Source: Collinsella aerofaciens | GTDB taxonomy: Bacteria; Actinomycetota; Coriobacteriia; Coriobacteriales; Coriobacteriaceae | DNA length: 64,000 bases | NCBI RefSeq assembly: GCF_002736145.1 | Contig: NZ_CP024160.1 | Span: 1,674,001-1,738,000, forward strand | Direction of reading: 5' to 3' | Part shown: piece after piece, positions 1 to 64,000 of the stretch | How positions within the stretch are numbered: the first letter of the stretch is position 1 | Layout: every line of letters begins with the position of its first letter | The notes under the pieces: model-generated | Databases searched by the model: none | Told to the model about the DNA's origin: nothing | What the model saw: the letters and a program-made list of their open reading frames with translations, nothing else | Made by a program: the position numbers and the translations under genes

Positions 1-183
1 GGCGGCGAGCTGTTCGCGACGATTCTTGGGAAAGACAAGCGCCAGGACCATGCCAAAGAGGATGGCAAATACCGGCCCGCCGACCACCTCAATCTGTTTG
101 CCGAGCAGCGTTGCGGGGATAGCGATGATCAGGCAGAACAAGACACCCTTCCAGCGCTCGCGTACGGTATTCGCCAGTTGCAT
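1..183 (-). CDS. YeiH/UPF0324-family membrane transporter, N-terminal part only
   Basis: The first 61 codons of a gene reading off the left edge. The start at 183 has an AAGGA site 8 bases upstream. The peptide has a short basic N-terminus, a hydrophobic helix (about residues 14-25), then a VVGGPVFAILFGM segment and a second helix. This pattern is typical of the UPF0324/YeiH family of multi-pass inner-membrane proteins, often annotated as putative sulfate exporters. It is divergent from the GntR regulator that starts 190 bases away, so that regulator may control it. The family call rests on the N-terminus alone. Confidence 0.62.
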   Translation of the reverse strand, partial: MQLANTVRERWKGVLFCLIIAIPATLLGKQIEVVGGPVFAILFGMVLALVFPKNRREQLAA

Positions 184-376
184 ATGGGATTCCTTCTTTC
201 TATTTCACGTTTGCGACGGCTTATGATACGGCAACATCGAGCACAGTCTCGCGCAAACAAAGACTAAGATGCCGCAATAGTTCTCGGGCGACAGTCGAAT
301 TACTCACCGCGGAGAGCTGATTCGCGGCATAATAAACAACTGACATATGAGTTTGATAGAACGGTTGCGAGGCACT

Positions 377-1078
377 ATGGAAGAATCGATGCACGTCGGC
401 GAGCAAGAAACAAGCCTACAAGACCAGTCCTACCACACCATTCGACGCAAAATCGTCTATCTGGACTATAAGCCGGGCGAAAAGCTAGGCGTCAAGCAGC
501 TTTGCGACGACCTAGATATGGGGCGCACCCCCGTGCGCGAGGCTTTGGTTCGTTTGGCGCAGGAAGGCCTGGTGCGTACCGTGCCCCAAAGTGGCACCTA
601 TGTCTCGCCCATCAACCTCACCCTTGCCGAGAGTGCCTGCTACATTCGCGAGCACCTGGAAAAGCAGGTAATTGTGGAGTGCTGCGCCCGTGCCACCTCG
701 GCCGGCATCGAGCAGCTCGACCGCGCCATCGTGCTGCAGGAAAAGGCCATGGCCGAAGAGGATCGCATCGGCTTCTTTTTGAGCGACAACCTCATGCATC
801 ACATGATTTTTAGCATCGCATGTCGCAGCACCGTGTGGTCGTGGCTCGAAGAGACCAATGCCGACCTGGAGCGCTTCCGCTGGCTGCGCGCCGCCACGCA
901 GGTTCTCGACAATCAGGACATCGTGAACGAGCACAAGCAGATTCGCCGCGCTATTGCCGGTCGCGACCCCATCGAAGCGAGCTTTTTGGTCAGCAAGCAC
1001 CTGCACATGATGTTCCGCAACCAAACCGAGGTTCTGGACCAGTTCCCCGAGTACTTCGAGACCAGCAAGCTCCGCTAA
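377..1078 (+). CDS. GntR-family (FadR/FCD type) transcriptional regulator
   Basis: About 233 residues. The N-terminal winged helix-turn-helix (about residues 16-80) carries the GntR pattern YHTIRRKIVYLDYKPGEKL, then GRTPVREALVRLAQEGLV, followed by SGTYVSP at the wing. The remainder is an all-helical FCD ligand-binding domain (about 90-220). Such proteins are usually ligand-responsive repressors of neighbouring metabolic or transport genes, and the divergent YeiH-like gene is the obvious candidate target. The start is uncertain: an ATG at 377 follows GCGAGG closely, while one at 347 in the same frame has no ribosome site. Family is secure; effector unknown. Confidence 0.85.
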   Translation: MEESMHVGEQETSLQDQSYHTIRRKIVYLDYKPGEKLGVKQLCDDLDMGRTPVREALVRLAQEGLVRTVPQSGTYVSPINLTLAESACYIREHLEKQVIVECCARATSAGIEQLDRAIVLQEKAMAEEDRIGFFLSDNLMHHMIFSIACRSTVWSWLEETNADLERFRWLRAATQVLDNQDIVNEHKQIRRAIAGRDPIEASFLVSKHLHMMFRNQTEVLDQFPEYFETSKLR

Positions 1079-1084
1079 CCTGCC

Positions 1085-1106
1085 AAAACCACCACAAAGG
1101 GGACAG
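1085..1106 (+). repeat. Left half of a GGGGACAG palindromic repeat, split by the IS
   Basis: This stretch (CAAAACCACCACAAAG followed by GGGACAG) matches the left halves of the intact repeats at 4660-4702 and 4891-4928. The matching right half lies at 2561-2581, on the other side of the insertion sequence. Confidence 0.75.
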
Positions 1107-1144
1107 TGAACTGCGCCCCGAAACTTGGACTGAATAAATAGCGA

Positions 1145-2514
1145 CTACGCCGCAAGGGCCCGGTCCCGGAACTCCTCCGGCGTCAGGCCCTTCAATCTTA
1201 CCTGCCTGCGCCGCGTGTTCCAATGGACTATGTACTCCTCCAGGTCGCGCTTGAAGTCCTCGAAGCTGCCCCACTCCCTGCCGCGGTAGAACTCGTCCTT
1301 CACGTGGCCGAAGAGCTGCTCGGTGGCGGCGTTGTCGACGCAGTTCCCCTTGCGCGACATGCTCTGGGTGATGCCCGCCCCCTCCAGCCTGGAGGTGTAG
1401 GACTCGTGCTGGTACTGCCAGCCCATGTCCGAGTGCATGGTCGGTGCCGCCCCGTCGGGCAGGGCCTCGAGGAGCCGGTCGAGCATCCTGTGCTGCTGGG
1501 CGAGGTCCGGCGAGGTCGATATGTCGCTCGCCACGATCTCCTTCGTGCAGAAGTCGAGCACCGGGGCCCAGTAGGCCTTGGCGCCGGCGACCTTGAACTC
1601 GGTGACGTCGGTGCCGAGCTTCTGCCACGGCCCCTCGGCGCCGAAGTCCCTCGCGATGACGTTCTCGAACGTGCTCCCCACGAGCCCCCTGTAGGAGCTG
1701 TACCGGCGGCGGGAGCCCCGGCGGCGTATCCCGCACCGGATGCCCATCTCGCGCATCATCTTGAGCACGGTCTTGTCGGCCACGACCGCGCCCAGCTCGG
1801 CGCGCAGGCACATGGCTATCTGCCGGTGCCCGCAGCCGTTGGCGGTGCGCGAGAATATCTCGGCCGCGGCGTCGCGCAGCTCGGGCCTGGTCGGCCTCCG
1901 CGGGTGCGCCAGCGCGTAGTAGTAGGTCGACCTCCTGAGCCCCGAGCACTCCAGCAGGTGGCGCAGGGAGTGCCCCTCCGCCCTCAGCGCCCCCACCGCC
2001 TCGGCCGCCGCCCTGGTCAGAGCCCGTCCCGCTCGACCAGGGCGCGCAATTTTTTTAGGTAGGCGACCTCGGCCTCGAGCCTGCGGCAGCGCTCCTCGAG
2101 CTCCTGCTCGCGGGTGCGGGCCCGGGGTTTCGACCTCGACCCCCTCGGCCTGCCCTTCGGTCCGGGCCGCAGCGCCTCGGCGCCGCCCTCGCGGTAGAGC
2201 CTGCACCAGCGCTCCAGCGGGGACTTCGACCTGATCCCGAACTCGGCCATGGCGTCGGTCTTCGCCATCCCGCCGTCGACCACGGCCGATGCCGCGGCGA
2301 CCCTCTGCTCGAATGTGTACCTGGATTGTTTCCCGCCCATGGACAGCAGCGCCTCGCTTCCGAACGCCCGGTATACCCACTGCCATTCTCTCACGGTCTC
2401 GCGGGGGACGGACAGGGCCTCGGCCGCCGGTTTGCAGCCGACGCCGGCGTCGAAGAGCTCGACGGCCCGCCTCCTGGACTCCAGGTCGTGCTTCACCCTG
2501 AGGTCTATACTCAT
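1145..2514 (-). CDS. IS3-family transposase OrfAB, made by programmed -1 frameshift
   Basis: The fusion transposase expected if ribosomes slip back one base on the A7 run (minus-strand reading of 2050-2056). OrfA residues 1-155 then continue as IARPGRAG in the second frame to the stop at 1145, about 456 residues in all. The second part has an HTH_21 region and an rve integrase core with catalytic residues in GTDVTEF, HSDMGWQY and NAATEQLFGHVKDE. Exactly 35 residues separate the second Asp from the Glu (DD35E). No good independent start for OrfB is visible, so frameshifting is probably needed for activity. Confidence 0.85.
2017..2514 (-). CDS. IS3-family OrfA, DNA-binding protein
   Basis: 165 residues, the zero-frame product of the insertion sequence. 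It contains two helix-turn-helix segments (about residues 12-50 and 65-110) followed by a heptad-rich, arginine/glutamate-rich stretch ending EVAYLKKL, a leucine-zipper-like region as in other IS3 OrfA proteins. It starts at 2514, preceded by GGGAGG about 9 bases upstream. OrfA normally binds the inverted repeats and limits transposition when made alone. Confidence 0.85.
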   Translation of the reverse strand: MSIDLRVKHDLESRRRAVELFDAGVGCKPAAEALSVPRETVREWQWVYRAFGSEALLSMGGKQSRYTFEQRVAAASAVVDGGMAKTDAMAEFGIRSKSPLERWCRLYREGGAEALRPGPKGRPRGSRSKPRARTREQELEERCRRLEAEVAYLKKLRALVERDGL

Positions 2515-2560
2515 GGAAAACCTCCCATTTCCCGATGTCCAAGAAATGGGAGGCAGTTCA

Positions 2561-2581
2561 CAGGCACCTTTGAGGTGGTTT
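2561..2581 (+). repeat. Right half of the GGGGACAG palindromic repeat split by the IS
   Basis: The sequence CAGGCACCTTTGAGGTGGTT continues the repeat begun at 1085-1106, with CAG duplicated by IS insertion. It corresponds to positions 4680-4700 of the intact copy. Confidence 0.75.
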
Positions 2582-2589
2582 CTCCGTAC

Positions 2590-2630
2590 AAAAAGGCCCG
2601 GCTCCGTCTGATGACGCGGAGCCGGGCCTT
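2590..2630 (-). terminator. Rho-independent terminator of glmS
   Basis: A GC-rich stem pairs AAGGCCCGGCTCCG with CGGAGCCGGGCCTT around a short loop. On the minus strand it is followed by a T run. It lies 24 bases past the glmS stop. Confidence 0.9.
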
Positions 2631-2653
2631 AGTCGTTAGAACGGCGGAACCAA

Positions 2654-4501
<1,848 letters not shown>

Positions 4502-4602
4502 AGGATAAATCCCTTCGTTCGCGTGACTGCAAGACGTCCACGCACAGGGGGCGCTGAGACGTATAACGTTCGAGTATTGTACTCACGCAAACGCAAGCTG
4601 AT

Positions 4603-4633
4603 ATACCAGAAGTGGTATCTCAACTTAGATACC
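4603..4633. promoter_or_regulatory. Overlapping palindromes upstream of glmS, possible operator
   Basis: Two perfect, partly overlapping palindromes: ATACCA-N4-TGGTAT (4603-4618) and GGTATCT-N6-AGATACC (4614-4633). They resemble sites of GntR/HutC-type amino-sugar regulators in general form only. A role in glmS control is inference. Confidence 0.45.
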
Positions 4634-4659
4634 ACCCGATGCACACACGTCCAGCCGGT

Positions 4660-4702
4660 CCAAACCACCACAATGGGGACAGGCACCTTTGTGGTGATTT
4701 GG
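4660..4702. repeat. GGGGACAG palindromic repeat, copy 1
   Basis: An imperfect palindrome of about 42 bases: CCAAACCACCAC and GTGGTGATTTGG arms around a GGGGACAGGCACC centre. It is a near-copy, in the opposite orientation, of 4891-4928, and matches the IS-split copy at 1085-1106/2561-2581. Confidence 0.8.
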
Positions 4703-4732
4703 ATCGGGGCGGCGCTCTGTCCCAGCGAAAGA

Positions 4733-4870
4733 TCTCGATCTGTAACATCTGGGGCTCCGGAAGCCGGCTTAGTGTTACAGATCGAGACATTACAGTTCGG
4801 CCCCTGCACTATGTCTCGATCTGTAACAGGTAGAGCCGGTTTTGCCGTCCAGATGTTACAGATCGAGACA
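4733..4870. repeat. Four-copy inverted motif TGTTACAGATCGAGACA
   Basis: The motif occurs reverse-complemented at 4733-4747 (15 bases), direct at 4773-4789, reverse-complemented at 4812-4828 and direct at 4854-4870. Each inverted pair encloses a GC-rich spacer of 25 bases. The two pairs could form two successive hairpins. There is no coding potential. Confidence 0.85.
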
Positions 4871-4890
4871 ATTGAAGGCCCGGGCAGCTC

Positions 4891-4928
4891 AAACCACCAC
4901 AAAGGTGCCTGTCCCCTTCGTGGTGGTC
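4891..4928. repeat. GGGGACAG palindromic repeat, copy 2 (inverted)
   Basis: AAACCACCACAAAGGTGCC followed by TGTCCCCTTCGTGGTGGT. It is the same 40-base palindrome as copy 1, with its asymmetric centre in the opposite orientation. Confidence 0.8.
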
Positions 4929-4945
4929 GCGCCGGCAACGGCGTT

Positions 4946-4995
4946 TCCCCAGATAAAACCTGCCAAAATAAACCTGTCCCTTTTTGGTAGGTTTG
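4946..4995. repeat. Second repeat type (AAACCTGCCAAAATAAACC), copy 1
   Basis: Matches the reverse complement of 12444-12490 over about 40 bases, including the flank CAGATAAAACCTGCC and the core AAACCTGTCCC. It lies just before the probable promoter of the LacI gene. Confidence 0.75.
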
Positions 4996-5042
4996 GGATG
5001 CTACAATCTGGCTTGTACTTGAAACGCATCAAAGGGGCCGCT

Positions 5043-6155
5043 ATGGCAAAGGTAAAAATCAGCGACGTCGCGCGCGAGGCCGGGGTTTCGTTGGGCACGG
5101 TGTCCAACGCGCTCAACCATCCCGAAAAGCTGCGCCCCGAGACCCTCAAGCTCATCAACGAGACCATCAATCGCTTGGGCTACCTGCCCAACCAAAGCGC
5201 TCGCCAGCTGGCCGGCGGCACCACCAAGTCCTTTGGCCTGGTCCTCCCCCGTCTCGATCACGGCTTTTCGCTCCAGATTGCCAGCGGTGCCCACAACGAG
5301 GCACGCAAGCACGGCTATGACTTGCTCATCGCCAACGCCGACAACGACGACATTCTCGAAGACCATTACCTGCGCTACTTTATGGGCACGCAGATGTCCG
5401 GCGTCATGGTTCAGCCCATGGCGTCCCCTGACTGGCACCCCGCCATGGCCAAGATGCCCGTGCCGATCGTCCATCTGGACATCCACTGTTCCGAGCCCGG
5501 TTATTACGTGGCCGCCGACAACGAGGCACAGGGGCGCATTATCGCCGAACTCGCCATCGCCCGCGGCGCGCACCATGTCACCGTTGTGGGCAGAGCAGCA
5601 TTTATGCAGCTCACCCTGCGCGTGCTTGGCATTCACAAGGCCCTTGCCCTGCACCCCGATATCAAGATCGAAGTCATCGACGCCGGCGAATGGAATACCG
5701 CTGCCGACGGCTACGGCATCGGTGCCCAAATCGCCGAGCGCCCTGCGGACGAGCGCCCCGATTTTGTCATCGGCCTGACCGACGTACTGGCGTCGGGCGT
5801 TATCTCGGCGTTAATCGACAAGGGCATCTCCGTCCCCGAGCAGGTCCGCGTGGCAGGCTGCGACGGCAATCCGCTCGCCTGGAGCGGGTCGGTCCCACTG
5901 ACCACAGTAGCGCCTCCGGGCTACGAGATTGGCCGCAAGGGCGTTCAGTTGCTGATGGAGCAGATCGAGAACAAGCCCGCCGCCAAGACCAAACGCGTCC
6001 GCATCGGCTCTGCCGCGCGCACCGTCACCGCGGTCACGGCCATCGAGGACATCAACCGCCAAGAGCTCGTGCGGCCGTTCCTGCTGGAACGCGCCAGCAC
6101 TCAAGCAAGCAGCCAGGCCGAAGCCACCGCCATCAACCTGGGCGCCTACCTGTAG
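5043..6155 (+). CDS. LacI-family transcriptional regulator
   Basis: 370 residues starting at ATG 5043, preceded by AAAGGGG. The N-terminal DNA-binding domain (about residues 3-58) shows KISDVAREAGVSLGTVSNAL and the hinge region NQSARQLAGG. The rest is a periplasmic-binding-protein-like sugar sensor with FGLVLPRLDHGFS near its beginning. It is convergent with the rhamnose-type operon. Two sites of LacI-family form lie in front of rhaB, so it probably represses that operon until its sugar or sugar phosphate is present. The target assignment is inference from proximity; the family is clear. Confidence 0.93.
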   Translation: MAKVKISDVAREAGVSLGTVSNALNHPEKLRPETLKLINETINRLGYLPNQSARQLAGGTTKSFGLVLPRLDHGFSLQIASGAHNEARKHGYDLLIANADNDDILEDHYLRYFMGTQMSGVMVQPMASPDWHPAMAKMPVPIVHLDIHCSEPGYYVAADNEAQGRIIAELAIARGAHHVTVVGRAAFMQLTLRVLGIHKALALHPDIKIEVIDAGEWNTAADGYGIGAQIAERPADERPDFVIGLTDVLASGVISALIDKGISVPEQVRVAGCDGNPLAWSGSVPLTTVAPPGYEIGRKGVQLLMEQIENKPAAKTKRVRIGSAARTVTAVTAIEDINRQELVRPFLLERASTQASSQAEATAINLGAYL

Positions 6156-6189
6156 CATCTTTCCTCAACAATCCAATCCATCGCCGAAC

Positions 6190-6228
6190 AAAAAGAGCCC
6201 GACAAGCAAACACTTGTCGGGCTCTTCC
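6190..6228. terminator. Bidirectional terminator between the LacI and isomerase genes
   Basis: AAAAAGAGCCCGACAAG pairs with CTTGTCGGGCTCTT around a short loop. The stem has A and T tracts on both sides and serves the two convergent genes. Confidence 0.88.
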
Positions 6229-6265
6229 CTATCGTTTCAGCCGAAGTTAGAACGGAGGAACACAG

Positions 6266-7693
6266 CTAGCGGCAGACAACGTCCACGGGCACGTTCAGGA
6301 TCTTGGCGACCTTGAGGATCGTGTCGGTCTGGCTGCCCAGGCAGGCGGCCATGTGGTGGGTCGGGCCCGTCTCGTTCCAGCGGTCCATGAACTCACGGGC
6401 GCCGATCGAGAACTTCATGCGCATGTTGGTGTCGCCGAAGGTAAAGATCGGGCCGTCGACGTTCTCACCCTCGGCAACCACGAACTTAAAGTTGCCGTCG
6501 CCGTCCTGCGTGATGCCCAGGAAGGTGATGGTGCCGTGGCCGGGATAGAACTGGGTGAGGTAGCCGCCGCCGGTCTTGCCGTGAAAAACGGGGACAACTT
6601 TGAGCGTCGGCTTCTTGGCGGTCGAGATATCGGCATCGCCAGAGCCGGAGTGACCGATGATGACGATGTCCTCGGGGAAGTCGATGGAGTACATCTCGGA
6701 AAGCTGGCCGGTGCCAGAGATGGTCTTGAGGATGCTCATGGCGATGGCCACCTTCATATCGCCCTCGACCGCGCAGCTCGTGCCCTGCTTGATGAGCATG
6801 GAGAACGCCGGGATGAGCATGGAGTCGAGCACGCCGGCCTGACCCTTGGCATAGCCGTCGTAGTGGCTAGCAACCAGACCGATCTCCTCGTCCTTGACCC
6901 ACTGCTCAAAGGCGATGACGTACTTGGCCATCTCCTGGATGGGCTCGTCGGTGACCTTGGCGCCGCCCTCAACGTCGAAGGTGTCGAGAATCTCGGCAGC
7001 CTTGGCGTCCACGGCAGCCTTGTCATCGATGTTGTCGGCGATAGCCCACATCTTCTCCCAGTCAAACTGCTTGGTGTAGAGACCCAAGCGGTTGTAGAGG
7101 TTGGTCTCGTCGATGTAGAGGTCCATCATGCCCGGGTACGGACGGCCGATCTGGGCAATGTTGGTGCGACGCAGGCGACGACGCACCTGGGCGGCACGGC
7201 ACCACTGCTCGAGCTGCTCGGCCACAGCCGGGTCGCCACCCTCGACGACGCCGGTCACGACGGCATGACGCTTGCCGGCGCGGTTAAGGTCGGCCACGAC
7301 CTCGCCGGGAGCGCCGCAGGCGTACAGATCGCCCAGCCACGTGGGGATGTCGGTGTTGGCGTAGTCGGGCTGGGCCTTCTTCTGCACGTTGACCACGACG
7401 ACGGGCACGTCCAGGTCGCGCACGACCGGCAGCACGTTGTAGCTCGTGGCATAGGTGAGCATCTGCAGGATAACCAGATCGACGTCCTCGGCGCGGAACT
7501 TGTCGCCAGCGACCTGGGCCTGCTCCTTGGTGGTCACCATGCCGCCGTCGATAAGCTCGACAGTCGTGGGCAGCGTGGCCTTAAAGTCCTCGTACTGCTG
7601 CTCAAAATTGGGAACGAGCTGCGGGAACTGCGGAAGATAGGCACCGAGGGCGATCGAGAAAACGCCAACCTTGGCTTTGGTGTTAACGAGCAT
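6266..7693 (-). CDS. L-arabinose/L-fucose isomerase-superfamily sugar isomerase
   Basis: 475 residues; start at 7693 preceded by GGGAGGAAATC. The protein aligns in layout with AraA. Metal-ligand candidates are Glu310 (AVEGD), Glu333 (LSEMYS), His348 (IIGHSG) and a histidine in THHMA near residue 438, in the same order and spacing as the Mn-binding residues of AraA. It is the last gene of an operon with rhamnulokinase and rhamnulose-phosphate aldolase, yet it lacks RhaA features. It therefore probably isomerises the operon's aldose (L-rhamnose or a related 6-deoxy sugar) in place of RhaA. Substrate is inferred from context. A 126-bp gap with a hairpin separates it from rhaD. Confidence 0.82.
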   Translation of the reverse strand: MLVNTKAKVGVFSIALGAYLPQFPQLVPNFEQQYEDFKATLPTTVELIDGGMVTTKEQAQVAGDKFRAEDVDLVILQMLTYATSYNVLPVVRDLDVPVVVVNVQKKAQPDYANTDIPTWLGDLYACGAPGEVVADLNRAGKRHAVVTGVVEGGDPAVAEQLEQWCRAAQVRRRLRRTNIAQIGRPYPGMMDLYIDETNLYNRLGLYTKQFDWEKMWAIADNIDDKAAVDAKAAEILDTFDVEGGAKVTDEPIQEMAKYVIAFEQWVKDEEIGLVASHYDGYAKGQAGVLDSMLIPAFSMLIKQGTSCAVEGDMKVAIAMSILKTISGTGQLSEMYSIDFPEDIVIIGHSGSGDADISTAKKPTLKVVPVFHGKTGGGYLTQFYPGHGTITFLGITQDGDGNFKFVVAEGENVDGPIFTFGDTNMRMKFSIGAREFMDRWNETGPTHHMAACLGSQTDTILKVAKILNVPVDVVCR

Positions 7694-7766
7694 GATTTCC
7701 TCCCATGAGAAAAGTTGATGTTTGCAAGCAAGCGGGCGCGGCGGTTATCAGATCAGCAGCAATTAG

Positions 7767-7807
7767 ACGGCGGTTTCCACGAGCTCCCCAGCAACCGGAA
7801 CCGCCGT
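7767..7807 (-). promoter_or_regulatory. Intercistronic hairpin between rhaD and the isomerase gene
   Basis: ACGGCGGTTTCC (7767-7778) pairs with GGAACCGCCGT (7797-7807). A T run follows only on the plus strand. On the operon transcript it would be a stable hairpin, perhaps for mRNA processing or partial termination. Confidence 0.5.
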
Positions 7808-7819
7808 TTTTCTTACTTG

Positions 7820-8650
7820 CTAGTCAACAAATGCCTCGTTGATCTTGATACCAAAGTCGCGGCAGGTGTCCCTGAGGCCCTTGTCGCTAATCTTGTTGAG
7901 GAAGTCGTCCGAACCACCGTTGGCGGCACGCGCGGCCAGGTAGATCTCGGCGGCCTTCTCGACGGTGTGCGCCAGGCCAAAGGTCGTGTCAAAGTCAGGA
8001 CCGGCAGCAAACAGACCGTGGTGAGCCCAGACGATGGTGTCGTAGGTCTTCATGAGCTCGGAGCTTGCCTCGGCGATGGCCGGACCACCGGGGACCATCC
8101 AGGGCACAACGCCCACACCGGTCGGGAAGACGACGACGCACTCGGTCATCATCTGCCACAGGATACGGGTGAAGGCACGGTCCTCCAGCGGCACCACAAA
8201 GGACATCTCGATGATGCCGGGGGTGTGGGCGTGGTAAATCACCCGGTCGGCGCCATCGGTACGGGCGGCGGCGACACAGTGGTTCATATAGTGGCTCTCG
8301 AACTCACTGGTCGGACGGGCGCCGTTGGCAAGGCCCCACACAATGCGGAAGGCGTCGCCGGTCTCGTTGATCTCGACGATGCCGATGTTGGCATACGGAT
8401 CCTCCAGGACATTGCGCATATACTTGCCCGAGCCGGTGCTCACAAAGTACTGGCCGGCAAGATTCTCGCCGCGCACGCCCATCTTGACCCACTCGCGAGG
8501 CTCCTCAAAGAACGGCTTGGCCTCGGCAACCTCCTCGTCGGTCATACGGTAGGTGAGGTTGCCGCCGTTGCGCTCATGCCAGCCCTGCTTAAAGCCGTCA
8601 TCGCATAAGCGGCAGAAGCCCTTGATAAACGCCAGATCTTCCATTGCCAT
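7820..8650 (-). CDS. rhaD: Rhamnulose-1-phosphate aldolase
   Basis: 276 residues when started at ATG 8650, which has AGGAG 8 bases upstream; the E. coli enzyme is 274. A class II aldolase/adducin-family enzyme cleaving L-rhamnulose-1-phosphate to dihydroxyacetone phosphate and lactaldehyde. Visible features: NGGNLTYRM near the N-terminus, STGSGKYMRN for phosphate binding, and zinc-ligand histidines in YHAHTPG and WAHHGLF. It lies between rhaB and the isomerase on one transcript. Specificity for rhamnulose- rather than fuculose-phosphate is supported by length and by the neighbouring rhamnulokinase. Confidence 0.92.
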   Translation of the reverse strand: MAMEDLAFIKGFCRLCDDGFKQGWHERNGGNLTYRMTDEEVAEAKPFFEEPREWVKMGVRGENLAGQYFVSTGSGKYMRNVLEDPYANIGIVEINETGDAFRIVWGLANGARPTSEFESHYMNHCVAAARTDGADRVIYHAHTPGIIEMSFVVPLEDRAFTRILWQMMTECVVVFPTGVGVVPWMVPGGPAIAEASSELMKTYDTIVWAHHGLFAAGPDFDTTFGLAHTVEKAAEIYLAARAANGGSDDFLNKISDKGLRDTCRDFGIKINEAFVD

Positions 8651-8713
8651 TGTTTGTCTCCTCTCCGGGACCCGCAGGTCCAATTGAAAAACTTAGGTAA
8701 GCCGATTGACGAC

Positions 8714-8748
8714 GGCGCGGAGCATGGTTCGTGTAGGGCCTCCGCGCC
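8714..8748 (-). promoter_or_regulatory. Intercistronic hairpin between rhaB and rhaD
   Basis: GGCGCGGAG (8714-8722) pairs with CTCCGCGCC (8740-8748) in the 199-bp gap. There is no T run after it on the operon strand, so RNA processing or stability is more likely than termination. Confidence 0.5.
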
Positions 8749-8849
8749 GCATGTCATCGGAGAGAGCCGCTCGCGCCCGGCAGAAGTCGCTTGCCGCGCG
8801 CGGGGCTGGGGGTAGGTAAAAGGTGAGTCGGGGCGGGCCCCGCGCTCGT

Positions 8850-10334
8850 TTAGGCCTGGGCGTCCTTGGGGTCGATGCGCTTGACATCGAAGGAGCGGGC
8901 AACGCAGGCGCGGGCATCGGCCAGGTCGGTAAAATCGCCGCCGGCGATCATCTGCACGATAAAGTTGCCGATGCAGGTGCCCTCGATGGGGCCGGCGAAC
9001 ACGGGAAGCCCGCAGGTGTCGGCCGTCATCTGGTTGAGGTAGTAATCCTGGCAGCCGCCGCCCACGATGTTGATGCTCGTGTAGTCGTGGCCCGAAAGCT
9101 CGCGCAGGCCCCCGATGGCCTTGGCATACGAGCGGGACAGGCTGCAGTAGTTGGTGCGCATGATCTCGCCCACGGTCTGCGGAACCGGCTCGCCGCCCTC
9201 GGCGCAGGCCTGCTTAATCTCCTGGATCATGGAGTCGGGAGCCAGGAAACGGTCGTCGTCGACATCGACATACGCCTCGAAGGGCTCGGCCTCGCGGCAG
9301 AGCGTGCGGAGCTCGTCAAAGCCAACCTTATGATCCATGAGAGCCTTGTGCGAGGTCTTGCCCTCGACATAGTCGACGCCGTTGATCTCGCGGCGGACGG
9401 ATTGGTTCATCCACAAGCCCATGATGTTCTTGAGGAAACGGTAACGCTTGAGGTAGCCGCCCTCGTTGGTAAAGTTCTGCTTGCGAGCGAGCTCGTTGGT
9501 GATGGCGTGCTGGTTCTCAACGCCCAGCAGGCTCCATGTGCCGCTCGAGATATAGACGGCATTGTCATCCTTGGCGGGTACGGCCAGGAAGGCAGAGCCG
9601 GTGTCGTGCGTGGCGGGCAACACAACGGTCGCGGAGTAGCCGATCTTCTCGGAGATGTCGGCCGTGAGCTCACCGAGCACGGCGCTGGGCATGGTCGGCT
9701 CCAGGAAGATGCCCTGGGGAATACCAAAGCGCGAAAGGATCTCGGTGTCCCACGTGCACTTCTCGGCATCGAGCATACCGGTAGTGCTCGCGTTGGTGTA
9801 CTCGTTGGCCTTGATGCCGGTCAGACGCCAGTTGAGATAGTCCGGGATCATCAGGAAGGTGCGAGCTGCCTCGAGCTGCTCGGGATGCTCGTTCTTGAGG
9901 GCGAGCAGCTGATAGAGCGTGTTGAAGGGCTGACGCTGAATGCCGGTACGGGCATAGACCTCGGCCGGATCCATAATTTGGTCGGCAACTTCGTAGATGC
10001 CGTCAGTGCGGGCATCGCGGTAGGCAACCGTATCGCCGACGATCTTGTTGTGCTCGTCGAGCAGCACGAAATCAACGCCCCAGGTATCGATACCGATGGC
10101 GGCCGGAGCCTGTCCGGTCTGATCCTTGACGGCGCGCAGGCCTGCGACGACATGGTCGAACAGAGCCTCAACGTCCCAGCAGTCGTGGCCGTCTACGCGC
10201 TTTTGCTCGTTATCGAAGCGGTAAACCTCCTGATAGGACATCTTGCCGTCCTCGACCCAGCCAGCAAGAACGCGACCGCTCGAGGCACCGATATCGACCG
10301 CCGCGTAATGCTTGGACTCGATGCGACTCTCCAT
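8850..10334 (-). CDS. rhaB: Rhamnulokinase
   Basis: 494 residues, first gene of the operon, start at 10334 with GGGGAG five bases upstream. A FGGY-family kinase that phosphorylates L-rhamnulose with ATP. It shows AAVDIGASSGR at the N-terminus, GIDTWGVDFVLLD, the hydrolytic motif THDTGSAF, SSGTWSLLG and a C-terminal ATP-site loop GGGCQDYYLNQ. GIDTWGVDF is characteristic of RhaB within the family. Upstream lie two LacI-type operators, and the LacI regulator sits at the far end of the operon. Confidence 0.93.
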   Translation of the reverse strand: MESRIESKHYAAVDIGASSGRVLAGWVEDGKMSYQEVYRFDNEQKRVDGHDCWDVEALFDHVVAGLRAVKDQTGQAPAAIGIDTWGVDFVLLDEHNKIVGDTVAYRDARTDGIYEVADQIMDPAEVYARTGIQRQPFNTLYQLLALKNEHPEQLEAARTFLMIPDYLNWRLTGIKANEYTNASTTGMLDAEKCTWDTEILSRFGIPQGIFLEPTMPSAVLGELTADISEKIGYSATVVLPATHDTGSAFLAVPAKDDNAVYISSGTWSLLGVENQHAITNELARKQNFTNEGGYLKRYRFLKNIMGLWMNQSVRREINGVDYVEGKTSHKALMDHKVGFDELRTLCREAEPFEAYVDVDDDRFLAPDSMIQEIKQACAEGGEPVPQTVGEIMRTNYCSLSRSYAKAIGGLRELSGHDYTSINIVGGGCQDYYLNQMTADTCGLPVFAGPIEGTCIGNFIVQMIAGGDFTDLADARACVARSFDVKRIDPKDAQA

Positions 10335-10349
10335 GTGCTCTCCCCTTTT

Positions 10350-10361
10350 TGAAGCGGTTCA
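10350..10361. promoter_or_regulatory. LacI-family operator, proximal
   Basis: TGAAGCGGTTCA, matching TGAANCGNTTCA with the central CG typical of LacI-family sites. It overlaps the 5' leader of rhaB, 15 bases before the start codon. Confidence 0.75.
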
Positions 10362-10382
10362 TTTACAGTTTTCATTATTATT

Positions 10383-10394
10383 TGAACCGTTTCA
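10383..10394. promoter_or_regulatory. LacI-family operator, distal
   Basis: TGAACCGTTTCA, the same consensus as the proximal site. The centres are 33 bp apart, about three helical turns, which would put two dimers on the same DNA face around the promoter. Confidence 0.75.
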
Positions 10395-10477
10395 ATTTCA
10401 ATATGAGTCAACCTCGTTCCTGTGAGCGGTTGTTATTAGACGGTAAACGGTAGTTTTTGATTGAAAATGCTCCCAAA

Positions 10478-10522
10478 TAAAAAGATGCGGCCACCCGCGC
10501 TGAGCAGGTGACCGCATCTTTA
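10478..10522 (-). terminator. Terminator of the HAD-phosphatase gene
   Basis: AAAAAGATGCGGCCACC pairs imperfectly with GGTGACCGCATCTTT. A T run follows on the minus strand. Confidence 0.85.
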
Positions 10523-10553
10523 AAATGATATTGAAATGGCTCGGATGCAAACG

Positions 10554-11204
10554 CTAGCGCACGGCCTTGACCGCCGCCGTCAAATCGAACAACGTATCGA
10601 GCACGGCCTCGCAGCCGTCCACGACGTCCTGCGGCAGCGGCACGATATCGGGAACGGCAAAGACGTGGCAGCCAGCCGTGATGCCCGAGACGCAGCCGTT
10701 GCGTGAATCCTCGACCACGGCACATTCCTCGGGAGCAAAGCCCGCGCGCTCGCAGGCAAGCAGATACATCTCGGGGTCGGGCTTGCCGTGCACGACGTCC
10801 TCGCCGCAGGTCACCGTTTCAAACTTGTCAAAGAGGCCGACCATCTTAAGGTTGCGTTCTGCCGTGACATGGCGCGATGACGTCGCAAGGCCCACGTGAT
10901 AGCCCGCAGCCAGCAGCTCGTCTATGCACTCGGCGGCGCCGGCCTTAAGCTCCAGGTCGGTCTTGACCATCTCGTCGCGAATCTCCTTGTGGCGATGATA
11001 GAGCGCCTCGGCGGTTTCTCTGCTGCCGTAATGCGCCTCAAGGATGTCCATGACATCGGGCAGCGTGCGACCGATAAACTGATGGATCAGCGCTTCATCA
11101 ATCGCGACACCCAGCTCAACAGCGGGCGCTTTCCATGCCTTGATGCCCAGACGCTCGGTATCGACCAGCGTTCCGTCCATGTCAAAAATAACAGCCTTGA
11201 TCAT
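10554..11204 (-). CDS. HAD-superfamily phosphatase / beta-phosphoglucomutase-like
   Basis: 216 residues from ATG 11204 (GGGGGA upstream); an upstream in-frame start would add 29 residues without family similarity. The HAD motifs are complete: FDMDGTLVDTE at the N-terminus (nucleophile Asp and acid/base Asp), LATSSRH (motif II), the lysine in HGKPDPEMYL and VVEDSRNG (motif III/IV). The helical cap between motifs I and II fits the beta-phosphoglucomutase-like subclass. The substrate cannot be told from sequence. It is next to, but not co-transcribed with, the rhamnose-type operon. Confidence 0.88.
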   Translation of the reverse strand: MIKAVIFDMDGTLVDTERLGIKAWKAPAVELGVAIDEALIHQFIGRTLPDVMDILEAHYGSRETAEALYHRHKEIRDEMVKTDLELKAGAAECIDELLAAGYHVGLATSSRHVTAERNLKMVGLFDKFETVTCGEDVVHGKPDPEMYLLACERAGFAPEECAVVEDSRNGCVSGITAGCHVFAVPDIVPLPQDVVDGCEAVLDTLFDLTAAVKAVR

Positions 11205-11377
11205 ATCGGTCCCCCATCGACTCTCGCTGTCGCATTGCCGAAACTCTACCGCATTTGGCAACTTGTATATAACGTATATACCATATTGCACTTTCGTTAC
11301 ATAGATAGAAGTCTTATGACAAGCAGTCCAGTAGGATTATAGTTTTCGACCGAGTACTCAACGATAAGGAACGTTTC

Positions 11378-12256
11378 ATGATTTTAGACACCGCGGCACC
11401 CGCAGAGGAGCTTCAAGACAAGCTATCGGCGCTCGAGCAGCTGCTTTTGGCATACGGGCGCGTGGCTATCGGGTTTTCCGGCGGCGTTGACAGCAGCTTT
11501 TTGGCCGCCGTATGCGCCCGCATCATGCCTACCAATACCCTCCTCGTCCATCTCACCACGCCGCTCATCGGCACGCCCGAGCAGGCTTCGTTTGAGCGGT
11601 CCGTTGATGGACAAGCCAATGAAGGGGCGCATTTTAAGCTCCCCGTGCTCAATCTTTCGGTCGATCAGCTGCAGCTCCCCCAAGTAGCCTGCAACGATGC
11701 CAATCGCTGCTACCACTGCAAGCACGCCGGCTTTACCGCCATCGTCAACCACGCCAAGTCGCTCGGCTTTCCCACCGTCATCGATGGCAGCAATGCAAGC
11801 GATCGCGGTGACTACCGCCCCGGCATGCGTGCGGCAGAAGAGCTCGGTGTGCGCTCGCCGCTTATGGAGGTCGGCTTTACCAAGGACGAAGAGCGCGAGC
11901 TGCTGCGCACATGGGGCTATCCCGTTTGGAGCCTGCCGGCGGGAGCCTGTCTTGCCACGCGCGTCCCCACGGGCGAGGAGCTTACGCGCGAGAAGGTCTC
12001 CCTGATTCGCGCCTGCGAGGATTACCTGCACGATCTTGATCTGGCACAGGTACGCGCGCGCTTGGTCGGCGGCTGCATGCATATCGAGGCCGCACCCGCA
12101 GATGTTGCCAAGATTGCCGCCCTCGGCGGTGCCGCCGTCGACGACAAGGGCAAGACCCCGCTGCCCGCCGCTATCGAGTCCGCGCTGCGCGAGCTGGGCT
12201 GCGGTCACATCTCCCCCGAGGTCACCCCCTACATCCACGGCAACATGAACCTGTAG
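11378..12256 (+). CDS. larE: ATP-dependent sacrificial sulfur transferase LarE
   Basis: 292 residues, start preceded by AAGGA. LarE donates sulfur from its own cysteine to the pyridinium ring during synthesis of the nickel-pincer cofactor of lactate racemase and related enzymes. Visible: PP-loop SGGVDSS (34-40), a CYHC pair (Cys111, Cys114), DGSNASDRGDYRPG, and PAGACLATR with Cys191 at the position of the sacrificial cysteine. No larA, larB or larC is in the window, so the partners lie elsewhere or the protein does another sulfur-transfer job. Confidence 0.88.
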   Translation: MILDTAAPAEELQDKLSALEQLLLAYGRVAIGFSGGVDSSFLAAVCARIMPTNTLLVHLTTPLIGTPEQASFERSVDGQANEGAHFKLPVLNLSVDQLQLPQVACNDANRCYHCKHAGFTAIVNHAKSLGFPTVIDGSNASDRGDYRPGMRAAEELGVRSPLMEVGFTKDEERELLRTWGYPVWSLPAGACLATRVPTGEELTREKVSLIRACEDYLHDLDLAQVRARLVGGCMHIEAAPADVAKIAALGGAAVDDKGKTPLPAAIESALRELGCGHISPEVTPYIHGNMNL

Positions 12257-12640
12257 GTTGCGCCGTTTTACAAACGGCGTAACTGCTCGGCGCTGCGCAG
12301 GCCCCGGACGCGGCAATCTGACGTTCAACTGCACGGGCGCGACCAAAAGGTCCGCGCACGCTTGTTTCACGTCACCTTGCCGCGCCCGGAACCTGCTCGC
12401 TCGCGTATGCTCAACCTGAACCACATTAATAGTTGCCGACCTTCCGAAAGGGGACAGGTTTATTTTGGCAGGTTTTATCTGAGGAAACGTCGAGCCCCAC
12501 ACGTCCCAACCATCGCAACCCCTTCTAGGGCAAATGGATCGATAGCGCGTCTCCCAATCTTTAAGTATTTGTTCGGTAAAGCGGCCCCTGCCGGCTCCTG
12601 CTAGACTGGTAGATTCCCAACCGTCCATCCAGGAGCCGCA
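12257..12640. other. Intergenic region with one dispersed repeat
   Basis: 384 bases without a supported gene. Just after larE there is a hairpin (GTTGCGCCGTTT with AAACGGCGTAAC, about 12258-12286) without a clear T run. A copy of the second repeat type lies at 12444-12490. The last bases give the nuclease gene its ribosome site, AGGAG. Confidence 0.65.
12444..12490. repeat. Second repeat type (AAACCTGCCAAAATAAACC), copy 2, inverted
   Basis: CGAAAGGGGACAGGTTTATT followed by TTGGCAGGTTTTATCTGAGG is the reverse complement of 4946-4990 with few differences. It contains the same GGGGACAG core as the palindromic repeats. Confidence 0.8.
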
Positions 12641-13609
12641 ATGTCGCGCAAGTCCGCCTACAAGCAAGTACTTTCCATCGGCACCGCCGTGGTGCTGGGG
12701 TTTGCGTTGTTCACAGGGTCGCTCGACGGAGCGCCCAAGTTGTTGTCGCCGCAAAGCGATGAGCAGGCGACGGCTCTGGCCGAAAAACAAAACGAGAGTC
12801 CCAGCCGCACCGACGACGAGGCAGACCTGGTTGCCCGGCTCGAATCGGGAACAGCAAGCTCCGAGGACTCCGGCGATGGCTCCGAATCCACCGCGACCAA
12901 CACCAACGGCAACGTTGCCTCCGCGGACAGTGCCGCCACCCCCATCGACGAAGTGGAAAACCCAGATCTCAACCGCGCCCGCGGCGTATATCTCAGCAGC
13001 ATTCCCGACTACGCCGGCAACCCCTACGTTGCCCTTCGCGCCGACAGCACGCACCCGCTCGGCACGCCATCATTCACGCTCGACGAATACGAGCGAGCTA
13101 CCGAAGAGGGCTGCTTTAAGAAGTTCTCTAAGCTCGATAGCCTGGGCCGCACCCGCAAAGCGCTCGCCTGTGTGGGTCCCGAGTCGCTCGGTCAAGGCAA
13201 GCGCGGGGATATCTCGCGTATCCACCCCGCCGGATGGCACCAGCAGCGCTACGACTTTATTCCGGGTCAAAGCCTCTACAACCGCTGCCACCTTATCGCC
13301 TGGTCGCTCTGCGGCGAAAACGCCAACCGCAAGAATCTCCTCACCGGCACGCGCTATCTCAACGAAACGGGCATGCTGCCGTTTGAAGAGCAGATCCTCG
13401 ACTACATCCACGACACAGGCAACCATGTGCTCTACCGCGTCACGCCCATGTACAACGAAGAGGAACTTGTCTGCCGTGGCGTGCGACTTGAGGCGCAATC
13501 GGTCGAGGACCACGGCAAGACGCTGTGCTTCCACGTATATTGCTACAACCTGCAGCCGCATGTGCAGATCGACTACTCCACCGGCCGCAACCAGGCCTCG
13601 GGTGATTAA
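12641..13609 (+). CDS. Secreted or membrane-anchored DNA/RNA non-specific endonuclease
   Basis: 322 residues, ribosome site AGGAG at -11. Residues 1-27 form a basic start plus one hydrophobic helix (signal peptide or anchor). Residues 35-110 are a Ser/Thr/Asp/Glu-rich linker. The catalytic domain (about 115-322) resembles EndA/streptodornase-type nucleases: YNRCHLIAWSLCG (His217 as the general base), then NLLTGTRYLNETGMLPFEEQ, the metal-asparagine region. The usual DRGH is NRCH here. It probably degrades extracellular nucleic acid. It is a single-gene unit with its own terminator. Confidence 0.85.
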   Translation: MSRKSAYKQVLSIGTAVVLGFALFTGSLDGAPKLLSPQSDEQATALAEKQNESPSRTDDEADLVARLESGTASSEDSGDGSESTATNTNGNVASADSAATPIDEVENPDLNRARGVYLSSIPDYAGNPYVALRADSTHPLGTPSFTLDEYERATEEGCFKKFSKLDSLGRTRKALACVGPESLGQGKRGDISRIHPAGWHQQRYDFIPGQSLYNRCHLIAWSLCGENANRKNLLTGTRYLNETGMLPFEEQILDYIHDTGNHVLYRVTPMYNEEELVCRGVRLEAQSVEDHGKTLCFHVYCYNLQPHVQIDYSTGRNQASGD

Positions 13610-13658
13610 GCCCCTAACCGCGACAAGAATCGATTTGCAGTCCCCAAGAGATCAAATG

Positions 13659-13690
13659 AGGCCGCCCCGGTTACCCGGGGCGGCCTTTTC
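13659..13690 (+). terminator. Terminator of the nuclease gene
   Basis: GAGGCCGCCCCGG pairs with CCGGGGCGGCCTT, followed by TTTTC on the plus strand. Confidence 0.9.
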
Positions 13691-13722
13691 GTCAGCACCT
13701 ATATTGCAGGCAAAGCCACGCG

Positions 13723-15798
13723 CTACTTGGCGCGACCCTCCTCATAGCGCTCGACCAGCTTGGCCTGAACGTCATAGGGCACCTGCTCATAGCCCGCAGG
13801 CTTCATGGTAAAGTCGCCCGTGCCGCGCGTGATGGAGCGCAGACGCGTCGAGTAATCCGTCAGCTCGGCCAGCGGCGCCTGGGCAATGACCACGGTGTCG
13901 CCGCGCTCATCGGTCTCCATGCCCGTCACGCGACCGCGCGAGGCCGAGATGTCGCCCATCACAGCGCCGGCGTAGCTCTCGGGGATAGTCACCGTAATTT
14001 CCTCGATAGGCTCCAGCACCACTGGATCGGCATCGGCACACGCCTTGCGCAGGCCGATGCGAGCCGCCGCGCGGAACGCCATCTCGTTGGAGTCGACGCT
14101 GTGATACGAACCATCGTACACAGCCACGCGAATGCCCGTAAGCGGGTAGCCGGCAATGATGCCGTCCTTCATGGTCTCCTGGACACCCTTGTCCACGGCG
14201 GGGATGAGCGAGCGCGGGATGCGGCCGCCCACGACCTCGTCCACAAACTCATAGCCGTCGCTCGTGCCGTCGGGCCCGATGAGCGGCTCAACGCGCAGCC
14301 AGCAGTCGCCATACTGACCGGCACCGCCAGTCTGCTTCTTGTGGCGGCCCTGGGCACTCGCCGTGCGGCGGATGGTCTCGCGATACGGAATGCGGATCGG
14401 CACGCTCTTGGCCACGACCTTGGTACGATCCTCCAAACGGTTGAGTAGCACCGAAACCTGCGCCTCACCCACGGCGGAGATGATAGTCTGACCGGTCTCC
14501 TCGTCACGATCGATGCTCATGGTCGGATCAGCCTTGCACGCCTTCTCGATAAACGTGTAGAGCTTCTCCTCGTCCCCGCGATTCTCGGCCTCAATGGCGA
14601 TGCGGTACTGCGAGTTGGGGAACTTAAACGCCGCCGCCTCGACCTTACCGGTAATGGAGAGCGTATCGCCCGTCTCGGCAGCCAGCTTGGGCGCCACGAT
14701 GATGTCGCCGGCATAGGCGTGACCGACCTCGGTCATGTCGCGGCCGCACATCACATACAGGTGAGCCAGACGGTCGCTCTTGCGGGTACGTGCGTTGATG
14801 AGCTCAAGGCCCGGCTCAAGCGTGCCCGTCAGCACCTTGATAAAGCTGATGCGGCCCTGCTGCGGATCGGCCAGCGTCTTAAACACAAACGCCACCGGGC
14901 GGTCATCGTCGCTCGAAATCTTGAGCGAATCGCCGTCGATGAGCGGCATCTCGCCATAGTCGGTCGGTGCCGGGAAGTACGTTGCGATGTCGTCCATCAG
15001 TGAGTTGACGCCCTGCTCCTTAATGCAATCGCCCGCAAAGACCGGCACAAAGATGCGCTCGGCGATCGCCTTTGACAGCAGGCCTTCAAGCTCCTCCTGC
15101 GTCAGCGTCTCCTCGCCTTCCAGGTACTTCATCATCAGCTCGTCGTCGGCCTCGGCCACCAGCTCGCACAGATGGTCATGGGCCTCCTCGGCCTGGGCAC
15201 GATACTCCTCGGGAATCTCCGACTCAACGGCTTCGGCGCCGTTGCAATGGCGCGCCTTCATGCGCACGAGGTCGATGATGCCGTCAAAGTCCTCGCCCTC
15301 GCCCCAGGGAAGGGTCACGGCGCCCAGGCGCGTACCAAAGCGCTCCTGCAGCAGGTCCATGGTGGTCGCAAAGCTGGCCTCGGAGCGCGACAGGCGGTTT
15401 ACGAACACCGCACGCGCCAGGCGCAGGTCCTCGGCGGCATACCAGAGCTTAACCGTCGTAGGCTGCGGGCCGGCCTCGGCGTCGACCACAAACAGGGCCG
15501 TCTCGCAGACGCTCATCGCGGCAAAGGCGTCGCCGATAAAATCGGGATAGCACGGGGCATCGAGCACATTGATGCGAGCGCCCTTCCAGTCGATCGGCGC
15601 AATGGTCGTCGAAATGGAAAACGCACGCTTGACCTCTTCGGGGTCATAGTCGAGCGTGGGCTTGGTGCCGTCGTGGCCGCCCAGGCGGGCGGTCTTGCCG
15701 GAAAGGTGGAGCATGGCCTCGGCGAGTGAGGTCTTGCCCACCCCGCCTTGGCCTACGAGCACCACGTTCCTTACGTTACCGGTCTTGGGAGCACCCAT
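13723..15798 (-). CDS. EF-G-like translational GTPase paralogue (EF-G2 type)
   Basis: 691 residues, start at ATG 15798 with a near-perfect AAGGAGGT site. It has the EF-G domain order: G domain (1-270), beta barrel (about 300-390), domains III-V, with KKQTGGAGQYGDCWLRVEP in domain IV. The P-loop is GQGGVGKT (16-23). However, the usual DTPGH of G3 is DAPCY (80-84) and the NKxD guanine-specificity motif is NRLS (134-137). It is therefore not the housekeeping fusA. Actinobacterial EF-G2 proteins are a known divergent group with poorly defined roles. Nucleotide use by this protein is doubtful. It is a single-gene transcript. Confidence 0.88.
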   Translation of the reverse strand: MGAPKTGNVRNVVLVGQGGVGKTSLAEAMLHLSGKTARLGGHDGTKPTLDYDPEEVKRAFSISTTIAPIDWKGARINVLDAPCYPDFIGDAFAAMSVCETALFVVDAEAGPQPTTVKLWYAAEDLRLARAVFVNRLSRSEASFATTMDLLQERFGTRLGAVTLPWGEGEDFDGIIDLVRMKARHCNGAEAVESEIPEEYRAQAEEAHDHLCELVAEADDELMMKYLEGEETLTQEELEGLLSKAIAERIFVPVFAGDCIKEQGVNSLMDDIATYFPAPTDYGEMPLIDGDSLKISSDDDRPVAFVFKTLADPQQGRISFIKVLTGTLEPGLELINARTRKSDRLAHLYVMCGRDMTEVGHAYAGDIIVAPKLAAETGDTLSITGKVEAAAFKFPNSQYRIAIEAENRGDEEKLYTFIEKACKADPTMSIDRDEETGQTIISAVGEAQVSVLLNRLEDRTKVVAKSVPIRIPYRETIRRTASAQGRHKKQTGGAGQYGDCWLRVEPLIGPDGTSDGYEFVDEVVGGRIPRSLIPAVDKGVQETMKDGIIAGYPLTGIRVAVYDGSYHSVDSNEMAFRAAARIGLRKACADADPVVLEPIEEITVTIPESYAGAVMGDISASRGRVTGMETDERGDTVVIAQAPLAELTDYSTRLRSITRGTGDFTMKPAGYEQVPYDVQAKLVERYEEGRAK

Positions 15799-16037
15799 GA
15801 TGACCTCCTTGCAGGGCCGCGCGCAATGCGCGACGCCAACGGGGAGAGTTCGCGGTCGGTGCCGTCCCGGGAGCAGCATGGTCGGCAGCCGAGCCGACTC
15901 ACCCTCCAAATGTCCTATGCCACCACCCTACCCTCACGGGCGGCTGTCCATGCATACCTTTCGGCACACGTATGAATACAGGCGGCGAGAGGAAGAGACA
16001 AGCTTGTGAGGCAATTATTGAACCCCGTCGATGTAAA

Positions 16038-16077
16038 CAAAAAGCCGCCACAGACCGTAAGACCTGTGGCGGCTTCG
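16038..16077 (-). terminator. Terminator of the amino-acid ABC transporter operon
   Basis: AAAAAGCCGCCACAG pairs with CTGTGGCGGCTT; a T run follows on the minus strand, 32 bases past the ATPase stop. Confidence 0.88.
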
Positions 16078-16108
16078 CCTCGATTAATAGTTGAGTAAAT
16101 ACCTGAGC

Positions 16109-16885
16109 CTATCCCTCGATGCGGCTCAAGAACTCACGCGTGCGCCGCTCGCGCGGATGGTCGATGACCTGCTCGGCAGGACCCTCCTCGACAATACGAC
16201 CGCCATCCATAAAGACCACGCGGTCGGCAACATCGCGCGCAAACTGCATTGCGTGGGTCACGATCACCATCGTCATGTTCTGCGCAGCGAGGTCCTTAAT
16301 GACACGCAGCACCTCGGCCGTCAGCTCGGGATCGAGCGCCGAGGTCGGCTCGTCAAAGAACAGGATCTCCGGGTCGAGCGCTAGGGCGCGGGCAATACTC
16401 ACGCGCTGCTGCTGACCGCCCGAAAGCTCACATGGCACCTTGTTCTCGTTTCCCGTCAGCCCCATTTGTGCAATCAACTCGTGAGCGCGGGCTTCCGCCT
16501 GCTCGCGCGGACGCTTAAGCACGCGAATCGGCGCATCGGTGATGTTTTTCATCACCGTATAGTGCGGGAACAGGTTGTAATTTTGGAACACCAGGCCGAA
16601 TCGCGAGCGCGCCTGCTTGGGCACATCGCCCTTCGCATAGACCGCGCCCGAACCCGCATCCGTCGCAACGGCAAGGTCGCCAAACGAGAGCGAGCCTCCG
16701 TCGAGTGTCTCGAGCAGCGTGGCACACCGCAGCAGCGTAGACTTACCGCCACCCGAAGGCCCGATAATCGCCACGACCTCGCCACGCTTTACCTCGAGCG
16801 AGATATCCTTGAGCACCTCATTGCCGCCAAACGCCTTACGCGCGTTCGATATATTCATTACCGTTCCGGACACGGGAACCTCCAT
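16109..16885 (-). CDS. Polar amino-acid ABC transporter, ATP-binding subunit
   Basis: 258 residues from 16885; an ATG at 16858 (MNISNARKAFGG) is an alternative, and neither has a strong ribosome site. Walker A GPSGGGKST, Q-loop FQNYNLFPH, signature LSGGQQQR, Walker B ILFFDEPTSALD and H-loop VTHAM are all intact. The sequence is of the GlnQ/ArtP class, energising uptake of polar amino acids. A short insertion (about residues 75-92) lies before the Q-loop. It is the third gene of a binding protein-permease-ATPase operon, after a 160-base gap. Confidence 0.93.
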   Translation of the reverse strand: MEVPVSGTVMNISNARKAFGGNEVLKDISLEVKRGEVVAIIGPSGGGKSTLLRCATLLETLDGGSLSFGDLAVATDAGSGAVYAKGDVPKQARSRFGLVFQNYNLFPHYTVMKNITDAPIRVLKRPREQAEARAHELIAQMGLTGNENKVPCELSGGQQQRVSIARALALDPEILFFDEPTSALDPELTAEVLRVIKDLAAQNMTMVIVTHAMQFARDVADRVVFMDGGRIVEEGPAEQVIDHPRERRTREFLSRIEG

Positions 16886-17046
16886 GTGTTTGAGAAGTCA
16901 GCGAGCGTGTGGATGACGAGACAATGTGCTTCGAAAGAGGAGCGCCGCGTACTTCTGTACGCAAGCGACGGCTTGAGAAGCAGATTGGCCGTCAGACACG
17001 CGCGCAGCGTCGAGCAGTCCGCCGTTCGTTAGAACGGCGGAACGAT

Positions 17047-17700
17047 CTAGTCATGATAATAGTCCAGCTTCTTTTCGGCGGCGCCCAGCAGCATCTCGAC
17101 CACAAAGTTAAAGACCCAGTAGATCAACGCCGCAATCGCAAACGGCACCATGCTCACCTGCGAGGCGACCAGCGCCTTGGCGGTCGAGAACATCTCACCC
17201 ACGCCAATGGCAAACGCCAGCGACGTGTCCTTGACCAGTGTGATGATCTCGTTGCCCATCGCCGGCAGAATACGCTTGGCGACCTGCGGCATCACGATAT
17301 ACAGAAACGTCTGCAGACGCGAGTAGCCCAGCACCTCGGCGGCCTCATATTGACCACGCGGAATCGACTGCAGGCCCGAGCGATAGATCTCGGCAAAGTA
17401 GCCGGCGTAGTTGATGATGAACGCCACAACGCACGCCGTCCACTTGGAATCGGGCGTGAGCGAAATGCCGAATACGTAGTACGGGGCAAAGTAGATGGCA
17501 AACATCTGCAGCATGAGCGGCGTACCGCGCATGACCGAAATATAGATGCGCGCAATCCAGCGGAGCGGCGCAATTTTGCTCATGCGCATGAACGCCACGG
17601 GGATTCCCAGCGGAATCGACCCGAGCAGCGTCAGCACAAACAGCTGCAAGCTGACCAAGAATCCCTGGCCAAGCATCTGCATCATGACCTGAATAGACAT
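17047..17700 (-). CDS. Polar amino-acid ABC transporter, permease subunit
   Basis: 217 residues. The ATG at 17700 overlaps the TAA of the binding-protein gene by one base, so translation is coupled. Five or so hydrophobic helices are visible, with the HisMQ-type EAA loop region EIYRSGLQSIPRGQYEAAEVLGYS contacting the ATPase. Only one permease gene is present, so it probably forms a homodimer. It belongs to the polar amino-acid uptake family (His/Gln/Arg/cystine systems); specificity unknown. Confidence 0.92.
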   Translation of the reverse strand: MSIQVMMQMLGQGFLVSLQLFVLTLLGSIPLGIPVAFMRMSKIAPLRWIARIYISVMRGTPLMLQMFAIYFAPYYVFGISLTPDSKWTACVVAFIINYAGYFAEIYRSGLQSIPRGQYEAAEVLGYSRLQTFLYIVMPQVAKRILPAMGNEIITLVKDTSLAFAIGVGEMFSTAKALVASQVSMVPFAIAALIYWVFNFVVEMLLGAAEKKLDYYHD

Positions 17701-18560
17701 TACTTGAGCACCCAATTATCGAAAGATAGACCATAGCTTGAATACTTATCGCACAGGTCCTTGACCGTGCCGTCCTCGTAGAGCGCCTTGAGCGACTCGG
17801 TTACAGCATCGGCCGACTTGGTGTCGCCCTTCTTAAAGCCGACGGCGTAGTGCTCGCTGGACAGCGGCTCATCAAGCTGCGTGTAAGCATCGGGCTTGGC
17901 GGCAAGCTGATACTGGGCAATCGAAAGGTCGCACGCCACGGCATCGACCGCACCACTCTCGAGCTGCATAAACGCCGTGTTGTACTCACCGATGGTATCG
18001 AGCGTGGCAAACGTTGCGGCCAGATCCTTCTGGTCGCCCTCGAGCACATCCTGCGCAGCGGAATCAGTCTGGGTAATCACGGTCTTGCCGGCAAGATCGT
18101 CCCAGCTCTTGATACCCGCGTCCTTCTTGACCACGAGCACCTGCTCATTGAGCATGTACGGCTCGGAGAACGTGTAGTCGTCCTCGCGGCCCTCCATGGT
18201 AAAGCCGTTCCAGATGCAGTTGATGGCGCCTGAGTTAAGCAGCGTATCCTTGGCGTCCCAGTCGATGGCCTCGTATTTGACCTCCCAGCCCTGCTTATCG
18301 GCAACAGCCTTGGCCAGATCGAGATCAAAGCCGGTGTACTCGCCATCGTCGCCCACAAAGCCGTACGGAGGATAGGACTTATCAAAGCCCACCACGAGCT
18401 TCTTGGACTCCGCGGCGCCCTTCACATCCTTGGCCGCGGCAGAACCAGCAGCGGAGCCCTTGCCGGCACCACCGCCGCAGCCGACAAGACCAAGGCCAAG
18501 CACCGTGGCAAGCGAGCCGGCTAGACCAACAAACTGACGACGAGACATATCGGTATTCAT
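17700..18560 (-). CDS. Amino-acid-binding lipoprotein of the ABC transporter
   Basis: 286 residues from ATG 18560, preceded by GAGGGGG. The N-terminus has a twin-arginine-like SRRQF, a hydrophobic segment and a lipobox ending at Cys28 (LVGC), then a Gly/Ala/Ser linker. The mature part is a SBP_bac_3 domain: GFDKSYPPYGFVGDDGEYTG, then GFDLDLAKAVA, a standard opening for polar amino-acid receptors, and WNGFTMEGRE in the ligand cleft. It is anchored outside the membrane and delivers the ligand to the permease. First gene of the operon, with an identifiable promoter and operator. Confidence 0.93.
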   Translation of the reverse strand: MNTDMSRRQFVGLAGSLATVLGLGLVGCGGGAGKGSAAGSAAAKDVKGAAESKKLVVGFDKSYPPYGFVGDDGEYTGFDLDLAKAVADKQGWEVKYEAIDWDAKDTLLNSGAINCIWNGFTMEGREDDYTFSEPYMLNEQVLVVKKDAGIKSWDDLAGKTVITQTDSAAQDVLEGDQKDLAATFATLDTIGEYNTAFMQLESGAVDAVACDLSIAQYQLAAKPDAYTQLDEPLSSEHYAVGFKKGDTKSADAVTESLKALYEDGTVKDLCDKYSSYGLSFDNWVLK

Positions 18561-18578
18561 GGTATTCCCCCTCGATAG

Positions 18579-18598
18579 CACTTTAGTTAGGTAAAGTG
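18579..18598. promoter_or_regulatory. Operator palindrome in the leader of the ABC operon
   Basis: CACTTTA-N6-TAAAGTG, a perfect 7-6-7 palindrome between the probable transcription start and the start codon. A third half-site CACTTTA lies at 18623-18629 inside the promoter spacer. The arrangement suits a repressor, which I cannot name. Confidence 0.65.
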
Positions 18599-18616
18599 AG
18601 TCATGTAACGTTCAGA

Positions 18617-18645
18617 ATCATACACTTTAGCGTGATAGAGCACAA
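18617..18645 (-). promoter_or_regulatory. Sigma70-type promoter of the ABC operon
   Basis: On the minus strand TTGTGC (18640-18645), a 17-base spacer and TATGAT (18617-18622). Confidence 0.7.
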
Positions 18646-18652
18646 GGCGAGT

Positions 18653-18791
18653 TTGCCCGCCGCGTGAGGGGTGTGGGGGTTAAGTTTCCTGCTCTACAGT
18701 CCTGCTCACGACGGAGGCCACATTAAGTGGCCTCCTGTTCGTGCGGAACTCGCGATAAACTTAACCCCCACACCCCTCACGCGGCGGGCAA
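18653..18791. repeat. 35-bp perfect inverted repeat with nested hairpin
   Basis: Arms 18653-18687 and 18757-18791 are exact reverse complements (TTGCCCGCCGCGTGAGGGGT and onward). The 69-base spacer contains a second perfect hairpin, GGAGGCCAC/GTGGCCTCC at 18713-18735. There is no coding frame. It begins just upstream of the ABC-operon promoter and ends 107 bases before the methyltransferase gene. It has the look of a small non-autonomous element. Confidence 0.9.
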
Positions 18792-18898
18792 CCGTCGTTG
18801 GGCTTATCACTGGCACGAATAAACCGCTTGCATATCGTCTGCTGGCTTGGCACGGTACAATACTTGCAGCTTAAATTTATGAATTAGTGGAGTTATTG

Positions 18899-20347
18899 AT
18901 GGCAGAATCTCGTGCGGAGCGTAGGGCTCGTCGTGCTTTGGTGGAAGCGGCTGAGGGGTCAAAGGAGGAGAAATCTTCTACGAAATCCAAGTCTTCTAAA
19001 GCTGCAAAAAGCAAATCGACCAAGAGCAGGGCTAAGACCAAGCGTTCTGGCTCTCGTCGGGGCGGGGATAAGGCGCCTCAGGCTCGCCCCAAGCGCCCGC
19101 TTAACGATTCGGTTCCGTCCTCGCGTAAGGCCGTGGATCCCAAGTCGCCTTGTTCCATCATGCGGGCTTGTGGTGGGTGTACGGCGCTCAATCGTCCTTA
19201 TAAGAAGCAGTTGGCGGCCAAGCAGGCTGCTATGGAGGAGCTGTTTGCTGAGCTCTGTGAGCGCGAGGGTGTTGCCGTGGATCCCATTCGCGGTATGGGT
19301 GTTACCCTGGGCGACCCGGGCAAGTATCCTGCGCCGCGTGGTTTTCGTCATAAGGCTGCCACACCGTTTGCTCCCGGTAAGGAGGGTGCTGTCCGCTGCG
19401 GCTTCTTTGAGCGCGGCACGCACAAGATCGTTGCCGTACCCGAGTGCCCTGTCGAGGCGCCGGGCGCTCGTCAGATTCTCAACGGCATCGCTCGCGAGGC
19501 CGAACGTCTGCACATTCCCGCCTTTAACGAAGACAAGCATCTGGGGCTGCTTCGCTATGCCGTCGTTCGCTGCGGCTGGCGCACCGACCAGATTATGGTC
19601 ACCCTTGTGACCGCCCAGCGCGACTTACCACATGCACAGGAATTCTTTGAGGCCGTTGCCGCACTCGACCCGCACATCGTCGCCGTTGCGCAGAATATCA
19701 ACGGCCGTCCCGGCAATGCCATCCTGGGCGAGGAGACCCGCATCGTCTATGGCGCCGAGTGCATGCGCGATCAGCTGCTCGGCTGCGAATTCGACATCTC
19801 CCCCACCGCGTTCTATCAGACTAATCCGCAGCAAACCGAGTTGCTCTACCGACTCGCCATTGACGGCATGAATTTGCAGCAGGGCGACGTACTCATGGAT
19901 GCCTACTGCGGCAGCGGAACCATCGGTCTGTGCGCCGCAAAAGATGCCCAGGACAAAGGCGCCGGCATTATGCTGCTCGGTGTAGAGCGCAACCCCGCCG
20001 GCATTGCCGACGCACGTCGCAACGCCGGGCTCAACGGCCTCACCCGCAACGCGTGGTTTATGGCTGACGATGCCACTGACTACATCCTCGATGCCGCCGA
20101 CAACAACGAGCGGATCGATGTCCTTTCCATCGACCCGCCACGCGCCGGCTCCACACCAGAGTTCCTCGAAGCCGCTTGCGCACTCAAGCCGCGCCGCATC
20201 ACCTACATCAGCTGCAATCCCGTCACCCAAGAGCGCGACCTACACCAGCTCCTCGACGGTGGTTATCGCCTGCTCAAGATCACGCCGGTCGACATGTTCC
20301 CTCACACCGACCACACCGAGACCGTCGCGGTCCTCGAGCGCCGCTAA
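18899..20347 (+). CDS. TrmA/RumA-family 23S rRNA (uracil-5-)-methyltransferase
   Basis: 482 residues from ATG 18899 with GTGGAG upstream. Residues 1-80 are a lysine/serine/arginine-rich, disordered extension. An iron-sulfur cysteine cluster follows (Cys85, Cys91 and Cys94 in CSIMRACGGC). The central region binds RNA. The C-terminal SAM domain has DAYCGSGTIGL, SIDPPRAG and YISCNPVT, whose cysteine is the catalytic nucleophile. Family members make m5U at 23S positions 747 or 1939, or in tRNA; which site is modified cannot be told. The conventional TRAM domain is not evident at the N-terminus. Confidence 0.88.
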   Translation: MAESRAERRARRALVEAAEGSKEEKSSTKSKSSKAAKSKSTKSRAKTKRSGSRRGGDKAPQARPKRPLNDSVPSSRKAVDPKSPCSIMRACGGCTALNRPYKKQLAAKQAAMEELFAELCEREGVAVDPIRGMGVTLGDPGKYPAPRGFRHKAATPFAPGKEGAVRCGFFERGTHKIVAVPECPVEAPGARQILNGIAREAERLHIPAFNEDKHLGLLRYAVVRCGWRTDQIMVTLVTAQRDLPHAQEFFEAVAALDPHIVAVAQNINGRPGNAILGEETRIVYGAECMRDQLLGCEFDISPTAFYQTNPQQTELLYRLAIDGMNLQQGDVLMDAYCGSGTIGLCAAKDAQDKGAGIMLLGVERNPAGIADARRNAGLNGLTRNAWFMADDATDYILDAADNNERIDVLSIDPPRAGSTPEFLEAACALKPRRITYISCNPVTQERDLHQLLDGGYRLLKITPVDMFPHTDHTETVAVLERR

Positions 20348-20374
20348 TCCACCCCAGTAGATTTTTGGGACAAG

Positions 20375-20406
20375 AAGGGGACGACCCATCTGGGCCGCCC
20401 CCTTTA
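20375..20406. terminator. Terminator between convergent methyltransferase and PHP genes
   Basis: AAGGGGACGACCCA pairs imperfectly with TGGGCCGCCCCCTT. Confidence 0.65.
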
Positions 20407-20424
20407 CTTGGTTTATGAACGCCG

Positions 20425-21246
20425 TTACATGCCCTTGCGCAGGTCGCATACACCGGCCGCCGCCATCTCGCGCAGCAGCGTCTCGCGATCGCGCGTCACG
20501 ATCAAATCCAGCGGGAAGTGAATCTCGTCGAGCATCTTGCGCGCGTGATCGAGCTTGCCGATGGCCATGCCAATGTGGGCATCGGTCGACACGCCAATGC
20601 CCACGCCCAGCTCGGCGCAGCGCTCGGCGATCTTGCGGCATACGGCCCAATGCTCGGTGTCGGCACCGTGCTCAAGACTATGGTTGTTGATCTCGATAAT
20701 CTTGTGCTTGGCCTTAGCCGCCAACAGCACCTCGTCGATATCGAACGACACGCCCGAGCGCCCCGTGTGGCCCAGCATGAACACCTTGGGATGTTCTAAG
20801 GCATTGATATACATCTGGGTCGTTTGAGCCAGCGTCGCGCCCTCGGCAAACTGCGGATTCTGCACGCTTGCCACCAAATAATCCAAATTGCGCGTCACCA
20901 ATTCGAACAGTGAGTGTTGACGACTGTACGAATCGCCGGCGATATCGAGGTCGACGGGAATATCCTCGCCAAACAAGCTGCCGTCCAGCGAAACGATATC
21001 GGCCTCGGCGCCGCGAAGCACCAGCACGCCGCTCCAAATGCGTGGCCAGATATCCTGGTTAATAAAGAATTGGAAACTGCGCAGGTCATTGGGACAAGGC
21101 GTAACCATCGAGCTTAAATGATCGGCGGAACCGAGCACCTGAAGGCCGCGCTCTGCCGCCCAATAGATGTTCTCCTCGATGGTTGAGTACGCATGCGCAG
21201 AGAACATCGTATGAGTATGAATATCACAAGAAAGAAGGTAGGGCAT
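20425..21246 (-). CDS. PHP-domain metal-dependent phosphohydrolase (YcdX-like)
   Basis: 273 residues from ATG 21246, preceded by AAGGAG. The PHP motifs are present: CDIHTHTMFS (residues 7-16), then SADHLSS, a glutamate in GAEADIV, MLGHTGR, and STDAHIG near the C-terminus, enough histidines and aspartates for a trinuclear zinc site. YcdX-like enzymes are cytoplasmic phosphatases of uncertain substrate, so no more exact function is given. It follows the aminotransferase gene with a hairpin between them, so it may be a separate transcript. Confidence 0.83.
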   Translation of the reverse strand: MPYLLSCDIHTHTMFSAHAYSTIEENIYWAAERGLQVLGSADHLSSMVTPCPNDLRSFQFFINQDIWPRIWSGVLVLRGAEADIVSLDGSLFGEDIPVDLDIAGDSYSRQHSLFELVTRNLDYLVASVQNPQFAEGATLAQTTQMYINALEHPKVFMLGHTGRSGVSFDIDEVLLAAKAKHKIIEINNHSLEHGADTEHWAVCRKIAERCAELGVGIGVSTDAHIGMAIGKLDHARKMLDEIHFPLDLIVTRDRETLLREMAAAGVCDLRKGM

Positions 21247-21346
21247 CGGGTCTCCTTGTCCAGTATGGCCGTCGCGTATATTCATTGTACGCATAGCTTT
21301 CGGCAGTCGTAAAACTGCTTCATCCCAATCACACAACGGCATAGAC

Positions 21347-21378
21347 AACGGGGTCTGGCTTAAAACCAAACCCCGTTT
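21347..21378 (-). terminator. Probable terminator after the aminotransferase gene
   Basis: AACGGGG (21347-21353) pairs with CCCCGTT (21371-21377). It lacks a long T run, so termination may be partial. Confidence 0.5.
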
Positions 21379-21405
21379 CACGTAAAACATTGTAAGCAGA
21401 GCGCT

Positions 21406-22596
21406 TTACTTTCGACGATATTCGTCGGCCAGTTGCTTCCAGGCAGGCAACGAATTGACGATGGTCTCGTAGCTCACACAGTAGCCAAGGCGGAACCAGC
21501 CCGGCATGCCAAAACTATCCGAAGGCACCGCGAGCAGTTCGTACTTCTTCGCGCGCTCGCAGAAAGCGTTCGCATCGGGCTCCAGCGCCTTCACCCACAA
21601 GTAGAATGCACCATCCGGCTCAACATAGGTGTAGCCGTACTCCGCTAGTGCATCGGTAAGCGCGGTGCGGTTGCGCGCATAGGCCTCGACATCACTCGGC
21701 TCATCAATGCAGTCGATGATTACACGCTGGAAGAGGGCCGGTGCGCACACGAAGCCCAGCGTGCGGGCGGCACCGGCAACGGCCGGCATCAGGCGAGCAG
21801 CCTGCGGATTGGTATTGGGAACCAAAATCCAGCCCACGCGCTCGCCCGGTAGCGAAAGCGACTTGGAATACGAGTAGCACACCACGGTGTTCTCGTAGAT
21901 CGAGGGCACCCAAGGCACCTCGGCGCCATAGACAATCTCACGATACGGCTCATCAGAGATGAGCATAATCGGATTCTCGGGATCGCGCTGAGCGTTAGCC
22001 TCGCGCAGAACATTGGCCAGTCGCGTCAGCGTGTCGCGTGTATATACGGCACCGGTCGGATTGTTGGGCGAGTCGATGATGACGGCAGCCGTCTTATCGG
22101 TAATCGCCTTGAGCACGTTACTCACGCTCAGCTGGAACGTATCTTCATCGGCGAGCGCCTCGATACACGTACAGCCGGCCTTCTCAATCCACACGCGATA
22201 CTCCGGGAAGTACGGGGCGATAACAATGACCTCGTCACCCGGGTTCGTAACGGCATTGAGCGTGCAGGTGAGCGAAGCCGCGGCACCCACCGTCATAAAG
22301 ACGTCCTTGCCCTCATAGCTCGTGCCAAAACGGCGGTTGAGCGACTCGGCCACGGCGGTACGGCACTGCGGCAGACCCGGTGCAGGCGTGTATCCATGCA
22401 GCTGGTCGCTCGGCAGCTCCAAGGCCTTCTTAATGGACTCAGCCACGGCGGCAGGTGCCGGAACGCTCGGGTTACCCAGTGAGAAATCGAACACGTTTTC
22501 CGCGCCGATCTGCGCTTTGCGCTCAAGGCCGTAGCTAAAGATCTCACGGATGATGGAGCTTTCCGCACCGCGAGCATACATAGTTTCGTTGATCAT
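21406..22596 (-). CDS. Class I pyridoxal-phosphate aminotransferase (aspartate-type)
   Basis: 396 residues from ATG 22596, with AAAGGGG upstream. The fold type I signature is complete: NVFDFSLGNPSVPAP near residue 35, TVGAAASLTCTLNAV, SPNNPTGAVY (PLP-binding Asn), ISDEPYREIVY, SYSKSLSLPGERVGW carrying the Schiff-base lysine, and an Arg in WFRLGYC binding the substrate carboxylate. It transfers amino groups between amino acids and 2-oxo acids in the cytoplasm. It is in the aspartate/alanine aminotransferase group; exact substrate not assigned. Confidence 0.9.
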   Translation of the reverse strand: MINETMYARGAESSIIREIFSYGLERKAQIGAENVFDFSLGNPSVPAPAAVAESIKKALELPSDQLHGYTPAPGLPQCRTAVAESLNRRFGTSYEGKDVFMTVGAAASLTCTLNAVTNPGDEVIVIAPYFPEYRVWIEKAGCTCIEALADEDTFQLSVSNVLKAITDKTAAVIIDSPNNPTGAVYTRDTLTRLANVLREANAQRDPENPIMLISDEPYREIVYGAEVPWVPSIYENTVVCYSYSKSLSLPGERVGWILVPNTNPQAARLMPAVAGAARTLGFVCAPALFQRVIIDCIDEPSDVEAYARNRTALTDALAEYGYTYVEPDGAFYLWVKALEPDANAFCERAKKYELLAVPSDSFGMPGWFRLGYCVSYETIVNSLPAWKQLADEYRRK

Positions 22597-22654
22597 CTGT
22601 TCCCCTTTCGCATAGGCGCTATTGTACGCTTTAGCTGAGCAAAGTGCCGCAGCA

Positions 22655-22718
22655 ATGTTGATTGGGGACAGACTTAAATGCGTGAAAACGCTCATTTAAG
22701 TCTGTCCCCAATCAACAT
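22655..22718. repeat. 26-bp perfect inverted repeat containing GGGGACAG
   Basis: Arms 22655-22680 and 22693-22718 (beginning ATGTTGATTGGGGACAGAC) are exact reverse complements around a 12-base centre that can itself form a small stem. It shares the GGGGACAG core with the repeats at 4660, 4891 and 12444. It lies upstream of the aminotransferase gene. Confidence 0.9.
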
Positions 22719-22729
22719 ATCGCTCAAAA

Positions 22730-22763
22730 GAAAAGCCTCCGCAGGTTTCCCCGCGGAGGCTTT
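22730..22763 (-). terminator. Terminator of the tilS-hpt-ftsH operon
   Basis: AAAAGCCTCCGC pairs with GCGGAGGCTTT, 12 bases past the ftsH stop, with T residues following on the minus strand. Confidence 0.9.
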
Positions 22764-22774
22764 CGCCACAAAGA

Positions 22775-24913
22775 CTATTTTTCGTCGTCGGTGTCGGCAC
22801 CGGCATTGACGGCACAGTCATCGCCGGCATCATCGGATGCGGCCTCTGCATCTTCCTGCATGGCCGCCTGCGCAAATGCCGCGGCGTCCGCCGCCAGCTC
22901 CTCCTCGCTCATACGAGGCGCGCGCTTCTTGGTCGGCATACCGGCCGCTTTGGCATTGCGCTCCTCCTTGGCCGCCAGGATATCGCCCTCGCGCTCAAGA
23001 TAGGCATCCCACTCGTTGTCGAGCAGGGCGTTCACGGCGTCGCCTTCGACGGTCTCGCGCTCAAGCAGCACCTTCGCCATCAGATTGAGCTGATCGCGAC
23101 GGGCATCCAAAATCTCGACCGCACGGCGATGGGCCTCGCGCATGATGCGCTGAACCTCGATATCGATGCGGCGCGCCGTCTCCTCGGAGTAATCCTGGTG
23201 ATCGGCGTAATCGCGGCCCAGGAATACCTGATGCTGCGCCTCACCAAACACTTGCGTGCCCAGCTCCTCGCTCATGCCCAGGCGCGTGACCATCTCGCGC
23301 GCCATCTTAGTCGCGCGCTCCAGATCGTTGCTCGCGCCCGACGTGATGTCGTCGCACATGAGCTCCTCGGCAACGCGACCGCCCAAGAACACGGCGAGCT
23401 CGTCGAGCGTCTCGTTCTTGGTCTTGAGGAAGTGATCCTCCTGCGGAAGCTGCAACGTGTAGCCCAGAGCCTGGCCGCGGCTGACAATCGAAATCTTATG
23501 AACCGGATCGGAATGCTCCAAGATGTGGCCCACCAGGGCGTGACCGCTCTCGTGGTAAGCAATCGTGGTGCGCTCGGCTTCGGTCATCACGCGGCCCTTG
23601 CGTTGCGGTCCGGCAATCACACGCTCCATCGACTCCTCGACCTCGTCCATCGAGATCACAGAACGATGACGGCGAGCGGCCAGCAGCGCAGACTCGTTGA
23701 GCAGGTTCGCCAAATCGGCACCAGTAAAGCCAACGGTCATCTGGGCGAGCTTCTCAAACTTAACGTCCTCGTCCATCGGCTTGTTCTCAGCATGCACGCG
23801 CAAGATCTGCTCGCGGCCCTTTACGTCCGGGCGGTCAACCGTGACTTGGCGGTCAAAACGGCCGGGACGCAGCAACGCCGGATCCAGAATGTCGGGACGG
23901 TTGGTCGCGGCGATCAGGATGACCGACTCGCTTTCCTCAAAACCGTCCATCTCGACCAGCAGCTGGTTGAGCGTCTGCTCGCGCTCGTCGTGGCCGCCGC
24001 CCAAACCGGCTCCGCGCTGACGTCCCACGGCATCGATCTCGTCAATAAAGATGATCGACGGAGCCTGAGACTTGGCCTCCTTAAAAAGGTCGCGCACGCG
24101 GCTGGCGCCGACGCCCACGAACATCTCGACAAAGTCAGAGCCCGAGATGCTAAAGAACGGCACGCCCGCCTCGCCGGCAACGGCCTTGGCCAGCAACGTC
24201 TTACCGGTACCCGGAGGACCCACCAGCAACACGCCGCGGGGAATCTTGGCGCCCAGCTTGCGATAGCGGTCCGGGTCGCTCAAGAAATCGCGAATCTCTT
24301 CGAGCTCCTCGACCGCCTCATCCACGCCAGCGACATCCTCAAACTTGACCTTGGGACGCGTAGCCTCGTTGGTCTTGGCATTGGTCTTGCCAAACTGCAT
24401 GTTCCTGTTGTTGGCACCCATCATCTGGCGCATAAAGTAGAACATGATGGCGATCAAGGCAATCGTCGGAAGCACACTCACCGCCAAGTCGCCCCAAAAA
24501 TCGGGATCGTTGGTGTTGACGATGTACTTGGTATCGGGGTGCTCCGCCATGAGCTCGGCAAGCGAATCGGAACCGACATAGGTCGAGGAAAAGCTCTTGA
24601 GCTCGCTCGTGTCGCCCTTGTCCTTTTTCGTCTTCCAGTAATGACCCGTCACGCTTCCGTCCTGAACCGTATAGGTCAGATCTTCGACGCGATCCTGCTT
24701 GATGGCGCTGACCATCTCGCTCGTCGCGAGCTTTACGGTATTGCTGGAATTGGCAAAGCCGGAGCCCATGTTAAAGAAGGCGTAGCCCAGAAGCGCGCAA
24801 GCCAAAATAAAATACAGCCAGCCCGTACGCGTGGGCTTCTTGCCTCCGGGCATCCCCGGGATCTTAGGCTCCCGGGGAGTCTGGGAATTGTTATCGTTAC
24901 GGTCGTCGGGCAT
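22775..24913 (-). CDS. ftsH: ATP-dependent zinc metalloprotease FtsH
   Basis: 712 residues. A membrane-anchored AAA+ protease degrading misfolded and short-lived membrane and cytosolic proteins. Transmembrane helices at about 31-49 and 142-161 flank the small extracytoplasmic domain. The AAA module has Walker A GPPGTGKT (232-239), Walker [10 protein letters not shown], and the second region of homology [17 protein letters not shown]. The zinc site is HESGH (454-458). The C-terminal 60 residues are acidic and Ala-rich. It is the last gene of tilS-hpt-ftsH; its start lies one base after the hpt stop, with GGAGG inside hpt. Confidence 0.97.
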
Positions 24914-24914
24914 C

Positions 24915-25463
24915 TTACGAATAAACCTCCGGTTTCAAAATGCCCAGATACGGAAGGTTACGATAGCGCTCGGCATAGTCGAGGCCGTAGCCCACCACGA
25001 AGGCATCGGGGCAATGGGTTCCAACATACTTGGGCGTGACGGCCGAGGTACGGTCCTCAACGTCCTTCCACAGGAAGGCGGCGACCTCCAGAGAAGCGGG
25101 CTTGCGGCTCTCGAGGTTCTTCATCAGGTACTTGAGCGTCAGGCCCGAGTCCAGAATGTCCTCGACGATCAGCACGTCGCGACCGCGGATGTCGATATCC
25201 AGGTCCTTAATGATACGCACGATGCCCGAAGACTTCACACCGTCGCCATAGCTCGAAACAGCCATGAAATCGATGTTGGTCGGCAGCTCGATCTTGCGCA
25301 TCAGGTCGCCCATAAAGACCACGGCGCCGCGCAGGACCGCAATCAGTACCAGATCCTTACCCGCGTAGTCGCGCGTAATCTGCTCGCCTAGGCGAGAGAC
25401 GATACCGTCGATATCCTCCTGCGTAAACAGAACCTTCTCGATATCCGGATGTTGAGAAGCCAT
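24915..25463 (-). CDS. hpt: Hypoxanthine phosphoribosyltransferase
   Basis: 182 residues, the typical length. It salvages hypoxanthine (and usually guanine) to IMP (GMP) using PRPP. The PRPP-binding motif VLIVEDILDSGLTLKYL is intact, as is the flexible-loop SSYGDG. DAFVVGYGLDYAERYRNLP near the C-terminus is a hallmark of bacterial Hpt. It sits between tilS and ftsH, an order conserved in many Gram-positive bacteria. Its stop and the ftsH start are nearly touching. Confidence 0.96.
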   Translation of the reverse strand: MASQHPDIEKVLFTQEDIDGIVSRLGEQITRDYAGKDLVLIAVLRGAVVFMGDLMRKIELPTNIDFMAVSSYGDGVKSSGIVRIIKDLDIDIRGRDVLIVEDILDSGLTLKYLMKNLESRKPASLEVAAFLWKDVEDRTSAVTPKYVGTHCPDAFVVGYGLDYAERYRNLPYLGILKPEVYS

Positions 25464-25610
25464 GACAACCCTTTCTTGTGCTTATCGCCCACACACCGCC
25501 GTATGGACGCGAACTACACATTCTAGCAGCGCACGGGGTATATTTTCCAGCCCGCGCACCATCAGTGCGGGAATACCGTCAACGCCGCACAGAAAAGCTG
25601 GTGCGAGGGG

Positions 25611-27152
25611 CTAATCCGCATCAACCACGCGAAGCAGATAGGCCACGCGCGTCGCCGCCGTGCACTTAAAACGTTCGTCCGCGCGAACGCCCGCGACCCA
25701 TACTACGGCACCTCCCGGAGCCGTTCTTACCACGGGTACGCCAGAGCGGTCTGAAACAGGAATACGCGCCTCGTTCAACAGGTCTGACACTTTCTTGCTT
25801 CGACCGTTCATCCCCAACGGGCACATCACGTCTCCCGGCACAGGGCTATCCACCCACAGGCGCGCCAATCGCGCCTCGGCGGGAATCTCCCCACGCGAGC
25901 CCGCCAGGATCCGCTCGCTATCGCTGTCGGCAAAACCCAGGGCAGCCGCGTCTACCAAAGCTGTCGCTTCCCCGGCAGCCGCAAGCTCACGGGCGCGGCG
26001 CACGATATCGCATCCCGGCTCAACGGCCATCGGTTCTGTGACCAGCATACGTCCCCCGCCCAACGGCAAGCGACCGGGTACGGTAACCCAGTCCGCGACC
26101 AGGCCCTCGCGAGCCACCGGCGCCTTGAACGCCAGCATGCCAAACTCCACACGGGCATCAATTCCCGCAGGAAGCGTTACCGAGCCCGAGCCCGCAGCGA
26201 CACAGGAGAGCACGCGCTCCACGTGCCGCATCTCCGGTCGCGCGTCGGGATCGATGCGCTTAATCGCCAACCGCACGATACGCCGTGCAATCACAACCTC
26301 AGCGGCGGCAAGACGGCGCGCATCGAGCACCAGTGCGCCCGCCGCTTCCTTGCGCAGGCAACTTCGAAACGACTGTGCCGAAAGCTGGGAAAGAAAGGCG
26401 TCTTCGTCGCCCAGAATTTCGCAAGCGGCGCCAATCGTCTTACAGACGTTCGTGTTGCGCTGCGCCACCACCGGCATCACCCGATGGCGCACATAGTTAC
26501 GCAGGTACGAAACGTCCTCGTTGCTTTCATCTTCCCGCCATGGCTGACCGTGCACCTGCAGATAGCTCACGAGCTCATCATGCGTGAGGTCGAGCAAGGG
26601 GCGCACCACAATGTTCCGACGTCGTGGAATGCTTGATAGACCCGCGGGACCCGACCCTTTAATGGCATTCATCAAAAATGTTTCCGCGCGGTCCGACGAG
26701 GTATGCGCGGTACAGATACGAGCCGCCGTCCGCGGTGCGCCCGATTCGGCACAAAGTTCGCGAACATATCTCCGTGCCGCGGCATAGCGCACCTCGCGGG
26801 CCGCGGCCTCGATATTGCCCGATTCGTCATCAAAATAGGCATGCTCAACGCACAGCGGCAAGCCGTATTGCACGCACAAATCACGTACAAAGGTCTCGTC
26901 GCCATCGGATGCCTCCCCGCGCAGATGATGGTTCACATGCAGCACGTGCAAACGCTCGCGTGCAATGGAAGCGATGCCGCGCCCGTCCTGGATATCCAGC
27001 TTTGATGTGCAAGCCATAAGGAGCAGCGCCGTCGAGTCCGCACCGCCTGATACCATGAGCACTACGGGGGCAGCGGTCTGCCGCGTTGCCAGAACGTTCT
27101 TATCCGTCCTCGGCGCGGCATGATGTCCATAGTGCTGAGATACCGTTGGCAT
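25611..27152 (-). CDS. tilS: tRNA(Ile)-lysidine synthase
   Basis: 513 residues. TilS converts the wobble C of the minor tRNA-Ile (CAU) to lysidine, changing both codon reading and charging. The PP-loop is SGGADS (35-40); LHVLHVNHHLRGEASDGDE, AAREVRYAAARRYV and the TAHTSSDRAETFLMNAIKGSG region match the TilS catalytic domain. A C-terminal domain follows, with SKKVSDLLNEARIPVSDR. It heads the tilS-hpt-ftsH operon and diverges from the metallohydrolase gene. The start at 27152 is the first reasonable ATG; the N-terminal 28 residues are poorly conserved in kind. Confidence 0.93.
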   Translation of the reverse strand: MPTVSQHYGHHAAPRTDKNVLATRQTAAPVVLMVSGGADSTALLLMACTSKLDIQDGRGIASIARERLHVLHVNHHLRGEASDGDETFVRDLCVQYGLPLCVEHAYFDDESGNIEAAAREVRYAAARRYVRELCAESGAPRTAARICTAHTSSDRAETFLMNAIKGSGPAGLSSIPRRRNIVVRPLLDLTHDELVSYLQVHGQPWREDESNEDVSYLRNYVRHRVMPVVAQRNTNVCKTIGAACEILGDEDAFLSQLSAQSFRSCLRKEAAGALVLDARRLAAAEVVIARRIVRLAIKRIDPDARPEMRHVERVLSCVAAGSGSVTLPAGIDARVEFGMLAFKAPVAREGLVADWVTVPGRLPLGGGRMLVTEPMAVEPGCDIVRRARELAAAGEATALVDAAALGFADSDSERILAGSRGEIPAEARLARLWVDSPVPGDVMCPLGMNGRSKKVSDLLNEARIPVSDRSGVPVVRTAPGGAVVWVAGVRADERFKCTAATRVAYLLRVVDAD

Positions 27153-27200
27153 TCGCTTCCTCCTCTATTCGTCCGCACCCATTGTATCCTTTGGAATCTT

Positions 27201-28010
27201 ATGTCTCGCCTGCACCTTCATATCCTCGGCAGCGGCTCAAAAGGCAACTGCGCACTCGTCGAGGGGCCTCAGGGGCTCATCATGATCGATAACGGCCTGT
27301 CCCGCCGCGAGACACTTAAACGCATGGCGGAGCTTGGCCTCTCGGCAGACGACGTCGCCGCTCTTGTAATCACTCATGAGCATGGAGACCATATCAAGGG
27401 GCTCGATGTATGGTGCAAGCACTGGCATGGCCCCCTCTTTGCCAGTAGGGACACCCTTTCATGCAAAGAAAACCTCGCACACCTGCCCGTGGAGGAATTT
27501 GACCCCGGTGACACGCTCCCCATTGTCGGCATCCAGGTACAAACCTACTCAACATCGCACGATGTCATCAATCCTGTCGGCTATCGATTCAATGCTCTCG
27601 ATGATTCCATTGGGTTTGCCACCGACACCGGAGAGTTGTCGAGCAAGGCCATAGGCATCCTCAAAGACTGTCGAGTTCTCGCGCTCGAAAGCAACCACGA
27701 TGTAACTATGTTGCGCGAAGGACCGTACCCACGCTTTCTTCAGGAGCGCATCCTGTCCACAAAGGGGCATCTCTCCAACAACCAGGCCGCCGATGCCGCG
27801 CGCGAACTTGTTACCGATCGCACCGAACAGCTCATCGCCATGCATATCAGCCAGGACAATAATCGTCCAAGCCTTACCGTCAAAAGCTATGCCAACGCGC
27901 TTGATGCGAGTCTCGATGATGAACTCGGCAGCTCAGCCACCTGTCTTCAAGGGCCACGGAAGCTCTCGATACGCCCTGCAAGTCAGTATCAACCGACAAC
28001 TATTCAATAG
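27201..28010 (+). CDS. Metallo-beta-lactamase-fold hydrolase, YycJ/WalJ-like
   Basis: 269 residues from ATG 27201. MSRLHLHILGSGSKGNC at the N-terminus and the metal-binding ITHEHGDHIKG (His59, His61, Asp63, His64) identify the family, supported by STSHDV, FATDTGELS, ESNHDVTML and GHLSNNQAA. WalJ-type proteins are proposed exonuclease-like hydrolases linked to WalRK signalling in Firmicutes; no WalRK pair is adjacent here, though a two-component system lies 18 kb away. The last 30 residues, after SLDDELGSS, are unlike the family core. Confidence 0.9.
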   Translation: MSRLHLHILGSGSKGNCALVEGPQGLIMIDNGLSRRETLKRMAELGLSADDVAALVITHEHGDHIKGLDVWCKHWHGPLFASRDTLSCKENLAHLPVEEFDPGDTLPIVGIQVQTYSTSHDVINPVGYRFNALDDSIGFATDTGELSSKAIGILKDCRVLALESNHDVTMLREGPYPRFLQERILSTKGHLSNNQAADAARELVTDRTEQLIAMHISQDNNRPSLTVKSYANALDASLDDELGSSATCLQGPRKLSIRPASQYQPTTIQ

Positions 28011-28025
28011 CCCACTCAAGACAAC

Positions 28026-28063
28026 AAAAGGGGGCTGGGAATCACTTCCCAGCCCCCTTAATT
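28026..28063. terminator. Terminator between convergent metallohydrolase and hsp20 genes
   Basis: AAGGGGGCTGGGAA pairs with TTCCCAGCCCCCTT, flanked by A and T residues on both sides. Confidence 0.88.
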
Positions 28064-28091
28064 CATACTCTCGATTGAAGCAGAGCCATCG

Positions 28092-28523
28092 TTAGTCGAT
28101 AGAAATCTTCGTGACGTTCTTCTTCTCGACAATCTTAGGAACCGTAACGGTCAGGATGCCGTCAGCATACTTAGCCGAAAGGCCCTCGCTCGAAGCGTCC
28201 TTCAGATACACGCCGCGCGTCGCGCTGTACGAGCCGAACTCCTTCTGGAGGAAGTTCTTGCCCTCGTTTTCGGCGCTCTCCTCGACGTTCACACTGATCG
28301 ACAGGCGACCCTCATTGAGCTCGACGTCGATGTCATCCTTGGCGACACCGGTCAGATACGCCTTGACCTCGTAGCCATCGCCCTTGTCCTCGACGTCAAC
28401 GGGGAACGCCTTGGAGGCAATCGAGCTATTCGCCAGGTCGGTCATGTCATCAAACAAATCGAACAGCGAACTTGCAGAAGGACGGACGCCAAAAACCGAA
28501 CGATAAGGAACCATGCTTGCCAT
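28092..28523 (-). CDS. Small heat-shock protein of the Hsp20/alpha-crystallin family
   Basis: 143 residues from ATG 28523 with AAGGAG eight bases upstream. An ATP-independent holdase chaperone. The alpha-crystallin domain spans about residues 38-135: FPVDVEDKGDGYEVKAYLTGV at its start, ending with the conserved AKYADGILTVTVPK. The short C-terminal tail KNVTKISID carries an I-x-I-like motif used in oligomer assembly. Monocistronic. Two direct TCTTATATAT repeats, 21 bp apart, lie upstream; I saw no CIRCE or HAIR element. Confidence 0.93.
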   Translation of the reverse strand: MASMVPYRSVFGVRPSASSLFDLFDDMTDLANSSIASKAFPVDVEDKGDGYEVKAYLTGVAKDDIDVELNEGRLSISVNVEESAENEGKNFLQKEFGSYSATRGVYLKDASSEGLSAKYADGILTVTVPKIVEKKNVTKISID

Positions 28524-28586
28524 GTTTACCACTCCTTGTAAGGACTGCCGAGCCATCTTCTAGGTGACTGGGACTTCTTTTGACGC

Positions 28587-28617
28587 TCTTATATATGCCC
28601 AGCCGCTTCTTATATAT
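28587..28617. promoter_or_regulatory. Direct repeat TCTTATATAT upstream of hsp20
   Basis: Two identical 10-base copies at 28587-28596 and 28608-28617 start exactly 21 bp apart, two helical turns, in the hsp20 upstream region. They could be activator or repressor sites, or simply AT-rich promoter DNA. Confidence 0.4.
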
Positions 28618-28798
28618 ACATCGACTATAAAGTTTTTTAAGTCTATTGATATAAGCATATCTAAGTCTGGTTGACTAAGGTTTTGTCTAATAAACGGAAT
28701 TTGAACGAAGGCTTAAATAATGTATGCAATCCCATCAAAACTAGACGGCTGGCTTACAATGGGCGCATACACGATATTGATGACGAACTAAGGGCATC

Positions 28799-29266
28799 AT
28801 GGACGATCAAAAACAGGACAACACGTTTATGCCGGAGCAGGACGAAGCATCCAGCCCGCAACCGATTCGATTCCATCGCCCCCACATCTCGCAAGAGCCC
28901 ATCAATGACTCAGAGCCCGAATATGTGACAAGAAACCGATATCAAACACTCGAAGATGCGCAAACGGGGCACAAACATATGGGCGTCGCCTCGGGAGACC
29001 CTGTATATCTGAAAGACGCACCATTATCTAAATACAGCGTAGCTAGTGATGAGCCGATGAAAGCATCCGCCGCTCATCAACAAAGAGGGCCTCGACCCAA
29101 GCAAACCTTGACGCATTCGGCTCGCTATCTCGAAACGCCAAAACAGGGAAAATCAATCTTCGTTTCGTCAAGTAAACGACGCAAGCAACATCGACTGACA
29201 ATCCTGCTTTTGATCATTGCGGCCATAGCAGTTGCCCTCGTTATTCGATTTATTTTCTTTAAATAA
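28799..29266 (+). CDS. Small tail-anchored membrane protein of unknown function
   Basis: 155 residues, ATG 28799 with AAGGG upstream. Residues 1-125 are hydrophilic, with no recognised domain, and rich in Gln, Pro and Ser. A basic patch SSKRRKQHR precedes a single helix LTILLLIIAAIAVALVIRFI that ends five residues from the C-terminus. The predicted topology is tail-anchored with a cytoplasmic N-terminus. Codon and base composition is less GC-rich than neighbours. It lies between hsp20 and the first rRNA operon. I do not recognise it. Confidence 0.65.
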   Translation: MDDQKQDNTFMPEQDEASSPQPIRFHRPHISQEPINDSEPEYVTRNRYQTLEDAQTGHKHMGVASGDPVYLKDAPLSKYSVASDEPMKASAAHQQRGPRPKQTLTHSARYLETPKQGKSIFVSSSKRRKQHRLTILLLIIAAIAVALVIRFIFFK

Positions 29267-29329
29267 AAGCTCAATACCAAAAACGATAAGATCATCTGGT
29301 GTAATTGAGTCATTTACGCCCGGTAAACG

Positions 29330-29361
29330 AAAAAAGGGGGAGGCCGCGAGGCCTCCCCCTT
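29330..29361 (-). terminator. Terminator of rRNA operon 1
   Basis: AAGGGGGAGGCC pairs with GGCCTCCCCCTT around a tiny loop, with six Ts following on the minus strand. Confidence 0.9.
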
Positions 29362-29392
29362 CTCAGTTCAAGCGTACGGCTCGGTGCCGTCC

Positions 29393-29515
29393 ACCGGTCA
29401 GCGGCGCCCTGGCCTCCCACGGGCTGACCCCGCAGTACTCTCGGCGCGATGGGGCTTAGCTTCCGGGTTCGGAACGGGACCGGGCGTGCCCCCCATGCTC
29501 TGGCCGCTGACCGGT
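29393..29515 (-). rRNA. rrf: 5S ribosomal RNA, operon 1
   Basis: Recognised by the internal sequence GTTCCGAACCCGGAAGCTAA and GAGAGTACTGC on the minus strand, with the terminal stem GGTCAGCGGC/GCCGCTGACC. The exact ends are approximate because the stem extends several bases further. Confidence 0.88.
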
Positions 29516-29656
29516 GGGCGGCGCCCACCGTTACGGTGTCCGGTGTCTACTCACGTGCCCTGGGGGCCGCATGGCGCATAGGAAAGTATGACTCGGGGGC
29601 ATCCTCGTGCCCGGACCGCGCGCATGAGCGCTCAGTCCCGCGGGCCGCGAGGTGCG

Positions 29657-34537
<4,881 letters not shown>

Positions 34538-34843
34538 AAATGTATGGGCTTCGAGCCCGTCCGGTCCTCTCAGTTCATCGCTGATCGGTTCCGTTCGATT
34601 CATATGGTTTTAGTATAGGAAAAGGAATTTCTCGGGGCCGCCTCTCGGCGGCCTTGCGAAAAACAAATCCAAGTTAGACCATTTCAAATGGTTCGATGTC
34701 TGCCCGGATGCGACACTGAAGTAAGTGTCCATCCTCGCAGTATCCGGTTCTCAAGGTGCACGCCTGGCGGCTGGTCCGGTCCGACCGGGCCGCGCGGCAA
34801 GGAGATATATTGCCAGACCGGAGGGGCGCCGGGGGCGGGAATC
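34538..34843 (-). other. rRNA operon 1 leader shared with operon 2
   Basis: About 306 bases upstream of 16S, with no coding sequence, identical by eye to 42049-42354. It contains the CCTTGAGAACCGGATA element (34741-34756) and GC-rich stems. Identity with operon 2 stops abruptly at 34843, so the sequences further upstream, including any distal promoters, differ. I could not assign a -35/-10 pair with confidence. Confidence 0.65.
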
Positions 34844-34897
34844 TGGGCGTACACATTTCCTACACAGTTTGGGATTCTCAGCTGTATTTACCAGTAA

Positions 34898-34930
34898 TAA
34901 AGAGGGGACCTCGTTTCCGAGATCCCCTCC
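34898..34930 (-). terminator. Terminator of the phosphohexomutase gene
   Basis: GAGGGGACCTCG pairs with CGAGATCCCCTC around TTTC, followed by CTCTTTATT on the minus strand. Confidence 0.85.
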
Positions 34931-34963
34931 TCCGTCTATCTATAGAAATTGGCTTTCAAAGCC

Positions 34964-36658
34964 TTAGGCCAAGAGCTTGCGACCGGACTCCTCGATCGCG
35001 TCAAGTGCTGCATCAGCCTCGGCGGCATCCGCGCCCTTAGCGAAGATGTACAGCTTAATCTTGGGCTCGGTGCCAGAAGGACGGACGATACCCTTGTTGC
35101 CACCCTCGAGATCGAACTCAATGACATTAGCCTTCGGCAGGCCGTTCACGCAGGTGTTGTAATCCACGACGGCCTCAATCTTGGACCCAGCAAGCTCCGC
35201 AGGCGGGTTCTCGCGCAGACCGGCCATGATGCCGGCCATCTTTGCCGCACCCTCAGCACCCGGATAGCTCAGCGAAATCGTCTTATTGTGGTAGTAGCCA
35301 TACTTCTCGTACAGCTCGTGCATCGCGTCGGCGAGGTTCTTACCCTGCAGCTTGTAATACTGAGCCATCTGGCAAATCAGCAGCGAAGTGCTCACAGCGT
35401 CCTTGTCGCGCACGTGGTCGCCAGCCAGATAGCCGTAGCTCTCCTCGAAACCGAAGACAAAGCGATCGACCTCGCCAGCATCGGAAAGAGAAGTAATGAT
35501 GTCGCCGATGTACTTGAAGCCCGTCAGGCAGCGGCGGAGCTCAAAACCGTACTCGTCGGCCAGAGCGTCAACCATGGCGGAAGAAACGATAGTAGTAACG
35601 GCAACCTTCTTAGTAAGGTCCTCACCGCGGGCAGCACGGGTCTTGCAGATATAGTCGAGCAGCAGAACGCCCATCTCATTGCCAGTCAGCAGCAGATAGT
35701 CATCGCCATTCTTAACGGCAACGCCAACACGGTCGGCGTCGGGATCGGTTGCAAGCAGCAAATCAGGGTGAACCTGCTCACAGAGATCGATACCCTTCTG
35801 CATGGCCTGACGGATCTCGGGGTTAGGATACGGGCAGGTCGGGAAATCGCCGTTAGGCTCCTTCTGCTCGGGAACAACCGTGACATCGGTGATGCCAGCG
35901 CGCTCGAGAACCGTCGTGACGGGAATGAGGCCGGTGCCGTTGAGCGGAGTGTAGACGAGCTTAAGCGGAGCGCCAGCGATCTCCTCGGCAGAAAGGTTAG
36001 TCACGCCGCGGGCGAGAACGGCGTCGTAATAGCGCTCGAGGCACGAGTCATCGATCCATTTGACCAGACCCTGCTCAAGAGCCTCATCGAAGTCCATGGA
36101 CTTCACGCCGGTGAACGTATCGGTCTCGGCGATAGCCTTAGAAATTGCATCGGCGGCCTCGCTGGTGATCTGGCAGCCGTCGGGGCCATAGGCCTTATAG
36201 CCGTTATAAGGAGCCGGATTATGACTAGCGGTCATGCAAATGCCACCGGAGCACTTAAGGTCGCGGACGGCCCAGGAGAGCGTCGGCACAGGAGAAATCT
36301 TGGGATACACGAGGGCAGTCACGCCGTTTGCTGCAAGAATGGCAGCCGTCGTCTTGACGAACAGCTCACCTTTATTGCGGCTATCGCGAGCGATGGCGAC
36401 CGTCGGATGCTCAAAGGTCGCATTGAGGTAGTCAGCGAATCCCTGGGTCGCACGACCGACCGTATAGATATTCATACGGTTAGTGCCCGCACCGATAGTG
36501 CCGCGAAGGCCGGCAGTACCGAAGGCGAGATCCTGGAAGAAAGCGTCGGTGATGGCGTCCTCATCACCCTGCTCCTTCATCGTGTTGAGCTCAGCGAGGA
36601 GCTCCTCGTCCTTGACATTGGCAATCCAAGTATCAAGCAGCTCATGAACATCTGCCAT
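34964..36658 (-). CDS. Phosphoglucomutase/phosphomannomutase family phospho-sugar mutase
   Basis: 564 residues from ATG 36658, preceded by GGAAGGA. It interconverts hexose 1- and 6-phosphates through a phosphoserine. The catalytic loop TASHNPAPYNGYK holds Ser145; the metal loop DPDADRVG, the sugar-binding GFEESYGYL and the phosphate-binding RPSGTEPKIKLY are intact. Length and the FGTAGLRG N-terminal motif fit the PgcA-type alpha-phosphoglucomutase group. It is a single gene enclosed between two identical rRNA operons on the same strand. Confidence 0.93.
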   Translation of the reverse strand: MADVHELLDTWIANVKDEELLAELNTMKEQGDEDAITDAFFQDLAFGTAGLRGTIGAGTNRMNIYTVGRATQGFADYLNATFEHPTVAIARDSRNKGELFVKTTAAILAANGVTALVYPKISPVPTLSWAVRDLKCSGGICMTASHNPAPYNGYKAYGPDGCQITSEAADAISKAIAETDTFTGVKSMDFDEALEQGLVKWIDDSCLERYYDAVLARGVTNLSAEEIAGAPLKLVYTPLNGTGLIPVTTVLERAGITDVTVVPEQKEPNGDFPTCPYPNPEIRQAMQKGIDLCEQVHPDLLLATDPDADRVGVAVKNGDDYLLLTGNEMGVLLLDYICKTRAARGEDLTKKVAVTTIVSSAMVDALADEYGFELRRCLTGFKYIGDIITSLSDAGEVDRFVFGFEESYGYLAGDHVRDKDAVSTSLLICQMAQYYKLQGKNLADAMHELYEKYGYYHNKTISLSYPGAEGAAKMAGIMAGLRENPPAELAGSKIEAVVDYNTCVNGLPKANVIEFDLEGGNKGIVRPSGTEPKIKLYIFAKGADAAEADAALDAIEESGRKLLA

Positions 36659-36840
36659 GTGAGTCCTTCCGTCACAATCAATAAAACGACCCGTGTAAAA
36701 ACAGGACAAGCGCAGCAGTGCGCTAAAGCAAATATTAGTCCATTGAGAACAGAGAACCGGCCAAAGAACGGTGAACGTCTATATTCAGCGGTGGATGATT
36801 AAATTGATTTAATTGCATAAGGAATGTTGCCCGTAAACGC

Positions 36841-36872
36841 AAAAAAGGGGGAGGCCGCGAGGCCTCCCCCTT
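36841..36872 (-). terminator. Terminator of rRNA operon 2
   Basis: Identical stem to 29330-29361, with the same T run on the minus strand. Confidence 0.9.
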
Positions 36873-36903
36873 CTCAGTTCAAGCGTACGGCTCGGTGCCG
36901 TCC

Positions 36904-37026
36904 ACCGGTCAGCGGCGCCCTGGCCTCCCACGGGCTGACCCCGCAGTACTCTCGGCGCGATGGGGCTTAGCTTCCGGGTTCGGAACGGGACCGGGCGTGC
37001 CCCCCATGCTCTGGCCGCTGACCGGT
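36904..37026 (-). rRNA. rrf: 5S ribosomal RNA, operon 2
   Basis: Same sequence as 29393-29515, displaced by 7511 bases; ends approximate. Confidence 0.88.
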
Positions 37027-37167
37027 GGGCGGCGCCCACCGTTACGGTGTCCGGTGTCTACTCACGTGCCCTGGGGGCCGCATGGCGCATAGGAAAGTAT
37101 GACTCGGGGGCATCCTCGTGCCCGGACCGCGCGCATGAGCGCTCAGTCCCGCGGGCCGCGAGGTGCG

Positions 37168-42048
<4,881 letters not shown>

Positions 42049-42578
42049 AAATGTATGGGCTTCGAGCCCGTCCGGTCCTCTCAGTTCATCGCTGATCGGT
42101 TCCGTTCGATTCATATGGTTTTAGTATAGGAAAAGGAATTTCTCGGGGCCGCCTCTCGGCGGCCTTGCGAAAAACAAATCCAAGTTAGACCATTTCAAAT
42201 GGTTCGATGTCTGCCCGGATGCGACACTGAAGTAAGTGTCCATCCTCGCAGTATCCGGTTCTCAAGGTGCACGCCTGGCGGCTGGTCCGGTCCGACCGGG
42301 CCGCGCGGCAAGGAGATATATTGCCAGACCGGAGGGGCGCCGGGGGCGGGAATCGCGCACTCCATATTTTGTTCACAAATGAATAGGTCCCTCAGTCGCA
42401 TCACTGAGGTTAAAACTGAAGCATTGGCTTCTGATATTGGCGATGACCAGCTGGTTTATAGGTGTTAAGGCATCGGTCATCTCTGGAGCGCCACTTTACT
42501 CCAAAAGCATCAGCTATTTGTTTCCCGTCGGTAAAAGGCAGGTTTTGTTCGCCAAGCGTTGTTATATATAGAGAAGTT
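42049..42578. other. rRNA operon 2 leader and unique upstream region
   Basis: Up to 42354 this is the same leader as operon 1. From 42355 the sequence is unique. It has an AT-rich stretch (CATATTTTGTTCACAAATG) that may hold the operon 2 promoter and a small hairpin CCTCAGT/ACTGAGG near 42392-42412. No coding sequence is supported. Confidence 0.55.
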
Positions 42579-42592
42579 CGGGTTCGAACCCG
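42579..42592. repeat. T-arm-like palindrome, outer copy
   Basis: CGGGTTCGAACCCG, the form of a tRNA T arm, without the rest of a tRNA around it. It sits 13 bases beyond the hairpin at 42605-42637, as the similar palindrome at 42756 sits beyond the tRNA-Lys terminator. Confidence 0.6.
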
Positions 42593-42604
42593 TGTCGCGG
42601 CAAC

Positions 42605-42637
42605 AAAAAGCGGCCGGCATCCGCCAGTCGCTTTTTT
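42605..42637 (-). terminator. Terminator-like hairpin of the duplicated tRNA-Lys module
   Basis: On the minus strand GCGACTGGC pairs (with G-U pairs) with GCCGGCCGC, followed by TTTTT. It is the counterpart of 42781-42810 at an offset of about 178 bases. Confidence 0.7.
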
Positions 42638-42644
42638 AGTCTAT

Positions 42645-42664
42645 GGTGGGCCGTCAGTGGTTCA
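42645..42664 (-). repeat. Copy of the tRNA-Lys 3' end
   Basis: GGTGGGCCGTCAGTGGTTCA matches the 3' end of tRNA-Lys (42824-42843) except for two bases. It is the acceptor stem plus half the T arm only, so not a functional tRNA. Confidence 0.8.
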
Positions 42665-42755
42665 GCCTGCTCCGCAGGCGGCCGCTGCGGCGCTTTCGCG
42701 CCTTGCGCGCTGCGCTGGCAAACGCTCACGCGTTTACTCAGCTCCGCGCCCCGAC

Positions 42756-42767
42756 GGGTTCGAACCC
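42756..42767. repeat. T-arm-like palindrome, inner copy
   Basis: GGGTTCGAACCC, beyond the tRNA-Lys terminator. Next to it on the displayed strand lie AAACGC/GCGTTT stem sequences that recur beside tRNA-Gly. Confidence 0.6.
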
Positions 42768-42780
42768 ATGAAAGGGCGAC

Positions 42781-42810
42781 AAAAAAGACGGCCAACCGAA
42801 GTTAACCGTC
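42781..42810 (-). terminator. Terminator of tRNA-Lys
   Basis: On the minus strand GACGGTTAAC pairs with GTTGGCCGTC (two G-U pairs) around TTCG, followed by six Ts. Confidence 0.85.
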
Positions 42811-42825
42811 TCAACAATCTTTGGG

Positions 42826-42898
42826 TGGGCCGTCAGGGGTTCGAACCCTGGACCTTGGGATTAAAAGTCCCCTGCTCTGCCAGCTGAGCTAACGGCCC
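42826..42898 (-). tRNA. tRNA-Lys (anticodon UUU)
   Basis: On the minus strand the acceptor stem GGGCCGT/ACGGCCC, a D arm GCTCAGCTGGCAGAGC, an anticodon loop CTTTTAA giving UUU, and a T arm CAGGGTTCGAACCCTG fold into a normal cloverleaf. CCA is not encoded (CCC follows the discriminator A). Confidence 0.95.
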
Positions 42899-42907
42899 GC
42901 GGGTGGC

Positions 42908-42936
42908 ATTGTACCACGGTCTGGGACTATTCCCAA
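42908..42936 (-). promoter_or_regulatory. Promoter of tRNA-Lys
   Basis: On the minus strand TTGGGA (42931-42936), a 17-base spacer and TACAAT (42908-42913), starting 10 bases before the tRNA. It overlaps the 3' end of the aminopeptidase gene. Confidence 0.7.
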
Positions 42937-44207
42937 CTCCATTGACCGTTCTGGAAAATCACAACTTCACGTCCATCAGGCGTAATGCCCGTAATATCGA
43001 TGTCGTCCGTGCCAATCATAAAATCGACGTGCGTGCTCGAGACGTTAACGCCATGCTCCAGGAGCTCCTCCTTGGACATGTCATACCCACCTTCGATGCA
43101 TTCGGGGAAACCGACACCCAGCGCGAGATGGCAGCTGGCGTTCTCATCATAGAGCGTGTCATAGAATAGAACGCCACTTTCACGGATCGGCGTGTTCTTG
43201 GAGATAAGCGCGACCTCACCCAGATGAGCGGCACCTTCATCGGTGTCAATAATGCTCGCAAGCGTCGCCTTACCCACGCGGGCATCGTAGTCCACTACGC
43301 GGCCCGCCTCAAACTTAATCCAAAAATCGTCAACCTTGTTACCGTGGTGAATGAGCGGCATAGCCGAATACACGATACCGTCGGCACGCATACGGTCAGG
43401 CGAGGTGAAGACTTCCTCGGTGGGAATGTTGGGGAAGAAGGGGTGCCCATCGGGCGTCTTGCCCTTGCCGCCGGCCCACTCGTGACCTTTCGTCATGCCG
43501 ATCGTCAGATCGGTTCCATTTGCCGAGGTGTAATGCAGGTAGTCGAAACGATTGTCGTTCAGGAAACGCAGGTTCTTTTCGAATGCGGCGTCATGGAGTT
43601 CCCAGTCGCTCTCCGGGTCCTGGCCATCGGCGCGAGCGGTGTGCAGAATCGCATTCCACAGCTTATAGATTGCAACCTCATCGGCGTCTCCCGGGAACAC
43701 CTCGCGCGCCCAGGCGACGACCGGCGCGCCGGCGATGCACCACGGGTTGATGTTGTAGTCCAGTCCGCGGCGGAAGACCTTGCACTGCGTGTTCCTTGCC
43801 TTAGAAGCTGCAGCAGGCTTAGCGGGATCGATGCCCTTCAGAGCCGCAGGGTCCGCGCCCTCGATAAAGATAAAGCAGGCGCCGTCCTGGGCCAACGAAT
43901 CCAGCTGCATGCGCTTCCACTCGGGCGTCTGCTCAAAATAGCTTTTCTCGACATGCTCGTACGTGAGCCTCGTCACGGCATCATCGGCCCAAATGACCGT
44001 CACGTGGCCGGCGCCGGCAGCATAGGCCTCCGCGACCACCACGCGCGCAAACGGCGCGCACTCGACCGGAGACTGAACGACGACCTCCTGGCCGGGCTTG
44101 ACGTTTACGCCCTTGCGGACGACCAGGCGCGCGTAGTTTTTAATCTTGGGCTCCAGGGCCTTCATGCCCTCCAGAGCCTCTTCGACCGTCAGGGCAGCTC
44201 GAATCAT
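42927..44207 (-). CDS. M29-family metal-dependent aminopeptidase
   Basis: 426 residues from ATG 44207, chosen because GGAG lies six bases upstream; an ATG 12 bases earlier is an alternative. M29 enzymes (AmpS, PepS, aminopeptidase T) are cytoplasmic exopeptidases with a two-metal site. Ligand candidates appear in order: Glu in TEEVFTSPDR, Glu in HLGEVALI, His in CHLALG, and His/Asp in STHVDFMIG. The N-terminal domain with VKPGQEVVVQSPVE is also typical. It is monocistronic, between the terminator of the purC operon and tRNA-Lys. Confidence 0.93.
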   Translation of the reverse strand: MIRAALTVEEALEGMKALEPKIKNYARLVVRKGVNVKPGQEVVVQSPVECAPFARVVVAEAYAAGAGHVTVIWADDAVTRLTYEHVEKSYFEQTPEWKRMQLDSLAQDGACFIFIEGADPAALKGIDPAKPAAASKARNTQCKVFRRGLDYNINPWCIAGAPVVAWAREVFPGDADEVAIYKLWNAILHTARADGQDPESDWELHDAAFEKNLRFLNDNRFDYLHYTSANGTDLTIGMTKGHEWAGGKGKTPDGHPFFPNIPTEEVFTSPDRMRADGIVYSAMPLIHHGNKVDDFWIKFEAGRVVDYDARVGKATLASIIDTDEGAAHLGEVALISKNTPIRESGVLFYDTLYDENASCHLALGVGFPECIEGGYDMSKEELLEHGVNVSSTHVDFMIGTDDIDITGITPDGREVVIFQNGQWSWE

Positions 44208-44235
44208 GTGCCACTCCATCTATCTATAGAACAGT

Positions 44236-44267
44236 AAAAAGGCGCGCCGCAAAAACGACGCGCCTTA
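44236..44267 (-). terminator. Terminator of the purC operon
   Basis: AAGGCGCG pairs with CGCGCCTT; TTTTTAC follows on the minus strand. Confidence 0.85.
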
Positions 44268-44296
44268 TATCTTAGCGATAAGTATGTATGCAAACG

Positions 44297-44872
44297 CTAC
44301 TTCTTCTTGGAGTCCTTCTTGTCCTCCTCGGCAGCCGAGCGCTCGATAAGAGCGTTGAGCTTATTGTCGGACATGCCCTCGGCCTGCGTGCGGTACATGT
44401 TGCGCAGGGGACGAATACGAACGAAGTCGTAGATAAAGTCACCCAAAATGACGACGTAGGACAAAACGATGCCGACCATCTGGACGGGGCTGGACACCAT
44501 GCCAGCGGGAGCGAAGTACAGCGAAGCCCAAATGGCCACGACGAGCACCATGCCGATAGTGAGCACGGCCCACCAGATGCGGCGGCGCTTGGTGTAGTCC
44601 TCATCCTGCTTGAGAAGGATATTCGACACCGTGTAGATGCGGTCCTCCTTGGCGCGCTGCTTAGCCTTGCGGGCGCGCTTCTCCTCTTTAGAGAGGCCCT
44701 CGAGGTTCTCGCCCTTCTCGAGCTCTTTGCGGCGTGCCTTAGACGAAGCCGGCACGACGCGGACAGAGCTCGCTGCCTGACGGGCGGGCTTGGCGGATGC
44801 GGCGGACTTGCGCGCAACCCCGGTAACCTCGTGGGATTGCGTGCGCTTGTTCGTGGCGCTACGGGTACTCAC
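44297..44872 (-). CDS. Conserved-type membrane protein of unknown function, coupled to purC
   Basis: 191 residues. The start is a GTG placed directly after the purC stop codon, with AAGGAG inside the end of purC. Residues 1-90 are basic and charged, probably helical (KEEKRARKAKQRAKEDR). Two transmembrane helices follow (about 99-120 and 130-150), then a charged C-terminal tail ending KKDSKKK. The layout recalls actinobacterial DUF3043-type proteins, but I cannot confirm that. No link to purine synthesis is implied beyond co-transcription. Confidence 0.7.
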   Translation of the reverse strand: MSTRSATNKRTQSHEVTGVARKSAASAKPARQAASSVRVVPASSKARRKELEKGENLEGLSKEEKRARKAKQRAKEDRIYTVSNILLKQDEDYTKRRRIWWAVLTIGMVLVVAIWASLYFAPAGMVSSPVQMVGIVLSYVVILGDFIYDFVRIRPLRNMYRTQAEGMSDNKLNALIERSAAEEDKKDSKKK

Positions 44873-45760
44873 TTATGCGTTCTCCTTCATGCTTGTGAAC
44901 TGGGAGCCCGTAATGATCTGGAAGGCCTCGCGATAGCGCTCGGACGTGCCATCGATGACCTCGGCGGGCAGGTGCGGGGTCTCCCCCGTCATATCCCAGT
45001 TGGCCTTGAGCCAATTGCGGACGAATTGTTTGTCGTAGCTAGGCTGGATCTTGCCCTCCTCGTAGCTGGCAGCAGGCCAGAAACGGCTGGAGTCGGGCGT
45101 GAGGCACTCGTCGATCAGCGTGACCTTGCCATCGATGACACCGAACTCGAACTTGGTGTCGGCGATGATGATGCCACGGGTCGCGGCGTACTCGGCAGCG
45201 GCCTTGTAGATCTTGAGAGACAGGTCGCGAATCTGCGTGGCGATGTCCTCGCCAACGATCTCGCAGCAACGCTCGAACGAGATGTTCTCGTCATGGTCAC
45301 CGATCTCGGCCTTCGTGGAGGGCGTGAACAGCGGTTCGGGAAGCTTGGAAGCCTCGGTCAGGCCCTCAGGCAGTTGGATGCCGCAGACGGTGCCGTTCTC
45401 GTCGTAGGTCTTCTTGCCCGAACCGGTCAGATAGCCGCGGACGATGCACTCGATAGGAATCGTCTGCGCCTTCTTGACCAGCATGGCGCGACCAGCGAGA
45501 TAGTCACGGTACTCAGCAAACTCCTCGGGGAAATCCGCCGGGTCGATGGAGACGAGGTGGTTGGGAACGATGTCGGCAAACTTATCGAACCAGAATGCCG
45601 AGATGCGGTTGAGCACCTCTCCCTTAAACGGAATCTCGTCGGGAAGAATAAAGTCGAACGCAGAAATGCGGTCGGTGGCGACCATCAGCAGGTTTTCACC
45701 GGCATCATAGATATCACGAACCTTGCCACGGGAATCCGGACGACGCTCCATCGTTGTCAC
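44873..45760 (-). CDS. purC: Phosphoribosylaminoimidazole-succinocarboxamide synthase
   Basis: 295 residues starting at GTG 45760, which has AAGGAG eight bases upstream; another GTG at 45769 overlaps that site and is less likely. PurC joins aspartate to CAIR using ATP in de novo purine synthesis. RGKVRDIYDAGENLLMVATDRISAFD at the N-terminus, IECIVRGYLTGSG, IIADTKFEFG and DECLTPDSSRFW are signature segments. It is followed without a gap by a membrane-protein gene. purB is about 8 kb away on the same strand as a separate unit. Confidence 0.96.
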   Translation of the reverse strand: MTTMERRPDSRGKVRDIYDAGENLLMVATDRISAFDFILPDEIPFKGEVLNRISAFWFDKFADIVPNHLVSIDPADFPEEFAEYRDYLAGRAMLVKKAQTIPIECIVRGYLTGSGKKTYDENGTVCGIQLPEGLTEASKLPEPLFTPSTKAEIGDHDENISFERCCEIVGEDIATQIRDLSLKIYKAAAEYAATRGIIIADTKFEFGVIDGKVTLIDECLTPDSSRFWPAASYEEGKIQPSYDKQFVRNWLKANWDMTGETPHLPAEVIDGTSERYREAFQIITGSQFTSMKENA

Positions 45761-45791
45761 GTGAGTCACTCCTTACCAAAATACGACAGTA

Positions 45792-45811
45792 ATGCGGGTT
45801 CTTTCCCGCAT
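45792..45811 (-). terminator. Possible terminator after the histidine-kinase gene
   Basis: ATGCGGG pairs with CCCGCAT around six bases. T residues follow better on the plus strand, so the direction is uncertain. Confidence 0.4.
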
Positions 45812-45869
45812 GTTTTCGCAAACTCGGAGCGGCAGGGACGAAACCCCTCCTTCACCGAATAGCGAAAAG

Positions 45870-47435
45870 CTAGTGCTCCATTGTAGTAGATGCCGCGTCC
45901 GCCGTGTGCTCGCGAGGCAGATGAATCGTAAAAGTCGTACCCTTTCCAAGCTCCGACTCCACGGAAATATAGCCATGGTGGCGCTCGACGATTTGCTTGG
46001 TCACGGCGAGGCCCACGCCCAGACCGCCCGCCTCGCGGGCGCGGCTGGCGTCGGCACGCCAAAAACGTCCGAAAATACGCGACAGGTCTTCCTTGGCGAT
46101 ACCGATGCCGGTATCAGAAACGGCGATGCTGACGTGTTTGCGGTCACTGAGCACCGACACCACGACCCAACCGCCCTCGGGGGTGTAGCGCATGGCGTTG
46201 CTCATGAGATTGATGACGCATTGTGTGATCATGTCGGGATCGGCTTCGACGACATCGTCGTGACCTTGGGTCTCGTCAGCAAAGCGCAAGCGCAGATCGC
46301 GGTCGACAAACAGGCGCTCCTGGGCATTGACGATGGAACGCACGAAAGGAACCATGTCCACCGGCTCAAGGTTGAGCGGAGCCGTGCTGTTTTCCATGCG
46401 CGACAGGTCGAGCATCTGCTGCACCAGACGAGCCAGGCGACGCGTCTCGGAAGCAACGGTCTCCAAATGCTCATCGTCGGTGGGATACACGCCATCCTGC
46501 ATGGCCTCGACCGTTGCGAGCATGGCCATAAGCGGCGTGCGAAGCTCGTGTGCAACGTCTGAAGTCAGGCGCTTCTCGTGTTTCATATCCTTCTCGAGCG
46601 AAGTGGCCATCTCATCGAAGGTCTCACCCAGCTGATCGATCTCGTCATCACCGCGCAGTCCCGTGCGAGCCGACAGGTCGCCGTCACGGATTTGCTTTGC
46701 GGTACTGGTGATGCGATGAATCGGCTTGGTGAGCATGCGCGACACGAGCGATCCGATAGCGACCGAAATGCAGATTGCAACAACCGCGGCGAGGGCCATG
46801 GCGTTAAAGGTCTTCTCCCTAAACGCAGAGTCCGCCTTGGTGAGCAGAGCGTCGGAGCCGATGGCCCACAGCTTTACCTGTCCGACATGCTCGCCGGAAG
46901 ACGTTACAATCTCGACGTTAGCAACGCTATCGGAGTCGGTTGGAGCAGACGAGACCGGGCTATGCGATGCCCTCTTGCCGCTCGTGTCGTCGGTCGTAGC
47001 CTGGTTTTCGCGTACATCGGCGGTGGCGCTTGCCGAGGGCCAGGAATCGTCATAAACGATCACGCCCTTTTTATTGACGACCTGCATGCCCAGATCGTCG
47101 GAAACCAAACTCGACGTTGCGACCGTGCGCAGTTCTCCCGCGGTCCAAGAGCCGTTTTCCTCATATGAGGTCGCCAACTTCTCGGCAGCGGAATTTGCGA
47201 TTTCGACGATATTGGAGCGCGTGTAATCCGAAAAGACCGTGCCCCACACAACAGAGACCACGCCCACCAGCACCAATACCGTCATGAGCGATGTCAGAGC
47301 AAAAGCAAGTGCCATGCGCGAGGGATAGCTCATCGTTGGCCGTGAATCGGAACGAGGCGTGTTCCAACTAGCCTTGGAACCCGCCTCGCTCTCCTGCTTG
47401 TGCTTTTGTCCGATTTCAAAGCGCGCAGGTGTCAT
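45870..47435 (-). CDS. Sensor histidine kinase with HAMP domain
   Basis: 521 residues, start preceded by AGGGA, 11 bases after the response-regulator stop. Helices at about 41-64 and 212-232 enclose an extracytoplasmic sensor of about 145 residues with no recognised fold. A HAMP domain follows (232-285), then HisKA with the phospho-acceptor His296 in DVAHELRTPL, and a HATPase domain with NLMSNAMRYTPEGG, DTGIGIAKEDLSRIFGRFWR and GGLGVGLAV. It should phosphorylate the upstream regulator. The signal is unknown. Confidence 0.94.
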   Translation of the reverse strand: MTPARFEIGQKHKQESEAGSKASWNTPRSDSRPTMSYPSRMALAFALTSLMTVLVLVGVVSVVWGTVFSDYTRSNIVEIANSAAEKLATSYEENGSWTAGELRTVATSSLVSDDLGMQVVNKKGVIVYDDSWPSASATADVRENQATTDDTSGKRASHSPVSSAPTDSDSVANVEIVTSSGEHVGQVKLWAIGSDALLTKADSAFREKTFNAMALAAVVAICISVAIGSLVSRMLTKPIHRITSTAKQIRDGDLSARTGLRGDDEIDQLGETFDEMATSLEKDMKHEKRLTSDVAHELRTPLMAMLATVEAMQDGVYPTDDEHLETVASETRRLARLVQQMLDLSRMENSTAPLNLEPVDMVPFVRSIVNAQERLFVDRDLRLRFADETQGHDDVVEADPDMITQCVINLMSNAMRYTPEGGWVVVSVLSDRKHVSIAVSDTGIGIAKEDLSRIFGRFWRADASRAREAGGLGVGLAVTKQIVERHHGYISVESELGKGTTFTIHLPREHTADAASTTMEH

Positions 47436-47446
47436 ATGTGATTTCC

Positions 47447-48169
47447 CTATTTCTCGTCCGACTTATCGGTCTTGGCCGGAGCCTCGAAGCGATAGCCGAC
47501 ACCGTGGACGGTGTAGAGCCACTTGGGCTTCTTGGGATCATCGCCCAGCTTGGCGCGAAGGTTCTTCACGTGGCTATCGATGGTGCGCTCATAGCCCTCA
47601 AAGTCGTACCCAAGCACCTTCTCGACCAGCTCCATACGGTTGTAGACACGGCCGGGATGACGAGCAAGCGTGGTGAGCAGCTTGAACTCGGAAGCCGTCA
47701 GATCGACTTCCTTGCCTTCGACCAAGATCTTGTGGCCCGAGATATCGATGACCAGATCGCCGAAGTCGAGTACCTCGACGGCGGGCTCGTCGGCCTGATG
47801 GGCACGACGGAACAGGGCGCGTACGCGGGCGACAAGCTCGCGCGGCGAGAACGGCTTAATCAGGTAGTCGTCGGCGCCGAGCTCAAGACCGATAATACGG
47901 TCCTCGATCTCGCCCTTGGCAGTCAGCATGATGATGGGAACATCCGAGGTATCGCGAATGGTGCGGCAAACGCGCTCGCCGGGGATCTTGGGGAGCATAA
48001 GATCGAGCACGACCAAGTCGAACTGATGCTTCTCGAACTCCTCGATCGCGGACTGGCCGTCGCCGACGCCCACAACCCAGTAGCCTTCGCGCTCGAGATA
48101 GGCAGCGACGGCGTCACGGATTGCCTTCTCATCCTCGACCAGCAGAATCTTTTTTGCATCTGAAGCCAT
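47447..48169 (-). CDS. OmpR/PhoB-family response regulator
   Basis: 240 residues from ATG 48169, GGGGGG upstream. Receiver domain 6-120 with phospho-acceptor Asp56 (VVLDLMLP), acidic pair Glu12/Asp13, the conserved Thr in MLTAKGE and Lys in LIKPFSPRELVARV. The C-terminal winged helix (about 140-230) contains LTASEFKLLTTLARHPGRV, GYERTIDSHVKNLRAKLGDD and YTVHGVGYRF. It is first in a two-gene operon with the kinase. Targets unknown. Confidence 0.95.
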   Translation of the reverse strand: MASDAKKILLVEDEKAIRDAVAAYLEREGYWVVGVGDGQSAIEEFEKHQFDLVVLDLMLPKIPGERVCRTIRDTSDVPIIMLTAKGEIEDRIIGLELGADDYLIKPFSPRELVARVRALFRRAHQADEPAVEVLDFGDLVIDISGHKILVEGKEVDLTASEFKLLTTLARHPGRVYNRMELVEKVLGYDFEGYERTIDSHVKNLRAKLGDDPKKPKWLYTVHGVGYRFEAPAKTDKSDEK

Positions 48170-48224
48170 AACACGGCCCCCCTGTCTCAATTAGCTAAGA
48201 ACAAGCCCATTTTAACGCACCTGA

Positions 48225-48263
48225 GCCCGCCGGATGCCACTATGACGCGGCAGCTCGGCGGGC
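48225..48263. terminator. Hairpin between the lipoprotein and response-regulator genes
   Basis: GCCCGCCG pairs with CGGCGGGC, with further pairing inside. It may end the lipoprotein transcript or shape a leader; no T run is adjacent. Confidence 0.4.
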
Positions 48264-48322
48264 GGTACTCACAATTACAACGCGTTTATTCCCCTGTTGG
48301 CGCCTTTTTAACCCCTCTAAGC

Positions 48323-49534
48323 TTAAAGAGAGAATAGGCGTGCAGCGACCGTCTCTGGTATACCCTGGCTGTTGCGCACCGTGGCGTACGTAAGGAATGA
48401 GTCCGATTTTCCCGCCGTAGCTGGATAATCACCATACTCCAAAGCGCGGTCGGGCGACAGCAGCGAACCATAGGTCTTGGCAGAGGTGTCGATCAGGAAA
48501 TGCGATGCCTGTACCTTAACAAGGTATTTATTCTTCTTGCCAGCCGCACATGCGAGAGGCTCGCGGGACAGGAAGAGGTACGGCCCTCCCTCATTACCGA
48601 TATACGTGCCCATGTTGCCCAAGCTGCCCACGCCACTATAGGTCGCCTCGATAGAAAACACGAAGGTATCGCCCATATATACGGCCTCGAAAGGCGAGAC
48701 TGACGAGGGAAGGACTAGCTGGGCACGTTTGGTGTTGTTGCCATCGGTCAGATCGATTGCCGTTATGCCGTAGTAGACGCCCTCGTCGTTGCGGACACGC
48801 GGCGAGATGGTCAAAATGCCGTCGCTCGCGCGTGGGGCCGACGCAAAGCGGCCCGTCGATTTCCAAATTGTCTCGGCCTTAGATTCATCAAGCGAGCGAC
48901 GATAGCAAAACGAATCGTTACTCGTTTTATTGCCGCCTGCCGAAGGCATTTTATACCAGATGACTGATGACCCGAACGCCGTAAACAGTGGCGGATCGTA
49001 GTCCTTGCCACCTCGATCGAGCTCAACCACGTCGCCAGAGAGCGAAGCGCCCGACAGATTTTGAGCGTAGAGCTTCCACGATGAATTGGCAAAGTTCATC
49101 TCAACCCACGCAAACACGCCATCGCCAGCACGGACATCGTAAAAAGCATATCCCGTGCCCTCGATAGGATCCTCAATTAATGTGGTAAGTGAGCCATCGC
49201 CCAGGTTGAGCACACCGAGTGTGTTGGCGTGCAGTGCCGATGCGGGCGCCATCATTGCCGCAGCATAGTCACCCTCGCAGTAGTACAGCAACGTGCCCAG
49301 CGGCAGCGTCCACGATGCCACCGGCTCAAGATCGATGTCGACTGCCTCGTACTCATCCGTAATCGAGATGATCTTGGAATCGTCCTTGATAACCTGCGGC
49401 TCGCCAGCGGCATCATCACTGGTGCCTGTTTTTTTCGAACATCCGGCAAGCACCGTGGCAGCGCCCGCGGCAGCTCCACCGAGCACAAAGCCGCGGCGCG
49501 ATATTCCGTTCTTGATGTGGTCGGCGATACCCAT
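48323..49534 (-). CDS. Tat-type lipoprotein of unknown function
   Basis: 403 residues. ATG 49534 overlaps the TAA of the upstream gene by one base. The N-terminus SRRGFVLGGAAAGAATVLAG carries two arginines, a hydrophobic core and the lipobox cysteine Cys32. It is likely exported folded and lipid-anchored. The rest is repetitive beta-strand-like sequence with WSTGRF-type segments, suggesting a beta-propeller, without a recognised family (inference). It probably works at the cell surface; ligand unknown. Confidence 0.75.
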   Translation of the reverse strand: MGIADHIKNGISRRGFVLGGAAAGAATVLAGCSKKTGTSDDAAGEPQVIKDDSKIISITDEYEAVDIDLEPVASWTLPLGTLLYYCEGDYAAAMMAPASALHANTLGVLNLGDGSLTTLIEDPIEGTGYAFYDVRAGDGVFAWVEMNFANSSWKLYAQNLSGASLSGDVVELDRGGKDYDPPLFTAFGSSVIWYKMPSAGGNKTSNDSFCYRRSLDESKAETIWKSTGRFASAPRASDGILTISPRVRNDEGVYYGITAIDLTDGNNTKRAQLVLPSSVSPFEAVYMGDTFVFSIEATYSGVGSLGNMGTYIGNEGGPYLFLSREPLACAAGKKNKYLVKVQASHFLIDTSAKTYGSLLSPDRALEYGDYPATAGKSDSFLTYATVRNSQGIPETVAARLFSL

Positions 49535-49797
49535 TAGGCGATCTCGGCGCGGGCGGCCTCGATAGCGCGCGTAAGCTGATCGGCGCAAGAGGTCTTCTTC
49601 ATGCCGCAGGTATTGCCGGCAAGAACCTCGATCACACGGTCGGCAGGAGCGCCCTCGACCAGTTTGGAGATGGCCTTGAGGTTGCCATCGCAGCCGCCGG
49701 TAAACTCGACGCCCAGTACCTTGCTGCCGTCGTCGGAAAGATTGAGATGGATATTGCGAGAGCACACGCCCTGAGGCTTGTAGTCAAAGCTAATCAT
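49534..49797 (-). CDS. TSCPD-domain protein (TIGR03905-like)
   Basis: 87 residues, AGGGGA upstream. TSCPD domains resemble a C-terminal part of some ribonucleotide reductases, but stand-alone versions have no established function. Visible features: GVCSRNIHLNL, FTGGCDGNLKAISKLVEG, then GNTCGMKKTSCADQLTRAIE, with four cysteines that could bind a metal. It is translationally coupled to the lipoprotein gene (TAATG overlap). Confidence 0.82.
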   Translation of the reverse strand: MISFDYKPQGVCSRNIHLNLSDDGSKVLGVEFTGGCDGNLKAISKLVEGAPADRVIEVLAGNTCGMKKTSCADQLTRAIEAARAEIA

Positions 49798-49910
49798 TGA
49801 GATCCCCTCTCATAGAGAAATTTCAGATGTCTATTATCCCCGCCCGGGCCGATATAGTATCGCGGGCACCGATTCAACATCCTACGATGCACAAACCGGT
49901 GACTGCAATA

Positions 49911-51710
49911 CTAACGATTCGCGTCCTGAGCGTGAACTTCACGCTTCTCTTGATACATGTTATGGTCGGCAACGCGGTATATCTCGGCCAGCGTACAGCC
50001 GGGTGTCTCTACCGTCGCGATGCCAAATGACGCGCTGACGGCCAGCGCATCATCGCTCGCCGCAGCAAGACCGCGGCGAAGATCTTGCACCAATTGACGC
50101 GCGGACTCGCGATCAGTGTAGGGGCATATCAACAAAAACTCATCTCCACCAACGCGCATGGGCACAAACTTCTCGCCTGCCACCCGCCTCAATACAGACG
50201 CCGTACGCCGCAGCAACTCATCACCCATTTCGTGACCGTAAAGATCGTTGGTGCGCTTGAGGTGGTTGCAGTCCATCATGATCACACTCACGGGCAGGGA
50301 TTTGTTCACCGAGTCGTCGCCAAGGGACTCAAGGTAATTTCTATTGCGAAGCCCCGTCAGTTTATCCTGAAAAGAAAGCTCTTCGGCGCGCTTTGCCATC
50401 GAGATGTTATGCGTCGCCACGACGACCGATTCCAGTCGGCCCCGCTCATCGCGACGCTGCGGAACAACCTGCAGCGAATACCAAGCACCTCGGCAATCTC
50501 GCACCTTGGCATCCAAGTGCGGCACGCCCTCCATACGGTCCCGAAGCGTACTTGTATCTATAAGCTCCATGACCACTTCGCGGCTTTCGGGACTCACAAC
50601 GTCTCGACAAACCGTGTCCAAAAAGTCATATGCCTCGGTATGCTCAGCAAATATTTTCGCCATCGACGGCGACATGTTAATTCCCTCGATCTCGACCGTA
50701 TCGAGATGCAACAGGAAGGTCGACTCATACGCAGAACTGATGGCATTGATGATGCCGAGCTGCTTGTCCTTTTCGGCCAAGTTGCGACGGTCGGCAATAG
50801 TGCGCACCAACAGCACTACGACCCAAAACGCCAGGCACGCCAGCACGCCGGCAGCGACAAATGCAATCCTGCCAGACATGACCTCAGATTTGGGGTAGAG
50901 CGCAAACAGGCGGTAGTCCTTATACGCCGCACGCACGGCATACCAGGTAGTTCCCTGATATTCGACGCGCGTTAGGCTTTCGTCTTTCCAGTCAGTTCCG
51001 CTATCGGCAAGAAGTCGGGCAAGGGCTATATCGACGGTCGAATCGTTTGAGGATACGATTTGCGCATCGCGCATCACGAGCACCGTTGGACCCTGATGGA
51101 ACGTGTTGTTCACGAGCACGTCGGCGATAACGTATGAATAGTCATCGGAGGGCTCAGCCGCAAGCGATTGATACCCCAACGCCACCCCATCACCGTACGG
51201 AATGGCACTCACGGCAAAGTCGACGCCGCGACGCTCTACGACGGTCGAGTAGGACACTTTGGAGCCTCGATACATCGATGCGACCGGCGAACAGGCCAGC
51301 TCCTCTCGCCACAGCATCAGAGGATCGCGACCGTCGACATCGTAATGAGCGGCCATATGGCCGTCGGCGTCCATGACCAACATTCCCGAAAGACACTCGG
51401 TATGGACATATTCCTCGACCAGATCGTCGTTGACTTCAACGCGATCAGGCGGCAAGAACGCCGCAAACGACTCGAGCGCAGCATCCAAATTGTGCGTCGC
51501 CTCGGTTTTTCTTCCCTGTTCATATCGGTCATATTTTTTGCAGGCGTTTTTTAGAAACACCATGGTTTCCTGGCCAAACCCAAGCGTTTTATCGAGACAG
51601 CGATGCGTGCCGACCATGTAGAGCAAACTCAATAGGACAACGCTGGCCACAACGCCGATAGCCGCGGCGACCAAACCCTTTCGACGCAAGCGGCACTTGT
51701 CATTTGTCAT
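49911..51710 (-). CDS. Membrane-bound diguanylate cyclase (GGDEF protein)
   Basis: 599 residues. ATGA overlap with the binding-protein gene upstream. Helices at about 13-33 and 282-302 enclose an extracytoplasmic sensor region. Then comes a PAS-like segment (about 320-435) and a GGDEF domain (about 437-590) with FQDKLTGLRNRNYLE and the intact active-site motif RVGGDEF. No RxxD inhibitory site is visible five residues before it. It should make cyclic di-GMP from GTP. Its pairing with a solute-binding protein suggests ligand-controlled signalling. Confidence 0.9.
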   Translation of the reverse strand: MTNDKCRLRRKGLVAAAIGVVASVVLLSLLYMVGTHRCLDKTLGFGQETMVFLKNACKKYDRYEQGRKTEATHNLDAALESFAAFLPPDRVEVNDDLVEEYVHTECLSGMLVMDADGHMAAHYDVDGRDPLMLWREELACSPVASMYRGSKVSYSTVVERRGVDFAVSAIPYGDGVALGYQSLAAEPSDDYSYVIADVLVNNTFHQGPTVLVMRDAQIVSSNDSTVDIALARLLADSGTDWKDESLTRVEYQGTTWYAVRAAYKDYRLFALYPKSEVMSGRIAFVAAGVLACLAFWVVVLLVRTIADRRNLAEKDKQLGIINAISSAYESTFLLHLDTVEIEGINMSPSMAKIFAEHTEAYDFLDTVCRDVVSPESREVVMELIDTSTLRDRMEGVPHLDAKVRDCRGAWYSLQVVPQRRDERGRLESVVVATHNISMAKRAEELSFQDKLTGLRNRNYLESLGDDSVNKSLPVSVIMMDCNHLKRTNDLYGHEMGDELLRRTASVLRRVAGEKFVPMRVGGDEFLLICPYTDRESARQLVQDLRRGLAAASDDALAVSASFGIATVETPGCTLAEIYRVADHNMYQEKREVHAQDANR

Positions 51711-52543
51711 GATTCCGCCCTTTGCCCGTCCGCCGTCGCTCCTGCCTTGTAATTGCTCACAATACGATCAATCGTGCCGTCCCGATCCATGTCGAACAGC
51801 ACGGTATTGAGGTTTTTGACGTACTCCCCTTCATAGCTGTTCTCAAACGCAACGCCCAGGTCAACTGTCATAACGTCGTCGGCAAACACGCGATAAACAC
51901 CGGGATACTGCGCGACGAGCCGGTCGAGCGATTGAACGTCCGCCATCCAACAGTCAACATAACCTTTGACCAGGGCAGCTTTGCAGAGTTCGGCAGAGCC
52001 ATATGATTTGACGTGCACATCCGGCGAGATACCCAGGTCCCCGGCAAGCAATCGGCGTTCACTCACCGAACCCGCAATCACCGCAATGGTCTTGCTTTCA
52101 TCGAGAGACGTCAAACCCTTAATACCACTCGTTTTCTTGGCGGCGACCGAGACTGTCACGGTCAGATACGGCTCAGTCCAGCAATAAACGTCTTCGCGAT
52201 AATTGGGCGAATAGTCGCACCACAGACAATCGATATCGCCGTTTTTGAGCAGGCGATCGCGATCATTCCAAGATATGTCAACAAATTGCGGTTTGATTCC
52301 AGCACGCTTGCAGGCCTCGCGGGCGATATCGATATCGATACCGGCGTAATCGCCTGTGGTATCGACATACACATAGGGGTCATTATCCGTAACGCCAATC
52401 TTGAGCACCGGGAGATCTTTATCGGCTTCATTCGAGGAGGAAGGACTGCGTCGAACGGTATACGTCAGGGCGCCCGCACAGACGGCAACAAAGAGTATGA
52501 GCACAAACGAGACGATAGCGCCTCGTTTAATACGTCTGGGCAC
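51707..52543 (-). CDS. Solute-binding protein family 3, sensory partner of the GGDEF protein
   Basis: 278 residues. An N-terminal helix (about 10-30) acts as signal peptide or membrane anchor; the segment around Cys22 is a poor lipobox. The rest is an SBP_bac_3 fold: LKIGVTDNDPYVYVDTTGDYAG, then GIDIDIAREACKRAGI, ISWNDRDRLLKNGDIDCLWC, typical of amino-acid receptors. No ABC permease or ATPase is adjacent. The overlapping downstream gene is a membrane diguanylate cyclase, so it probably senses rather than transports. Ligand unknown. Confidence 0.88.
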   Translation of the reverse strand: MPRRIKRGAIVSFVLILFVAVCAGALTYTVRRSPSSSNEADKDLPVLKIGVTDNDPYVYVDTTGDYAGIDIDIAREACKRAGIKPQFVDISWNDRDRLLKNGDIDCLWCDYSPNYREDVYCWTEPYLTVTVSVAAKKTSGIKGLTSLDESKTIAVIAGSVSERRLLAGDLGISPDVHVKSYGSAELCKAALVKGYVDCWMADVQSLDRLVAQYPGVYRVFADDVMTVDLGVAFENSYEGEYVKNLNTVLFDMDRDGTIDRIVSNYKAGATADGQRAES

Positions 52544-52608
52544 GTGCCTCCTTTCATCAAAACAGCAGCCGAATTTTCATTCTATTACCGGAGCCTGCGG
52601 CAGCAACG

Positions 52609-52643
52609 AAAAAAAGCGCCTCGCCCAAGACGGGCAAGGCGCC
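52609..52643 (-). terminator. Terminator of purB
   Basis: GCGCCTCGCCC pairs with GGGCAAGGCGC, with seven Ts following on the minus strand. Confidence 0.9.
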
Positions 52644-52684
52644 AATGGTTGAAATGTATCCGCAAGCGGTCGAATAAAGCCAGC

Positions 52685-54031
52685 CTACTCGAAGCTCAGC
52701 TGCTCCAGACGATCAAAGACCGTGTCGATACGGGTGAGGAAGTCCCACGGATCAAAGATCTCGTCGAGCTTCTCCTGGCTGACGGTGCAGCGCGGGTCGG
52801 CCTCGAGACGCTCCTTAAAGGTGGGGCCGGAGACACAATCCTGCACCTCGTGCCAGGTTGCCATGGCGTTCTCCTGCACAATGGCGTACGCGTCCTCGCG
52901 GGTGATGCCCGTGTCGACGAGGGCCAGCAGCACCTTGGAGGAGAAGATGAGGCCGCGGGTCTTATTGAGGTTGGCCATCATGCGGGCAGGGTACAGCTGC
53001 AGGCCGTCGATAACGCGGATGAGGCACTGGAACATGTGGTCGAGGGCGATGAAGCTGTCGGCCTGAGCGACACGCTCGGCAGAGGAGTGCGAAATGTCAC
53101 GCTCGTGCCACAGGGCGACGTTATCGAAGGCAACCTGGGCGTTGGACTTCACGACGCGCGACAGACCGCAGACCTTCTCCATGGTGATGGGGTTGCGCTT
53201 GTGCGGCATGGCGGAGCTGCCCTTTTGGCCCTTACGGAACGGCTCCTCGGCCTCGAGCGTATCGGTCTTCTGCAGATTGCGAACCTCGGTAGCGATGCGC
53301 TCGCAGGTGGCCGCGGTGGTGGCGAGAACGCCGGCGAGATAGGCGTGATGGTCGCGGCTGATAACCTGCGTGGACAGCGGGTCGTGAACCAGACCCAGGT
53401 GCTCGCAGACATACTCCTCGACAAACGGTTCGATGGAGCTGTACGTGCCAACAGCGCCCGAGATGGCACCGAAGGCAACATTCTTGCGGGCGTCCTCAAG
53501 ACGATCCAGATCGCGCTTGAGCTCCCAGGCCCAAGAGCCGAATTTCATGCCGAAGGTCATCGGCTCGGCGTGGATGCCATGAGTGCGGCCGGCACAGAGC
53601 GTGTTGCGCTCCTCAAAGGCGCGACGCTTGCAAATCTCGCCGAGCTTCTTGACGTCCTCGATGATCAGGTCGCAGGCCTGGGTGAGCTGGTAGCACAGAG
53701 CCGTGTCGCCCAGATCGGAGCTGGTCATGCCATAGTGAACCCAGCGGCTGGGCTTGGGGTCGCCCTCGGGAACATCGGCGTCGATGTACTCCTTCATGTT
53801 GGTCAGGAAGGCGATGACATCGTGGCGCGTGACCTCCTCGATCTCGTCGACCTTTGCCTTCTCAAAGTTGGCATGGTCGCGGATCCACTGGGCCTCGTCT
53901 TTAGAAATGCCGATCTTGCCGAGCTCCGCTTGGGCCTCGCAGGCCAGGACCTCGATCTCCTGCCAAATGGCGTACTTGTTCTCGAGGGAGAAGATGTGTC
54001 CCATCTCCGGGCGGGTATAGCGATCGATCAT
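52685..54031 (-). CDS. purB: Adenylosuccinate lyase
   Basis: 448 residues from ATG 54031, preceded by AAAGGAG. PurB acts twice in purine synthesis: on SAICAR, and on adenylosuccinate to give AMP and fumarate. It is a fumarase/aspartase-superfamily homotetramer. Visible: MIDRYTRPEMGHIFS, HYGMTSSDLGDTAL, AGRTHGIHAEPMTFG and the signature loop GSSAMPHKRNPI. It is single-gene and lies on the same strand as purC. Confidence 0.96.
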   Translation of the reverse strand: MIDRYTRPEMGHIFSLENKYAIWQEIEVLACEAQAELGKIGISKDEAQWIRDHANFEKAKVDEIEEVTRHDVIAFLTNMKEYIDADVPEGDPKPSRWVHYGMTSSDLGDTALCYQLTQACDLIIEDVKKLGEICKRRAFEERNTLCAGRTHGIHAEPMTFGMKFGSWAWELKRDLDRLEDARKNVAFGAISGAVGTYSSIEPFVEEYVCEHLGLVHDPLSTQVISRDHHAYLAGVLATTAATCERIATEVRNLQKTDTLEAEEPFRKGQKGSSAMPHKRNPITMEKVCGLSRVVKSNAQVAFDNVALWHERDISHSSAERVAQADSFIALDHMFQCLIRVIDGLQLYPARMMANLNKTRGLIFSSKVLLALVDTGITREDAYAIVQENAMATWHEVQDCVSGPTFKERLEADPRCTVSQEKLDEIFDPWDFLTRIDTVFDRLEQLSFE

Positions 54032-54133
54032 AGCGGCTCCTTTTTGGTTATTGGCACGTTGGTCGTAACCCAACCATTGTACCGTGCGCAGGTGCAAGTA
54101 TGGGCAGCAGGCATTAACCTAACATTTTGGAAT

Positions 54134-54451
54134 TGGAGCGGGCAACGGGACGTCCGCGTATTTGCTTCGCAAATCCGCACCGGCTGCGATCGATCTCCTC
54201 GGATTCACGGAGACGATGGGGAAGACTTTGTTGAATTGGCCGTCCCAAGGTCTCCCGCGCTCGATGGAGCGGGCAACGGGACGTCTGCGTATTTGCTTCG
54301 CAAATCCGCACCGGCTGCGGTCGATCTCCTCGGATTCACGGAGACGATGGGGAAGACTTTGTTGAATTGGCCGTCCCAAGGTCTCCCGCGCTCGATGGAG
54401 CGGGCAACGGGACGTCCGCGTATTTGCTTCGCAAATCCGCACCGGCTGCGG
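54134..54451 (-). repeat. 131-bp tandem repeats beginning with the tRNA-Gly 3' end
   Basis: Two full units (54134-54264 and 54265-54395) differ at only two positions. A third, partial unit runs from 54396 to about 54451. Each unit begins with TGGAGCGGGCAACGGGAC, identical to the 3' end of tRNA-Gly at 54587-54604 (CCA, discriminator, acceptor strand and T-arm half). The rest of the unit has stems such as TTTGCTTCGCAAA but no gene. Confidence 0.93.
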
Positions 54452-54518
54452 TCGCCTATCGGCGACCTTGCCTGCTCGCTATAAACGCTTCGCGTTTATT
54501 TAACGCTCGCACCCTGTC

Positions 54519-54533
54519 GGGTTCGAGTCCCGG
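54519..54533. repeat. T-arm-like sequence beside tRNA-Gly
   Basis: CGGGTTCGAGTCCCG, the form of a tRNA T arm without a tRNA. It lies beyond the tRNA-Gly terminator, as the similar palindrome does beyond the tRNA-Lys terminator. Confidence 0.6.
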
Positions 54534-54543
54534 CACTTTATTG

Positions 54544-54577
54544 AAAAAGGCACGGTAGCGAAACGTTACCGTGCCTG
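54544..54577 (-). terminator. Terminator of tRNA-Gly
   Basis: AAGGCACGGTA pairs with TACCGTGCCT around a short loop; TTTTTC follows on the minus strand. Confidence 0.88.
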
Positions 54578-54586
54578 AAATTCGAA

Positions 54587-54661
54587 TGGAGCGGGCAACG
54601 GGACTCGAACCCGCGAGTGTCAGCTTGGGAAGCTGATGCCTTACCACTTGGCGATGCCCGC
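54587..54661 (-). tRNA. tRNA-Gly (anticodon CCC)
   Basis: On the minus strand GCGGGCA/TGCCCGC acceptor stem, anticodon stem-loop TCAGC-TTCCCAA-GCTGA giving CCC, T arm CGGGTTCGAGTCCCG. The discriminator T is followed by an encoded CCA. Confidence 0.95.
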
Positions 54662-54958
54662 TTGTGTGTTGGCTAGTATAACGCGGTTGTCTTGTTCGAT
54701 ACAAGGGTGGCGATGCTTGTTTTAGCTGTGGAGATTCGTTTGAAAATCGCATCAATTGTGGAGACGAGGACCTTTGGCCTCCTGTTCTCCTTATCTTCTA
54801 CCTGCGCTTTTGCCTGATTGTTGTATTCGAGCTCAATTTGTCAGGAATTGGGCAAGCTTTTGGTCAGGCTCCGGTACTTACCCGCATGAACCTCGGGGGT
54901 AGCCTCATCCTACGCGTCGCAACCTCCCCATGCGGCGCACGAGGGATAAGGAGCAGCC
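54662..54958. other. Intergenic region between tRNA-Gly and the adhesin gene
   Basis: Apart from the tRNA-Gly promoter and the AAGGAG site of the adhesin gene, I see nothing in it. A GTAG/CTAC stem near 54900 is too small to interpret, and no known riboswitch pattern was recognised. Confidence 0.6.
54675..54704 (-). promoter_or_regulatory. Promoter of tRNA-Gly
   Basis: On the minus strand TTGTAT (54699-54704), an 18-base spacer and TATACT (54675-54680), ending 13 bases before the tRNA. Confidence 0.75.
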
Positions 54959-57900
54959 ATGTCCAACGCACCCACGCACTCTGTCCACAGCGCAATCGCA
55001 ACAGGTCCGCTGCTCCTGCTCCTCTTCCTGCTGTTCGGCTGCCTAGCACCGGGAGCCGCATTTGCCGTCGATGGCTACGACCAGCTCGGCTTCCGTACTA
55101 TTAGCGATGATTGTGGGCCCTTCTTCATCGGCAAATATGAAGCTCAAGACGCCTCGATTGCCTACTGCATGAACCAGGAACGCCCCGGGCCCACCAAGCC
55201 GGGCGGCCCATGGCTCAACTTTGATCAAGGCTGGGTGTGGCTCGACGACGAGTTCGCGGCAATCGTTTGTCACGGATATCCTACCGCCACGTCGTTTGGC
55301 GGTTACCATCTTTCACCCGATCGCGCCCGCGCCGCCACCCAGCTTGCCGTATGGATGCTCAACGGCACTACCCATGTCGACGGCACCTACTCCTACACGA
55401 CCGCTCAGGGCAAAACCAAGAGTGGGCACTTTACCGCCGACAATGAAGTCGTGGCGGCTGCGCGGTGGCTCCACGACAGCGCAAAATCAGGAAGCATCAA
55501 AGCCGCTCCGCACCGCGCGCGGCGCTATATAGGAACCGTATCGGGCGGCAGCAAACGTCAAGACATGCTCTATGTACTGCCGGCGGTCTCTGTTTCCTTC
55601 CAAAAGCAGTCTGCAAACGCTGCCATTACCAGCGGAAACAATACTTATCAGTTTGACGGGGCAACATTCGATGTTTTTGAGAGCGCCAGCGGCGCGCGTG
55701 TCGGCACCGTCCAGATGGACAGCAACGGTCGAGCGCGGGCAACACTCCTACCCAACACGGCATACTACCTAGTTGAAACAACAGCGCCAGCTGGTTATAT
55801 CCCCCTGCACGATCGCATTACCTTTACCACGACGGATAACGGCGGATACGTCACCATTGATGAACAACCCGGCACCATTACCTTGCGCATTGTAAAGCTC
55901 GACGCCGCAACGAATGCAGGCCCCCAAGTTGGGGCTTCGCTCGCAGGAGCAGAATTCGTGTGCGTATCGCAATCAACCCCTGGATGGACACAAACTCTCA
56001 GGACCGATGAAAGCGGTCGAGCTACCCTCACCGATGTCCCCCTGGGAACCTTTACCATCTATGAATCGAAGGCGCCCGAGGGCTATTTGCCCTCCGGTGA
56101 CAGTTGGTCTTACACCGTTGGAGCCGACCAACTCGGCGATTCAGGCGTGGTCGAGATCGAATCTCGCGTTTCCGATATCCCTATTGCGTTTGACCTTGAG
56201 ATTTCCAAATTCAAGGACTACGGCAATAGCGATCAATCCGGCCTGGAGCAGCCGGCAGGAGATGTTGTCTTTGAGGTTGTCAGTAACAGCTCTCAGCAGG
56301 TTGTTGGCACACTGACTACAAACATCTATGGCTTTGCCTCCACCAAAGACCAGCCCGAAGCATGGTTCGGCACAGGCAAGCGACCAGCCGGTGTCCACGG
56401 AGCCGTCCCATACGACCGCGCCGGCTACACGGTTCGTGAGGTTCCGGAAACCGTCCCCGAGGGTTTTAAACGTGCGGGGGAATGGACCGTCGAGGCCAAT
56501 CAGATTTCCGACGGCGCCGAGCTTCAATATATCGTGGACAACCACGCTCTGTCGACGCATCTCCAGATTGTAAAACGCGATGCCCAAACAGGCGCTTCTG
56601 TTCCCCTAGCCGGATTCACCTTCCAACTCCTCGACAGCAATCACAAACCTGTCTCACAAACATGCTGGTATCCAGCACATAACGTAATGGACACCTTTAC
56701 GACTGACGCGACCGGCACCGTCACACTGCCCGAATCGCTCGTGCCGGGCACCTATTATGTACGCGAAACCTCGGCCAAAGAGCCCTATCTTGTCGGCGGA
56801 GAGATCGAGGTAAACATACCCGCCGATATAAACCTAACGCCCGTTGCAATCGTCTCGTATTATGACCACGCCGCGACCGGAAACATCAGGATCGTTAAAA
56901 CCGATGCCGTAGACGGCAGCAGCCTCGCGGGCGCCATCTTTGAGATCCGTGCCTCAGGTGATATCGTGCGCCCCGACGGTAGCATTGCCGCGCTCGACGG
57001 TGAGACTGTCGCTACCGTCACGACGGATGAAACTGGAGAAGCACGCGCGGACGACCTCCCGCTGGGATCTGGCACCGCACGCTACGAGGTTGTCGAGACT
57101 CAAGCGCCGACCGGCTTCTTACTCGACCGGACGCACCATATCGTCGACCTTACCTATGCCGACCAGAAAACACCCGTTGTGGAAGCACGGCTTAACGTAT
57201 CCGACGATTACACCAAGGTTGATATCTCCAAGGTCGATGCAAGCGGAGAGCAGGAAGTGAAAGGCGCACAGCTCACCTTATATGGTCCCGATAAAACCGA
57301 AATAGACTCCTGGACCTCATCCGACAAGCCGCACCGCATCGAACATCTTGCACCCGGCACTTACTCGTTGCGCGAAACGATGTCTCCGCGGACCTATGAC
57401 CTTGCCGAGGAGATAGCGTTTGAAATAAAGGATACGGGAGAAGTCCAATCCGTCGCGATGAAGGATGCGCCCATCGAGATCAAAGGACAGGTCGACAAGC
57501 GTCAGGAACTTGTCCAACCTATCGGGAAGGGTCTGTTGGCTAACGGCGATGGAAAAAACCGCGCCGCGATGCAAACCAATACGGATGGGCTTTTCTCCTA
57601 TACCATCGATGCTCGAAACGATTCCGCTACCTGGGTTGATGAGTTTACGATTACCGATGATCTTGAGTGCGCCAAAGACGGTACGGCGAGATTCGTCTCA
57701 ATCGAAACCCCCGTCGCCATCGGCGACCTCAACGGTCTGTGCAACGTGTGGTATCGCACGACGCCGTTGGACTCGACAGACGTCGATGAGCCGGCAAACG
57801 CGACGCTTGACGATGGGCACGAAAATCCTTGGCTTGAGTCCGACGAAGTAAAAGAGAGTCTGGGTGAAGATTGCCGCCTCGTCGATTACGACGGCTGGCA

Positions 57901-58390
57901 CCTCTGGAAGGCGGATGTCTCGACCACGGAATCCGCCACACTCGAGGCGAAAGAACTCGACCTTGCATCCAATACCGTCGTAACGGGCATTCGCATTGAA
58001 TACGGTGCGGTAGCCGCCGACTTTACGACTCGAAGCGATACGGATTCTTGGACCCGTGATGATCTCAAAGATGAGCACGACGACCTTGACGATGCCAAAG
58101 CAATCCTTGGCACAGATGCTTGGGGCGCAGTCGTGCACATGCAGGCAACGTCGGCTTATACACCCCAAACTGCACTCACCAACAGCGCACGCGTCGATCT
58201 TTGCCGCAACGGCGGCGGCGATAAACTTGAGTCACATGACGAGGACCGTGTCATTCAACGCTGTACCCTACCGCAGGACCTACCGGCAACAGGATCAGCT
58301 CCCATCGCCGCTTGCATCACCGCGCTCCTGACCTCGGGTGCCGCAGCCCTATGGTTCGCTCGCCTTAGGTCAATCCCAAAGAAGCGCTAG
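54959..58390 (+). CDS. LPXTG cell-wall-anchored thioester/CnaB adhesin
   Basis: 1143 residues, AAGGAG site. A signal peptide (1-36) is followed by a thioester domain (about 38-190): Cys70 in SIAYC and Gln128 in ATQLAVW fit the internal Cys-Gln thioester that binds host proteins covalently. Then come about six CnaB/SpaA-like beta domains (about 205-830) with KxD segments (IVKLDA, IVKRDA, IVKTDA, ISKVDA) and YxxxE-type partners (YLVETTAPAGY, EVVETQAPTGF), consistent with isopeptide bonds. A longer domain (835-1080) follows. The sortase signal LPATG (1108-1112), a hydrophobic helix and a basic tail end the protein. No sortase is in the window. Receptor unknown. Confidence 0.9.
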   Translation: MSNAPTHSVHSAIATGPLLLLLFLLFGCLAPGAAFAVDGYDQLGFRTISDDCGPFFIGKYEAQDASIAYCMNQERPGPTKPGGPWLNFDQGWVWLDDEFAAIVCHGYPTATSFGGYHLSPDRARAATQLAVWMLNGTTHVDGTYSYTTAQGKTKSGHFTADNEVVAAARWLHDSAKSGSIKAAPHRARRYIGTVSGGSKRQDMLYVLPAVSVSFQKQSANAAITSGNNTYQFDGATFDVFESASGARVGTVQMDSNGRARATLLPNTAYYLVETTAPAGYIPLHDRITFTTTDNGGYVTIDEQPGTITLRIVKLDAATNAGPQVGASLAGAEFVCVSQSTPGWTQTLRTDESGRATLTDVPLGTFTIYESKAPEGYLPSGDSWSYTVGADQLGDSGVVEIESRVSDIPIAFDLEISKFKDYGNSDQSGLEQPAGDVVFEVVSNSSQQVVGTLTTNIYGFASTKDQPEAWFGTGKRPAGVHGAVPYDRAGYTVREVPETVPEGFKRAGEWTVEANQISDGAELQYIVDNHALSTHLQIVKRDAQTGASVPLAGFTFQLLDSNHKPVSQTCWYPAHNVMDTFTTDATGTVTLPESLVPGTYYVRETSAKEPYLVGGEIEVNIPADINLTPVAIVSYYDHAATGNIRIVKTDAVDGSSLAGAIFEIRASGDIVRPDGSIAALDGETVATVTTDETGEARADDLPLGSGTARYEVVETQAPTGFLLDRTHHIVDLTYADQKTPVVEARLNVSDDYTKVDISKVDASGEQEVKGAQLTLYGPDKTEIDSWTSSDKPHRIEHLAPGTYSLRETMSPRTYDLAEEIAFEIKDTGEVQSVAMKDAPIEIKGQVDKRQELVQPIGKGLLANGDGKNRAAMQTNTDGLFSYTIDARNDSATWVDEFTITDDLECAKDGTARFVSIETPVAIGDLNGLCNVWYRTTPLDSTDVDEPANATLDDGHENPWLESDEVKESLGEDCRLVDYDGWHLWKADVSTTESATLEAKELDLASNTVVTGIRIEYGAVAADFTTRSDTDSWTRDDLKDEHDDLDDAKAILGTDAWGAVVHMQATSAYTPQTALTNSARVDLCRNGGGDKLESHDEDRVIQRCTLPQDLPATGSAPIAACITALLTSGAAALWFARLRSIPKKR

Positions 58391-58398
58391 CGCGATGA

Positions 58399-58434
58399 AA
58401 AAGCGGGCGAGCCAGTCCCCCGGCTCGCCCGCTT
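58399..58434. terminator. Terminator of the adhesin gene
   Basis: AAAAAGCGGGCGAGCC pairs with GGCTCGCCCGCTTT. It serves the plus-strand adhesin gene and could also stop the convergent minus-strand transcript. Confidence 0.88.
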
Positions 58435-58456
58435 TCAATCATTTAAATCGCCGTAT

Positions 58457-58675
58457 CTACTCTGCAGACGAAGATCCACCATCAACGATTGCCTGCTCGG
58501 ACTCAGGAATCCCATCGGCACCTGTGCTCTGTTCTTGCTCCACCTCTTCGCTGATTGCGGAGGCGGGGGTCGAGCCCTTCGCGCCCACGATGTAGGCAGC
58601 TCCAAACCCTAACGCAATGGCAATCAAGGTCAAAATCACGTAGACAGGCCAATGGCGCTTAATATACGAAAACAC
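58457..58675 (-). CDS. Small single-helix membrane protein
   Basis: 72 residues starting at GTG 58675 with AAGGAG upstream. One transmembrane helix (about residues 10-31) is followed by an acidic, Ser/Glu-rich tail of about 40 residues, probably disordered. It starts 21 bases after the stop of the large M28-like gene and is probably co-transcribed with it. Unknown function. Confidence 0.7.
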   Translation of the reverse strand: MFSYIKRHWPVYVILTLIAIALGFGAAYIVGAKGSTPASAISEEVEQEQSTGADGIPESEQAIVDGGSSSAE

Positions 58676-58696
58676 GTTGACTCCTTAGAGCTCCGT

Positions 58697-61600
58697 CTAC
58701 GAACGGCGGATAACCTCGGTCACGACCTCGGATACCGTGGCAATGTTCGTCGGGTTGACATTGTGGGGCAGGTCGTCCTCGGTACGAGCGCAAGCCAGAC
58801 GCGTGCCGTCCACGCCCGCGATGGTGAGGGCTCGGCGGCTCGCCTCGAGCGCGGCGTAGGCATCGGTCTTGGCATAGGGCATCTCGAGCGCGCCACAATC
58901 GACATGGAACGACTTGCACACCTTGCTGACCAGGTTCATGATGCGGCGATCGCCCTTGAGCAGCTGCTGTTCGCCCTCAACCGTCACCACCGAAAGCCTA
59001 CCGGCGCCGACGGATTCAAGATTGATGAAGAAAACGCCGCGGAGCTTATCGCGATGCGAAGCCAAGAAGGCCTTCATGCCGGCGCCATCACAATCCAAGG
59101 CGCCCGTTGCCACAAACCAGATATCGTGACCGAGCAGTTCATCATCGCCCATAGAGGCGACAGCCGAGAGCATATCTTCGGAAGAAGCGCCGTCGGAAGA
59201 CGTAGCGCCGCCCTTCCAGCCATCGTTATCGTCCTCGAAATTATCCCACGAACCGATGCCGCGACCGGACTTCTTGGCATCGTAATCGTCTTCGACGCCC
59301 AGCCAATCACTCATGCTGTCCTGTTCGTTTTTCTTTTTACGACCGAACAGGCCGCCCAGACCGCGCTTGCGAGGCTTGGGTGCCGCCGGGGCGGGAGCCG
59401 AAATGGTCTCGATCGGCTGCGCGCCCGACGCAGCGGGCATAGGAGGCGCAACGGGTGCCGATGTGGGTTCGGGACCCTGAGCGGTAGCAAAGGGGTCGTT
59501 GACCTGGGCAGAGGGATCGGGAAGGTCGAACAGCGACGTGCGAGACGCAACGTTTGCCTGCTTCATAGACGGCAGCGACGGATCGGGGACCGAAGCCAGC
59601 GGAGACGAGGAAGGTGCGGGCGACGGAGCCGACGCCGGATCGGGAACATTCATCTGCGGGCGTGGTGATGCCTGGGAGGAAATCTGGGCCATAAGGGAAT
59701 CGACTGTTTCGTCCTGGGTGGGAGAAACATCGGCAACCGTGGCACCGGAACCACTCGGGGTCGGCATGGTGAAAATCTGCGTGGAGTAAGGCCTCGACTC
59801 ATCCGTCTCGGGAGTCTCGGAAACCGCAGACACTTCCTCCTGCTCGACCTCGGTCGAATCATCTTGCTCGGCTGCCGCGTATTGCTCTTCGTCAGAGTTG
59901 GCCTCGACGGGCTCGTCCTCGGCAGCATCCTGAATTTCGGCAGCATCAATGGGCTCGTCATCGTCTGCCGCGTCGTCCTGCTCATCGGAAGCAGGAAGGG
60001 GCTCGGCAATCGCGGTGCCTTGCTTTTCAAACGTTATCGTGGAATCGAACTTCGCGGCATCAAACGACATGGTGCTATCGACGTGCTGCTGAGCCTCGAA
60101 AGACGTCGTCGCCTCAACAACATCCGCGGACGCCGGTTGCTGGGACTCAAAGGACGTTGTAGCTTCGGCAGCGTCGACGGGCACGGACTGCATAGTCTCG
60201 TTCTGCTCGAACTCTTGCGCCGCGCGCTCACGTGCCGCCTCGGCTGCCTGCTGCTGAGCGATAGCCTCCTGCTCGGCAGCCTCGCGTGCGGCAGCGCGCT
60301 TCTCCTCGAAATCGTCGACAAATTTCTTGCCCTTTGCAAGCGCACCCTTAAAGAAGTTGGAAGCACTGGCGCCAATCGAAGAGAACGCGGATGCAATATC
60401 GGCATGGGGCGTTGCCGCGGGAATCTCGGCCGAGAAATCAGTATCGCTCTCGTAAGACACGCGCCTCGGCTGTTCAACGTAATCGTCGTCAGACTCGTCC
60501 GCAACGTCTTGCGCCGGCGCGGCGGGGGCCAAAATGTCCAGTCCTGCCGCGGGATCGATCGCGGACACCGCCTCGGGCTCGGCAACGGCAGCGGTAACCG
60601 CGGCAGACTCATCATCCACGGCGACAATGGGCGCAGGTGCAGTCACGACGGGGGCAGGCTCGGGCTCAAACGTCGGCTCCTCGCCTTCCTCGTAATCGAG
60701 CGTGCAGGACTCGGGAAGCATTCCGAGCGCACGGATGGCATCCGAACCAAAGCGGATGTTGCCGGCGGCATTGCGATAGAGCTTGGGCTCGGGCTCGGCC
60801 GCGACAGGCTCCTCCGCCGGCTCGGCAGTGGGAACCTCGTCATTGAACTCTTCGGCCTGGACAGCCTGATTCTGATCCTCGGGCACGATGGCGCCAATCA
60901 GCGTCTCGTCGGCAGACGCACCCTCAAAGCCCTCGATCTGCTCGTCGAAAGCCTCGCCCTGTTCGGGCTCGGTCTGAGCGTCGGGAGCAATCGGCTGACC
61001 GAACTCGTCCTCGGCGTAGGTAGGCTCTTCATACTCGATGGTGTTGCCGTAGTCGTTTTGCTGTTGGGCCGCGGCATACTCCGCTGCTGCGCGCGCCATC
61101 TCCTCGGCACGACGCTTCTGCTCCCCAAAATAGGTATCGAACGGAACATCGTCGGGAAACTCGTTTTCGCCCTGGAAGGGAGCAACGTTGTCCATAACGC
61201 CGAGCATAGCGGCGACAGAAGACTTGTTGCACACCGCGCCGGACGTATAGGGAAGAATGTAGCGGTTAGAAATGATGTTTGCCGCGTTGGCGAGCGCAAC
61301 GAGGGAAGCGAGGATCGCGACAATCCACAGCAGAACCTTGAGCGCGCCGGGGAGCGGCAGGATACGCAAGATGGCAACGGCAGCAGGGGCAACCGTGGCA
61401 ACGGGCAACAGCTTGGCGATGAGCGCACGATACGAAGCATAGGGCTCGCGAGCGAGCAGCTCAGCACGGGGAGAGTCGTAGTGTGCGACAACGACCACCG
61501 GGCGGTTGCGCGGAGACGCGAGCGGGCCCGAGGCCTTGTGATAGGCGATGACATTTTGGCTCACGCCCGTCTTGCCCAGGCGCGAAACCACAGGGTGGCC

Positions 61601-61894
61601 CGTGCGCTCGAGCACGTAAAGAACGGCGCCGACAATGGCCAGCAAGGTGCCGACCAAGCCGATGCCGCCGCCGATGCCCATCAGCAGGGCGCCGGCAAAC
61701 GCAAGAATACCGGTAACGGCAAATGCCAACCTACTGGGCGCCGGGGCATTGAACTCCTGAACCTCGGGATCAAAGCCGTGGTTGCGGAAGATCTGAGCGA
61801 TATCCTCGGCAGCCAAGCGCTCTTCTTCGCTGCATGCCGGCGTAATGCCGGTGTTCTGCAGCAGGTGGTTAATATAGTTCTGGGTGTTCGCCAT
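58697..61894 (-). CDS. Membrane-bound, degenerate M28-peptidase-like protein with large disordered insertion
   Basis: 1065 residues from ATG 61894, GTGGAG upstream. Residues 1-50 resemble the N-terminus of M28 aminopeptidases. Hydrophobic helices lie at about 55-93 and 155-208, around HYD (138-140), the M28 H-x-D metal motif. The GANDNASG region reads GAVCNKSS (219-226). About 680 residues of acidic, Pro/Ala/Glu/Gln-rich disordered sequence follow (240-923). The fold then resumes with DIWFVATGALDCDG, where M28 enzymes have TGAEE, INLESVG in place of NLDMVG, and a final PHNVNP. Key metal and catalytic residues are thus replaced. It may bind rather than cleave peptides. Confidence 0.78.
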   Translation of the reverse strand: MANTQNYINHLLQNTGITPACSEEERLAAEDIAQIFRNHGFDPEVQEFNAPAPSRLAFAVTGILAFAGALLMGIGGGIGLVGTLLAIVGAVLYVLERTGHPVVSRLGKTGVSQNVIAYHKASGPLASPRNRPVVVVAHYDSPRAELLAREPYASYRALIAKLLPVATVAPAAVAILRILPLPGALKVLLWIVAILASLVALANAANIISNRYILPYTSGAVCNKSSVAAMLGVMDNVAPFQGENEFPDDVPFDTYFGEQKRRAEEMARAAAEYAAAQQQNDYGNTIEYEEPTYAEDEFGQPIAPDAQTEPEQGEAFDEQIEGFEGASADETLIGAIVPEDQNQAVQAEEFNDEVPTAEPAEEPVAAEPEPKLYRNAAGNIRFGSDAIRALGMLPESCTLDYEEGEEPTFEPEPAPVVTAPAPIVAVDDESAAVTAAVAEPEAVSAIDPAAGLDILAPAAPAQDVADESDDDYVEQPRRVSYESDTDFSAEIPAATPHADIASAFSSIGASASNFFKGALAKGKKFVDDFEEKRAAAREAAEQEAIAQQQAAEAARERAAQEFEQNETMQSVPVDAAEATTSFESQQPASADVVEATTSFEAQQHVDSTMSFDAAKFDSTITFEKQGTAIAEPLPASDEQDDAADDDEPIDAAEIQDAAEDEPVEANSDEEQYAAAEQDDSTEVEQEEVSAVSETPETDESRPYSTQIFTMPTPSGSGATVADVSPTQDETVDSLMAQISSQASPRPQMNVPDPASAPSPAPSSSPLASVPDPSLPSMKQANVASRTSLFDLPDPSAQVNDPFATAQGPEPTSAPVAPPMPAASGAQPIETISAPAPAAPKPRKRGLGGLFGRKKKNEQDSMSDWLGVEDDYDAKKSGRGIGSWDNFEDDNDGWKGGATSSDGASSEDMLSAVASMGDDELLGHDIWFVATGALDCDGAGMKAFLASHRDKLRGVFFINLESVGAGRLSVVTVEGEQQLLKGDRRIMNLVSKVCKSFHVDCGALEMPYAKTDAYAALEASRRALTIAGVDGTRLACARTEDDLPHNVNPTNIATVSEVVTEVIRRS

Positions 61895-62092
61895 GTGCGC
61901 TCCACATCCATAATCCGACAAATAGGCCCAATGCATGCACATTAGAACCGTATATAGTCGAAAGTATACCCCGAGCGAGCGCAAACGACCGAATTCGGGC
62001 CATCTTAACGCCCCGAGCGGACAAGGATATAGCCTAATCTCCATATCGGACTAAAATCATGGCAGCAAACCACCTTCTCATGCGAGGACTCT

Positions 62093-63115
62093 ATGACGGC
62101 AAGCGACGCGACCGCGACAATTAAACAGGAAAATTCGGAGCCCAGTTTCGATAAAACGGCTCAGCGCATCCTCAATCTTTTCTTTGTGCTCAACAGCTCC
62201 CCCGAACCGCTGACGACCGAGCAGATCGTCTTGGATTCCGACCTGGGATATGGCTCGGGCAACATCGACTCGGATAAGCGCAAGTTTCGGCGCGATCGTG
62301 ACAAACTGCTCGAACGTGGCATCTTAATCAAGGAGGTTCGCCCCGCCGGTGCGCAGGAGACCGAGGAAAGCTCGTGGACAATCGACCGCGAGCACACGTT
62401 TGCAGCAGGCGGCCTCATCACCGCAGACGACGCCGACATCCTACTCAACGCCATCGACCAGACGCTAGCGGCCGGCTCTTCCACCTTTGCCGCGCCGCTT
62501 GCCGATATTCGCTCCAAAATTGCCTACCTCACCGGCATGTCGGCGGTGGACGAAGCACCGATCCGCCGCTCTCCCACCGTCGATGCGGTATGGAGCGCCT
62601 TTGCCGAGCGATGCGCGCTGCGATTTTTATATCAGAACGGACGCGGCGAGCAGAAAGAGCGTACCGTCTGCGTCTACGGCATGTTCGAGCGCGAGGGCGT
62701 GGCGTACTTCTGCGGCCTCGACAATGCCACCGACGACATCAGGACATTCCGCTGCGACCGTATCGTTCGCGCTTGGCGTCCTTCGAAGACCTACACCATC
62801 CCTGCGGACTTCAACCTCAACGACTACCTGTTCTTTGAATTCGATTTTGCCGACCGACCGCCCGTTGCAGCCACGTTCTCATTCGCCCCTCAGACGCAGA
62901 TCGATATGATCAACGGTCTCACGCGCGGGCGAGGTAAGCTCGCACACACCGATGCGGGATGGATCTGGACCGTTGACGTGCGCGACCTTGAAGCCGCCGC
63001 TTCATTTTGCATGGCCCACGCCATGGACGGCATGAGGCCCATGGCCCCCAAATCGCTCAAACAGGCGTGGAACCACCTCATCGAAAGGACGGTGCACGAG
63101 CATGCCCGTGCGTAA
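62093..63115 (+). CDS. WYL-domain transcriptional regulator (PafB/PafC-like), first of pair
   Basis: 340 residues. An N-terminal HTH (about 18-85) with TAQRILNLFFVLNSSPEPLTTEQI is followed by a WYL-type domain (about 165-260; FLYQNGRGEQKERTVCVYGMF, YFCGLDNATDDIRTFRCDRI) and a C-terminal WCX-like region. The next regulator gene overlaps its last 14 bases in another frame. In mycobacteria PafB and PafC form a heterodimer that switches on DNA-damage genes. Orthology here is inferred only from the paired arrangement. It diverges from the M28-like gene across about 200 bases. Confidence 0.85.
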   Translation: MTASDATATIKQENSEPSFDKTAQRILNLFFVLNSSPEPLTTEQIVLDSDLGYGSGNIDSDKRKFRRDRDKLLERGILIKEVRPAGAQETEESSWTIDREHTFAAGGLITADDADILLNAIDQTLAAGSSTFAAPLADIRSKIAYLTGMSAVDEAPIRRSPTVDAVWSAFAERCALRFLYQNGRGEQKERTVCVYGMFEREGVAYFCGLDNATDDIRTFRCDRIVRAWRPSKTYTIPADFNLNDYLFFEFDFADRPPVAATFSFAPQTQIDMINGLTRGRGKLAHTDAGWIWTVDVRDLEAAASFCMAHAMDGMRPMAPKSLKQAWNHLIERTVHEHARA

Positions 63116-64000
63116 ACTCACCAGCGAGCAGAGGCTCTCGCGCGCCATCGACCTCATGGAGGCCCTCTACGCCGCCGGCGAGAACGGCATGACTCGAAAC
63201 GAGATTTGCAGTCGCTTTGACATCACGGGGGCGTCGCTCGACGAGATTCTCGAGATCGTCTCGACGCTCGCGGACCGAGAATCGGGTGCGCGTATCATCT
63301 GCGAATGCCACGGCGAGCGTGTGGTCCTCACCGGTGACGCCGGACGTGTGCTACCGTTGCGCTTGAGTGCCGCCGAGGGCGCCGTGCTCAACCACGAACT
63401 TGAATCGTTGGGGATCGAGCCGCAGACGGCAGCTCGGATTCGACACGCTCTTCTACCCGAAGAGCTCGGCTATAACCAGCGCGTCTTTGACACCGTCAAC
63501 CACGGGTCGCACTGGCAGCAGCTGAGCTGCGCCATTCAGGACGGCGTTCGCTGCCTCATCTCGTATCGTTCGATGGACGATGCACGGCCACGCGAGCGTC
63601 TGGTCGACCCCTTGCGCATTACGGCAAACGGCGACCAAACATACCTGATTGCCTGGGACATCGCAGTCGATGAGCAGCGCACCTATCGCATGGATAAAAT
63701 CGAGGGACTCACCTTGACGGAAGACTCCGTCGTGCCTCACGCACCGGACGTTGCATCCCTCCACGATTCCCTTGCCCGGACGCAGCGTAGCGCAAAGCTC
63801 TTGATGCCATTCGATATGGCGGAGCATCTGGACTGGGCCGGCATCACCCTCATCGAGCGCAGCGGGGCAGACATGGCAACGGTAACCGTGCATTACGGCT
63901 CCGAGCGTTGGCTACTGAGCCAGATAATCGCAGCGGGTGGAGCCATCCGCATCTTGGATGACCCCACCCTGTCAAAGCGTCTGTGCGATATGGCAAAAAC
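63102..64000 (+). CDS. WYL-domain transcriptional regulator, second of pair, C-terminus missing
   Basis: The first 299 codons, open to the right edge. ATG 63102 lies inside the end of the previous gene (14-base overlap), so the two are translationally coupled. The N-terminal HTH spans about 6-65 (LSRAIDLMEALYAAGENGMTRNEICSRF). The WYL domain covers about 145-210 with RCLISYRSMD, RLVDPLRITANGDQTYLIAWD and RTYRMDKI. The classical WYL tripeptide reads YLI here. Same family as the preceding gene and probably its dimer partner. Confidence 0.85.
   Translation, partial: MPVRKLTSEQRLSRAIDLMEALYAAGENGMTRNEICSRFDITGASLDEILEIVSTLADRESGARIICECHGERVVLTGDAGRVLPLRLSAAEGAVLNHELESLGIEPQTAARIRHALLPEELGYNQRVFDTVNHGSHWQQLSCAIQDGVRCLISYRSMDDARPRERLVDPLRITANGDQTYLIAWDIAVDEQRTYRMDKIEGLTLTEDSVVPHAPDVASLHDSLARTQRSAKLLMPFDMAEHLDWAGITLIERSGADMATVTVHYGSERWLLSQIIAAGGAIRILDDPTLSKRLCDMAK

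Follow-up and report, generated by a model that had tools for sequence, protein, structure and literature searches.

In the window, a 64,000-nucleotide stretch of Collinsella aerofaciens DNA (contig NZ_CP024160.1, positions 1,674,001 to 1,738,000), two tRNA genes on the minus strand, for tRNA-Gly(ccc) and tRNA-Lys(ttt), are followed by the same series of features (Table 1). Reading of both loci bears out the common downstream order proposed in the initial annotation: after each tRNA come a terminator with its T run, an antisense T-arm, a hairpin with an AAACGC..GCGTTT stem, a pair of GC-rich hairpins and, last, a duplicate of the 3' end of that tRNA. The sequence that had been described as a T-arm-like palindrome is present, though what it represents is the T-arm of that same tRNA in reverse complement. 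Similarly the interval given for the Gly element, 54396-54661, does hold the first unit, but the array continues with two more units at 54134-54395. In these two, which have a 131-bp period, the last hairpin (P5) and the copied 3' end are retained, but the 5' half bears no relation to the usual core and varies between strains. Core-less antisense T-arms, such as that at 42578-42593, were seen behind several tRNAs, for instance tRNA-Ser(gct) (locus L044, 11843 onward), and may be remnants of units, or an intermediate state.

Table 1. Features of the tRNA-Gly and tRNA-Lys loci, in coordinates of the window.
Feature	Position	Strand	Evidence
tRNA-Gly(ccc), host gene of the array	54587..54661	-	ARAGORN, Rfam tRNA
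First intrinsic terminator (hairpin and T run), between tRNA-Gly and element	54542..54576	-	inverted repeat, sequence
5' arm, antisense to the tRNA-Gly T-arm (CCGGGACTCGAACCCG); 5' strand of closing stem P1	54518..54533	-	inverted repeat, sequence
Structured RNA core, Gly unit 1	54407..54532	-	covariance model R2, E = 1.1e-13
Hairpin P3 (AAACGC..GCGTTT stem, GAA loop), Gly unit 1	54474..54510	-	
Hairpin P4, Gly unit 1	54444..54472	-	
Hairpin P5 (GCGAAGC apex), Gly unit 1	54414..54442	-	
First direct copy of tRNA-Gly 3' end, T-loop position 59 to CCA; 3' strand of P1	54396..54413	-	
Array unit 2, 5' half of core replaced; ends with second tRNA-Gly 3' end copy (54265-54282)	54265..54395	-	
Array unit 3; ends with third tRNA-Gly 3' end copy (54134-54151)	54134..54264	-	
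tRNA-Lys(ttt), host gene of the second example	42824..42898	-	ARAGORN, Rfam tRNA
First terminator after tRNA-Lys	42781..42810	-	sequence
5' arm, antisense to the tRNA-Lys T-arm (CATGGGTTCGAACCCG)	42755..42770	-	inverted repeat, sequence
Structured RNA core, Lys unit	42650..42769	-	models R1 and R2, E = 5e-26 and 3e-21
Direct copy of tRNA-Lys 3' end, from the T-loop	42644..42663	-	sequence
Second terminator, after the copied tRNA-Lys 3' end	42608..42635	-	sequence
Second antisense T-arm without core (stub; lost or truncated unit)	42578..42593	-	inverted repeat, sequence

Two tandem rRNA operons with equal Rfam scores adjoin the tRNA-Lys gene (29396-42048). Divergent from the tRNA-Gly array lies a large gene (54959-58390) which, judged from its sequence only, would encode a surface protein with repeated Cna-B-like stretches and an LPATG-type end.

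The units are approximately 165-190 bp in length, uniform in size and without genes, and contain a folded RNA core of about 120 bases. Each comprises the 3' end of the host tRNA with a spacer or terminator, after which come the 5' arm, the hairpins from P2 to P5 and finally the copied 3' end, and one or a few such units stand in tandem at a locus. The 5' strand of the closing stem P1 is antisense to the T-arm of the host and its 3' strand is the copy of the host 3' end; nearly all of the units described here have hairpin P2 and the antisense T-loop. In the C. aerofaciens genome the copies are identical to the host 3' end at 17-18 of 18 positions and, among the 107 elements examined, 91 of the 95 copies that were placed start at T-loop positions 55-59. 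The 5' arm matches the T-arm of its own host at 14.2 of 17 positions, compared with at most 12.7 in 200 permutations of the tRNAs. In some members of other families (L385 and L395) the arm spans the whole acceptor including the complement of CCA.

A covariance model, R1, was built from seven units and enlarged to give R2; as the models are home-made their E-values should be taken as rough. In the whole C. aerofaciens genome, a single contig of 2.31 Mb with 57 tRNA matches, R2 gave 17 matches with E < 0.01 at 14 loci. All 17 are directly behind a tRNA or tmRNA gene, so the layout is not a product of chance. The initial annotation had asked whether a third tRNA would share the layout. It is found behind 13 tRNA species, Gly-tcc, Gly-gcc, Gly-ccc, Lys-ttt, Lys-ctt, Phe, Val-tac, Arg-acg, Leu-caa, Leu-taa, Gln-ttg, Glu-ttc and Ser-cga, as well as behind the tmRNA gene, where the arm is antisense to the T-arm of the tmRNA itself (L073, 1077-1630). 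Reading downstream of all the tRNA genes in the genome likewise gave the same order behind many of them, and the copied 3' end is often followed by a second copy of the tRNA's own terminator. The original observation was real and, if anything, understated, since the layout recurs throughout the genome.

Scanning of related genomes with the models, as had been suggested, gave hundreds of further units. R1 matched in 33 of 35 Collinsella genomes and, across the order, R2 matched in 104 of 297 genomes from 36 genera and several families, these counts being lower bounds because of the stricter filters used in the many-genome searches; tandem units are also easily missed, as they often fall at the contig ends of draft assemblies. 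The layout of the unit is unchanged in the matched families outside the Coriobacteriaceae. In a draw of 396 Actinomycetota, searched with R2 under Infernal's stricter filters, matches were confined to the Coriobacteriaceae.

A separate pattern scan gave matches in Collinsella, Enorma and Candidatus Limicola. In 100 of the Coriobacteriaceae matches a complete tRNA lies 74-95 nt upstream in the same orientation, and the remaining matches with an antisense arm are the second unit of an array, are near a contig end or come after a partial tRNA 3' end, which marks the right edge of an inserted mobile element. Matches that lack the antisense arm arose by chance and lie in unrelated bacteria or on a viral contig. 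Two pattern matches were on viral contigs, this chance match and a true unit that borders a mobile element, while a search of a phage collection gave matches to the tRNA-Gly gene only. At four loci (L179, L235, L249 and L277) mobile elements inserted in tRNA-Glu or tRNA-Lys part the tRNA from the repeat, and a partial tRNA 3' end is left immediately before the repeat.

Read from the tRNA strand, the core has an RNA fold. In an alignment of 96 distinct units 96.4% of the cells in consensus pairs contain standard pairs, and 331 two-sided changes were observed against 87 in shuffles. Kinship among the sequences inflates such covariation counts, but slid controls of the pairing, which retain this relatedness, were all far below the observed value. 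On the tRNA strand G.U occupies 63 cells and A.C only 7, the four-base loops of the form G...A are all GNRA with no GNYA, and 87 of 90 units fold better on this strand than on its complement. Taken together the covariation, the excess of G.U over A.C, the GNRA loops and the strand bias in folding point to selection on an RNA made in the direction of the tRNA. At two loci (L368 and L370), where a unit is flanked by tRNA-Leu and tRNA-Glu and no terminator intervenes, co-transcription is likely. Most units sit behind a strong terminator, so that for these we can only infer expression: transcription would be by read-through, with 3' processing by the tRNA enzymes. Considering the structure together with the literature and annotation for E. 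coli (PMC8144298), the RNA may be released from the tRNA precursor.

The presence and number of units vary between related genomes by whole units. This can be seen most simply at tRNA-Phe, where filled genomes equal empty ones plus exactly one 186-bp unit, which is bounded by a direct repeat of ~65 bp made up of the tRNA 3' end and the terminator. A loss through recombination between these repeats would look identical to a gain. At tRNA-Val the terminator types occur in several orders between strains, and their order therefore gives no relative age for the copies of the tRNA 3' end.

In a tree of 116 cores, which has few columns and many open forks, those of C. aerofaciens group by tRNA type. 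Deeper clades mix the types, one of 13 rows containing seven tRNA types with 98% support; the same tRNA occurs in several clades and several tRNAs in one clade. On this tree, with the same few columns and open forks, 43 changes of tRNA label are required, against the 20 that would be enough. Within single genomes the cores behind different tRNAs can be almost the same. In one (G082) the cores behind Ser-cga, Thr-tgt, Gly-ccc and Ser-tga share 98-100% identity over the part compared, and in another (G100) identity is 96-97% among those behind Leu-taa, Thr-cgt and Gly-tcc, with 3' copies that are each the host's own and spacers that are related but locus-specific. The 5' arm in G100 is the same at all three loci and fits Leu best, so that the Thr and Gly units bear a Leu arm and the fit of the arm is imperfect at some loci. 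The Ser-cga unit of G082 ends in a copy that matches the 3' end of Ser-gct in relatives and not that of its own host. Near-identical cores behind different tRNAs imply that cores pass between tRNA genes, either through insertion or through conversion between resident units. A search for a mobility enzyme found none; reverse transcriptases are present in 12 of 43 genomes of the genus. A reverse transcriptase was rejected as the resident mobiliser on account of its absence from the C. aerofaciens genome and from 31 of the 43.

The initial annotation had proposed one kind of element that inserts at tRNA 3' ends and regenerates them, and this is supported in part. A single kind of element associated with tRNA 3' ends has strong support from its occurrence at 13 tRNA species and the tmRNA, from the hundreds of units in related genomes, by breakpoints that are nearly always in the T-loop, by the presence/absence polymorphism and by the near-identical cores behind different tRNAs. 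The second half of the proposal, an insertion device of its own and regeneration of the tRNA 3' end by the inserted DNA, is conjectural; tandem duplication, conversion between units and loss by direct-repeat recombination explain part of the pattern. The units are very probably tRNA-linked repeats (TLRs, rtT type), in which a structured RNA core comes just after a tRNA or tmRNA gene. They share with TLRs their position immediately downstream of, and co-oriented with, a tRNA/rRNA-type gene, the 18-19 bp 3' copy, the tandem units and the closing stem. Such a family would duplicate the tRNA 3' end at the T-loop and leave the tRNA intact, would multiply in tandem and would lose units via recombination between the direct repeats. 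Occasionally a unit would reach a new tRNA gene, to which the arms would then become fitted, and the family may persist in this way as a harmless hitch-hiker on tRNA genes. It is a much more tentative suggestion, and one that we consider possible at best, that TLRs in general form a broad class of selfish mobile elements which encode an RNA and live on tRNA genes. Such elements would insert at the T-loop, spare the host gene by duplicating the tRNA 3' end, rely on tRNA processing for maturation and have their arms re-templated from each new host tRNA, possibly via an RNA or hairpin intermediate.

Other origins have to be set against this. Coincidence among features that are common downstream of tRNAs has next to no probability, for nothing speaks for it beyond the two original examples, and it is refuted by the tRNAs upstream of the pattern matches, the permutations of the arm fit, the covariation, the spread across the order and the 17 out of 17 genome matches. 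We think it rather unlikely that the units are ordinary small-RNA genes of the host, duplicated along with tRNA genes and inherited vertically without being mobile. The clustering of cores by tRNA type within C. aerofaciens would be expected of such genes and covariation does mean constraint, but near-identical cores stand behind unrelated tRNAs with the arms and 3' copies of their hosts, a single clade of cores comes from seven tRNA types, and the unit at tRNA-Phe is present in some genomes and missing from others.

Phages and ICEs that integrate into tRNA genes also make a second copy of the tRNA 3' end while leaving the tRNA whole, and they carry an integrase and other genes. The 3' end copies in the T-loop do look like att duplications, and the repeats could be scars of such elements, either att copies of a prophage or integrative plasmid or leftover or decoy att sites. 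Indeed a genuine integrative element of 5 kb that carries a tyrosine recombinase lies in tRNA-Gly(ccc) upstream of a tRNA-linked repeat in one genome (G010; L137, 600-5700), and mobile elements lie between tRNA and unit at three loci (L179, L235 and L249). The breakpoint of the G010 element is, however, at the anticodon whereas the repeats break in the T-loop, and units of below 200 bp that are uniform in size and gene-free, with a covarying RNA fold and a fitted antisense arm, speak against such a scar, which makes this origin improbable. Little more probable is an element acting at the DNA level only, in which a folded single strand, as in integron attC sites or REP-like hairpins, would be the substrate of a recombinase supplied in trans and acting at T-arms, the RNA being irrelevant. 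An attC site is likewise folded and needs the start of the next unit to complete its closing stem, and integron arrays grow by whole units; the units resemble this in their closing stem, whose 3' half belongs to the next unit, and in being gained and lost whole, and stable GNA loops would also suit a DNA hairpin. They differ from attC in having neither integrase nor cassette gene and in their location at the tRNA T-arm, and the constraints on the tRNA strand, in G.U against A.C and in GNRA against GNYA loops, are of the RNA type; no recombinase acting at T-arms was identified.

TLRs have been known in E. coli since 1978 (PMC8144298), those of K-12 being credited there to Egan and Landy 1978 and Rudd 1999. 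There are 22 of them at ten loci, the last 18-19 bp being the 3' end of the upstream gene, they have no known function and those behind rRNA operons are reached by read-through from the first terminator (PMC8144298). An early claim linking E. coli rtT to amino-acid starvation was withdrawn according to PMC8144298 and is still repeated in PMC4986893. Like the units described here, E. coli TLRs lie behind tRNA (or rRNA) genes with 1-5 units per locus, and TLRs and RtT share with them the closing stem of antisense 5' arm and 3' copy as well as the breakpoint. The 3' copies of E. coli TLRs start at T-loop position 58/59, those of the RtT units behind tRNA-Tyr at position 58; the Rfam RtT model (RF00391) closes with GgGaaGGAU/AUCCuuCcC, and the arms of the Lys (CGTGAAGGAT or CGTGTAGGAT) and Arg (CAGGGAGGAT) TLRs fit their own tRNAs. 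The lysQ (L422, 1654-1809) and lysV (L424, 3330-3485) units of K-12, with terminator, antisense T-arm and P2-like hairpin, resemble the Collinsella units in layout more closely than do the Tyr repeats.

The core sequence and fold of E. coli TLRs differ from those of the Collinsella units. RF00391 gave no match in the window or at eight element loci with E up to 5, and the units do not reach its gathering cut-off; conversely, R2 scored at best 6.4 bits at an RtT place and did not match the E. coli units. As the models fail to cross in either direction, common descent with the E. coli TLRs is a conjecture. Rfam searched at permissive thresholds contained no family that fits the units, and identity with the Collinsella-1 family (RF01700), named in PMC2864571, was rejected for want of a match to its model. 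Actinobacillus RtT RNAs, which adjoin tRNA genes, were seen on Northern blots and were described as upstream (PMC4986893), match the Rfam RtT model whereas the Collinsella units do not.

A search of the open literature gave no description of such units in Collinsella or its relatives. The kind is already known from E. coli, and the Collinsella set is therefore best regarded as a large, newly seen branch rather than a wholly new kind. With 17 model matches at 13 tRNA species and the tmRNA in one genome, compared with 22 TLRs at ten loci in E. coli, it provides a second dense and polymorphic set, spread across an order, which makes TLRs a comparative system instead of a curiosity. This set reveals the constrained parts, namely the RNA fold, the T-loop breakpoint and the arm fitted to the host, and it leads to a general definition of TLRs, a closing stem with an antisense arm, for which other bacteria can be searched. 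Unlike the E. coli TLRs, the Coriobacteriales set shows recent dispersal between tRNA genes, with filled and empty sites in close relatives.
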